From assembly GCA_025774935.1 (NCBI GenBank), contig JALGZK010000019.1, positions 1-39,045 of the forward strand: a stretch of 39,045 nt of DNA, in the 5' to 3' direction. How positions within the stretch are numbered: position 1 is the first letter of the stretch; each line of letters starts with the position of its first letter. The notes below the pieces were generated by a model. That model worked only from the letters and a program-made list of their open reading frames with translations, did no database searches and was not told where the DNA came from. The position numbers and the translations under genes were made by a program. This stretch comes from a bacterium (lineage in GTDB: Bacteria; Joyebacterota; Joyebacteria; Joyebacterales; Joyebacteraceae). This document shows, piece after piece, positions 1-39,045 of this stretch.

Positions 1-692
1 TTGACGTAGAGCTCCATGTTCGAGAGGTTCGCGACGTGGACTCCTCCCACCGGGGCGGTGTAGAGGGGGATGCAGCCTGTCGAGAGGTAGTACGGCGCCC
101 GCGGCGGCATGCAGTCGACGCTCGCCTCGGCCCTGATCGGCATCTGATTGTAGAGAGGCGGGCCGTCGTCGATCGTGATCTCGACAAACACCTCGAAGAA
201 GCCTTCCGCCTCGTACGCGTTCCCCGGGATCTCTGCCACCGCTCCCAACGAGGGTGGGAGATTCCGCTGACCGTCCCCTCCCGCGCCCGCGCGAATCGTG
301 ACCCCCTCACCGGTCAGACACATCTCGATGATCTCTGTGTCGATGACGTCCATGTGGCCGTCGAGCGGTCTGAGCCCGGGGAAGTGCATGGAGTCATCCA
401 GCGGACTGGATCGGCGCACGACCACCGTGTCGAGGGGGTCCTCGCACGGTGGGAGGAAGAGGTGCAGCTCCGGGATGCACAGGGGGTCAAGGTCGAGGTC
501 GACCTCGACCCACGCGTGGAAGTCCGCGATCTGATCGTCCCCTCCGAGGGGGCACTGATCGACCCAGTGGTCGCCCGGCCCGCACACCGAACAGGAGAGA
601 CCCTGCGCCTGGACGGTTCCCGTCGGAAGCGCTGCCAGGACCGAGGATGCCGCGACCATGGCTATGCCGATCCATCGGGAGCGTGCTCTCAT
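1..692 (-). CDS. Secreted protein of unknown function, 5' part only
   Basis: This is an open frame from the ATG at 692 leftward past position 1, so 230 residues are visible and the C-terminus is missing. The start is set by AAGGAGA six bases upstream and by an immediate Sec signal peptide (MRARSRWIGIAMVAAS..., likely cleavage after VQA near residue 29). The mature N-terminus carries C34-x2-C37-x4-H42-x4-C47, the spacing of a CCHC zinc knuckle. The rest looks like an all-beta secreted domain with further Cys residues near 67, 76 and 120, and a Pro/Tyr-rich stretch towards the window edge. I do not recognise the family. A strong promoter lies about 120 bp upstream, so it is probably the first or only gene of its unit. 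The protein is exported, and anything beyond that is unknown. Confidence 0.8.
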   Translation of the reverse strand, partial: MRARSRWIGIAMVAASSVLAALPTGTVQAQGLSCSVCGPGDHWVDQCPLGGDDQIADFHAWVEVDLDLDPLCIPELHLFLPPCEDPLDTVVVRRSSPLDDSMHFPGLRPLDGHMDVIDTEIIEMCLTGEGVTIRAGAGGDGQRNLPPSLGAVAEIPGNAYEAEGFFEVFVEITIDDGPPLYNQMPIRAEASVDCMPPRAPYYLSTGCIPLYTAPVGGVHVANLSNMELYV

Positions 693-813
693 GGCTCGTC
701 TCCTTCGACGCGACCGTACTGTGTCGTGCAGTGGATAGACCTACCCGCAGGTCCGGGCGGACCCGGCCGCTCAGGTTTGTTATCCGGTTTTGAGCGGGGT
801 CGAATGAGGTTCA

Positions 814-842
814 ATCATACTACAGCATCGTCGTGTTGTCAA
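814..842 (-). promoter_or_regulatory. Sigma70-like promoter for the secreted protein at 1-692
   Basis: On the minus strand, TTGACA (842-837), a 17-bp spacer and TATGAT (819-814) form a near-consensus promoter. The start would be near 807, giving a 5' leader of about 115 nt. The 693-1058 gap holds only this promoter, the divergent plus-strand promoter at 907-935, and a 10-bp direct repeat CCCTCCGGGG (873-882 and 897-906) between them. Confidence 0.7.
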
Positions 843-906
843 GGGACTGAGGAGGTGGGTCAGCGACGTCTGCCCTCCGGGGAGCAGCCGCTCTACCCCT
901 CCGGGG

Positions 907-935
907 TTGACGCCTCCTCACTCACCCGATAGCAT
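907..935 (+). promoter_or_regulatory. Sigma70-like promoter for the 1059-7295 operon
   Basis: TTGACG (907-912), a 17-bp spacer and TAGCAT (930-935). The predicted start near 942 leaves a leader of about 117 nt before the TTG start at 1059. The second copy of the CCCTCCGGGG repeat abuts the -35 box. Confidence 0.6.
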
Positions 936-1058
936 ACGGCATACGCTTGAGCGGGGTCGCGGGCCGCACCACACGGACTCGGGCGCAGTCCGGGGCTCGA
1001 CCCCGTTTGTGACGTCTGACCGCGTCCTGCCCGCGCGCTCCTGGTACAGGAGGGACGA

Positions 1059-4000
1059 TTGCCGCGCACAACCAAGCCGCATCGCCTCGTCGTCTGGTTC
1101 TTCTTCCTCTCGGGTATTGCCGGCCTCGTCTACGAGGTCGTCTGGACGAGGCTCCTCGAGCGGGTGATGGGGGCCACGGTCTACTCGATCACGACCGTCC
1201 TCACCGTCTACATGGCGGGCCTCGCGCTCGGGAGCTTCCTCGCGGGGAAGTACATCGACCGGCGAGATGACCCGCTCCGCGTCTACGGAGTGCTCGAGGG
1301 CGTGATCGGCGTCTACTGCCTGCTCGTGCCGCTCATCATCACGGCCACGATCCCGATCTACCGGGCGTTCTATCAGAACCTCGAGACGACGTTCCACACG
1401 TTCAGCATCGTCCGGTTCCTGATCTCCGGGCTCGTCCTCATCATCCCGACGACACTCATGGGGGCGACGCTCCCGGTCCTCTCCAAGTACTTCACAACGC
1501 GCTACGACCGCCTCGGCCAGACCGTGGGCGAACTCTATGCGGTCAACACGTTCGGCGCCGTCGTCGGCTCGTTCGCGGCGGGTTTCCTCCTCATGCCGTT
1601 CCTCGGGATCTGGGGGACGATCGTCGTGGCGGCCGCGATCAACATCGTGGTCGCAGGGCTCGTCATGTGGCTCCACCAGCGCGACGTGAGCGCGGCGTTC
1701 GCCACGGCGAGGTCCGGCGGCGGGAAGAGGAAGCGCGACCGCGCGAAGAAGAACGCCGACCGTGGAGGCGCGAAGGGAGAGAACGCGCAGCGGGACTCGG
1801 CGAAGAACGAGGCCGCGAAGAAGCGCGCGAAGGCGGCCGAGCACGGGAAGTTCATCCCGTCCGAGAGCCTGCTCGCGTTCGTGCTCGTGGCGTTCGCCTT
1901 GTCCGGGTTCGCGGCGATGGTCTACCAGATCTCGTGGATGCGGACGCTCTCGCTCGTGATCGGATCGTCGGTCTACGCCGTGAGCCTCACGCTCACCGCG
2001 TACATCCTCGGGCTCGCGCTCGGCGCCGCCATCTTCTCCCGGTTCATCGACCGCACGAAGGACCTCATCGGAACGCTGAGCGGGCTCCAGATCGGGATCG
2101 CCGCCGCGGCGCTCGTGGTCGTCCCGGTTCTCGGCAGGCTCCCGCTCATGATGATCGGGCTCGTGCGCGACATGAGCGACAACTTCGCGGGACTGATCGC
2201 CGCCGAATTCCTGATCGTGTTCCTGGTGGTGCTCGTGCCGACGACGCTCATGGGCGGCATCTTCCCGACGGTCGTCAAGATCTTCACGAAGCGCGTCGAC
2301 ACCGTCGGGCGGTCGGTCGGTGACGTCTACGCGTCGAACACGGTGGGCGCCATCTTCGGCTCGTTTGCGGGCGGGTTCCTCCTGATCCCGTGGCTCGGGA
2401 TCCAGGGCGCGATCACGGTCGCTGTCGTCGTGAACGTCCTCCTCGGCGTCGTCCTCGTCATCCTGAGCCCGGTCGCGAAGCGGGCGCGGAAGGCCGGGTG
2501 GGCTGCGGCCGGGGTCGTCGTCCTCATCGTGTTTGTGACGCTCGTGCCGCAGTGGGACCAGCAGATCATGGCGAGCGGGGCGTATCTCTACGCCGACATG
2601 TATGCGGATCAGATGCAGTCGTGGGACATGTCGCGCGAGGACGCGATCAAGCTCTTCGGGAAGATCCTCTACCACAAGGAGGGCGTCTCCTCGACGGTCA
2701 CCGTCAGGCAGGCGCGGAGCGACTACTACCTCCAGTCGAACGGAAAAACCGAGGCGTCGACCGGTCCGGACATGAGGACGCAGAAGCTCCTCGCGCACGG
2801 TCCGATGATGCTCCACGAAGATCCCAGGAGCGTGCTCGTGATCGGGCTCGCGAGCGGAGTCACGGTCGGTGCGGCCGAGCGGTACCCGGTCGAGCGGATC
2901 GACACGGTCGAAATTGCCCCTGCGATGGTGGAGGTCGCGGGCACGTTCTTCGCCGAGGCGAACCAGCACGCGCTCGAGGATCCGAGGCACAGGGTGATTA
3001 TCGAGGACGGGCGGAACCACGTCGCGTTCACCGACGCCACGTACGACGTCCTCATCTCCCAGCCGTCGAACCCGTGGATCGTCGGCATCTCGAACCTGTT
3101 CACGAGAGAGTTCTTTGAGCTCGCGAGGGCCAGGATGAACCCGGGTGGCGTCGTCGGGTTCTGGTTCCAGGCGTACAACATGTCGCCCGACGAGTTCCGA
3201 ATGATCGTGCGGACGTTCTACGAGGTCTTCGAGCACGCGAGCGTCTGGGAGTTCGACCCCGGCGCCGACTACATGCTCATCGGGACGGTGGGGGAGACGT
3301 CGCTCGACTGGGGGCTTCTCCGGGAGCGGCTCGAGGATCCTTCGGTCGGCGGTGACCTCGCCTCGATCGGGGTCGTCGATCCGCTCGACTTCACGGGGCT
3401 CTTCGTCCTGAACGAGACGACGATCCCCGCGTACGTGGGGGACGCTCCGATCCACACCGACAACGGGCTCCAGCTCGAGTTCTCCGCTCCGAAGAGCATG
3501 TACAGGAAGTCGAAGACCGAGCAGCTCGCCGCGCTCGCGCCGCACCGCCGCGACCCGGGCCCGATCGTGACGGGGCTCCCGGAAGGCGAAGCTGCCGAGG
3601 GCGTCTCGATGGCGATCACCGCGCGGGCGATCGCGAGGAGGCTTCTCGCCGACGGGCTCGTACACGAGGGCGAGGGGAACACGCAGGAGGCGCTCGACGC
3701 CTACAGCCAGGCCAACCAGGCGAGCCCCAACGAGCGCGAGGTCGAGCGCGCGCTGTCGCGGCTCCTTTGCGGCGTGGCCGGCGGCTACGTGCGGAGCCAG
3801 GAGTACGCGGAGGCGATGCCCTTCTACCTCGCCGCCGTCGAAGCGGGCGACCAGTTCCCGCAGCCGCACTGCCTCCTCGGCTCGAACTACCTGAGGCTCG
3901 GGCAGCTCGACGAGGCGCGGGCCGAGCTGGAGCGGTCGCTCGAGATCGACCCCGACTACGCCGACGCGCTTCTGAGCCTGTCAATGGTCTACGGTCAGCT

Positions 4001-4121
4001 GGACATGATCGACGAGCAGATCGCGGCGCTCGAGAGCTACCTCGAGAACGCTCCCGCTGCCAGTAACGCGGACGAGGTGCGGGCGCAGATCGCGACCCTC
4101 AGGCGGGCGACAGGCCGCTAG
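1059..4121 (+). CDS. Fused MFS-like membrane / spermidine-synthase-like / TPR protein
   Basis: The product is 1020 residues and starts at TTG, supported by AGGAGG at 1048-1053. Residues 10-200 and 265-490 hold two sets of hydrophobic helices, each opening with the related motif G(F/I)A.(L/M)VY(E/Q) and containing P(T)TLMG, as in the 'fused MFS/spermidine synthase' family. The halves are joined by a Lys/Arg-rich linker (about 210-260). Residues 590-780 form a Rossmann methyltransferase-like domain with an SAM-type glycine loop (G596-x3-G600) and DGRN (650-653). The residues where spermidine synthases keep the catalytic Asp read S667-QPSNPW, so polyamine synthesis is doubtful. Residues 864-1010 are TPR repeats. 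It is the first gene of a four-gene run and probably an inner-membrane protein. Its substrate is unknown. Confidence 0.85.
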   Translation: MPRTTKPHRLVVWFFFLSGIAGLVYEVVWTRLLERVMGATVYSITTVLTVYMAGLALGSFLAGKYIDRRDDPLRVYGVLEGVIGVYCLLVPLIITATIPIYRAFYQNLETTFHTFSIVRFLISGLVLIIPTTLMGATLPVLSKYFTTRYDRLGQTVGELYAVNTFGAVVGSFAAGFLLMPFLGIWGTIVVAAAINIVVAGLVMWLHQRDVSAAFATARSGGGKRKRDRAKKNADRGGAKGENAQRDSAKNEAAKKRAKAAEHGKFIPSESLLAFVLVAFALSGFAAMVYQISWMRTLSLVIGSSVYAVSLTLTAYILGLALGAAIFSRFIDRTKDLIGTLSGLQIGIAAAALVVVPVLGRLPLMMIGLVRDMSDNFAGLIAAEFLIVFLVVLVPTTLMGGIFPTVVKIFTKRVDTVGRSVGDVYASNTVGAIFGSFAGGFLLIPWLGIQGAITVAVVVNVLLGVVLVILSPVAKRARKAGWAAAGVVVLIVFVTLVPQWDQQIMASGAYLYADMYADQMQSWDMSREDAIKLFGKILYHKEGVSSTVTVRQARSDYYLQSNGKTEASTGPDMRTQKLLAHGPMMLHEDPRSVLVIGLASGVTVGAAERYPVERIDTVEIAPAMVEVAGTFFAEANQHALEDPRHRVIIEDGRNHVAFTDATYDVLISQPSNPWIVGISNLFTREFFELARARMNPGGVVGFWFQAYNMSPDEFRMIVRTFYEVFEHASVWEFDPGADYMLIGTVGETSLDWGLLRERLEDPSVGGDLASIGVVDPLDFTGLFVLNETTIPAYVGDAPIHTDNGLQLEFSAPKSMYRKSKTEQLAALAPHRRDPGPIVTGLPEGEAAEGVSMAITARAIARRLLADGLVHEGEGNTQEALDAYSQANQASPNEREVERALSRLLCGVAGGYVRSQEYAEAMPFYLAAVEAGDQFPQPHCLLGSNYLRLGQLDEARAELERSLEIDPDYADALLSLSMVYGQLDMIDEQIAALESYLENAPAASNADEVRAQIATLRRATGR

Positions 4122-4145
4122 GACGGGCCGTCGTGCGGAGCTCAC

Positions 4146-4907
4146 GTGAGGCGATTCCCGGCCATCATTCTGATCGGAGCCGTCGTGGCGCTCGCGTGCT
4201 GTTCGGTATCGTGCGCGACGTCGGCGGACGATGCCGCAGAGCGCCCGGTCGGCGCGGACGCGTACGCGGTGCAGCGCGACGCGATGGTCGAGCGGCAGAT
4301 CCGGGAGCGGGGTGTTACGGACCCGCTCGTGCTCCAGGCGATGCGCGCGGTCCCCAGGCACCTCTTTGTGCCCGAGGAGATCCGCGGGTACGCCTACTAC
4401 GACCAGCCGCTCCCGATCGGGTACGAGCAGACGATCTCCCAACCGTTCATCGTGGCGCTCATGACCGAGCTCGCGGGGCTCGAGGGGTGGGAGAGCGTCC
4501 TCGAGATCGGAACCGGCTCGGGGTACCAGGCCGCGGTCCTGGGCGAGATCGTCGCGACCGTCTACACGATCGAGATCGTCGAACCGCTGGCGGACAGGGC
4601 GCGGGCGACGCTCGAGGGCCTCGGGTACGAGAACGTCCACGTGAAGTACGGAGACGGCTACCGCGGCTGGCCCGAGCACGCCCCGTTCGACGCTGTGATC
4701 GTGACCGCGGCGCCGGAGGAGGTGCCGGAGCCCCTCCTCGAGCAGCTCGCCGTCGGCGGGAGGCTCGTGATTCCGGTGGGCGGCGCGTACCAGGAGCTCG
4801 TCCAGATCACGAAGACCGAGGACGGCGCGATCGCGCGGGAGATCATCCCCGTCCGGTTCGTGCCGATGACGGGCGAGGCACAGGAGAGGGCGCGGGACGG
4901 CGAGTAG
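4146..4907 (+). CDS. pcm: Exported protein-L-isoaspartate O-methyltransferase
   Basis: The 253-residue product starts at GTG with a weak GGAG upstream, 24 nt after the preceding gene. It contains the Pcm signatures: RAVPRHLFVPEE (68-78), the conserved Y-x-D-x-PLPIGYEQTISQP segment (84-100), the SAM-binding VLEIGTGSGYQ (118-128) and D-AVIVTAAP near 180. The family repairs isoaspartyl residues in damaged proteins by SAM-dependent methylation. This copy has an extra N-terminal hydrophobic segment followed by several Cys (C18, C19, C23), so it is probably secreted or lipid-anchored rather than cytosolic. The lipobox is imperfect, so the exact processing is uncertain. SAM is cytosolic, which makes an exported Pcm puzzling. 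Exported Pcm-like proteins are known in other diderms. Confidence 0.88.
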   Translation: MRRFPAIILIGAVVALACCSVSCATSADDAAERPVGADAYAVQRDAMVERQIRERGVTDPLVLQAMRAVPRHLFVPEEIRGYAYYDQPLPIGYEQTISQPFIVALMTELAGLEGWESVLEIGTGSGYQAAVLGEIVATVYTIEIVEPLADRARATLEGLGYENVHVKYGDGYRGWPEHAPFDAVIVTAAPEEVPEPLLEQLAVGGRLVIPVGGAYQELVQITKTEDGAIAREIIPVRFVPMTGEAQERARDGE

Positions 4908-4938
4908 CAGAGGCGAAGAGCGCGGGGGTGGCACGGGC

Positions 4939-6663
4939 ATGACGGGTCCCAGGAGCGGACGTTCGCGCACCGCGAGGCATCTCACGGTCGCGTTCCTCGT
5001 GATGGTCCTCTGCGTCGCGTACTTCCTCTGGCGGGAGCAGACGACGGTCGGCGGGTTCGGGTTCCCCCTGGACGACTCGTGGATCCACGCGCAGTTCGCG
5101 AGAAACGTCGCCAGCGGCGACGGGTTCTCGTTCAACCCGGGGGTGCCGGAGCCCGGCTCCACGGCGCCGCTCTGGACGCTCGTCTCCGCGGTGGGCTACA
5201 AGGTGACCGGCAACAGCGTCCTCGCCGGGAAGCTCATCGGCGTCTTCTTCCTCGCGTTCTCGGTCTACCTGACGTACGCCCTCGTCCGGACGATCGCCGA
5301 CGACGCGCGCGAGGCGCTGTTCGCGGCCGTCGTCGTCGCGTCCGTGCCGCGCCTCATCTGGGCGAGCCTCTCGGGGATGGAGGTGACCCTCGCGGTGACG
5401 CTGTCCCTCGGCGGAATCCTCGCACACGTGCTGTGGGGCAGCATCGACGACCGGCGCCAGTACGTCTCCACGGTGCTCCTCGGTCTCGCGACTCTGGCGC
5501 GGCCGGAGTGCGCGGTCTTCTTCGTCGCGACGTCGGTGGACCGCGTGCTGCGTGGGACTTTTATCCGCTGGAGGGACCTGGCGGCGCGCGAGTGGCTCGT
5601 CCCGGCCGCTGTTCACGTGGTCCTCTTCGTCGCGGTGCTCGCCCCGTTCATGCTCTTCTCGAAGCGGTTCGGGATCGGGTTCCTCCCGAACACGGCGTAC
5701 GCGAAGGCGCTCCTGTGGCGGTCGGGGCTCATCGCCGCTGCCGCGCTCGGGGACGCGAAGGAGCTCGTGCGTTCGTTCACCGTTCGACCGTTCGACTACT
5801 ACGTGTCGTTCCTGCGGGAAGGGCTGAACAACAACCCGCTCCTGTTCATGTTCGCCGGCGTCGGATTCCTGAGGATGGTCTTCCATGAGCCGTACGCGGA
5901 GGGCACGCGGCACAGGACGTTCGTGATTCCTCTCGCGGTCATCCTCTTCCCGCTGGCGATGGGCATCTTCGTTCCGTTCGGGGACGCCTCGTACCAGGAA
6001 GGCCGGTACGCGGCACCCGTGGCGCCGCTTCTTCTCATCCTGGGGACGGTCGGCATATACGGTGCGGCCCGCTACGCCGTCCGGATCTTCGCCGACGCGA
6101 AGTCGCTCGGCGAGCCGGCGCGCGTCGTGATGGTGCGGAGCCTCCTTTGGCTCTTCATGTTCCTCGCGCTCTCCGCGCAGGCGAGGAACATATGGTACGG
6201 AGGCCGGCTCTACGGGAGGGAGGTCGCGAACATCGAGGAGATGCAGGTCACGCTCGGGAAGTGGATCGGTGCGAACCTGCCCGAGGATGTCGTCGTCGCT
6301 ACGAACGACGTCGGCGCGATCGCGTACTTCTCCGGGAGGGAGATCCTCGATACGGTCGGGCTCATCTCGCCGGCCGTTCTCTCGTACATGCGAGAGGAGC
6401 CGCTCAGGGACCGGGCGGTGATGAACTTCCTCAGGGACGAGCGGCCCGACTACGCGGTGCTCTTCCCCACGTGGTACCCCGAGATGGTCAAGCAGAGAGC
6501 GATCTTCGAACCGCTCCACAGGGCCGTGCTCGAGGACAACGTGATCTCGGGCGGCGACGAGCTCGTCGTCTATCGACTCCGATGGGACCGGCTCGAAGAC
6601 CCTGAGGCCAACCCGGACGAACCGCGCGATCCCCCTGGGTGGCGAGACAAGGTGGTGCAATGA
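4939..6663 (+). CDS. GT-C type membrane glycosyltransferase
   Basis: This 574-residue polytopic protein has a first membrane segment at about 14-30, then the luminal-loop signature D45-D46-SWIHAQFARN followed by GDGFSFNPG (60-68). That pattern is typical of GT-C enzymes that use polyprenyl-phosphate sugars, including AftB-like arabinofuranosyltransferases and ArnT/PMT relatives. About ten more hydrophobic helices follow (roughly 75-420), then a soluble C-terminal region with ATNDVGAIAYFSGREILDTVG (about 453-473), usual for this group. The two acidic residues are the expected catalytic/metal site. It starts 31 nt after pcm and its stop overlaps the next start (ATGA). The neighbouring PAP2 phosphatase fits a lipid-linked sugar pathway. 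The sugar and acceptor cannot be told from the sequence. Confidence 0.75.
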   Translation: MTGPRSGRSRTARHLTVAFLVMVLCVAYFLWREQTTVGGFGFPLDDSWIHAQFARNVASGDGFSFNPGVPEPGSTAPLWTLVSAVGYKVTGNSVLAGKLIGVFFLAFSVYLTYALVRTIADDAREALFAAVVVASVPRLIWASLSGMEVTLAVTLSLGGILAHVLWGSIDDRRQYVSTVLLGLATLARPECAVFFVATSVDRVLRGTFIRWRDLAAREWLVPAAVHVVLFVAVLAPFMLFSKRFGIGFLPNTAYAKALLWRSGLIAAAALGDAKELVRSFTVRPFDYYVSFLREGLNNNPLLFMFAGVGFLRMVFHEPYAEGTRHRTFVIPLAVILFPLAMGIFVPFGDASYQEGRYAAPVAPLLLILGTVGIYGAARYAVRIFADAKSLGEPARVVMVRSLLWLFMFLALSAQARNIWYGGRLYGREVANIEEMQVTLGKWIGANLPEDVVVATNDVGAIAYFSGREILDTVGLISPAVLSYMREEPLRDRAVMNFLRDERPDYAVLFPTWYPEMVKQRAIFEPLHRAVLEDNVISGGDELVVYRLRWDRLEDPEANPDEPRDPPGWRDKVVQ

Positions 6664-7295
6664 TCGGCTGGCTGGCCGCACTCGACTCCGACCTGTTCCT
6701 GTTCCTGAACGCGAGGCTTACGCATCCTGTCCTCGACGCGGTGATGCCGGCGATCACCAGACAGGAGAACTGGTATCCGATCCTCGGCGTCCTCGTGGTC
6801 GCCCTCCTCGTCTGGGGAGGAAAGCGCGGGAGGATGGCCGTCGTGATGCTCATCCTCGCGGTCACGTTCGCCGACCAGCTCTCGGCTAGCGTTCTGAAGC
6901 CGCTCATCGGGCGCATCCGGCCCTGCAACGTGTTCGCGGAGGACCAGTTCAACCTCCTCATCGGCTGCTCGAAGGCGTTCTCGTTCCCGTCGGCCCACGC
7001 GGCGAACTCGTTCGCGATGGCGACCGTCGTGAGGTGGCGCTTCCCGAGGTTCGCGGTGGTCTTCTACGTCATCGCGGGGGCGGTCGCGTACTCGCGGGTG
7101 TACGTCGGCGTGCACTACCCGCTCGACACGGTCGCGGGCGCCGCGCTCGGGATCGGCTGCGGGGTCGCCGCGATCGTGATCGTGGAGATCGTGGTGAGGC
7201 TGTGGAAGGGGTACCGGGAGCGGAGGAGGACAGGCGTCGTCCGGGACGACCGGGCGGAGCGGACCGCGGAGCCCGAGCGACCGTCCGGCACGTGA
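6660..7295 (+). CDS. PAP2-family membrane phosphatase
   Basis: The ATG at 6660 overlaps the upstream stop (ATGA) and is preceded by AAGGTGG. An ATG seven codons earlier has no comparable site. The 211-residue product shows the full PAP2 catalytic triad of motifs: K80-x6-R87-P88, P110-SAH113, and S145-R146-x5-H152-x3-D156. It also has about six hydrophobic helices and a basic C-terminal tail. The family removes phosphate from lipid phosphates, including undecaprenyl pyrophosphate and phosphatidate, at the membrane. Translational coupling to the GT-C gene suggests recycling or trimming of a polyprenyl carrier, which is an inference. It is the last gene of the operon, 53 nt before a strong terminator hairpin. 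Confidence 0.88.
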   Translation: MIGWLAALDSDLFLFLNARLTHPVLDAVMPAITRQENWYPILGVLVVALLVWGGKRGRMAVVMLILAVTFADQLSASVLKPLIGRIRPCNVFAEDQFNLLIGCSKAFSFPSAHAANSFAMATVVRWRFPRFAVVFYVIAGAVAYSRVYVGVHYPLDTVAGAALGIGCGVAAIVIVEIVVRLWKGYRERRRTGVVRDDRAERTAEPERPSGT

Positions 7296-7347
7296 GGGAC
7301 GCGGCGGTCCTCGAGACCGCCCCAGAGCTGCCATCGAAAGAAAGAAG

Positions 7348-7377
7348 AGCGCCCGGCGGGTCGTCCGCCGGGCGCTT
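7348..7377. terminator. Bidirectional terminator between convergent genes
   Basis: A perfect 12-bp stem (7348-7359 with 7365-7376, sequence AGCGCCCGGCGG) has a 5-nt loop. The plus strand continues TCGTCGTT. The minus strand continues with a pyrimidine-rich CTTCTTTCTTTC. It therefore serves the PAP2 gene and the convergent M16 peptidase. Confidence 0.8.
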
Positions 7378-7442
7378 CGTCGTTGCCTCGTTCTCCCGCC
7401 GGCCGCCCCGTCCCTCGGGCGCGGCGGCAGGAGCGTTGCCGG

Positions 7443-10055
7443 CTAGTCGGCCGACGAGTGCTCCTCCGGCTCGGGCCTCCGGAGAATCGTTACCGGGTTC
7501 TCCAGGTACTTCTCAGCGACGCGCTTCACGTCCGCCGCCGTCACGCCCTGGATGCCCTCGTCGTAGTTCTCCTCGTAGTCGTACCCGAGTCCGTAGAGCT
7601 CGGCGATCGCGGCGTTCCTGCCCTGCGACTGGTTCGTCTGGAGCGACGTCTGCTTCGTGATCACGCAGAGCTGCTTCGCCTTCTCGATCTCCTCGCTCGG
7701 GACGGTCTCCTCGACGATCTGGGTCATGTACTTGTCGATGATCTCGAGCGCCTGGTCGAGCGCCTCGTCGTACGTGGCGGCGTAGATGCCGAAGTAGCCG
7801 GCGTCGAGCCCCGTCCAGTTGTAGGCGTGGACCACGTAGACGAGACCGTTGCCCCTCAGGTCTGAGTGGAGCCAGCCGCCCGGCATGTAGATGCCGGACG
7901 TCACGGCGTCAAGCACGTCCATCGCGTACCGGTCGCCGGACTCGTAGGGCATCCCGCGGTAGCCCATGAAGATCACCGTCTGCGCCCGGCTGTGGTGGCT
8001 CGTGATCGTCTCGGCCTCGCGGCGCGCGGTCTCGGTGACGCGGTCGGGACTAGCCTCCTCGCCCGACTTCCATCTGCCGTAGTACTTGCGCGCGAGCGTG
8101 ATCGCAGAGTCCGCGTCGACGTCGCCGAAGATAGTGACGACCGTGTTGTTCGGCGTCACGTACTTCTCGTGGTGCCAAACGAGGTCGTCGCGCGTGAGAG
8201 CGGCCACCGACTCCGCGGTGCCGACGGGGGACCGCCCGTACGGGTGCGTCGGGTAGAGCTCGAGGAGCATCCTGTCCATCGCGTCAGTCGTCCAGTTGTC
8301 GGCCCTCGCGAGGATCGACGCCTCGATGAGCTCGCGCTCCTTGTCCATCTCCCTCGCGTCGAACTTGGGGTTCATCACGACGTCTGCCATGAGGTCGAGC
8401 CCGCGGGCGAGGTCCTCGGACAGGACCGTCATCTGGGCCTCGATCCTGGTGTGGTTCGCCGACGTGTTGAAGGCGGCTCCCATCGCGTCGATCTCCTGCG
8501 CGATCTTCTCGCCGCTCCTCTTCTTCGTTCCGCGCGGCATCATCTGCGCGACGTAGTTGCCGACGCCGTGCTGGTCGGCGTCCTCGAACCGGGCGCCGCC
8601 GAACGAGTAGCTGCCGACCGACACGATCGGGATCGTGTGGTTCTCCTTCACGAGCACGGTGAGGCCGTTGTCGAGCACGAACTTCTGGATCTCGCCGACG
8701 TCGGGCCCCTTCGCGCCGGCCACCGGCGTGCCGCTCGTCTCGGACGGCGGCTCGAGGACCGCAACACCGATGTTGTCGTCGTAGAAGTACTTGTTGACGA
8801 CCTCGAGGATCTCGTTGGCCGTGACGTTCTGGATGTGGGCCGCGTAGAGCTCGTCGAAATCGGGGTTGCCGGACGTGACCTCTGACCTTCCGAGGCTCGA
8901 CGCCAGGCTCTCCATGTCCTGCTGGCCGAACCAGAACTCGGCGGCCTTGAGCTTCTTGGCCTTCTCGAGCTCCTTCTTTGTGACCTTCTCCTTCTTGAAC
9001 TTGTAGATCTCCTGGATCGCAGTCTCGATGGCGGCGTCGACGTTCGCGGGGTCCATCGTCATCGACACGGCGAAGGTGCCGCCGTCGTACGAGGGGGTGT
9101 GCGACCAGGTCGTCACGCTGTAGACGAGGCCGAGCTCGTCGACGAGCTTCCGGTAGAGCCGGGAGCTGTTCCCCTCGGAGAGGATGTGCGAGAAGACGTC
9201 GAGCGGATAGAGGTCCGGGTGGGCGAGCGGCACCGTGTGGAACCCCATGAGTACGTACGCCATGTCGAGGTCGCGCTCCTCGCGCCGGATCCGGCGACCG
9301 AGCTGCGGCGGCTCGGGCGGGAGGGCCCGCATCTCGAGCGGCTTACGTTCGAAGTCGGCGAACGCTGCGCTGATCTTCTCGAGCGCCTCGGCCTGGTCGA
9401 AGTCGCCGACCGCGACGAAGACCATGTTGTTCGGGACGTACATCCGCGAGTGGTAGTCCACGAGGTCGTCGCGCGTGTTGTTGACGAAGTTCTCGATGTG
9501 CCCGATGACCGGGTACTTCGTCGGGTGCTCCCTGAACATGACCTCGCCGAACATGTTGTAGATGCGGCGGCCGGGCTCGTCGTAGCCCATGTTGATCTCA
9601 CGCGTGATGACGCCGAGCTGCGCCTCGACCTCTTCAGGCGGGAACGTCGCGTTCATCATCTGGTCGGCGAGAAGGTCGAGTGCCTGGTCGAAGTGCTCGC
9701 TCGACGTCTCGAGGTAGTAGCAGGCGTGGTCCTTCGTGGTGTAGGCGTTGTAGCCGCCACCCATCGCGTCGATCTCCTCCTCGATGTCCTGGAGGGTGCG
9801 CGTCGTGGTGCCGTCGCTGATCGTGTGCTCGATGTAGTGGGTGATGCCGCAGCCGAGGTACTCCGCCTCGTGGATGCTCCCGGACTTGACGTAGCACCGG
9901 AGGCTCACTACGGGCGAGGAGTGGTTCTCCCTGATGACGACCGTGAGGCCGTTGTGAGGGAGGACCGTCTTGAAGGTCTCGCCTGCCTGCGCGATGCCCC
10001 CGAGGAGGAGGACCGCCAGGACCGCCAGCGAGACGACCGACATCGTACGTCTCAT
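7443..10055 (-). CDS. Secreted M16-family zinc peptidase, two-domain
   Basis: The frame stays open upstream of 10055, but the ATG at 10055 follows AGGAG and begins a clear signal peptide (MRRTMSVVSLAVLAVLLLGG, cleavage near AQA-GE). The mature protein (870 residues in all) has two M16 repeats. The first holds the inverted zinc motif H73-Y-I-E76-H77 and the distal Glu in EEVEAQLGVITREINMG (about 133-149). The second repeat (about 440-860) has GNYVAQMM at the equivalent place and so lacks the zinc ligands. One active and one inactive domain is the usual M16B/C arrangement for a clamshell peptidase that degrades small unfolded peptides. It is presumably periplasmic. It is transcribed alone from a strong promoter divergent from the IMPase gene. 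Confidence 0.92.
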   Translation of the reverse strand: MRRTMSVVSLAVLAVLLLGGIAQAGETFKTVLPHNGLTVVIRENHSSPVVSLRCYVKSGSIHEAEYLGCGITHYIEHTISDGTTTRTLQDIEEEIDAMGGGYNAYTTKDHACYYLETSSEHFDQALDLLADQMMNATFPPEEVEAQLGVITREINMGYDEPGRRIYNMFGEVMFREHPTKYPVIGHIENFVNNTRDDLVDYHSRMYVPNNMVFVAVGDFDQAEALEKISAAFADFERKPLEMRALPPEPPQLGRRIRREERDLDMAYVLMGFHTVPLAHPDLYPLDVFSHILSEGNSSRLYRKLVDELGLVYSVTTWSHTPSYDGGTFAVSMTMDPANVDAAIETAIQEIYKFKKEKVTKKELEKAKKLKAAEFWFGQQDMESLASSLGRSEVTSGNPDFDELYAAHIQNVTANEILEVVNKYFYDDNIGVAVLEPPSETSGTPVAGAKGPDVGEIQKFVLDNGLTVLVKENHTIPIVSVGSYSFGGARFEDADQHGVGNYVAQMMPRGTKKRSGEKIAQEIDAMGAAFNTSANHTRIEAQMTVLSEDLARGLDLMADVVMNPKFDAREMDKERELIEASILARADNWTTDAMDRMLLELYPTHPYGRSPVGTAESVAALTRDDLVWHHEKYVTPNNTVVTIFGDVDADSAITLARKYYGRWKSGEEASPDRVTETARREAETITSHHSRAQTVIFMGYRGMPYESGDRYAMDVLDAVTSGIYMPGGWLHSDLRGNGLVYVVHAYNWTGLDAGYFGIYAATYDEALDQALEIIDKYMTQIVEETVPSEEIEKAKQLCVITKQTSLQTNQSQGRNAAIAELYGLGYDYEENYDEGIQGVTAADVKRVAEKYLENPVTILRRPEPEEHSSAD

Positions 10056-10170
10056 TGCCTGCTCCTGTCCTTCGAGCTTTGCGCTCGGGTGGTGAATGAC
10101 ATTCGGCCGCCGACACCCGGCGTGCAAAGGGCCGGAACCGGCGGGCCGACTGCTCGATCGCGTGCGGGCC

Positions 10171-10199
10171 ACTATACTCCGGCGAACCGGCCCGGTCAA
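10171..10199 (-). promoter_or_regulatory. Sigma70-like promoter for the M16 peptidase
   Basis: On the minus strand, TTGACC (10199-10194), a 17-bp spacer and TATAGT (10176-10171). The leader is about 110 nt. The 10056-10431 gap otherwise contains the divergent promoter at 10303-10331 and GC-rich sequence with no recognisable gene. Confidence 0.7.
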
Positions 10200-10302
10200 G
10201 GTCCGCCGGCTGGGGGGATCCAGTCGCACGTTTAGACCCCCGGTCCCCCCGGGACGTTGCCTCCCGGGGCGCGGCGGGGGGACACGGCCGGCGGGATTGG
10301 CG

Positions 10303-10331
10303 TTGCCCGCGAGAAGGGCGGTCGGTAGGAT
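10303..10331 (+). promoter_or_regulatory. Possible promoter for the IMPase-DUF5916 unit
   Basis: TTGCCC (10303-10308), a 17-bp spacer and TAGGAT (10326-10331). The leader to the GTG at 10432 would be about 95 nt. This is weaker than the divergent promoter because of its -35 box. Confidence 0.4.
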
Positions 10332-10431
10332 TGTGGGACGCTCACAGCGCGGCGCAGCGGCGCGAACCCATCGGCGGACTCGGAGCCGGTCCGGTCCGCC
10401 GTTCGGCATTCTTGAGGGGGAGGTTGTTCAG

Positions 10432-11214
10432 GTGAACGACAGGACGAGTCTGGCCGTCATGGCCGCACGGGAGGCGGGACAGGTCCTGCGTGAGGGGTTC
10501 GCGGGCCCCACGGGGATCACGACCAAGGGCCGCCGCGAGCTCGTGACCACCTGCGACGGCGCCTCCGAGGACATCATCCTGAGGGCGATCCGGAGCGCGT
10601 ACCCCGACGACCTCGTCATCGCCGAGGAGAGCGCGCCCGAGCAGGGCGAGCGCGACCGCGTCTGGATCGTCGACCCCCTGGACGGGACGAACAACTTCGC
10701 TCACGGCTACCCGTTCTTCTCGATCGCGATCGCCGTCGAGGAGCGTGGCGAGCTCGTCGCGGGAGTCGTCTACGACCCGCTCCGGGACGAGCTCTTCGCG
10801 GCCGAGAAGGGAGCCGGAGCGACGCTAAACGACGAGCCCATAGGCGTGTCCAAGGCAGAGAGCCTCGGAGAGTCGATCGTCGCGACGGGGTTCCCCTACG
10901 ACCGTTCCGAGGAGACAGACAACAACCTGGCGAACCTGAACCGGTTCATTCTCTCGGTGCGCGGCATACGCCGCGCGGGCTCGGCGGAGCTCGACCTCGT
11001 GTACGTGGCGGCCGGGCGCCTCGACGGGTTCTGGGAGATGGGGCTCAAGACGTGGGACGTCTCAGCGGGCGGGATCATCGTCCGCGAGGCTGGAGGGACG
11101 GTGACGAACTTCGCCGGCGGACGTTGGGACCACCGGCTGGGAGACGTTGCCGCAAGCAACGGCCGCATCCACGACGAGATGCTCGCCATCGTAGGGAAGC
11201 CGGCGGAGGGGTGA
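10432..11214 (+). CDS. Inositol-1-monophosphatase family phosphatase
   Basis: The GTG at 10432 is preceded by GAGGGGGAGG at 8-nt spacing. The frame is open further upstream, but that part is compositionally non-coding. The 260-residue product has the Mg/Li-sensitive phosphatase signatures: E65-E66, D81-PLDGTNNFAHG and W208-D209-VSAGG. All metal-binding acids are present. The family (SuhB, archaeal-type FBPase/IMPase, CysQ) hydrolyses phosphate from inositol-1-phosphate or related sugar and nucleotide phosphates. SuhB-type enzymes are the closest match by overall layout, but substrate specificity cannot be read. It is cytosolic. The next gene begins within a few nucleotides of its stop, so the two are probably cotranscribed. 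Confidence 0.9.
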   Translation: MNDRTSLAVMAAREAGQVLREGFAGPTGITTKGRRELVTTCDGASEDIILRAIRSAYPDDLVIAEESAPEQGERDRVWIVDPLDGTNNFAHGYPFFSIAIAVEERGELVAGVVYDPLRDELFAAEKGAGATLNDEPIGVSKAESLGESIVATGFPYDRSEETDNNLANLNRFILSVRGIRRAGSAELDLVYVAAGRLDGFWEMGLKTWDVSAGGIIVREAGGTVTNFAGGRWDHRLGDVAASNGRIHDEMLAIVGKPAEG

Positions 11215-11219
11215 GGACG

Positions 11220-13439
11220 TTGAAGGAAGGCCTCCACAGCCGACGCTCGAGATACCACGCGTCGCTCGCGCTCGTGGTCGTCGTGCTCCTCTGTCTCGGT
11301 GGCGCCGCGCGGGCGCAGGACGACGCCGGCAACGGTGGCGGTTCCGAGAAGGCCATCAACGCGCACCGCGTCGACACGCCTCCCGTCATCGACGGCGAGC
11401 TCGACGATCCGTGTTGGCAGGAGTGCGACCTGGCCGACGGCTTCTACCTCCGGCAGGGGCAGGGCGACGTCCCGACGCAGGAGACCGTCGTCCGCGTCTG
11501 CTACGACGAGGCGAACCTCTACGTGGCCTTCGAGTGCCGCGAGGAGGCGATGGACAGGCTCTCCGCCGCGGTCGCTCAGCGTGACGCGGACGAGCTCGGC
11601 GAGGACGACATGGTTGCGATCGCCCTCGACACGTTCCACGACAGGAAGAACTCATACGTGATCTCGGCGACCGCGCTCGGGACCAAGAAGGACTTCCACG
11701 TCAGCGAGCGGGGGCGCTCGGTCGACGTCGGGTGGAACGCGGTGTGGGAGGTGGAGACGTCGCGGCACGACGACCGGTGGTACGCCGAGTTCGAGATCCC
11801 GTTCGGCGCCCTCAGGTACGCGGGCGGCGACGAGATGACGTGGGGCGCCGACTTCAGGAGGTCCGAGCGCCCGCACAGGGAGTTCACCAGCTGGTCGAAC
11901 AAGGACGGCGGGACGCTCGACTCCTCGTTCTACGGAGAGCTCCGCGGGCTCTCGGGGGTCGCGAGCCCCTACGCGCTCGACGTCCGGCCGTACTTCGTGA
12001 CGGCGCACGACCCGTACAACCCGTACCGGACCGACGCCGACTTCGACTCCGACTGGAAGTTCCACCCCGACGCGGGCCTCGACGTCGAGTACGCGCCGAT
12101 CACGAACGTCACCCTGAACGCGACGATCAACCCTGACTTCGCCCAGATCGAGTCGGACCCGAACGAGATCAACCTCACGGGCAACGAGCTTTTCCTCGAG
12201 GAGCGACGCCCGTTCTTCTCGGAGAACCTCAACATCTTCCGCCTCCCGCTCCCGCTCCTCTACACGCGCCGGATGGAGGACATCACCTACGGCGCCAAGG
12301 GCACCGGGAGAGTCGGGGACGGGGACTTCGCGCTCTTCCACGTGCGCTCCGACGACCTCCCGCGCGACGAGGACGGGGTGCCGCTCGAGGATGAGGACGG
12401 GAACCTCCTCGCTCCGCGCGCGAACGACCACACCGCGCTCGTGTACCGTCACAACTTCGGCGGCAATGCGACGCTCGGCGCGTTCGGCGCGAACCGCGAG
12501 CAGCGCGAGATCTACAGCCGCGTGGCGGCGCTCACGGGCCAGGCGAACGTTACCACCAATCTCCGGCTGATCGGCCTCGCCGCTGGGACGTGGAACTGGG
12601 GCGAGAAGGGGCACGATGAGGCCTACGCCGTCAACTGGTCGTACGACACGCCGAAGCTCGACAGCTCAGGCGAGATCGAGTGGATCGGCGAGCAGTTCGA
12701 CACCAAGACCGGGTTCATCCGGCCGGACTGGCGAGGTCGGTACGGCGTGAACGGACACGTCTGGAAGCGCTTCGACCACGAGAGCGGTCCGACCGAGTGG
12801 ACCGACACCGTCGTCTGGGGCGGCCGTTACGACGGGCTCGACAACGAGATCCAGGAGTACTGGTACGGCGGGGAGTTCTCCACGTTGTTCCGGGGCGGCA
12901 CGATCGTAGGGGTCGAGGCGAACAGGAACTACGACGCCGTGAACTACCCGGAGTACCCGGACGCGCTGATCGGCACGGCGTACCTCGTGCTCAACGCGAC
13001 GCAGTGGTCAGGCTGGGTCTTCTCGTTCCACGGCGGTGACTATCACAACTCCGACTACTACCGCGGGAAGGTCGGTGCGCGCCTCCAGCCGGTCGAGGCG
13101 CTGACGATCGAGTTCGAGACGGTCGGCGTCTTCCTGAGAAAGCACGATGACCTCGACTGGTTCATCGGCGACCTCCTCGCGAACTACCGGTTCACGAGCA
13201 CGATGAACCTCCGGGGCATCTTTCGCGGGATGCACGTTCGCGAGACCGTCGAAGACGAGGGCGACCCGTACGACGACGAGTACGACCGCTACGCCTTCGA
13301 GTTCCTCTACAGCTGGGAGTACCGTCCCGGCAGCTGGTTCTACGTGGTCTACAACCAGGTTCTCGAGGGCGAGTCCGGAAGCGTCGAGGCCCTGGAGCCC
13401 GCGTCGGGCGTCAAGATCTCCTACCTGATGCGATTCTGA
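11220..13439 (+). CDS. CBM9-like / DUF5916 outer-membrane protein
   Basis: I choose the TTG at 11220 (GGAGGGGTGAGG upstream). A GTG at 11211 in the same frame is possible but has no spacing for a ribosome site. The product is about 739 residues: a signal peptide (cleavage near ARA-QDD), then a CBM9-like domain (about 40-240) with PPVIDGELDDPCWQE near the start, then a long DUF5916 region containing INPDFAQIESDPNEINLTG (about 303-321) and ERRPFFSENLNIF (about 328-340). The region ends in alternating aromatic strands and a terminal aromatic (LMRF), as expected for an outer-membrane barrel. The family is common in Bacteroidota and related phyla and its role is not established. The gene lies in the same unit as the IMPase gene with no obvious functional link. 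Confidence 0.85.
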   Translation: MKEGLHSRRSRYHASLALVVVVLLCLGGAARAQDDAGNGGGSEKAINAHRVDTPPVIDGELDDPCWQECDLADGFYLRQGQGDVPTQETVVRVCYDEANLYVAFECREEAMDRLSAAVAQRDADELGEDDMVAIALDTFHDRKNSYVISATALGTKKDFHVSERGRSVDVGWNAVWEVETSRHDDRWYAEFEIPFGALRYAGGDEMTWGADFRRSERPHREFTSWSNKDGGTLDSSFYGELRGLSGVASPYALDVRPYFVTAHDPYNPYRTDADFDSDWKFHPDAGLDVEYAPITNVTLNATINPDFAQIESDPNEINLTGNELFLEERRPFFSENLNIFRLPLPLLYTRRMEDITYGAKGTGRVGDGDFALFHVRSDDLPRDEDGVPLEDEDGNLLAPRANDHTALVYRHNFGGNATLGAFGANREQREIYSRVAALTGQANVTTNLRLIGLAAGTWNWGEKGHDEAYAVNWSYDTPKLDSSGEIEWIGEQFDTKTGFIRPDWRGRYGVNGHVWKRFDHESGPTEWTDTVVWGGRYDGLDNEIQEYWYGGEFSTLFRGGTIVGVEANRNYDAVNYPEYPDALIGTAYLVLNATQWSGWVFSFHGGDYHNSDYYRGKVGARLQPVEALTIEFETVGVFLRKHDDLDWFIGDLLANYRFTSTMNLRGIFRGMHVRETVEDEGDPYDDEYDRYAFEFLYSWEYRPGSWFYVVYNQVLEGESGSVEALEPASGVKISYLMRF

Positions 13440-13505
13440 CCCGGAGCTCTCCGACACCACTACGGCGCAGGAAGGACCGTCCCGCGGTCCGTGTCGCTGT
13501 GCGTC

Positions 13506-13535
13506 TTGATTCGGCGCGTTCCGCCGGTGTATAGT
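13506..13535 (+). promoter_or_regulatory. Sigma70-like promoter for the RND efflux operon
   Basis: TTGATT (13506-13511), an 18-bp spacer and TATAGT (13530-13535). It starts transcription about 75 nt upstream of the TolC-like gene. No repressor gene or obvious operator palindrome adjoins it. Confidence 0.6.
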
Positions 13536-13618
13536 CTTGGGAATCCATTGAGACGCAATCCGAGCCACCTTGGCCCCCAGACGGAAGCGGAGGACCCGTT
13601 CCTCCGGGGAGGAGGGAG

Positions 13619-15031
13619 ATGCCACGGTCTGAGGCCGCAACCCGGCGGGCGTCCGTCGCCGTGATCCCGGCGGCCCTCGCCGTCCTGGTCGCGTTCGCCG
13701 GCGCGCACGTCGCCCCGGCCGGAGCGGAGGTCCTCACCCTCGCGGAAGCGCTCTCGATCGCGCGCGACAGCAACCTCTCGCTCAGGGCGTCGGAGGAGGA
13801 GTACGAGGCCGCGAAGTGGGCCGCCCGGAGCGCCACGGCGTCGCTCGGCCCCCAGATATTCTTCTCGTCGACGGCGACTCGGGTCGACCCCGAGACCTTC
13901 CGGCGCGCGAACTCCTCGCTCGACTTCCTCGACGAGATCGGTGTCGAGGTGGAGCCGTTCCTCTACGAGACGACCTACGAGACGAGCTTCAGCGGTCGGA
14001 TGGCGCTCTACAACGGGCAGCTCTGGGCCGGCGTCGGCGCGGCGTCGGCAGCAAGGGACGCGAGGATGCACGCCGTTTCGTCGTCCGAGCGAAACGTGTC
14101 GTTCGACACCAAGCGCGCGTACTTCCAGGTGCTCCGTGCCGAGGCGCTCGTGGAGGTCGCTCGCGACGCGGTGGAGGCGGCCGAGGGGAACCTCATGACC
14201 GCGAGGAGGAAAAACGAGGTCGGGCTCGTTCCGCTCGCGGAGGTGCTCCGGTGGGAGGTCGTCCTCGCCAACGACGAGAAGGCGCTGGCCGACGCGGAGA
14301 ACGCGGTCGTGCTCTCCCGGACGGGGCTCTCGAACGTCCTCGGAGTGGCTCTCGACTCGGAGTACGAGCTCGAGAAGATCACGCGCAGCGATCTCGACGT
14401 CCTCTACGCGCGCTACGAGTGGCTGATCACGGACGACCAGATCTCCGAGGAGGAGGCGCGGGCGCTCCTCGCGGGCAGCCCGGACTTCCTCGCCCTCTCG
14501 GACGCGGCCCGCGCCAGCGAGGCGACGGTCGCGATCGCGAAGGGCGCGTTCTACCCGTCGCTCTCGGCGGGCGGAAGCTACGGCTGGAAGGCGGACGACG
14601 ACATCGCGCCCGACGACGAGACCGCCTGGTCCGTGAGGCTCGCCCTAGACCTCCCGGTCTTCACGAGCACGAAGAACCTCTCCGACTACCAGGAGAGCAA
14701 GCGGTCGCACCTCGCCGCGCTCAACCGCCAGCAGGACGCCGAGCGCGCCCTCGTGGCGGGCCTCAGGAACACGGTCGCGACGATCACGTCGAACATGAAG
14801 TTCCTCGCCGCCTCGGAGAAACAGATGCTGCAGGCGGAAGACAATCTCAGGTCGGTCAGAAACCTCTACAATGAGGGCATGGCTCCCTACAGCGACTTCG
14901 TCGACGGGCAGGTTCTGCGCGACCGAAGCAGGGTCGGCTACGTCGACGCGCTCTACGAGGCGTTCCTCGCGTTCGCCGCCGCAGAGCGGCTTCTCGGGGA
15001 GCCGATAACCACACCCGGAGACACGCCATGA
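13619..15031 (+). CDS. TolC-family outer-membrane efflux protein
   Basis: The product is 470 residues. The ATG at 13619 sits behind GGAGGAGGGAG. A signal peptide is cleaved near GAE-VLT. Two OEP repeats follow, each with long Ala/Glu/Arg-rich helices interrupted by strand segments (for example FYPSLSAGGSYGW, about residues 311-323). The second helix pair ends with the family motif NLYNEGMAPYSDFVDGQ (about 416-432). The protein would trimerise into a periplasm-spanning outer-membrane channel. Its stop overlaps the start of the adaptor gene (ATGA), so the two are translationally coupled. Together with the next two genes it forms a complete tripartite RND efflux system. The order (channel, adaptor, pump) differs from the common adaptor-pump-channel order. 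Confidence 0.9.
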   Translation: MPRSEAATRRASVAVIPAALAVLVAFAGAHVAPAGAEVLTLAEALSIARDSNLSLRASEEEYEAAKWAARSATASLGPQIFFSSTATRVDPETFRRANSSLDFLDEIGVEVEPFLYETTYETSFSGRMALYNGQLWAGVGAASAARDARMHAVSSSERNVSFDTKRAYFQVLRAEALVEVARDAVEAAEGNLMTARRKNEVGLVPLAEVLRWEVVLANDEKALADAENAVVLSRTGLSNVLGVALDSEYELEKITRSDLDVLYARYEWLITDDQISEEEARALLAGSPDFLALSDAARASEATVAIAKGAFYPSLSAGGSYGWKADDDIAPDDETAWSVRLALDLPVFTSTKNLSDYQESKRSHLAALNRQQDAERALVAGLRNTVATITSNMKFLAASEKQMLQAEDNLRSVRNLYNEGMAPYSDFVDGQVLRDRSRVGYVDALYEAFLAFAAAERLLGEPITTPGDTP

Positions 15032-16197
15032 CGAGAACGCTCACACGCTCGGTCGTCCTCGCGGCCCTGACGGCCGGCCTGCTGTCGAGCTGCGGAGGGA
15101 GAGGAGGGCCCCCGGAGGGCGCACGCACGCAGGCGGTTCCGGTCGAGGTCCACGCGGTGGACGTGGGTTCGGTGACGGCGACTGTCGCGGCGACCGGCAC
15201 GATCGTGGCGAGGGACGACGTCCTCGTCAGCGCGGAGGCGAACGGGCAGGTCAAGGAGATCCCGGTCAAGGTGGGGCAGCGGGTGGAGAAGGGACAGACC
15301 CTCGTCATGCTCGACGAGGAACTCGCGGAACTCGGGGTCAAGCAGGCGGAGGCGCAGCTGCTTCTCGCCGAGGCGGATCTCGCGAACGCCGAGGCGAACC
15401 TGAAGCGGGCGAAGACCCTCTGGGAGAGCGGGGACATCCCTGACGCGGACTTCGAGTCGACGGAGCGGCTGGCCAAGGTAGCGCGAGCCGGGTACATGGT
15501 CGCCGAGGCCGGTCTCGGAACCGCGCGCCGTCAGCTCCGGAACGCCCGCATCACCTCTCCGATTGCGGGGTTCGTCGCGTTCGTCCACGCTGAGGAAGGC
15601 CAGCTGGTCGGCCTCGGGACGCCGGTCGCGCACGTCGTGAACGACTCCTGGCTCGAGATCGAGCTCGGACTGAACGAAGACCAGGTCGTCGAAGTCCGGC
15701 CCGGGCGCTCCGCCGAAGTGAGGGTCAGGGCCTACCCAGACGACAACTTCGAGGGCAACATCGAGTACGTCGGTCCCCGTGCGGAGGATCTCTCGAAGAC
15801 CTACCCGGTCCGCGTCGTCCTCAGGAACGAGGACCGGCGGCTCCGTGGCGGTATGGTGGCCGAGGTCACGATCGCCACGGCGGACATCGAGGACGTGGTC
15901 GTCATCGAGCGGGACTGGGTCGTCGAGCGGTTCGGCGAGCCGGCCGTCTTCGTTGCGGCCGACACGCTCGCCCAACTCAGGAAGGTGGCGCTCGGGAAGG
16001 TGGTCGGCGCCCGGGTCGTGGTCGAGTCGGGACTCGAACGAGGCGACCTGGTCGTCTCGCTCGGTTACGACCAGCTCTCCGATGGGACCCGCATCGACGT
16101 GAAGAACCTGCCGCGCCGCGCCGCGGGGACAGAGACGACGGTGGATCCGATAGGCGCACTCGAAAAGCAGGGAGCACTCTTCGATGACGATAGGTGA
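15028..16197 (+). CDS. RND periplasmic adaptor (membrane fusion protein), lipoprotein
   Basis: The 389-residue product has a lipobox L19-SS-C22, so it is an acylated adaptor. The lipoyl/barrel-sandwich halves are split by an alpha-hairpin: ATGTIVARDDVLVSAEANGQ (about 51-70) opens the first half and ITSPIAGFVAFVHAEEGQLV (about 175-195) the second. About 100 residues of coiled coil lie between them. The beta-barrel and membrane-proximal domains follow. It bridges the TolC-like channel and the inner-membrane pump. Its end overlaps the pump gene by 14 nt, again indicating coupled translation. The sequence does not show the substrate. Confidence 0.92.
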   Translation: MTRTLTRSVVLAALTAGLLSSCGGRGGPPEGARTQAVPVEVHAVDVGSVTATVAATGTIVARDDVLVSAEANGQVKEIPVKVGQRVEKGQTLVMLDEELAELGVKQAEAQLLLAEADLANAEANLKRAKTLWESGDIPDADFESTERLAKVARAGYMVAEAGLGTARRQLRNARITSPIAGFVAFVHAEEGQLVGLGTPVAHVVNDSWLEIELGLNEDQVVEVRPGRSAEVRVRAYPDDNFEGNIEYVGPRAEDLSKTYPVRVVLRNEDRRLRGGMVAEVTIATADIEDVVVIERDWVVERFGEPAVFVAADTLAQLRKVALGKVVGARVVVESGLERGDLVVSLGYDQLSDGTRIDVKNLPRRAAGTETTVDPIGALEKQGALFDDDR

Positions 16198-19100
16198 GTT
16201 CTCCGTCCGACAGCCTGTACTTGTGAACCTCGTCTTCATCGGGGTCCTGCTCGTCGGAGTCTACACCTTCTTCAGCATGCCCGCCGAGATGCTCCCCGAC
16301 GTCAACATGAACGAGGCCGTGGTCGTCGCGATCTATCCCGGGGTGTCCCCCCAGGAGATGGAGACGCTCGTCACGAAACCGCTCGAGGACGAGATCGAGA
16401 CGGTCGAGGACATCGACTCCATCCAGTCGAGGTCGGGCGAGAGCAGAAGCGTCATCAACGTCAGGTTCAAGCCGGGCCTCTCCGACGACGACTTCGACAA
16501 GCGAATCCTCGACCTGCGCGCGGCGGTCGACGCCGCGAGACCCGAGCTCCCGAGCGAGGTCGAGGCGCCCGAGGTGATCCCGATCAAGCTCGGAGAGGTG
16601 ATCCCGATCCTCTCCGTCTCGATCGGCGGCGAGGTGAGCGACACCGTGCTTCGAGAGGTCGCCGAGGACCTCAGAGAGGAGATCCTCGACGTCCGCTTTG
16701 TGAAGTCGGTCGACATCGTCGGGACGCGCGAGCGCGAGATCTGGGTCGAGGTCGACGCCGACCGCCTCGCCGCGTACGACCTCCCGATCGGGGCGGTCGT
16801 CGCGTCGCTCGCCGCGAGGAACCTGAACGTCCCCGCCGGGACGATCGACCTCGGCTCGAGCGAGTACATCGTCCGCACCCTGGGCGAGTTCGAGGACCTC
16901 GAGGACATAGAGGACCACGTCATCGCCTCCGACCCGTTCGGCAGGCAGATCCGCATCCGAGACGTGGGGATCGTGAAGGACACGCTCGCCGAGCGCCTGA
17001 CTCTCGCCAGGCTGAACGGCGAGCGGAGCGTCACGCTCTGGGTGATGAAGGAGCGGGAGGGCAGCGTCGTCCGGATCGTCCAGAACGTCCGGGACGTCGT
17101 CAACGCCTACGACGAGGCCCTCACGGAGCCCGTGAGCTTCGAGATGCGGAACGACACCTCGGAGGAGGTCAAGGACACCCTCGCCGTCCTCCAGCGGAAC
17201 GCCGTCTTCGGCATCATCCTCGTGGCCTTCGTCCTGTTCGTGTTCATCGGGTTCCGGAACTCGATGCTCGCCGTGATCGGGATTCCCTTCAGCTTCTTCT
17301 GCGCGTTCATACTCATGAACGCGGCCGGGCTCACCATCAACACGATCTCCCTATTCTCTCTCGTGCTGGTCCTGGGGATGCTCGTCGACGACGCGATCAT
17401 CGTCATCGAGAACATCTACCGACACATGGAACAAGGGATGCCCGCGTACAAGGCGGCCATTCTCGGGACGAAGGAGGTCCAGGCGCCCGTCACGGCCGCG
17501 GTCCTCACGACCATCGCGGCGTTCCTGCCGCTCCTCCTCATGACGGGGATCTGGGGCAAGTTCATGAGCGTCATCCCGAAAACGGTGACGTTCGCGCTCC
17601 TCGCCTCCCTCATCGAGGCCCTCTTCATCCTCCCGTCTCACATGTCCGACTTCGGGCGGGTCACGAGCCGCGCGAACAGCCGGCACCCGACGTTCGTCGC
17701 GATGACCCGCAGGTACGAGCGCGCGCTCAGGAAGGTCCTGAGACGCCGCTACCTCTCGGTCGTCGCGATCGTCGTGATGGCGCTGATCGCGATCGGACTC
17801 GTGACGACGCTCGACATCCTCATCTTCCAGGAGGAGGACGTCGCGCAGGTCGAGATCCGGGCCCAGGCGCGCGTCGGTACCCGTATCGAGGAGACCGACC
17901 AGATCACGAGACGACTCGAGGAGATCGTCTTCGCGTTGCCGGAGAGCGAGTTCGAGGCGGCCGTGACGCGCGTCGGGTTCATGATCAGGAACTACCGGGG
18001 CGAGCTCGCCTCGCACAACATGCAGCTGAACGTCGATCTCACCGACGCGAAGGACCGCGACAGAAGCGACGTCGAGATCATGGCCGCGCTCCGAGAGGAG
18101 ATGTCGGAGGTTCCGGGGCTCACCTTCCTGTCGCTGTCGCGCCCGCAGCAGGGCCCACCGTCCGGCCGCCCGGTTGAGGTCCGCGTCAGGGGAGAGAACC
18201 CCGAGACGCTCGAGCACATCGCCGGCCTCGTCAAGGCGACGCTCGCGGAGTACGAGGGCGTCGTCGAGATCGACGACGACATGCGTCCCGGGAAGTCCGA
18301 GCTCAGGGTGACGATCGACCAGGACAAGGCGTCGCTCTACGGACTCACCGTCGTCGACATCACGTCGGCGGTGAGGACGGGGTTCGAGGGAATCGAGGCG
18401 ACCAAGTACCGCGGCGCGGGCGACGACGAGATCGACGTCGTCGTGAAGCTCGAGGGCGATGACCGAAGCGACCTCTCGGACCTCGAGAACCTCCGCCTTC
18501 AGACCCCTACGGGCGCGTCGGTGCCGCTCGGAAACGTGGTCGACATCGAGATCGCGCCGGGGCCGGCGGAGCTCTATCGACGGGACGGCGACCGAGTCGT
18601 GACGGTAGACGCCGACGTGGCTGGCGGCACGACGTCGACCGAGGTGAACCGTCTCCTCCAGCGGGACCTCAGGGACCTCCCGAGGATGTTCCCGGGCTAC
18701 CGCCTCGACTTCGGGGGTGAGTACCAGGAGACGCAGGAGTCGTTCGCCTCGCTCTTCCTGGCGTTCGGCGTCGCGATCCTCCTCATCTACCTCATCCTGG
18801 GAACGGAGTTCCAGTCGTTCGTCCAGCCTCTGATCATCATGTTCACGGTGCCGTTCGCGTTCATCGGCGTCGTGATCGGACTGGTCGTGATGCGCTATCC
18901 GTTCACGCTGAACGCGGGAGTAGCGATCGTCGCGCTCGCCGGGGTCGTCGTGAACGACTCGATCGTGCTGGTCGACTTCATCAAGAAGGCCCGCGCCCGC
19001 GGGGTCACGCGCTGGGAGTCGGTCGTCCAGGGCGGTTGCATGAGGCTCCGGCCGATCCTGCTCACTTCGATCACGACGATTCTGGGCGTCATGCCGCTGG

Positions 19101-19348
19101 CGATGGGGTGGGGCGGCGTGTCGGTCACCTGGGGTCCGATGGCTGCGTCGCTGGCGTGGGGCCTCGCGTTCGCGACCATCCTCACGCTCTTCGTGATACC
19201 ATCTCTGTTCTCGATCGTCGACGACATCAGGGCCCGGTTCGGGAAGCTCGATGTCGAGGGGCCCAGGCAGCCGAGCCAGGAGGTGACGTTCGTCGATCAG
19301 ATGCAGAAGCTCGACGCGGAGGGGCGCACAGTCGATGAGATCGCCTGA
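16184..19348 (+). CDS. RND-superfamily inner-membrane efflux transporter
   Basis: The 1054-residue length is typical of AcrB/MexB-type (HAE/HME-like) pumps. Two repeats each carry one N-terminal helix, a large periplasmic porter loop and five further helices. TM4 contains GMLVDDAIIVIEN with the adjacent acids D402-D403 that relay protons. The second half has the matching GVVVNDSIVLVDF in TM10, where the acid is a single Asp. The periplasmic loop begins with the family's EMLPDVNM and VAIYPGVSPQEMETLV segments. It exports small hydrophobic or amphiphilic compounds using the proton gradient. A Phe-rich binding pocket or metal residues cannot be assigned by eye, so drug versus metal specificity is open. 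Its 3' end overlaps rsgA. Confidence 0.93.
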   Translation: MTIGEFSVRQPVLVNLVFIGVLLVGVYTFFSMPAEMLPDVNMNEAVVVAIYPGVSPQEMETLVTKPLEDEIETVEDIDSIQSRSGESRSVINVRFKPGLSDDDFDKRILDLRAAVDAARPELPSEVEAPEVIPIKLGEVIPILSVSIGGEVSDTVLREVAEDLREEILDVRFVKSVDIVGTREREIWVEVDADRLAAYDLPIGAVVASLAARNLNVPAGTIDLGSSEYIVRTLGEFEDLEDIEDHVIASDPFGRQIRIRDVGIVKDTLAERLTLARLNGERSVTLWVMKEREGSVVRIVQNVRDVVNAYDEALTEPVSFEMRNDTSEEVKDTLAVLQRNAVFGIILVAFVLFVFIGFRNSMLAVIGIPFSFFCAFILMNAAGLTINTISLFSLVLVLGMLVDDAIIVIENIYRHMEQGMPAYKAAILGTKEVQAPVTAAVLTTIAAFLPLLLMTGIWGKFMSVIPKTVTFALLASLIEALFILPSHMSDFGRVTSRANSRHPTFVAMTRRYERALRKVLRRRYLSVVAIVVMALIAIGLVTTLDILIFQEEDVAQVEIRAQARVGTRIEETDQITRRLEEIVFALPESEFEAAVTRVGFMIRNYRGELASHNMQLNVDLTDAKDRDRSDVEIMAALREEMSEVPGLTFLSLSRPQQGPPSGRPVEVRVRGENPETLEHIAGLVKATLAEYEGVVEIDDDMRPGKSELRVTIDQDKASLYGLTVVDITSAVRTGFEGIEATKYRGAGDDEIDVVVKLEGDDRSDLSDLENLRLQTPTGASVPLGNVVDIEIAPGPAELYRRDGDRVVTVDADVAGGTTSTEVNRLLQRDLRDLPRMFPGYRLDFGGEYQETQESFASLFLAFGVAILLIYLILGTEFQSFVQPLIIMFTVPFAFIGVVIGLVVMRYPFTLNAGVAIVALAGVVVNDSIVLVDFIKKARARGVTRWESVVQGGCMRLRPILLTSITTILGVMPLAMGWGGVSVTWGPMAASLAWGLAFATILTLFVIPSLFSIVDDIRARFGKLDVEGPRQPSQEVTFVDQMQKLDAEGRTVDEIA

Positions 19349-20378
19349 CCCCGAAGCCCAGAGGTCTGAGTCGTCGGGCGCGGGCCCGCGCGGCGGAGAC
19401 GCCGACAGCGCAGACTCCCCGCGGTCCGAGGAGGGGCTCGTTCTAGCCTGCTACCACGACGCGTGGGATGTGGCGCTCGACCGCGGAGAGGAGGTGCGCT
19501 GCTCGGTCCGGGCGCGGCACTTCGCGTCGCTGGGGAAGGAGGAGAAGCTCCTCGCGGCGGGGGACAGGGTCAGGGTCGAGATTGCGCGTGACGGCGCGTG
19601 CGTGATAGAAGAGAGCTTCGAACGGGAGACGGTGCTCTCCAGGCTCCTGCCCGGAAGCCGCCGCCCGACGGAGCAGGTCATCATCGCGAACGCGGAGCAG
19701 CTGGTGGCGGTCGCCTCGTTCGTAGAGCCGCCTTTGAACCGCCGGCTCCTCGACCGATTCCTCGTGATCGGCGAGGACGCCGAGCTCGAGTGCGCCGTCG
19801 TCCTCAACAAGATCGACCTAGTCAGCGAGGACACGTGGCGGCGGCACGCGGGCGTCTACGAGACCGCCGGGTATCGCGTGATCCCGACGTGCGCCGTCGA
19901 CGGACGCGGCGTCCCGGAGCTTGCGGCGCTGATCGAGGGCAGGTTCTCGGTCCTGGCGGGGGCGTCGGGATCGGGGAAGAGCTCGCTCCTGAACGCGATC
20001 GAGCCCGGCCTCGGGATTCGGGTGCGGGAGATCTCCGAGAAGACGCGCAAGGGCAAGCACACGACGTCGAACGTCACCGTCTTCAGGCTCAAGGACGGAT
20101 CGCTCGTGGCGGACACGCCGGGGTTCCGAGAGCTGGGGCTCTGGAAGATCGCGGCGGAGGAGCTCGGGTTCCTCTTCCCCGAGTTCCGCGAGAGCATCCC
20201 CGAGTGCAAGTACCCCAGCTGCAGTCACGGGCCGGAGCCGGGCTGCGCTGTGAAGGCCGCGGTTGAGGCTGGCTCGATCGACGCCGACCGATACGAGAGC
20301 TACCTCAAGCTCCACGGAGAAATGTCGACCCGCAGGAAGGTCGAGGCTCCGGACGGGGGCCCGCTGCCCCCAGTCTGA
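19335..20378 (+). CDS. rsgA: Ribosome small-subunit-dependent GTPase
   Basis: The 347-residue product has the circularly permuted GTPase order that defines RsgA/YjeQ: G4 N158-KID161 first, then G1 G209-ASGSGKSS, a Thr-rich G2 loop (GKHTTSN, about 237-243) and G3 D260-TPG263. The C-terminal zinc site is C291-x4-C296-x-H298-x5-C304. An OB-fold (about 34-105) precedes the GTPase, and residues 1-30 form an extra disordered Ser/Gly/Asp-rich leader. RsgA checks late 30S subunit maturation and is cytosolic. The start overlaps the RND pump by 14 nt, so a ribosome-assembly gene is translated from an efflux operon message, which is an unusual partnership. Confidence 0.95.
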   Translation: MRSPDPEAQRSESSGAGPRGGDADSADSPRSEEGLVLACYHDAWDVALDRGEEVRCSVRARHFASLGKEEKLLAAGDRVRVEIARDGACVIEESFERETVLSRLLPGSRRPTEQVIIANAEQLVAVASFVEPPLNRRLLDRFLVIGEDAELECAVVLNKIDLVSEDTWRRHAGVYETAGYRVIPTCAVDGRGVPELAALIEGRFSVLAGASGSGKSSLLNAIEPGLGIRVREISEKTRKGKHTTSNVTVFRLKDGSLVADTPGFRELGLWKIAAEELGFLFPEFRESIPECKYPSCSHGPEPGCAVKAAVEAGSIDADRYESYLKLHGEMSTRRKVEAPDGGPLPPV

Positions 20379-20417
20379 GTCACGGGCCCGCCGACCGGGG
20401 GAGAAGGAGACACCTAC

Positions 20418-21695
20418 ATGCAGACCGTCCTCTACGAAGATGCGGCGCACGAGCTCTTCGGCCCGTTGACGCTCTTCCGCCCCGAGTTCGAACTCCGCTG
20501 CGGCGTGCTGCTCCTCAGGGAGAAGCTCGAGATGAGGATGCCGGGCTCGCTGGTCGCGCTCCTGACGTGCCGGGAGCTCGCGGCGGTCGTCGACGCCGAG
20601 CATCCGGGCAGGGGAGTGGACGCGCTTCGGGAGGAGCCCACGCTCTTCCTGTCGGGGAGGGTGATCGTCGACGACACGCTCGTCTCGGCGATCCGCGACG
20701 TGACGGGGGACGCGGTGCTGACGTCGGGCGGGACGCCCGTGGGCGCGGTCGTCCAGGGGGAGATCAGCCGGCGCGCCGGAGCGCTCCGGAACTCAGGATG
20801 CGACGTCGGCGCGCTCGGAGTCGAGAACTCCTTCGAGGTTCCCGCGAGGGTCGCGACGTACCCGTGGGACCTGGTGAACCTGAGCGCTGAAGAGATAGAG
20901 GCGGACGCGGCGCTCCTCTCGCGGTTCGGGGAGATCGGGGCCACGGCGCACCCGAGCGCCCAGCTCGTGGAGCCTGCCCGTATCGCGGCGGGGGAGGGGA
21001 GCAGGATCGACGCGGGCGTCGTGGTCGACGCGACCGAGGGACCGGTCGTGATCGGACGTGACGTCCGGATCATGCCGAACGCCGTCGTCATGGGACCGGT
21101 GTCGGTCGGGGATCGCTCGACCATCAAGGCCGGCGCGCGGGTCTACGGCGGGACGTCGATCGGCGAGGGGTGCAAGATCGGCGGCGAGGTCGAGGGATCG
21201 GTCTTCCAGGGCTGGTCGAACAAGCAGCACGACGGGTATCTCGGGCACTCGTACGTCGGGAGCTGGGTGAACCTGGGCGCGGCGACCGACAACAGCGATC
21301 TCAAGAACAACTACAGCCCCGTGCGGGTGGTGATCGGGGGCAGGACCGTCGACACGGGCTCGATCTTCGTCGGGGCGACGATCGGCGATCACACGAAGAC
21401 TGCGATCGGCACGAAGCTCAACACCGGCACCGTTATCGGCGCCTTCGCGAGCGTGCTCGCAAACGGGTTCCCGCCGAAGTGGATCCCGTCGTTCTCGTGG
21501 GGGACGCCCGACGGCTTCTTCGAGTACGACCTCGAGCGGGCGCTCGAGACCGCGCGCAGCGTCATGGCGCGACGGGGGTTTGAGCTGTCGTCCGCAATGG
21601 TCTCGCTCATCGAGGACGTCTTCGAGACGAGCCGGCCCGACCGCAAAGGCAAGCCCCCCGCCGAGGCTGGCGACGGGGGGCCGGGGGGGGGATGA
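20418..21695 (+). CDS. GlmU-family acyltransferase/nucleotidyltransferase ('alternate' type)
   Basis: The 425-residue product starts 39 nt after rsgA with AAGGAG at good spacing. The N-terminal part (1-170) resembles the divergent domain of the alternate GlmU family: RPEFELRCGVLLLREK (about 20-35) and VENSFEVPARVATYPWDLVNL (about 135-155). It lacks the LAAGxGxR loop of ordinary nucleotidyltransferases. Residues 175-375 are a left-handed beta-helix of hexapeptide repeats with SNKQHDGYLGHSYVG (about 264-278) and NLGAATDNSDLKNNY (about 281-295). These are characteristic acetyltransferase segments. The likely role is UDP-GlcNAc or related sugar-nucleotide synthesis. The tail is Gly/Pro-rich and ends inside a terminator-like GC run. 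In Bacteroidota this type replaces or supplements canonical GlmU. Confidence 0.8.
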   Translation: MQTVLYEDAAHELFGPLTLFRPEFELRCGVLLLREKLEMRMPGSLVALLTCRELAAVVDAEHPGRGVDALREEPTLFLSGRVIVDDTLVSAIRDVTGDAVLTSGGTPVGAVVQGEISRRAGALRNSGCDVGALGVENSFEVPARVATYPWDLVNLSAEEIEADAALLSRFGEIGATAHPSAQLVEPARIAAGEGSRIDAGVVVDATEGPVVIGRDVRIMPNAVVMGPVSVGDRSTIKAGARVYGGTSIGEGCKIGGEVEGSVFQGWSNKQHDGYLGHSYVGSWVNLGAATDNSDLKNNYSPVRVVIGGRTVDTGSIFVGATIGDHTKTAIGTKLNTGTVIGAFASVLANGFPPKWIPSFSWGTPDGFFEYDLERALETARSVMARRGFELSSAMVSLIEDVFETSRPDRKGKPPAEAGDGGPGGG

Positions 21696-21710
21696 GCGAG
21701 CGCTCATCCC
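21689..21710. terminator. Inverted repeat between convergent genes, probable terminator
   Basis: GGGATGAGCG (21689-21698), AG, then CGCTCATCCC (21701-21710): a perfect 10-bp inverted repeat that includes the stop codon of the GlmU-like gene. It lies 15 nt from the end of the convergent PDZ gene. There is no strong T tract on either side, so termination is likely but not certain. Confidence 0.45.
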
Positions 21711-21725
21711 ACAAAGCGGCTTTCG

Positions 21726-22805
21726 CTACTCGCGTAGCTCCTTGAGTTCTTCCTTGAGTTCCTGGATCTCCTCTCGAAGTTCCTCCAGCTCCTCCTGCAG
21801 CTCCTCCATCTCGTCCTCGGAGAGCTTCTGCAGGAAGTACTCCCGATTGGCCAGCGCCTCTGCCGTTACCCGCTCCGCTTCCTCGAGGGCCTGGACGTAG
21901 ACCTTCACGCCCCTCTCGTACTCGGACTCCCCGATCGCGGCCTCGAGCGTGACGCGCTTCCCCTTGCGGATGACGACGACGGGCGTCTTGACGTCGGGCT
22001 CCATCTTCTGGATCGATTTGACGAGCTCGTCGGAGTTGCCGACGTCCATCTCGCCGATCTTGACGATTACGTCGCCGGCCTTGATCCCCGCCTCCTCGGC
22101 TACGCTGTCGTCGACGATGTCCTTGATGAGAACGCCCTTGGCGTCGGGCACGTTGAAGTACTCGGCGAGGCCTTCGCTCAGGTCCTCGACATAGACGCCG
22201 AGCTTCCCTCTCCGGCCGCTCCAGTCGCCGGAGATGTAGATGTCCTCGAGGCCCTCGAGCTCTTCCAGGTGCTTGAGCGCTTCGAGACCCTCGAGGCCCT
22301 TGAGGTTGAGCGTGAAGTCGTCGCCGCTGAACCAGACGTAGTCGTGCTCGCGCTCACCCAGCACGACCGTGAGCGTCTTCTCCTCGCCGTCGCGCAGGAC
22401 CTTGATAAGCACCTCGTCGCCTGGCTCGTGCGACCGAACGGCGTCGACCAAGTGGCCGACGTCTTTGTGGTGCTTCCCCTCGAACTCGATGATGACGTCG
22501 CCGTCCTTGAGGCCTGCCTTCTCCGCCGGGCTGTCGTCGTAGACGTCGGTGATTAGGACCCCGTGAATGCGGTCGTCCTTGTCGCTCCTGCTCTTCGTGT
22601 GCTCCGCGATGCTGACGCCGAGCCAACCGTGGCCGGTCCCCTCGGACTCGCAGATGATCTCGATCACATCATCGCCGCTCTGGATGATGCTGATGTTCCC
22701 TTCCGACGCGATCACCTTGTTCCCTGCCGCCGCGGGTCCGCATGCGGCGAACACGATCAGGGCCACGACCGCGAGGACCGCTCCCGCTGCAATCCTCCTG
22801 GTCAT
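21726..22805 (-). CDS. Exported protein with two PDZ domains and a C-terminal coiled coil
   Basis: The 359-residue product starts at an ATG preceded by AAGGAGG. The N-terminus is a signal peptide ending in FAAC22G, an imperfect lipobox, so it may be a lipoprotein. PDZ domain 1 (about 55-150) has GWLGVSI and SPAEKAGLKDGDVIIEFEGK. PDZ domain 2 (about 200-285) has GKLGVYVEDL and EEAGIKAGDVIVKIGEMD. The last 55 residues are a Glu/Leu/Lys heptad coiled coil (ELQEELEELREEIQELKEEL). No serine-protease or metalloprotease domain is present, unlike DegP or RseP. It is presumably a periplasmic scaffold or an adaptor that binds exposed C-termini. It is transcribed alone. Its partner is unknown. Confidence 0.85.
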   Translation of the reverse strand: MTRRIAAGAVLAVVALIVFAACGPAAAGNKVIASEGNISIIQSGDDVIEIICESEGTGHGWLGVSIAEHTKSRSDKDDRIHGVLITDVYDDSPAEKAGLKDGDVIIEFEGKHHKDVGHLVDAVRSHEPGDEVLIKVLRDGEEKTLTVVLGEREHDYVWFSGDDFTLNLKGLEGLEALKHLEELEGLEDIYISGDWSGRRGKLGVYVEDLSEGLAEYFNVPDAKGVLIKDIVDDSVAEEAGIKAGDVIVKIGEMDVGNSDELVKSIQKMEPDVKTPVVVIRKGKRVTLEAAIGESEYERGVKVYVQALEEAERVTAEALANREYFLQKLSEDEMEELQEELEELREEIQELKEELKELRE

Positions 22806-23093
22806 CCGACACCTCCTTGCATTCGGGTCACCGCTCCTTTGAGGTGTACCCGTCTCCCGAGCCGGCCCGCGCTACCGGTCCAGTGCCGGCCCTGTCATCT
22901 CCGGGCTCTGAGGCCCTCCTTCGCTCACCTTTCTTCGACACTCCCGAGGGGTTTTGGTTGAAATCCGAAGCCCCCCGGAAAGGGGCGGTTTGGGGGTCCC
23001 GGGGCTCAGGCAGGCGGCTTCAAGGCCGAATGTGGGGTCAGTCTTCTCCGCCTCAGGGGGTGCCCCGCACCACACAAGTTTCCCGCAAGAAGA
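22806..23093. other. Non-coding stretch upstream of the PDZ gene
   Basis: No credible gene is visible on either strand. The short open frames have shadow composition. No clear -35/-10 pair is visible for the PDZ gene. The stretch has runs of C and G with an AT-containing patch at 22945-22970. Transcription may come from an unrecognised promoter here or by read-through from the Yip1 gene upstream. Confidence 0.4.
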
Positions 23094-23123
23094 CGGGCGG
23101 GAGCCGTTTCCGGCCCCCGCCCG
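23094..23123 (-). terminator. Terminator of the Yip1-family gene
   Basis: 13-bp stem with one mismatch (23094-23106 with 23111-23123) and loop TTTC. On the minus strand it is followed by TTCTTG. It begins 22 nt after the stop codon of the gene at 23145-23663. Confidence 0.55.
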
Positions 23124-23144
23124 ATGAGCAGTTCTCTTGTCTTC

Positions 23145-23663
23145 CTAGCGTCCCAGGAGGGCCCACACCGCCACGCCGAAGGCCGCGAGCATCGCCGAGA
23201 GGATGAGGCCGACGACCACGGGAATCGCGACGGTCACGATCGCCTTGCCGCGGTCGAGCTTGTACGTCCTCTCGACGACGACGACTGAGACGACCAGCAC
23301 CCAGATGCCGGCGAGGAACCCCAGGAACAGGGGACCGATCACCGGGATGATGGCGACCCAGACAACCATCAATGAGCACGCGATGGGCGTGAAGACCTGC
23401 TTGAACTCGCCCTTGCCGCCGAAGAATGACGTCGCGGCGAAGTGAATGATGCCGGTGAAGATGAACACCTCTATGATGCTGAGGATGGGGAAGTAGATGA
23501 TGCCTGGCAGTGTGAAGCTGCCGATGGCGTAGCAGGCTCCCGCGATGGCAACGATCCCGATGGCCGGTCCGAAGGCCTTCTCGTCTGCGGCGAGCTTGTC
23601 CATCACCTCGACCTTGAGCTTCACGACCTCCCACCCGTGCTTCACGTAGTCAAAGAAAGACAT
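23145..23663 (-). CDS. Yip1-family integral membrane protein
   Basis: The ATG at 23663 follows GAGGAGGGAG. The frame is open further upstream, but that part is Arg-rich and has no ribosome site. The 172-residue product has a short amphipathic N-terminal region (MSFFDYVKHGWEVVKLKVEV), then four to five membrane helices at about 33-55, 60-78, 95-113, 115-132 and 143-168. The layout is that of bacterial YIP1 (DUF1282-like) proteins: a helix bundle with a GxxxG-like FFGGKG loop (about 80-85). Biochemical function is unknown for the bacterial members. It is transcribed alone from its own promoter and closed by its own terminator. Confidence 0.75.
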   Translation of the reverse strand: MSFFDYVKHGWEVVKLKVEVMDKLAADEKAFGPAIGIVAIAGACYAIGSFTLPGIIYFPILSIIEVFIFTGIIHFAATSFFGGKGEFKQVFTPIACSLMVVWVAIIPVIGPLFLGFLAGIWVLVVSVVVVERTYKLDRGKAIVTVAIPVVVGLILSAMLAAFGVAVWALLGR

Positions 23664-23767
23664 CGAAGCTCCCTCCTCTCGCGGGGTCCAGGCCGCGCCC
23701 CGGGACCGATCCGCTCGGTGACGCACCGTCTGCAGTCCGCGGCCGGCATCGCCGGCGCAGTGGACCG

Positions 23768-23796
23768 ACTATAGCCATGGCCCCCGAAACGCGCAA
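23768..23796 (-). promoter_or_regulatory. Sigma70-like promoter for the Yip1-family gene
   Basis: On the minus strand, TTGCGC (23796-23791), a 17-bp spacer and TATAGT (23773-23768). The leader is about 100 nt. The -10 box is the same TATAGT seen at 10171 and 13530. Confidence 0.55.
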
Positions 23797-24146
23797 GCGG
23801 AAACCGAACGAGGCCCACCGCCGACCGCCCGACGTCCGCCGTCCGGCCGGGTGAGCCGGAAGGGAGACCGGCGAGGAGCGTGTCGAGGAGCACGGGAAGG
23901 GCCCAGGGTCAGGACCCGTCAGAGGGCGTCGGAAGGGCCCCCGGCCTTTTCCGAGCACTGCCTCATTCGAGCGAACTGGCATAGCCTTTGCAATTGGTCA
24001 GGAGTGTTACAGCGACAGAGGTGGGCAGGGGGCGTGCCCTAGCGCCAACCGCAGCATCGCGTGAAACAGGCCAAACAAGGGCGTTTTCGGCACCCAAACC
24101 ATCGCGTCCGGTTCCTGAGAACCGGCACGAGAGGAGGGATGGCAGT
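23797..24146. other. Non-coding stretch upstream of the small lipoprotein gene
   Basis: No gene is visible. The stretch holds CAATTGGTC at 23991-23999 (also found next to the C25 promoter). It also holds a 7-bp hairpin CCGGTTC-CTGA-GAACCGG (24108-24125) that ends just before the ribosome site GAGGAGGG of the lipoprotein gene. No convincing -35/-10 pair could be chosen. Confidence 0.4.
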
Positions 24147-24596
24147 ATGCGGGAGAAGGTTCGAATTGTGCGTTCGCTGGCGATCGTGGGCCTTCTGGGG
24201 CTGGCCGTTGCCGGCTGCAGCGTCACGGGGACGGACTCCGCGGGGAGCGGCGGCATGGGTTCCCTCGAGGGCACCGTGATGACGGGCCGCGGAGTTCCGC
24301 TGGCCGCGATCGAGGTCGAGCTCTGGACCGACAGCGGTCTGGGCGACACGCAGACGGAGTACCACACCACGACGAACGCGTACGGGAGGTACTCCTTCGA
24401 CGACGTCGAGCTGTCCTCGACCGAGGAGACGTGCGAGATATACGTGAACCGCACGCGTAGCGACAATTCGTCGATCAACGAGATCTACGGGACCTACTGG
24501 CAGACTGTGACGATGCAGAAGAACGACACGGTCGATCTTGATCTGCCGATCCAGGAGCTCATTCCAGGGGACCCGCAGTCGATGTTCGACGACTAG
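24147..24596 (+). CDS. Small lipoprotein with a carboxypeptidase-regulatory-like beta-sandwich
   Basis: The ATG at 24147 is set by GAGGAGGG at 8-nt spacing and by the signal sequence with lipobox V21-AG-C24. The frame is open upstream but that part is not protein-like. The 149-residue product has a Gly/Ser linker, then GSLEGTVMTGRGVPLAAIEVEL (about 38-59) and TTTNAYGRYSFDDVELSS (about 74-91). That is the pattern of a transthyretin-like/CarboxypepD-regulatory fold. The last 40 residues are beta-rich and acidic. It is probably anchored in the membrane facing the periplasm or surface. No enzymatic residues are seen. It stands alone between the Yip1 gene and the tRNA pair. The precise role is unknown. 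Confidence 0.8.
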   Translation: MREKVRIVRSLAIVGLLGLAVAGCSVTGTDSAGSGGMGSLEGTVMTGRGVPLAAIEVELWTDSGLGDTQTEYHTTTNAYGRYSFDDVELSSTEETCEIYVNRTRSDNSSINEIYGTYWQTVTMQKNDTVDLDLPIQELIPGDPQSMFDD

Positions 24597-24667
24597 GGAC
24601 CGCTCGCGCTTTCGATCGGGGCGGCCGCGCGGCGGCCCCGAGAGACGGGCGAACGCGGAGGAGATGG

Positions 24668-24706
24668 CCGAAGGGGACTGCCCAGACGGGAAGTCCCCTT
24701 CGGTCT
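24668..24706. terminator. Terminator between the lipoprotein gene and tRNA-Leu
   Basis: Perfect 12-bp stem CCGAAGGGGACT (24668-24679) with AGTCCCCTTCGG (24692-24703). A smaller CCC/GGG stem lies inside the loop. TCTTGG follows on the plus strand. It directly abuts the 3' end of the convergent tRNA-Leu gene and can end both transcripts. Confidence 0.65.
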
Positions 24707-24795
24707 TGGTGCCGGAGGCCGGAATCGAACCGGCACGGGCTTTGAGGCCCGCGGGATTTTGAGTCCCGTGCGTCTACCAGTTCCACCACTCCGGC
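24707..24795 (-). tRNA. tRNA-Leu(CAA)
   Basis: On the minus strand: acceptor arm GCCGGAG (24795-24789) pairing with CTCCGGC (24717-24711), discriminator A and genomically encoded CCA (24709-24707). The anticodon loop CTCAAAA gives anticodon CAA for codon UUG. The long variable arm (GCGGGCCTCAAAGCCCG) is that of a class II leucine tRNA. The T-loop GTTCGATTCC is standard. Confidence 0.95.
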
Positions 24796-24814
24796 ACGGC
24801 GGGTACCGCCGCCA

Positions 24815-24844
24815 AATCTACCACCGCCCGGGCGAATGGGTCAA
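24815..24844 (-). promoter_or_regulatory. Promoter for tRNA-Leu
   Basis: On the minus strand, TTGACC (24844-24839), an 18-bp spacer and TAGATT (24820-24815). It predicts a start about 12 nt before the mature 5' end. It lies divergent from the tRNA-Ala promoter at 24894-24921. Confidence 0.6.
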
Positions 24845-24893
24845 GGCGCTAGGCAAGGAAGGCACTCAGAGAGGTGTCTCGGCCAGTTTCCGC

Positions 24894-24921
24894 TTGACTG
24901 CGGCCCGAACGATGCTAGAAT
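24894..24921 (+). promoter_or_regulatory. Promoter for tRNA-Ala
   Basis: TTGACT (24894-24899), a 16-bp spacer and TAGAAT (24916-24921), about 50 nt upstream of the mature tRNA 5' end. Confidence 0.6.
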
Positions 24922-24977
24922 CCCACAGGCAAACCCGAAACGCATATCATCGAGATTCGCGCGAACGATACAAGCGT

Positions 24978-25054
24978 GGGGCCATAGCTCAGTTGGGATG
25001 AGCGCCTGACTGGCAGTCAGGAGGTCGCGGGTTCGATCCCCGCTGGCTCCACCA
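24978..25054 (+). tRNA. tRNA-Ala(GGC)
   Basis: Cloverleaf with acceptor GGGGCCA (24978-24984) and TGGCTCC (25044-25050). The G3:U70 wobble pair is present, which is the alanine identity element. The anticodon loop CTGGCAG gives anticodon GGC for codon GCC. CCA is encoded at 25052-25054. Confidence 0.96.
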
Positions 25055-25079
25055 CAGAGCGGGCCCCGAGGGGCCCTGA

Positions 25080-25116
25080 GGACGCCGGACGGCACGCTGC
25101 CGCCCGGCGTCCTTTT
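25080..25116 (+). terminator. Intrinsic terminator after tRNA-Ala
   Basis: GGACGCCGG (25080-25088) pairs with CCGGCGTCC (25104-25112) around an inner GGCA/TGCC stem. TTTT follows at 25113-25116. It begins 25 nt after the tRNA. Confidence 0.85.
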
Positions 25117-25172
25117 GTAACATTCGGGGTCCCCGTGGTCCTCCCGGGCTCTGAGAAAGCGAGGGAAGCGTA

Positions 25173-25213
25173 ACCAATTGGTCTTGACAGATTCTGGGAA
25201 TCTATGCTAGACT
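25173..25213 (+). promoter_or_regulatory. Promoter with two palindromes before the C25 peptidase
   Basis: TTGACA (25184-25189), an 18-bp spacer and TAGACT (25208-25213). The palindrome ACCAATTGGT (25173-25182) abuts the -35 box on its upstream side. The inverted repeat AGATTC-TGG-GAATCT (25189-25203) fills most of the spacer, a typical repressor position. The start near 25220 leaves a leader of about 200 nt. The rest of 25055-25418 holds only the tRNA-Ala terminator and this leader. Confidence 0.6.
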
Positions 25214-25418
25214 ATAGGTAGAAGTTGTGAATGTGGGGCAACAGCATCTGGACCGACGACAGCCCCTTCCCGAGAGCAGGAGTACGCCTCAACCGACACT
25301 GCTAAAGCTCGAACCGACGGAAGTTGAACCAATGCCCGCAGAGCGGGCCGTCACGGAGGAGCTTGCAGTGAGAGGTTGGATCGCACTCCTGCTTTTGCGT
25401 AACGGGAGAGGGGCTGGC

Positions 25419-28400
25419 ATGAGACGTCACGTTCTCACCTGGATACTGGCCGTCGGCATCGTCGCCGCGGCGCAGGGTGGAGCGGCCCGGACTGGGGCAC
25501 GGGTCGCGCTCGATTCCGCGGACGTCGCGGTCGAGGACGTAGGAACCTACCAGAAGCTCACCATCGAAGGACTGACGAGCGGCGGAAACGCGGGCGAGCC
25601 CGCGCTTCCTTTCACGGTACTGCGCTTCGCGATTCCTGCCGATGCGCGCGTGGAAGACGTAGTCGCGACGTGGGTGGATGAGGAAGTCCTTCCGGGGACG
25701 TACCGGGTCGTTCCGGCGCAGCACGAGGTGCCGATCGGAGAGGCGGCCGAGTGGGTCGCTCCCGATCCCTCGATCTACGGGAGCGATGCGGCATTCCCTT
25801 CGAGCCGCGTGACGTACCTCGGGGACGGTTACCTGGGCGGTCACAGGATCGCCGCCGTGGCGGTCTATCCGCTCACGTACGCGCCGGCTTCGGGGACGCT
25901 CACACTCGCGCGCGACATCAGGGTCGAGCTTGAGCTCGCGCCCGGCGCCGACAGGGCTCAGCGCCGCGGTCGGATGACCTCCCGCTCGGAGGACCTCTAT
26001 CGGACCCTCGTCCAGAGCATCGTCGAGAACCCCGGTGACGTCGCGGCACGGCTCGGTGCGGTCGACGTGGTGGACGAGGTGGGTCCGGAGGGATTCCTCC
26101 CGCGCTACAGCCCGTCGCTCGAGGGGAGTCCGGTCGAGTACGTGATCGTGACGAGCGACGAGTTCGCGCCTCAGTTCCAGACGCTCGCGGACTCGAAGAC
26201 CAGGAAGGGCGTTCCGGCCGTTGTCCGGACGGTCTCGTGGATCGAGTCGAACTACCCGGGAGGCTGCGACACGGCCGAGCGAATCCGTCTCTTTCTCAAG
26301 GACGCGTTCTCCTCGTGGGGAACGACGTACGTTCTCATCGGCGGCGACACCGGCGTCGTCCCCATCAGATACGCGAGCTCCGAGTACTACGGCGGCGAGG
26401 AGATCCCGTCGGACCTCTACTACAGCGATCTCGACGGCAACTGGAACGCCGACGGGGACGACAAGTTCGGCGAGGCGTACATGTCGGTCGCGGTCCGGGG
26501 CGACAGCCTCGACCTGTATCCCGACGTGTTCGTCGGGAGGGCGCCCGTCGCGACCGCCGTGCAGGTGGAGAGCTTCCTGGCGAAGTGCGACGCGTACGAG
26601 CGGAGCGTGGACCCGGTCTCGGCCCAGCGGAACCTCTATCTGGCCGAGGTCGTCTTCCCCTACGACTGGGAGAACGGTCCTTACAGCCTCGACGGCGCCG
26701 CCGACGTAATCGAGCCGATACTGCCAAACGTGGCCGGGTCGGTGTCGAACGTCAGGCTCTACGCGAACACCGCGGAGTTCCCGGACGCGCATCTGCTCGG
26801 CGCCCCGGCTGCGCTCGACTCGCTCGACGCCGGGTACAACGTCGTCGTGCACGTCGGGCACGGGAACAAGGACGTCATCAGAGTCAACAAGAACAACTAC
26901 ATCACGATGCCGGACGTCTCCGATCTCTCGAACGGGATCGAGCGGTCGTCCGTCATGTGGATGCTCGACTGCACGTCGGTTGCGGTGGACTACGACTGCA
27001 TCGGCGAGAGGGCGATGAACAACCAGAACGGAGGCGCTGCGGCCGTCTTCGGGCCGACGCGCTACGCGTTCCCCGCCACCCTGAGCAACTACCTCGCCGA
27101 CTGGATCGATCTCCTGTACCAGCAGGGCGTGACCGACATCGGCGCCCTCTGCGCAACGGCCAAGGCGCTCCACGCCCATCCGGAGGAGTCGGAACACGAG
27201 AACCCCAGCCGGTGGACCCAGTTCACGACCGTCCTCCTCGGGGATCCGGAACTCCAGATCTGGAGGGGACGCCCGTCGAACCTGAACGTCGCGCACGTCT
27301 CCTCGATGGCGGTTGGCGAGTCGAATCTCGTCGTGACCGTCACCGGCTCCGGCCCGGTAGAGGGGGCGCTCGTGTGCGCGTCGAAAGACGGCGACGTCTA
27401 CGCGCGCGGAACGACCGATGCGTCGGGACAGGTCGTCCTCGACGTCACTCCGACCACGACCGGCACCATCGACGTCACCGCGTCGGCCTCCGACCACTTC
27501 ATCCGCGAGACGCAGCTCTCCGTCGTCCCCGCTTCCGGGCCGTTCGTCCACCTCCTCACGGCCGCGCCGAACGACGCGGCGGGCGGGAGTGTCGGGAACG
27601 GCAACGGCATGATCGAACCCGGCGAGACGGTCGAGCTCGACGTCGAGATCAGAAACGGCGGAACCGGACTCGCCACCGCAGTGACAGCGGTCCTCTGCTC
27701 GACGGATCCGTACGTGACCATCGAGTCGGACACGGCGATCGTGGGAGACGTCGCCGCAGGAACGATCGTCCCTGTCGACGGCGCCTTCCGCATCAGCGTC
27801 GACCCCTCCTGTCCGAACGAGCACGACCTCGCGCTCACGGTCGACTTCGGCGCGACCGGGTCCGAGGATCTCACGCTCCGCGTATATCGGCCCGACCTGA
27901 CGAACCTGTACGTTCGGTTCGACGACTCGATGGGGAACGGGAATGGCGTGCCGCAGCCTGGCGAGTCGGTCGAGCTCATCGTCGACGTCTGGAACGATGG
28001 TAACGGCGACGCGGAAGACGTCACCGGCACTCTCCGGTACCCGGAGCACCACGCGACGGTCATCGAGAGCACCGCGTCGTGGGGCGGTGTTCCCGCGGGC
28101 TCGACTGTGGAGGGTGGCACAGGCTTCAGGTTCTTCGTGAACCAGTCGATCGCCGGCACGTTCGAGCTGACCCTGACCGACAGATACGGCGTGAGCTGGA
28201 CCTCGTCGATCGACGCCGTCGCACCCGAGGTCCCGGCTGACCTCACGGGCAGGGTGAGGGGCACCACGATCGAGCTCTCGTGGCTGCCTGCAGGCGACCC
28301 CGACCTCCGCGGCTACGACGTCTACAGATCGGAGAGCGAGTTCGGGCCGTTCGGGCGCGTCAACGACGCGATCGTCGAGGGCACGGCCTTCTTCGCCGAC

Positions 28401-30137
28401 CACGGACTCGCCGAGAACAGCCTCTATCATTACTACGTGACCGCCGTCGACGCCTCCGGCAACGAGAGCGCCGGCTCCGCGGTCCTCTCGATCAGCACGA
28501 ACCCGCCGAGCCAGACCGGCTGGCCGCTCGGCACGGGCGCGGGGATGTACGCGAGCCCCGCTGTCGCTGACATCGACGGCGACGGCGTTCTCGAGATCGT
28601 GATGCCCTCGGAGCACATCTATGCGTGGCACGGCGACGGGTCGGAGGTCAGGGACGGCGACGGCGACCCGCGGACGGTGGGCATCTTCGAGGACGACGGC
28701 ACGGGCGGGTACCGCAGCTCCGCGGCGATCGGCGAGCTCGACGGCGATCCGGGCGTTGAGATCGTGTGCGCCGCCTGGGGAGACGTCGGAACGCCCGAGG
28801 AACCGTTCTTCGAGGTCTACGCCTGGAACGGCGAGGACGGAACGGTCGTGCCCGGGTGGCCTGTCGGAACGTCGAAGTTCTGCTGGGCCAGTCCCGCGCT
28901 CGCCGATCTGAACGGTGACGGACTCGCCGAGGTGATCATCCCGAGCGCCGACGGCTACCTCTACTGCTGGACCGGCGACGGCTCCGAGCTCATCGACGGC
29001 GACGGCAACCCGTCGACGACCGGCAGGTTCGCCTGGCTCGGAGACCGGTGGGTCTACGGATCTCCCGCGGTCGCCGATCTCGACGGCGACCTCTCGCTCG
29101 AGATCGTGCAGCCCGGCAAGGACGGCAACATCCACGCGTTCCACGCGGACGGCACGGTCGTGGACGGCTGGCCCGTGAACGTCGGTGCGCGCTCCTTCTG
29201 CTCTCCCGCGATCGGAGACGTCGACGGCGACGGCGAGCTCGAGATCGCGGTCGGCTCCAACCTCGAGCAGGTGTGGCTGCTCGAGGCGGACGGCACGATC
29301 ATGGACGGATGGCCGCGCGGCCTCTTCCTGAACGGTGACTTCCCGCCGTCCCCGGTCCTCGCGGACCTGACCGACGACGGTTTCCTCGAGGTGGTGCTCG
29401 TCGGCTCGGACGGCGAGGTGGTCGTGCGTGACTACACCGGCCAGACGCTGCCCGGGTGGCCTCGGAATCTCGGGAGCTTCACGATGTCGAGCCCCGCGGT
29501 CGCCGACATCGACGGCGATCCCGGAATGGAGATCGTGGTCGGGGCCAACGACGGCCGCATCTACGGATTCGACTCCGACGGGGAGCCCCTGCGCGGGTGG
29601 CCGATCCAGATGGAGGCGGACGTCCACGGTTCGCCCTGCGTGACCGACCTCGACGGTGACGGCGACAACGAGGTCGTGGTCGGCACCATGGACGTGTACG
29701 TCTACGTCTGGGACTGCGCCGGCAACTACGACAACGGCGACGGGGTGCTCTGGGGGACCTTCCTCCACGACCAGTGGCGGACCCAGTACTACGACTTCAC
29801 GCTCCCGACGGGTGTCGACGACGACTGGGGCGACTGGGGCGAAGGTACCAGGCTCGTGCTCGAGCAGAACAGCCCGAACCCCTTCAACCCGTCGACCGAG
29901 ATCTCCTTCGCCGTGCCGCAGCCGACCGGGCAGCCGGTGCACGCGAACCTCACGATCTTCAGCGTGGACGGACGCCTCGTGAAGGTGCTCGTCGACGATC
30001 CGCTTCCCGGCGGGAAGACGTCGGTCGTGTGGGACGGGACCGACGGGAACGGCAGGCGCGTCGCCTCCGGAGTGTACTTCTACCGTCTGACCGTCGGCGG
30101 CGACTCGGAGAGCAGGAAGATGACGTTACTCAAGTAG
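25419..30137 (+). CDS. Secreted gingipain-like C25 cysteine peptidase with FG-GAP propeller and FlgD-like sorting domain
   Basis: The ATG at 25419 begins a signal peptide (MRRHVLTWILAVGIVAAAQG). A GTG at 25368 with a stronger ribosome site (GGAGGA) is in frame and remains possible. Domains of the 1572-residue product: C25 propeptide (about 30-210); caspase-like C25 catalytic domain (about 230-610) with His481 in VHVGHG and Cys518 in WMLDCTS; an Ig-like domain (620-705); two CARDB-like domains opening with GNGNG-PGE (724-830, 837-930); fibronectin III (937-1027); eight FG-GAP repeats of the SPAVADIDGDG type with Ca-binding acids (1040-1430); and a FlgD Ig-like C-terminus starting NSPNPFNPSTE (about 1485-1572). 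That tail is a sorting signal in FCB bacteria. The protein is probably surface-bound or released and cleaves extracellular proteins. It is a single-gene unit. Confidence 0.9.
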   Translation: MRRHVLTWILAVGIVAAAQGGAARTGARVALDSADVAVEDVGTYQKLTIEGLTSGGNAGEPALPFTVLRFAIPADARVEDVVATWVDEEVLPGTYRVVPAQHEVPIGEAAEWVAPDPSIYGSDAAFPSSRVTYLGDGYLGGHRIAAVAVYPLTYAPASGTLTLARDIRVELELAPGADRAQRRGRMTSRSEDLYRTLVQSIVENPGDVAARLGAVDVVDEVGPEGFLPRYSPSLEGSPVEYVIVTSDEFAPQFQTLADSKTRKGVPAVVRTVSWIESNYPGGCDTAERIRLFLKDAFSSWGTTYVLIGGDTGVVPIRYASSEYYGGEEIPSDLYYSDLDGNWNADGDDKFGEAYMSVAVRGDSLDLYPDVFVGRAPVATAVQVESFLAKCDAYERSVDPVSAQRNLYLAEVVFPYDWENGPYSLDGAADVIEPILPNVAGSVSNVRLYANTAEFPDAHLLGAPAALDSLDAGYNVVVHVGHGNKDVIRVNKNNYITMPDVSDLSNGIERSSVMWMLDCTSVAVDYDCIGERAMNNQNGGAAAVFGPTRYAFPATLSNYLADWIDLLYQQGVTDIGALCATAKALHAHPEESEHENPSRWTQFTTVLLGDPELQIWRGRPSNLNVAHVSSMAVGESNLVVTVTGSGPVEGALVCASKDGDVYARGTTDASGQVVLDVTPTTTGTIDVTASASDHFIRETQLSVVPASGPFVHLLTAAPNDAAGGSVGNGNGMIEPGETVELDVEIRNGGTGLATAVTAVLCSTDPYVTIESDTAIVGDVAAGTIVPVDGAFRISVDPSCPNEHDLALTVDFGATGSEDLTLRVYRPDLTNLYVRFDDSMGNGNGVPQPGESVELIVDVWNDGNGDAEDVTGTLRYPEHHATVIESTASWGGVPAGSTVEGGTGFRFFVNQSIAGTFELTLTDRYGVSWTSSIDAVAPEVPADLTGRVRGTTIELSWLPAGDPDLRGYDVYRSESEFGPFGRVNDAIVEGTAFFADHGLAENSLYHYYVTAVDASGNESAGSAVLSISTNPPSQTGWPLGTGAGMYASPAVADIDGDGVLEIVMPSEHIYAWHGDGSEVRDGDGDPRTVGIFEDDGTGGYRSSAAIGELDGDPGVEIVCAAWGDVGTPEEPFFEVYAWNGEDGTVVPGWPVGTSKFCWASPALADLNGDGLAEVIIPSADGYLYCWTGDGSELIDGDGNPSTTGRFAWLGDRWVYGSPAVADLDGDLSLEIVQPGKDGNIHAFHADGTVVDGWPVNVGARSFCSPAIGDVDGDGELEIAVGSNLEQVWLLEADGTIMDGWPRGLFLNGDFPPSPVLADLTDDGFLEVVLVGSDGEVVVRDYTGQTLPGWPRNLGSFTMSSPAVADIDGDPGMEIVVGANDGRIYGFDSDGEPLRGWPIQMEADVHGSPCVTDLDGDGDNEVVVGTMDVYVYVWDCAGNYDNGDGVLWGTFLHDQWRTQYYDFTLPTGVDDDWGDWGEGTRLVLEQNSPNPFNPSTEISFAVPQPTGQPVHANLTIFSVDGRLVKVLVDDPLPGGKTSVVWDGTDGNGRRVASGVYFYRLTVGGDSESRKMTLLK

Positions 30138-30220
30138 ACACGCGAACCGTCTGACCGGCCGGGGCGGCTGCCCCCCTCTCCGCCGCTCCGGTCCAGGCGG
30201 TTCGCTCGAAGGGATGGACG

Positions 30221-30252
30221 AAGGGCCCCGCTGCGCGGGGCCCTTTCTCGTT
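30221..30252 (+). terminator. Terminator of the C25 peptidase gene
   Basis: AAGGGCCCCGC (30221-30231) pairs perfectly with GCGGGGCCCTT (30235-30245) around a 3-nt loop. TCTCGTT follows. Confidence 0.85.
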
Positions 30253-30294
30253 GGGGATCGCTGCGCCTCGCGCGGACCCCGTGGTCTTCCGTGA

Positions 30295-30348
30295 TTGCAC
30301 ACTCCGGCCAGTCCTGATAGGCTATCCTTAGTGAATTGTGTTCAATTC
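30295..30348 (+). promoter_or_regulatory. Promoter and 5' inverted repeat before the fibre-PAAR pair
   Basis: TTGCAC (30295-30300), a 17-bp spacer and TAGGCT (30318-30323). GAATTG-TGTT-CAATTC (30333-30348) lies at or just after the predicted start site. This is a position for an operator or a leader hairpin. The leader to the ATG at 30404 is about 75 nt. Confidence 0.45.
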
Positions 30349-30403
30349 GCAGCCAGCCGCGAGCGGGGCGCTTGCGGCGCGTACTCAAGAGGAGGGCGGG
30401 AAG

Positions 30404-32521
30404 ATGAGACGGGTCCTTCTGATTGCGCTGGTCGCCGCGTGTGCGGCACTCCCCGGAGCCGGCATCTCGGCCATCCCGGAGACGATCAGCTTCCAGGGTG
30501 TTCTCAGGGACGCCGCCGGGGAGATCGTCCCCGATGGGCCCTACGAGATTCAGTTCATGCTCTACGACGCCGAACAGGGCGGAGACATGCTCTGGGAGGA
30601 GATGCAGACGCTCGAGGTGACCGACGGCGTCTTCAACGCGATCCTCGGGAGCATGATGCCGTTCGCGATGGACTTCGCGGACCAGTACTGGCTGAGCGTC
30701 GCGATCATGGGGGAGCCCGAGCTCGAGCCCCGTGTCGCGCTCTCCTCGAGCCCGTACGCGCTTCGCGCGAACTTCGCCAACTTCGGCCAGGACTCCGACT
30801 GGACGATCGCGGGCGGCGACGTCTATCGCCTCATGGGGAACGTGGGGATTCGGACGAGCGCGCCGGGATACGCGCTCGACGTCGCCGATACGGCCCGGGT
30901 GAACGCGCTCAGGTTGCCTACCGGAGCCACCGACGGCGCCGTCCTCACGTCGAACGCCGCCGGCGACGCGACGTGGCAGGTGCCCTCCTCGGGCGGAATG
31001 GGAGGCGCGGGGACGACGGGTTCCATTCCGGTATTCGTCGCTCCCACCACGCTCGGGAACTCGGTCCTGTTCGAGAACCTCGGCAACGTCGGCACCGGGA
31101 CCGTCTATCCCGCGGCGGCGATCGAGGTCCGCGGAGACGACCGTGGCGTCAGGACGACGTCGGCGGACTCGCTCTTCATGGCGGAGATGAGGTACGACGC
31201 GATTTGGGGACCGCTTCTGCAGGGTGTCATACAGCACATGCCGCCGACGCTCACGCTCGACGCTTTCTCGCCTGGCGTGGGCGACGCCGGAACGATCATC
31301 CTCGGGAAGATGGGGGACGCCGTCGGAATCGGAACGACCACCCCGGGCTCGAGGCTCGAGGTGATCGGGGCGATCAACAGCAAGGACAGCGCCGGCGAGA
31401 ACACGAGGGTCACGATGCGCGGTTACTCGCAGCACGGGGTCCTCAACATCGTCTACGCGGAAGAGGGGAAGGGGCTCAGGTTTCAGACCGACGGTGAGAC
31501 ACGGATGCTCATGAGGAAGGACGGGAACATCGGCATAGGGACGATGAGCCCCGAGAGGCTGCTCGATGTGGCGGGAACGGCTCGGATGGAGGGCTTCGAG
31601 CTGACCACGGGCGTCGCCGAGGGCAACGTACTCATGTCCGACAGTCTGGGTGTGGGTTCGTGGAAGTCGCTCGGGAGCCTCGGGTTCACGCTCGACGACG
31701 CGTACGACGGAGGTGGCGGGGGAGCCGGGAGGACGATCGTGGCCGATTCGGGATCGGTCTACGTCTCGGGTCCGGACGGCCTCACGGTCGACGGCAAGGT
31801 CGGGATAGGCCTCACGAATCCCAACAAGAAACTGTACGTCCACGAGTCGCAGGAGGGCCTCGTGTACCCGCTCAAGCTCCACAACGCAGAGCACTACCCG
31901 GACGTCTCGGTCGGGATTCTCTTCGCGGTGGAGGGTGACAACGTTCCAGACGAGCCGGATACCACCGCGGGCAAAGGTGCCCTCGTCTACGAGATGACGG
32001 ACACCGGCGGCAGGGGAGACTTCCACTTCCTGCAGAACACGGAGTCTGCCTGGGAGCGCAATCCAGCGATCGAAGACGCCGTCATGACGATCCAGAACGA
32101 CGGGGACGTCGGGATCGGGACGACCGATCCCGTGTCGACGTTCGAGGTCGCAGGCGACATGACGATCGTCGACGACGATGTCACAATAGAGACCAGCGGG
32201 GAGACCGTTACCATCACCGTGGGAACACACACGACCGTAACGATTGATCGCCAGGAAGGTGTGATAATCGAGAGCGACTCGATCGAGATTGTGTCGACCG
32301 GCAACCTCGATCTAACGGCCGCGGACGCGATCAACATCAACTCACCGGACATCAACGTCCAGACCCAGACGTTCGACCTCAACGCGACCACGCGCGCTGA
32401 CATCGCGGCCGGCGCCATGATCGACGTGGGAGCGCCCAACATCAACGTTCACGGCGTCGAGGTCTTCGTCACCGGCGCCGGCTTCGTGGACGTCAACGGC
32501 GGCCTGATCACGCTCAACTAG
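30404..32521 (+). CDS. Sec-exported fibre protein ending in a VgrG/gp5-like beta-spike
   Basis: The 705-residue product starts at an ATG behind GAGGAGGGCGGG, with a signal peptide cleaved near GIS-AIP. Residues 24-122 form a beta-sandwich found in FCB secreted fibres (ISFQGVLRDAAGEIVPDGPY through SSSPYALRA). The middle carries repeated tail-fibre motifs of the VGIGTTTP-x-LEV type near residues 146, 229, 306, 378, 466 and 569. The last 115 residues (588-705) are an unbroken series of short beta strands with about 8-residue periodicity (IEIVSTGN, LDLTAADA, ININSPDI) ending LITLN. This resembles the triple beta-helix tip of VgrG or T4 gp5, not the usual S74 chaperone domain. It is probably a trimer, exported and exposed. 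The next gene encodes a PAAR tip protein. Function is inferred only from architecture. Confidence 0.75.
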   Translation: MRRVLLIALVAACAALPGAGISAIPETISFQGVLRDAAGEIVPDGPYEIQFMLYDAEQGGDMLWEEMQTLEVTDGVFNAILGSMMPFAMDFADQYWLSVAIMGEPELEPRVALSSSPYALRANFANFGQDSDWTIAGGDVYRLMGNVGIRTSAPGYALDVADTARVNALRLPTGATDGAVLTSNAAGDATWQVPSSGGMGGAGTTGSIPVFVAPTTLGNSVLFENLGNVGTGTVYPAAAIEVRGDDRGVRTTSADSLFMAEMRYDAIWGPLLQGVIQHMPPTLTLDAFSPGVGDAGTIILGKMGDAVGIGTTTPGSRLEVIGAINSKDSAGENTRVTMRGYSQHGVLNIVYAEEGKGLRFQTDGETRMLMRKDGNIGIGTMSPERLLDVAGTARMEGFELTTGVAEGNVLMSDSLGVGSWKSLGSLGFTLDDAYDGGGGGAGRTIVADSGSVYVSGPDGLTVDGKVGIGLTNPNKKLYVHESQEGLVYPLKLHNAEHYPDVSVGILFAVEGDNVPDEPDTTAGKGALVYEMTDTGGRGDFHFLQNTESAWERNPAIEDAVMTIQNDGDVGIGTTDPVSTFEVAGDMTIVDDDVTIETSGETVTITVGTHTTVTIDRQEGVIIESDSIEIVSTGNLDLTAADAININSPDINVQTQTFDLNATTRADIAAGAMIDVGAPNINVHGVEVFVTGAGFVDVNGGLITLN

Positions 32522-32534
32522 CGGGGGTCTTACC

Positions 32535-32894
32535 ATGAGAAACACACTCAGGATTCTGGCACTCGCCCTCGTTCTCGGCGCGCTCGCGGCGGCATTGGCG
32601 ATGGGCGCGCCAGCGTCGAGGGTCGGCGACATGCACACGTGCCCCCTGTTCGAGCCACCCGGCATCCCGCACGTGGGCGGCCCCATCCTCCTGGGTGACC
32701 CCACGGTCCTGATCTGCGGGCATCCGGCCGCCCGTCTGGGCGATCCGGCGCAGTGCGTCGGTCCTGTCGATTCGATCGCGGGGGGCTCCGGCAGCGTTCT
32801 CATTGGCGGCCTCCCGGCGGCGCGGCAGGGGGACCCGTCCGCGCACGGCGGAGTTGTGGTCGCGGGCTGCCCGACCGTCCTCATCGGGCCGTAG
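32535..32894 (+). CDS. Sec-exported PAAR-domain protein
   Basis: The 119-residue product lies 13 nt after the fibre gene, with GCGGGGG as a weak ribosome site. It has a clear signal peptide (MRNTLRILALALVLGALAAA, cleavage near MGA or APA). The remainder is a single PAAR domain: ASRVGDMHTCP (about 27-37), VLICGHPAARLGD (about 58-70), SVLIGGLPAARQGD (about 87-100), AHGG and VAGCPTVLIGP at the end. The usual zinc ligands (His and Cys in HTC, the later His in AHGG and the Cys in AGC) are present. PAAR proteins form the conical tip on VgrG/gp5 spikes of T6SS, phage tails and eCIS. Those copies lack signal peptides because the spike is assembled in the cytoplasm. Here tip and spike-like fibre are both exported and cotranscribed. 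Confidence 0.88.
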   Translation: MRNTLRILALALVLGALAAALAMGAPASRVGDMHTCPLFEPPGIPHVGGPILLGDPTVLICGHPAARLGDPAQCVGPVDSIAGGSGSVLIGGLPAARQGDPSAHGGVVVAGCPTVLIGP

Positions 32895-33017
32895 CCGGGC
32901 CGAGCCGGGGGACTCCCTCGTGGCCCGGTCCGGCCGGGCCCGCCCGCCTGCTGCGTGCTGGCCGCCAGGTCGGCACCGCTGAAGGCTCCCTCCAGTCCGG
33001 GCGTGTACGCATCGGGG

Positions 33018-33046
33018 TGGACACGCGGTCATCACGGGCTTAGACT
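33018..33046 (+). promoter_or_regulatory. Promoter for the P1B ATPase
   Basis: TGGACA (33018-33023), a 17-bp spacer and TAGACT (33041-33046). The predicted start is near 33053, directly before the palindrome at 33058-33078. Confidence 0.55.
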
Positions 33047-33057
33047 CGTCCATGTCT

Positions 33058-33078
33058 GCGTTGGTCGCTGACCAACGC
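33058..33078 (+). promoter_or_regulatory. Palindrome at +5 to +25 of the P1B ATPase transcript
   Basis: GCGTTGGTC-GCT-GACCAACGC is a perfect 9-bp inverted repeat. It is followed by TGTTTCTG. As DNA it could bind a metal-sensing repressor just downstream of the start site. As RNA it would form a leader hairpin. No regulator gene lies beside it. Confidence 0.5.
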
Positions 33079-33143
33079 TGTTTCTGATTCCGCCGGCATC
33101 GGTCGCGCGGGGGGCGGCGGGTGACCGAGACAGGGGAGAGCGG

Positions 33144-35309
33144 GTGGCAGCGAGAGCAGACTATCGGATCACCGGGATGTGCTGCATGGAGGAGGTCGCC
33201 GTCCTCAAGAGGGAGGTCGGCGGGCGTCCCGGCGTTCTGAACCTGGACTTCGACGTGGTCGGCGGACGCATGTCCGCCGAGTACGACCCGGAGGTCATCG
33301 ACTCCGAGGCGATCGTCTCCGCGGTCGCCGCCACCGGCATGCGTGCTTCTCCCTGGAGCGACGTCGGGGAGACCGAGGTCCTCTCGTTCTGGGAGGTGCA
33401 CGGACGGCTCGTCATGGCGGGCGCGAGCGCCGTGCTGCTCGCTGCGGGCTTCATCGTTCACTGGGTCGCGCACGGCGGGTTCCTCGACGCTCTCGTGAGC
33501 GGCGAGGACGGCCACGCCTTCCCGGCCGCGTCGATCGTCTTCTACGTGGGCGCCATCGTGACCGGCGCCTGGTTCGTGGCGCCGAAGGCTCTCTTCGCCG
33601 CGAGACGCCTCCGCCCCGACATGAACCTCCTCATGACCGTTGCGATCATCGGGGCGGCCTTCATCGGGGAGTGGTTCGAGGCCGCGACGGTCGCGTTCCT
33701 CTTCGCGGTGGCGCTCCTTCTCGAACACTGGAGCGTCGGCCGCGCGAGGCGCGCGATCTCCGCGCTCATGGAGCTGTCGCCGACGACCGCCCGCTACGTC
33801 TGCCCACACGACGGGGACATCGAGGAGAAGGACGTCGCCGAGGTGCCCCTCGGGGTGACGGTGCTCGTCCGGCCAGGCGAGAGGATCCCGCTCGACGGCG
33901 TCGTCTCGAAGGGGGAGTCGTCCGTCAACCAGGCGCCGATCACGGGTGAGTCGATCCCGGTGGCGAAGGCGCCGGGCGACGAGGTCTTCGCGGGGACGAT
34001 TAACGAGGACGGCGCACTCGAGTTCACATCCACGAAGCCCGCGGACGACACGACGCTTGCGCGCATCATCCATCTGGTGCAGGAGGCGCAGTCGCGGCGC
34101 GCCGTCGCGGAGCAGTGGGTCGACAGGTTCGCGCGGTACTACACCCCTATAATGATGGCCCTCGCCGCAGGGGTCGCGGTCGTGCCTCCGCTCGTCACGA
34201 GTGGCTCGTGGACGGAGTGGCTCTACAAGGGCCTCGTGGTCCTCGTGATCGCGTGCCCGTGCGCACTCGTGATATCGACGCCGGTCAGCGTCGTCTCGGG
34301 ACTCACCGCCGCCGCCCGTCACGGGGTCCTCGTGAAGGGCGGAATCTGCCTCGAGGAGGCTGGCAGGGTACGAGCGCTCGCTCTTGACAAGACTGGGACG
34401 TTGACACATGGCCAGCCTGAGGTGCAGGAGATCGTGCCGCTCTCCGGGCACGACGTGCGGGAGCTCCTCGAGCGGGCCGCCGCGCTGGAGGCCTCGAGCG
34501 AGCACCCCATCGCCAGGGCGATCCTCAGGAGGGCTGAGGCGGAGGGCATTGCCGTCCGCCAGGTCGACTCGTTCAAGGCGATCGCCGGCAAGGGAGCAGA
34601 GGCCACGATCGACGGCAGGATGTTCTGGATCGGGAGCCACCGCCTGATGCTCCAGGAGCACCAGGAGACCGAGGAGGTAACCCGGCGCGCGACCGAGCTC
34701 GAGGACGTGGGGCACTCCGTAGTCGCGATCGGGAACGACGAGCACGTGTGCGGGCTCATCAGCGTCGCGGACGGCGTGCGCGACGAGGCGAAGACCGCGG
34801 TCGACGCTCTCGGGAAGCTCGGGATCGGGAACATCGTGATGCTCACCGGTGACAATGAGGGCACCGCGGCCGCCGTCGCTGAAGCCACGGGCGTCGACGA
34901 GTTCCGGGCGGAGCTTCTTCCGGAAGACAAGGTCGACGTCGTGGAGTCGCTCGTACGCGAGCACGGGCACGTCGGAATGGTGGGGGACGGTGTGAACGAC
35001 GCGCCCGCGATGGCCGCCTCGACGCTTGGCATCGCGATGGGCGCGATCGGGACGGACGCCGCGATCGAGACTGCCGACGTCGCGCTCATGTCGGACGACC
35101 TCTCGAAGCTCGCGCTGCTCGTGCGTCACTCGCGCCGGACGCTCCGCGTCATCAAGCAGAACATCGGCTTCGCACTCGGACTCAAGTTCGTCTTCATCGT
35201 TCTCGCGCTCTTCGGCGTCGCGACGCTCTGGATGGCGATCGCCGCCGACATGGGAGCGTCTCTCCTCGTCATCGCGAACGGCCTGAGACTTCTCCGCGTT
35301 CGCGAGTAG
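33144..35309 (+). CDS. Zinc/cadmium/lead-type P1B ATPase
   Basis: The 721-residue product starts at GTG with AGGGGAG upstream. The N-terminal HMA domain (1-70) has GMCCMEE (11-17), a CCxxE metal motif instead of CxxC. Eight membrane helices follow. The actuator has ITGES (about 269-273), TM6 has C371-P372-C373, phosphorylation is at D415-KTGT, the nucleotide-binding domain has H454-P455 and the hinge is G614-DGVND. The last helix has ADMGASLLVIANGLRLL, whose Asp and Gly mark the Zn/Cd/Pb subgroup (ZntA/CadA/HMA2-4) rather than copper pumps. It exports divalent metal from the cytosol using ATP. It is a single-gene unit with its own promoter and terminator. It is not linked functionally to its neighbours by sequence. 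Confidence 0.93.
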   Translation: MAARADYRITGMCCMEEVAVLKREVGGRPGVLNLDFDVVGGRMSAEYDPEVIDSEAIVSAVAATGMRASPWSDVGETEVLSFWEVHGRLVMAGASAVLLAAGFIVHWVAHGGFLDALVSGEDGHAFPAASIVFYVGAIVTGAWFVAPKALFAARRLRPDMNLLMTVAIIGAAFIGEWFEAATVAFLFAVALLLEHWSVGRARRAISALMELSPTTARYVCPHDGDIEEKDVAEVPLGVTVLVRPGERIPLDGVVSKGESSVNQAPITGESIPVAKAPGDEVFAGTINEDGALEFTSTKPADDTTLARIIHLVQEAQSRRAVAEQWVDRFARYYTPIMMALAAGVAVVPPLVTSGSWTEWLYKGLVVLVIACPCALVISTPVSVVSGLTAAARHGVLVKGGICLEEAGRVRALALDKTGTLTHGQPEVQEIVPLSGHDVRELLERAAALEASSEHPIARAILRRAEAEGIAVRQVDSFKAIAGKGAEATIDGRMFWIGSHRLMLQEHQETEEVTRRATELEDVGHSVVAIGNDEHVCGLISVADGVRDEAKTAVDALGKLGIGNIVMLTGDNEGTAAAVAEATGVDEFRAELLPEDKVDVVESLVREHGHVGMVGDGVNDAPAMAASTLGIAMGAIGTDAAIETADVALMSDDLSKLALLVRHSRRTLRVIKQNIGFALGLKFVFIVLALFGVATLWMAIAADMGASLLVIANGLRLLRVRE

Positions 35310-35356
35310 GAGTCGCGCCCCGCTCCGAACCGCCGGATGACGCCGTGTGTCTATCG

Positions 35357-35400
35357 GGCGCCACCGCCCCGATGGGGGAGGGGCGCCTCTCTTTCTTTCC
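35357..35400 (+). terminator. Terminator of the P1B ATPase gene
   Basis: GGCGCC (35357-35362) and CCCC (35367-35370) pair with GGGG (35375-35378) and GGCGCC (35382-35387) across an internal loop. The pyrimidine tract TCTCTTTCTTTCC follows. The rest of 35310-35614 holds the mraZ promoter and operator. Confidence 0.55.
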
Positions 35401-35526
35401 TGCCGCCACACCCTTCAGGGCTTGTCATGAGTCCCCGTCCTCCGGGCGTTCTCCCTCCTGGACCCCGTCCCACGGTCGTCCCACTGCTTTCTGTCCCCTG
35501 AAACTCCCTTCTGGCATCTTTTTCGC

Positions 35527-35556
35527 TTGACACCTCTGACGGGGTGGGACTACACT
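35527..35556 (+). promoter_or_regulatory. Promoter of the mraZ/dcw cluster
   Basis: TTGACA (35527-35532), an 18-bp spacer and TACACT (35551-35556). The predicted start near 35563 falls at the first MraZ box. There is about 50 nt of leader before mraZ. Confidence 0.7.
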
Positions 35557-35565
35557 CCCGCGAAA

Positions 35566-35590
35566 TGGGTCGTGGTGGGATTAAGTGGGC
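35566..35590 (+). promoter_or_regulatory. MraZ operator: three TGGGN boxes with 5-nt spacers
   Basis: TGGGT (35566-35570), TGGGA (35576-35580) and TGGGC (35586-35590) repeat with an exact 10-bp period. MraZ is known to bind TGGGN direct repeats with 5-nt spacers in its own promoter region. Here they lie at about +3 to +27, so binding should repress the cluster. A further TGGGA at 35545 is one base out of register. Confidence 0.85.
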
Positions 35591-35614
35591 TAGACGCCTG
35601 AGAGCGGGTTCCGG

Positions 35615-36160
35615 ATGACCTCCTTCCTGGGTACGCACCGTCACACCGTCGACGCGAAGGGACGTCTCTCCATTCCTTCCAAGTTCCGGAAGGCAACGGG
35701 AGACGTCTTCATCGTGACGCGCGGTCTCGACGGCTGCCTCTTCCTCTACCCGAAGGAGGAGTGGGACCTGATCGCACAGAAGGTCCGCTCGCTCGAGTGG
35801 ACCGAAGACGACCCGCGCTTCTTCGCGCGAGAGTTCGCCGCGTACGCTCACGAGATGACCGTCGACAGCCACGGCCGCGTGATGATCCCGCAGGAGCTCC
35901 GGGACTTCGTCCACATCAAGACCGACGTGCTCGTCATCGGGGCGTTCGAGAGGATCGAGGTCTGGGCTCCCGACGTGTACAAGGCCTACCGATCGGGCTA
36001 CGCGCACACGTTCGAACAGGCGTCGGCGCGGCTCTATGGGAAGGAACGGCCGGCGGACGTCGACGGGAAGCGCGCCTCGAAGGCGAAGCGCACCGTGAAG
36101 GCGAAGAGCGCTCCGAGAACGAGGCGGGCGGCGAAGGGGAAGGTGAGGAAGAAGCGATGA
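35615..36160 (+). CDS. mraZ: Transcriptional regulator MraZ
   Basis: The 181-residue product has two AbrB-like half-repeats with the family's DxxGR signatures: DAKGRLSIP (about 13-21) and DSHGRVMIP (about 83-91). This is the swapped-hairpin fold that assembles into a ring. Ordinary MraZ is about 140-150 residues. This one adds about 40 residues of Lys/Arg/Ala-rich tail (from about 143), likely disordered and able to contact DNA. MraZ represses the division and cell-wall cluster by binding TGGGN repeats, which are present just upstream. Its last codons overlap the STAS gene (ATGA). The ribosome site is weak. Confidence 0.95.
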   Translation: MTSFLGTHRHTVDAKGRLSIPSKFRKATGDVFIVTRGLDGCLFLYPKEEWDLIAQKVRSLEWTEDDPRFFAREFAAYAHEMTVDSHGRVMIPQELRDFVHIKTDVLVIGAFERIEVWAPDVYKAYRSGYAHTFEQASARLYGKERPADVDGKRASKAKRTVKAKSAPRTRRAAKGKVRKKR

Positions 36161-36516
36161 CGATCCGTTCCCGGTTCACCGACGACGGCGCCGTGCTCCA
36201 GATGGCAGGGAGCATGGCCGGCCGCGACTTCGGCGACCTCCACCGGGAGCTCGTCGACCTGCTCCGCTCGAGGCGGAGGCGGATCGTCCTGGACTTCGAG
36301 GGCGTGGAGCACGTCAGCTACCGCGACGCCCACGAGCTCGCCCGGGAGTTCGAGCTCGTGCGCTCGTACAGTGGGGATCTGAGGGTTGCCGGTCTCTCTC
36401 CGTACGTCAGGGACATCCTGGTGTTCGCAGGGCTCTCCGGCTTCCTCGATGCACATAGACCCGATTCGGTGGCCACGGAAGGACCAGGATCTGCACGCGT
36501 GCCGCGCGCGAGCTGA
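36157..36516 (+). CDS. STAS-domain protein with a degenerate phosphosite
   Basis: The ATG at 36157 overlaps the mraZ stop. The 119-residue product folds as a STAS domain: GAVLQMAGSMAGRDFGDLHR (11-30), then RRIVLDFEGVEHVSYRDAHEL (about 41-61) and RVAGLSPYVRDILVFAGL (about 76-93). This follows the anti-sigma-factor antagonist pattern. In SpoIIAA/RsbV proteins the loop after the central strand is DSSGL with a phosphorylated Ser. Here it reads S54-Y-R-D57, so Ser phosphorylation is not possible at that site. No anti-sigma kinase or phosphatase gene is nearby. Its place between mraZ and rsmH, with coupled translation, suggests a role tied to division or envelope growth. That role is inference. The 15-residue tail is unstructured. 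Confidence 0.75.
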   Translation: MTIRSRFTDDGAVLQMAGSMAGRDFGDLHRELVDLLRSRRRRIVLDFEGVEHVSYRDAHELAREFELVRSYSGDLRVAGLSPYVRDILVFAGLSGFLDAHRPDSVATEGPGSARVPRAS

Positions 36517-36588
36517 CCGTAACCTGGTTCGGCCCCCGATCGGTAACGACCTGTCGCACCGCGTACTGCGAACAGCACAGAGACCGAG

Positions 36589-37527
36589 ATGCAGTCCGGA
36601 CACCTGCCGGTGATGACCGCTGAGGTGGTGGAGTACTTGGTCGTGCGGACCGACGGCATCTACATCGACTGCACGACCGGTTCGGGGGGGCACTCGCACC
36701 GCATCCTCCTGAACGCGCCGTCCGGACGTCTGCTCGGGATCGACGTCGACCCGGCCGCGATCAAGCGCGCCAGGGAGACGCTTTCGGAATTCGGCGAGAG
36801 GTACGAGCTCACGATGGCGAACTTCTCTGAACTCGCCGCCACTGCCCGCGATCACGGCATCGACCAGTGCGACGGAATCCTCTTCGACCTGGGCTTCTCC
36901 TCGCTCCAGCTCGACGACCCCTCGCGCGGCCTCTCCTTCCAGGAGGAGGGGCCGATCGACATGCGGCTCGATCCTACGTCGGGGCCGACCGCGCACGACG
37001 TGATCTCCCGCTCCGAGGAGAGGGAACTCGCCGGGATCATCCGCGACTTCGGCGAGGAGAAGCGGGCGCACCCGATCGCCCGGTCGATCATCGCGGCGCG
37101 GGAGCGTGGCCAGCTCGACACGACGCGCGACCTCGCCAAGGCCGTCCTCGCGACGAAGCCGCAGCATCGCCAGAAGACTCTCGCTCGCGTCTTCCAGGCG
37201 CTCAGGATCGCCGTGAACGACGAGCTCTCGAGCCTCCGCTCCGGGCTCGAGCAGGCCGTCGCGCTCCTGCGGCCGGGCGGTCGAGTGGTCGTCATCGCCT
37301 ATCACAGCCTCGAGGACCGGATCGTCAAGCAGTTCTTCGTGCGGTCGGAACGGCCGTGCGTCTGCCCGAAGGAGCTCCCGAAGTGCGCGTGCGGCAGGGA
37401 GCCCACACTCAGGATCGTCACGAGGAGGATCGTGACGCCCACGGACGCGGAGATCGCCAGGAACCCGCGCGCCAGGTCGGCGAAGCTCCGGACCGCCGAA
37501 CGGCTCGCGGAAGGGGAGAAGCCGTGA
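36589..37527 (+). CDS. rsmH: 16S rRNA (cytosine1402-N4)-methyltransferase
   Basis: The 312-residue product begins MQSGHLPVM, matching the family's HxPV start. SAM motif I is CTTGSGGHS (about 25-33). Other signatures are DLGFSSLQLDD (about 98-108), RGLSF (110-114) and YHSLEDRIVKQFF (about 238-250). A CxCPKELPKCxCG cysteine cluster (about 257-269) precedes the basic C-terminal helix. RsmH methylates N4 of C1402 in the 30S decoding centre and is classically the second gene of the dcw cluster. A 72-nt gap with no visible signal separates it from the STAS gene. Its stop overlaps ftsL. Confidence 0.96.
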   Translation: MQSGHLPVMTAEVVEYLVVRTDGIYIDCTTGSGGHSHRILLNAPSGRLLGIDVDPAAIKRARETLSEFGERYELTMANFSELAATARDHGIDQCDGILFDLGFSSLQLDDPSRGLSFQEEGPIDMRLDPTSGPTAHDVISRSEERELAGIIRDFGEEKRAHPIARSIIAARERGQLDTTRDLAKAVLATKPQHRQKTLARVFQALRIAVNDELSSLRSGLEQAVALLRPGGRVVVIAYHSLEDRIVKQFFVRSERPCVCPKELPKCACGREPTLRIVTRRIVTPTDAEIARNPRARSAKLRTAERLAEGEKP

Positions 37528-37904
37528 AGCACGAGCGGGGGCTCAGGCGACTGATGAAACGGTTCGGGGGATCGCTCCACACGCGTGGTTTCATCCTCTG
37601 GGCCGCCGCGCTCGCCACCGGCATCCTCTGCGTCTGGCAGCACGTCTACTCGATGCGGCTCGCATCGGAGATCCAAACCCTCAGGGACCGACGCGAAACG
37701 CTCCAGGCCGAGATCGGATTCCTGCACATCGCGTGCGCCGAGCTCTCCAGCCGGGAGCGCATCGAGGTGTACGCCCAGGAGCGGCTCGGCATGCGCTACC
37801 CGGAGGGTCACGAGGTCAGAAGGCTCGCGTCCGAGAGCCCGCAGGACGGGGCGCGGGCGGACGAGTTCGTAGGGAGAGAGGACGATGAGGTCCAGGACGG
37901 CTAG
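37524..37904 (+). CDS. ftsL: FtsL-like cell-division protein
   Basis: The GTG at 37524 overlaps the rsmH stop and is preceded by AAGGGGAG. The product is 126 residues: a basic cytosolic leader (1-20), one membrane helix (about 23-42), then a periplasmic coiled coil (about 45-75). The coiled coil ends in ELSSRERIEVYAQERLGM (about 74-91), the FtsL/DivIC-type motif, and an acidic tail follows. FtsL joins FtsB and FtsQ to activate septal peptidoglycan synthesis by FtsW and FtsI. The position between rsmH and ftsI confirms the identity despite low sequence conservation. It overlaps ftsI by 20 nt. Confidence 0.88.
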   Translation: MKHERGLRRLMKRFGGSLHTRGFILWAAALATGILCVWQHVYSMRLASEIQTLRDRRETLQAEIGFLHIACAELSSRERIEVYAQERLGMRYPEGHEVRRLASESPQDGARADEFVGREDDEVQDG

Positions 37905-39045
37905 GGACGACAGGGGCAACACGCACGCCAGGCGCATCAGGGTCGCGCTCATCGTCGGGCTCGGCATCTGGGTCTTCATCGCCGGGCGTCTCGCGATGAT
38001 CCAGCTCGTGCACGGACCCCGCCTCGCCAGCTGCGCGAGGCGGCAGCAGTTCGCGGAGGTCGTGCTCGCGGCGGACCGCGGGACGATCTACGACCGCAAC
38101 ATGATCCCCCTGACCGACAACCTCACCGTCAGCTCCGTCTGCGCCTACCCGCACGAGGTCGAGGCGGCGAAGAACGTCGCCCACGCCCTCGCGAAGGTCC
38201 TCGGAGGAAGCTACAGGGACTACCAGTCGAAGCTCCGGGAGGACCGGAACTTCGTCTGGATCGCGCGCCAGGTCCCGCCGAGCAAGGCCGAGCGTCTCGC
38301 CGAGATGGCGCTCCCCGGAATCGACTTCCTCACAGAGAGCAAGCGGGTGTACCCGCAGGGCCGCCACGGGGCTCACGTCGTCGGGCTGACCGACGTCGAC
38401 GGGAACGGCCTCTGCGGGGTCGAGCTCCAGATGGACGAGCCCCTGACCGGGGCCCGCGAGACCGTCATCCACTTCCTGGACGGCGCCGGGCGGCGGACGC
38501 CCGCCCCGGCGTGCACGAAGGTCGTCCCGAAGGACGGCGAGTCGGTCGTCCTCACCATCGACCTCGGCCTCCAGAGCATCGCGGAGGTCGAACTCGAGCG
38601 GGCCGTCCGCGAGTGGGAGGCGAAGGCGGGCTCGATCGTGATCCAGGACCCGTGGTCCGGCGAGATCCTCGCGATGGCGAGCTGGCCGTCGTTCGACCCG
38701 AACAACCCGTCCCGCTACTCGGTCGAGAGCCAGAAGAACCGCGTCGTCACCGACCAGTTCGAGCCGGGATCGACGTTCAAGGTCGTGACGGCCTCTGCCG
38801 CGCTCGAGACGGGCGCCGCGGGACGGAACGCGGGACGGAACTCGGTCTACTGGGCGGGGCGGGGCAAGAAGAGGGTCGGCCCGGCGCTCATCCACGACGT
38901 GAAAGAGCGCGGGTGGCTCGTCTTCGACGAAGCGCTCGTCTACTCGAGCAACGTCTGCTTCGCGGAGATCGCGTGCTCCGTGGGCGACCTGCTCCTCTAC
39001 TCATACGCGCGCGACTTCGGCTTCGGGAGCCCCACGGGCATCGAC
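37885..39045 (+). CDS. ftsI: Penicillin-binding protein FtsI/Spo VD type, 5' part
   Basis: The ATG at 37885 lies inside ftsL behind AGGGAGAGAGG. The frame is open to the window's right end, so 387 residues are visible. There is a basic cytosolic start, one membrane helix (about 20-40), then the class B PBP dimerisation domain with ADRGTIYDRN (about 63-72), KRVYPQGRHGAHVVG (about 153-167) and GVELQMDEPLTG (about 178-189). The transpeptidase domain has the active-site S296-TFK299 and the second motif S354-SN356. The KTG motif would lie beyond the edge. It crosslinks septal peptidoglycan. A SpoVD-like PASTA tail cannot be checked here. Confidence 0.93.
   Translation, partial: MRSRTARDDRGNTHARRIRVALIVGLGIWVFIAGRLAMIQLVHGPRLASCARRQQFAEVVLAADRGTIYDRNMIPLTDNLTVSSVCAYPHEVEAAKNVAHALAKVLGGSYRDYQSKLREDRNFVWIARQVPPSKAERLAEMALPGIDFLTESKRVYPQGRHGAHVVGLTDVDGNGLCGVELQMDEPLTGARETVIHFLDGAGRRTPAPACTKVVPKDGESVVLTIDLGLQSIAEVELERAVREWEAKAGSIVIQDPWSGEILAMASWPSFDPNNPSRYSVESQKNRVVTDQFEPGSTFKVVTASAALETGAAGRNAGRNSVYWAGRGKKRVGPALIHDVKERGWLVFDEALVYSSNVCFAEIACSVGDLLLYSYARDFGFGSPTGID

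Follow-up and report, generated by a model that had tools for sequence, protein, structure and literature searches.

A family of STAS proteins, apparently blind to phosphorylation, in the division and cell-wall cluster of several bacterial phyla: a possible partner of MraZ and RsmH

The DNA described here is a bacterial stretch of 39,045 nt, called the window below, and all coordinates are positions in it. Its right-hand end carries the head of a division and cell-wall (dcw) cluster, in which the genes, identified by profile matches, all lie on the + strand. The mraZ gene (35615..36160), the product of which scores above the TIGR00242 cut-off, is followed by a gene for a STAS protein of 119 residues (36157..36516; dcw-STAS below). 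The next genes are rsmH, or mraW, for a 16S rRNA methyltransferase (36589..37527), which lies 72 nt past the STAS stop, ftsL (37524..37904; PF04999) and ftsI, which encodes a penicillin-binding protein and continues past the window end (37885..39045). The STAS reading frame begins with ATG and ends with TGA, and its start overlaps the mraZ stop codon (36158-36160) in the sequence ATGA. The overlap, the Pfam match given below and the identity of the neighbors confirm what the sequence-only reading had proposed, namely an extra STAS gene that is placed between mraZ and rsmH and coupled to mraZ. Upstream of mraZ, on the same strand, is the triple repeat TGGG-N6-TGGG-N6-TGGG (35566..35589), found once in the window against an expectation of 0.00. 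No kinase, phosphatase, sigma or anti-sigma gene is seen between mraZ and ftsI of the window.

The surroundings of the cluster have several features of their own. The C-terminal tail of MraZ, about 36 residues long and rich in Lys, Arg and Ala (36050-36157), is atypical for MraZ and possibly binds DNA. A heavy-metal P-type ATPase is encoded immediately upstream of the cluster (33144-35309). Further upstream, a small protein that probably has a signal peptide and contains a PAAR motif (32535-32894; E 3.5e-24) directly follows a large protein that has no Pfam match (30338-32521). Another large protein, of the secreted type (25227-30137), combines a gingipain-like (C25) peptidase domain with FG-GAP repeats and, at its C-terminus, a FlgD-like domain, a make-up shared with proteins that carry type IX-like sorting tails.

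The product of the STAS gene matches the Pfam STAS domain (PF01740) with E=3.8e-7 and 30.3 bits (cut-off 22.6), and its TIGR00377 score of 29.8 bits is below the cut-off of 53.45. Third codon positions hold 20 of the 29 differences between the gene and its nearest relative, which indicates that it is under coding selection. The Pfam match, this selection and the orthologues described below rule out a chance or mis-called reading frame. In a single-sequence AlphaFold (AF2) model (pLDDT 78.8), the 14 best PDB matches are all single-domain STAS proteins. The closest structures are those of SpoIIAA and RsbV, among them the complexes with SpoIIAB and RsbW (TM about 0.7); MlaB is also among the matches, ranked well below them. 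According to the model, dcw-STAS has the STAS alpha/beta fold of the SpoIIAA/RsbV type.

A profile alignment to SpoIIAA (1auz) over the whole length pairs FMDSSGLG with HVSYRDAH. The residues SYRD (S54-Y55-R56-D57) fall on the DSSG loop, and the position of the phospho-serine is taken by Tyr55. The Ser or Thr phospho-acceptor expected in the DSSG-type loop of a SpoIIAA/RsbV-type protein is therefore absent, and the earlier suggestion that SYRD has replaced DSSG with loss of the phospho-serine is borne out. Nor is a canonical phospho-serine found elsewhere in the loop, where S54 is the sole serine. This residue is off the phosphosite and is not conserved, being D, N or G in relatives, which rules out that the phospho-serine has moved within the loop.

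A whole-genome search finds an orthologue in 17 of the 19 relatives from the same family, with E 2.3e-32 or better, and all 17 orthologues sit between mraZ and rsmH. The synteny expected by the sequence-only reading thus holds, and the gene is not missing from the relatives, the outcome that would have spoken against that reading. In a first domain-wide sample the three best matches outside the family likewise had the order mraZ-STAS-rsmH. Profile searches added more families, and four other phyla were then searched. The complete order is present in 167 genomes of 40 GTDB families, among them 18 of the 20 genomes of the phylum of the window. Examination of the loci shows the full triad in 62 of the 68 genomes in the phylum of genome G293, in 38/47 in that of G213, in all ten in that of G148 and in 32 of 45 in that of G350. 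Families f25, f29, f7 and f132, which also have the triad, lie outside these five phyla. The gene therefore spans at least six phyla, perhaps nine. Its synteny, family-wide and across phyla, rules out a local insertion in one genome, and by its conserved position in these lineages dcw-STAS is, as far as gene order can tell, a component of the dcw cluster.

The STAS gene is tightly packed behind mraZ: with STAS starts chosen nearest the mraZ stop, the gap has a median of -1 nt and is at most 25 nt in 125 of 161 cases. In several families the STAS reading frame also overlaps the start of rsmH. In family f183 (loci L265, L267 and L269-L272) two STAS genes stand in tandem between mraZ and rsmH, and neither product has the phospho-serine. 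MraZ-STAS fusions, which might have given a clue to the partner, were not found.

MraZ was searched for in 28 genomes, from three phyla, that had no clear dcw-STAS. Nineteen of them carry mraZ; all belong to the phylum of G213 and had not been clearly assigned by the STAS search at E<=1e-12. In each of the 19 a STAS-profile match, in some cases a weak one, directly follows mraZ. Six genomes (G009, G012, G458, G467, G487 and G489) have neither a dcw-STAS nor a MraZ match, which can come from joint loss or from incomplete assemblies. G009 and G012 are the two family relatives without dcw-STAS; with assembly completeness at 90% and 57%, the joint absence in them is weak evidence. At ten mraZ and rsmH loci of other groups, including Patescibacteria, Bacilli, Actinomycetes and Acidimicrobiia, no STAS match is present, so that the gene is widespread rather than universal.

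The STAS proteins were classed by location alone, 174 in dcw clusters and 80 elsewhere. The position of the phospho-serine is occupied by a residue other than Ser or Thr in 171 of the 174 dcw proteins: Tyr in 107, Phe in 13 and mostly Val, Leu, Ala or Ile in the remainder. The loops of the remaining three proteins read SSEG, NSTG and ESRQ. All 80 non-dcw homologues have Ser or Thr there, and as they were retrieved with a dcw profile, any bias in this set should be toward dcw-like sequences. The difference corresponds to a Fisher p of about 3e-63, a value that overstates the independence of the sequences; counted per family, Ser/Thr is the majority residue in 0/40 dcw and 43/43 non-dcw families. 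In the family of the window the loop varies (SYRD, SYQD, DYQD, NYQN, GYHD, SYRH) and the Tyr is constant. Judged from these alignments, loss of the phospho-serine characterizes the STAS proteins of dcw clusters in different phyla.

This position is by far the best at separating dcw from non-dcw STAS proteins. It is followed by the next residue, by residues 63, 64 and 66, which are on the helix after the phospho-serine loop, and by Tyr83 and His52. SpoIIAA contacts SpoIIAB through the face formed by the phospho-serine loop and the following helix. The discriminating positions probably lie at or near this face. The substitutions can be read as a binding face that was kept and adapted to another partner.

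The history of the family was traced with a tree in which 33 dcw and 41 non-dcw proteins represent the two sets; it was calculated from 108 columns with the loop columns omitted. A single branch, with support 90/90, parts dcw from non-dcw proteins, and many other forks are unresolved. The dcw label changes once on the tree, compared with a mean of 24.4 changes in shuffled labelings, none of which had as few. Given the number of columns and of unresolved forks, a single origin is favored rather than proven, and the tree has the form expected of one old STAS family inherited with the cluster. The distances between STAS proteins follow those between RsmH (r=0.83) and MraZ (r=0.74) proteins, which again agrees with inheritance as part of the cluster. 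The partial correlations are 0.60 for RsmH versus 0.25 for MraZ, and the better fit to RsmH may reflect inheritance alone. Mutual information with APC correction, calculated from the 167 genomes (effective number about 57), shows no excess over within-family shuffles for STAS-MraZ or for STAS-RsmH.

The TGGG triple repeat, with its period of 10 nt, precedes mraZ in 16 of the 17 family loci, and forms with two repeats precede it in 74 of 162 loci, where shuffles give an expectation of 1.2. The binding sites known for MraZ consist of GTG-containing repeats with a period of 10 nt, and the protein is a repressor of the operon that encodes it (PMC7761207; PMC8475190). The triple repeat is therefore likely to be a MraZ operator, and the STAS gene is probably under MraZ control.

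By combining these observations, it is possible to suggest a role for the protein. At the level of sequence, the position of the gene, its tight spacing, its co-inheritance with the cluster, the SpoIIAA/RsbV-type fold and the systematic loss of the phospho-serine are well established. They suggest, tentatively and with somewhat less than even confidence, that dcw-STAS is an unrecognized STAS family of the dcw cluster in several phyla, the members of which serve as phosphorylation-blind adaptors in a control module of MraZ and RsmH. A broader formulation, held slightly more cautiously still, is that an ancient and previously undescribed dcw component joins MraZ and RsmH as the third element of a switch for dcw expression. 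The protein would be a small protein-binding adaptor that is permanently in its 'unphosphorylated' form. It would be produced together with MraZ from the MraZ-controlled promoter and would tune the MraZ/RsmH pair by contacting it directly with the altered loop and helix face; it might, for instance, limit the activity of MraZ on its operator. The action of such an adaptor would depend on stoichiometry instead of on a kinase/phosphatase switch. MraZ and MraW are reported to be antagonistic (PMC8475190), which makes a third factor encoded between them plausible. The tree, the distances, the operator-like repeats and the six genomes that lack both dcw-STAS and a MraZ match fit this proposal as well. 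Against it, the partner is one that we infer, covariation with either protein stays at the shuffle level, and the distances between STAS proteins match those of RsmH more closely than those of MraZ. Moreover, MraZ and RsmH function without a STAS protein in most of the bacteria studied, and the ten loci of other groups have both genes with no STAS match.

The nearest structures and HMMs are those of SpoIIAA and RsbV, and anti-anti-sigma proteins bind their targets when unphosphorylated (PMC8256260). The protein might then be a phosphorylation-blind antagonist that permanently binds an RsbW/SpoIIAB-type anti-sigma factor, thus freeing a sigma factor and tying it to dcw expression. The genome does encode at least one RsbW-like kinase and five SpoIIE-type phosphatases; none of its RsbW-like or SpoIIE-like matches is on the contig of dcw-STAS. 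The sequence-only reading had pointed to this pathway, for which an anti-sigma kinase without a nearby antagonist would be a sign. The search did not bear this out: the sole strong stand-alone RsbW-like kinase of the genome (C4:56103-56477, E 8e-24) directly adjoins a second STAS protein of the genome, P0006, which bears the serine in an NSTG loop. The gene stretch from mraZ to ftsI offers no sigma or anti-sigma partner, and the TIGR00377 score is below the cut-off. The residue after the phosphosite and residues 63, 64, 66 and 83, on the same face, differ from those of non-dcw STAS proteins; with the discriminating residues at the loop and the next helix, a different partner is more probable than constitutive antagonism of an anti-sigma factor. 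Such antagonism has no positive support, and we consider it rather improbable.

It is also unlikely, though conceivable, that dcw-STAS is an adaptor for some other target. This could be a divisome protein (FtsL or FtsI), the rRNA methyltransferase by itself or, as with MlaB, an ABC ATPase. The RsmH distances, which give the best fit, the overlap of the STAS frame with the rsmH start in several families and the presence of MlaB among the fold matches would agree with such a role. However, MlaB comes far behind SpoIIAA/RsbV as a structural match, STAS and RsmH show no covariation signal, and the gene always lies directly after mraZ and not beside mla genes. The frequency of Tyr in dcw STAS proteins (107/174) could mean that the Tyr, or the Phe or hydrophobic residue in its place, is itself a switch operated by tyrosine phosphorylation or by a ligand at the loop, but whole families have the non-phosphorylatable Val, Leu, Ala or Phe, which leaves this idea very little room. 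A passenger or relic gene without a division function, as the two family genomes and the well-studied dcw clusters that lack it might suggest, can practically be dismissed in view of its retention across phyla, its conserved core residues, its coding selection and the single change of label on the tree.

Few bacterial gene clusters are as well conserved as the dcw cluster, and the role of its first genes, mraZ and rsmH, is still little understood. A third gene that several phyla retain between these two, and whose product has systematically lost the signaling residue, would provide a direct handle on MraZ/RsmH control. Many STAS proteins annotated as anti-sigma antagonists are probably unable to use the textbook serine switch. 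A search of the open-access literature found no paper connecting a STAS protein with mraZ or with the dcw cluster, and dcw-STAS is probably new to the literature.

Comparison with known systems places the protein as follows. It shares with SpoIIAA and RsbV (PDB 1auz, 1tid and 6m36) the single STAS domain and the fold, aligned over the full length. Unlike them, it has Tyr at the phospho-serine, further changes on the same face and a TIGR00377 score below the cut-off, and it is encoded in the dcw cluster without kinase or sigma partner genes. MlaB, the STAS subunit of MlaFEDB, resembles it in using a STAS domain as a non-switching protein partner. MlaB has a DTAG-type loop with Thr and belongs to an mla operon, whereas dcw-STAS has the SYRD loop, the dcw context and a weaker structural match to MlaB. 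The non-canonical STAS-domain-only proteins SypA, RbaV and HmpV are similar in that they are thought to act directly when unphosphorylated; SypA, however, is switched at its serine and RbaV retains the conserved serine (PMC8256260). That review of such proteins does not mention mraZ or cell division. Finally, the arrangement resembles that of the known MraZ-RsmH pair with which the dcw cluster opens, with the two genes in the same operon and MraZ-operator-like repeats upstream; textbook clusters have nothing between mraZ and rsmH, whereas here a conserved STAS gene is inserted.
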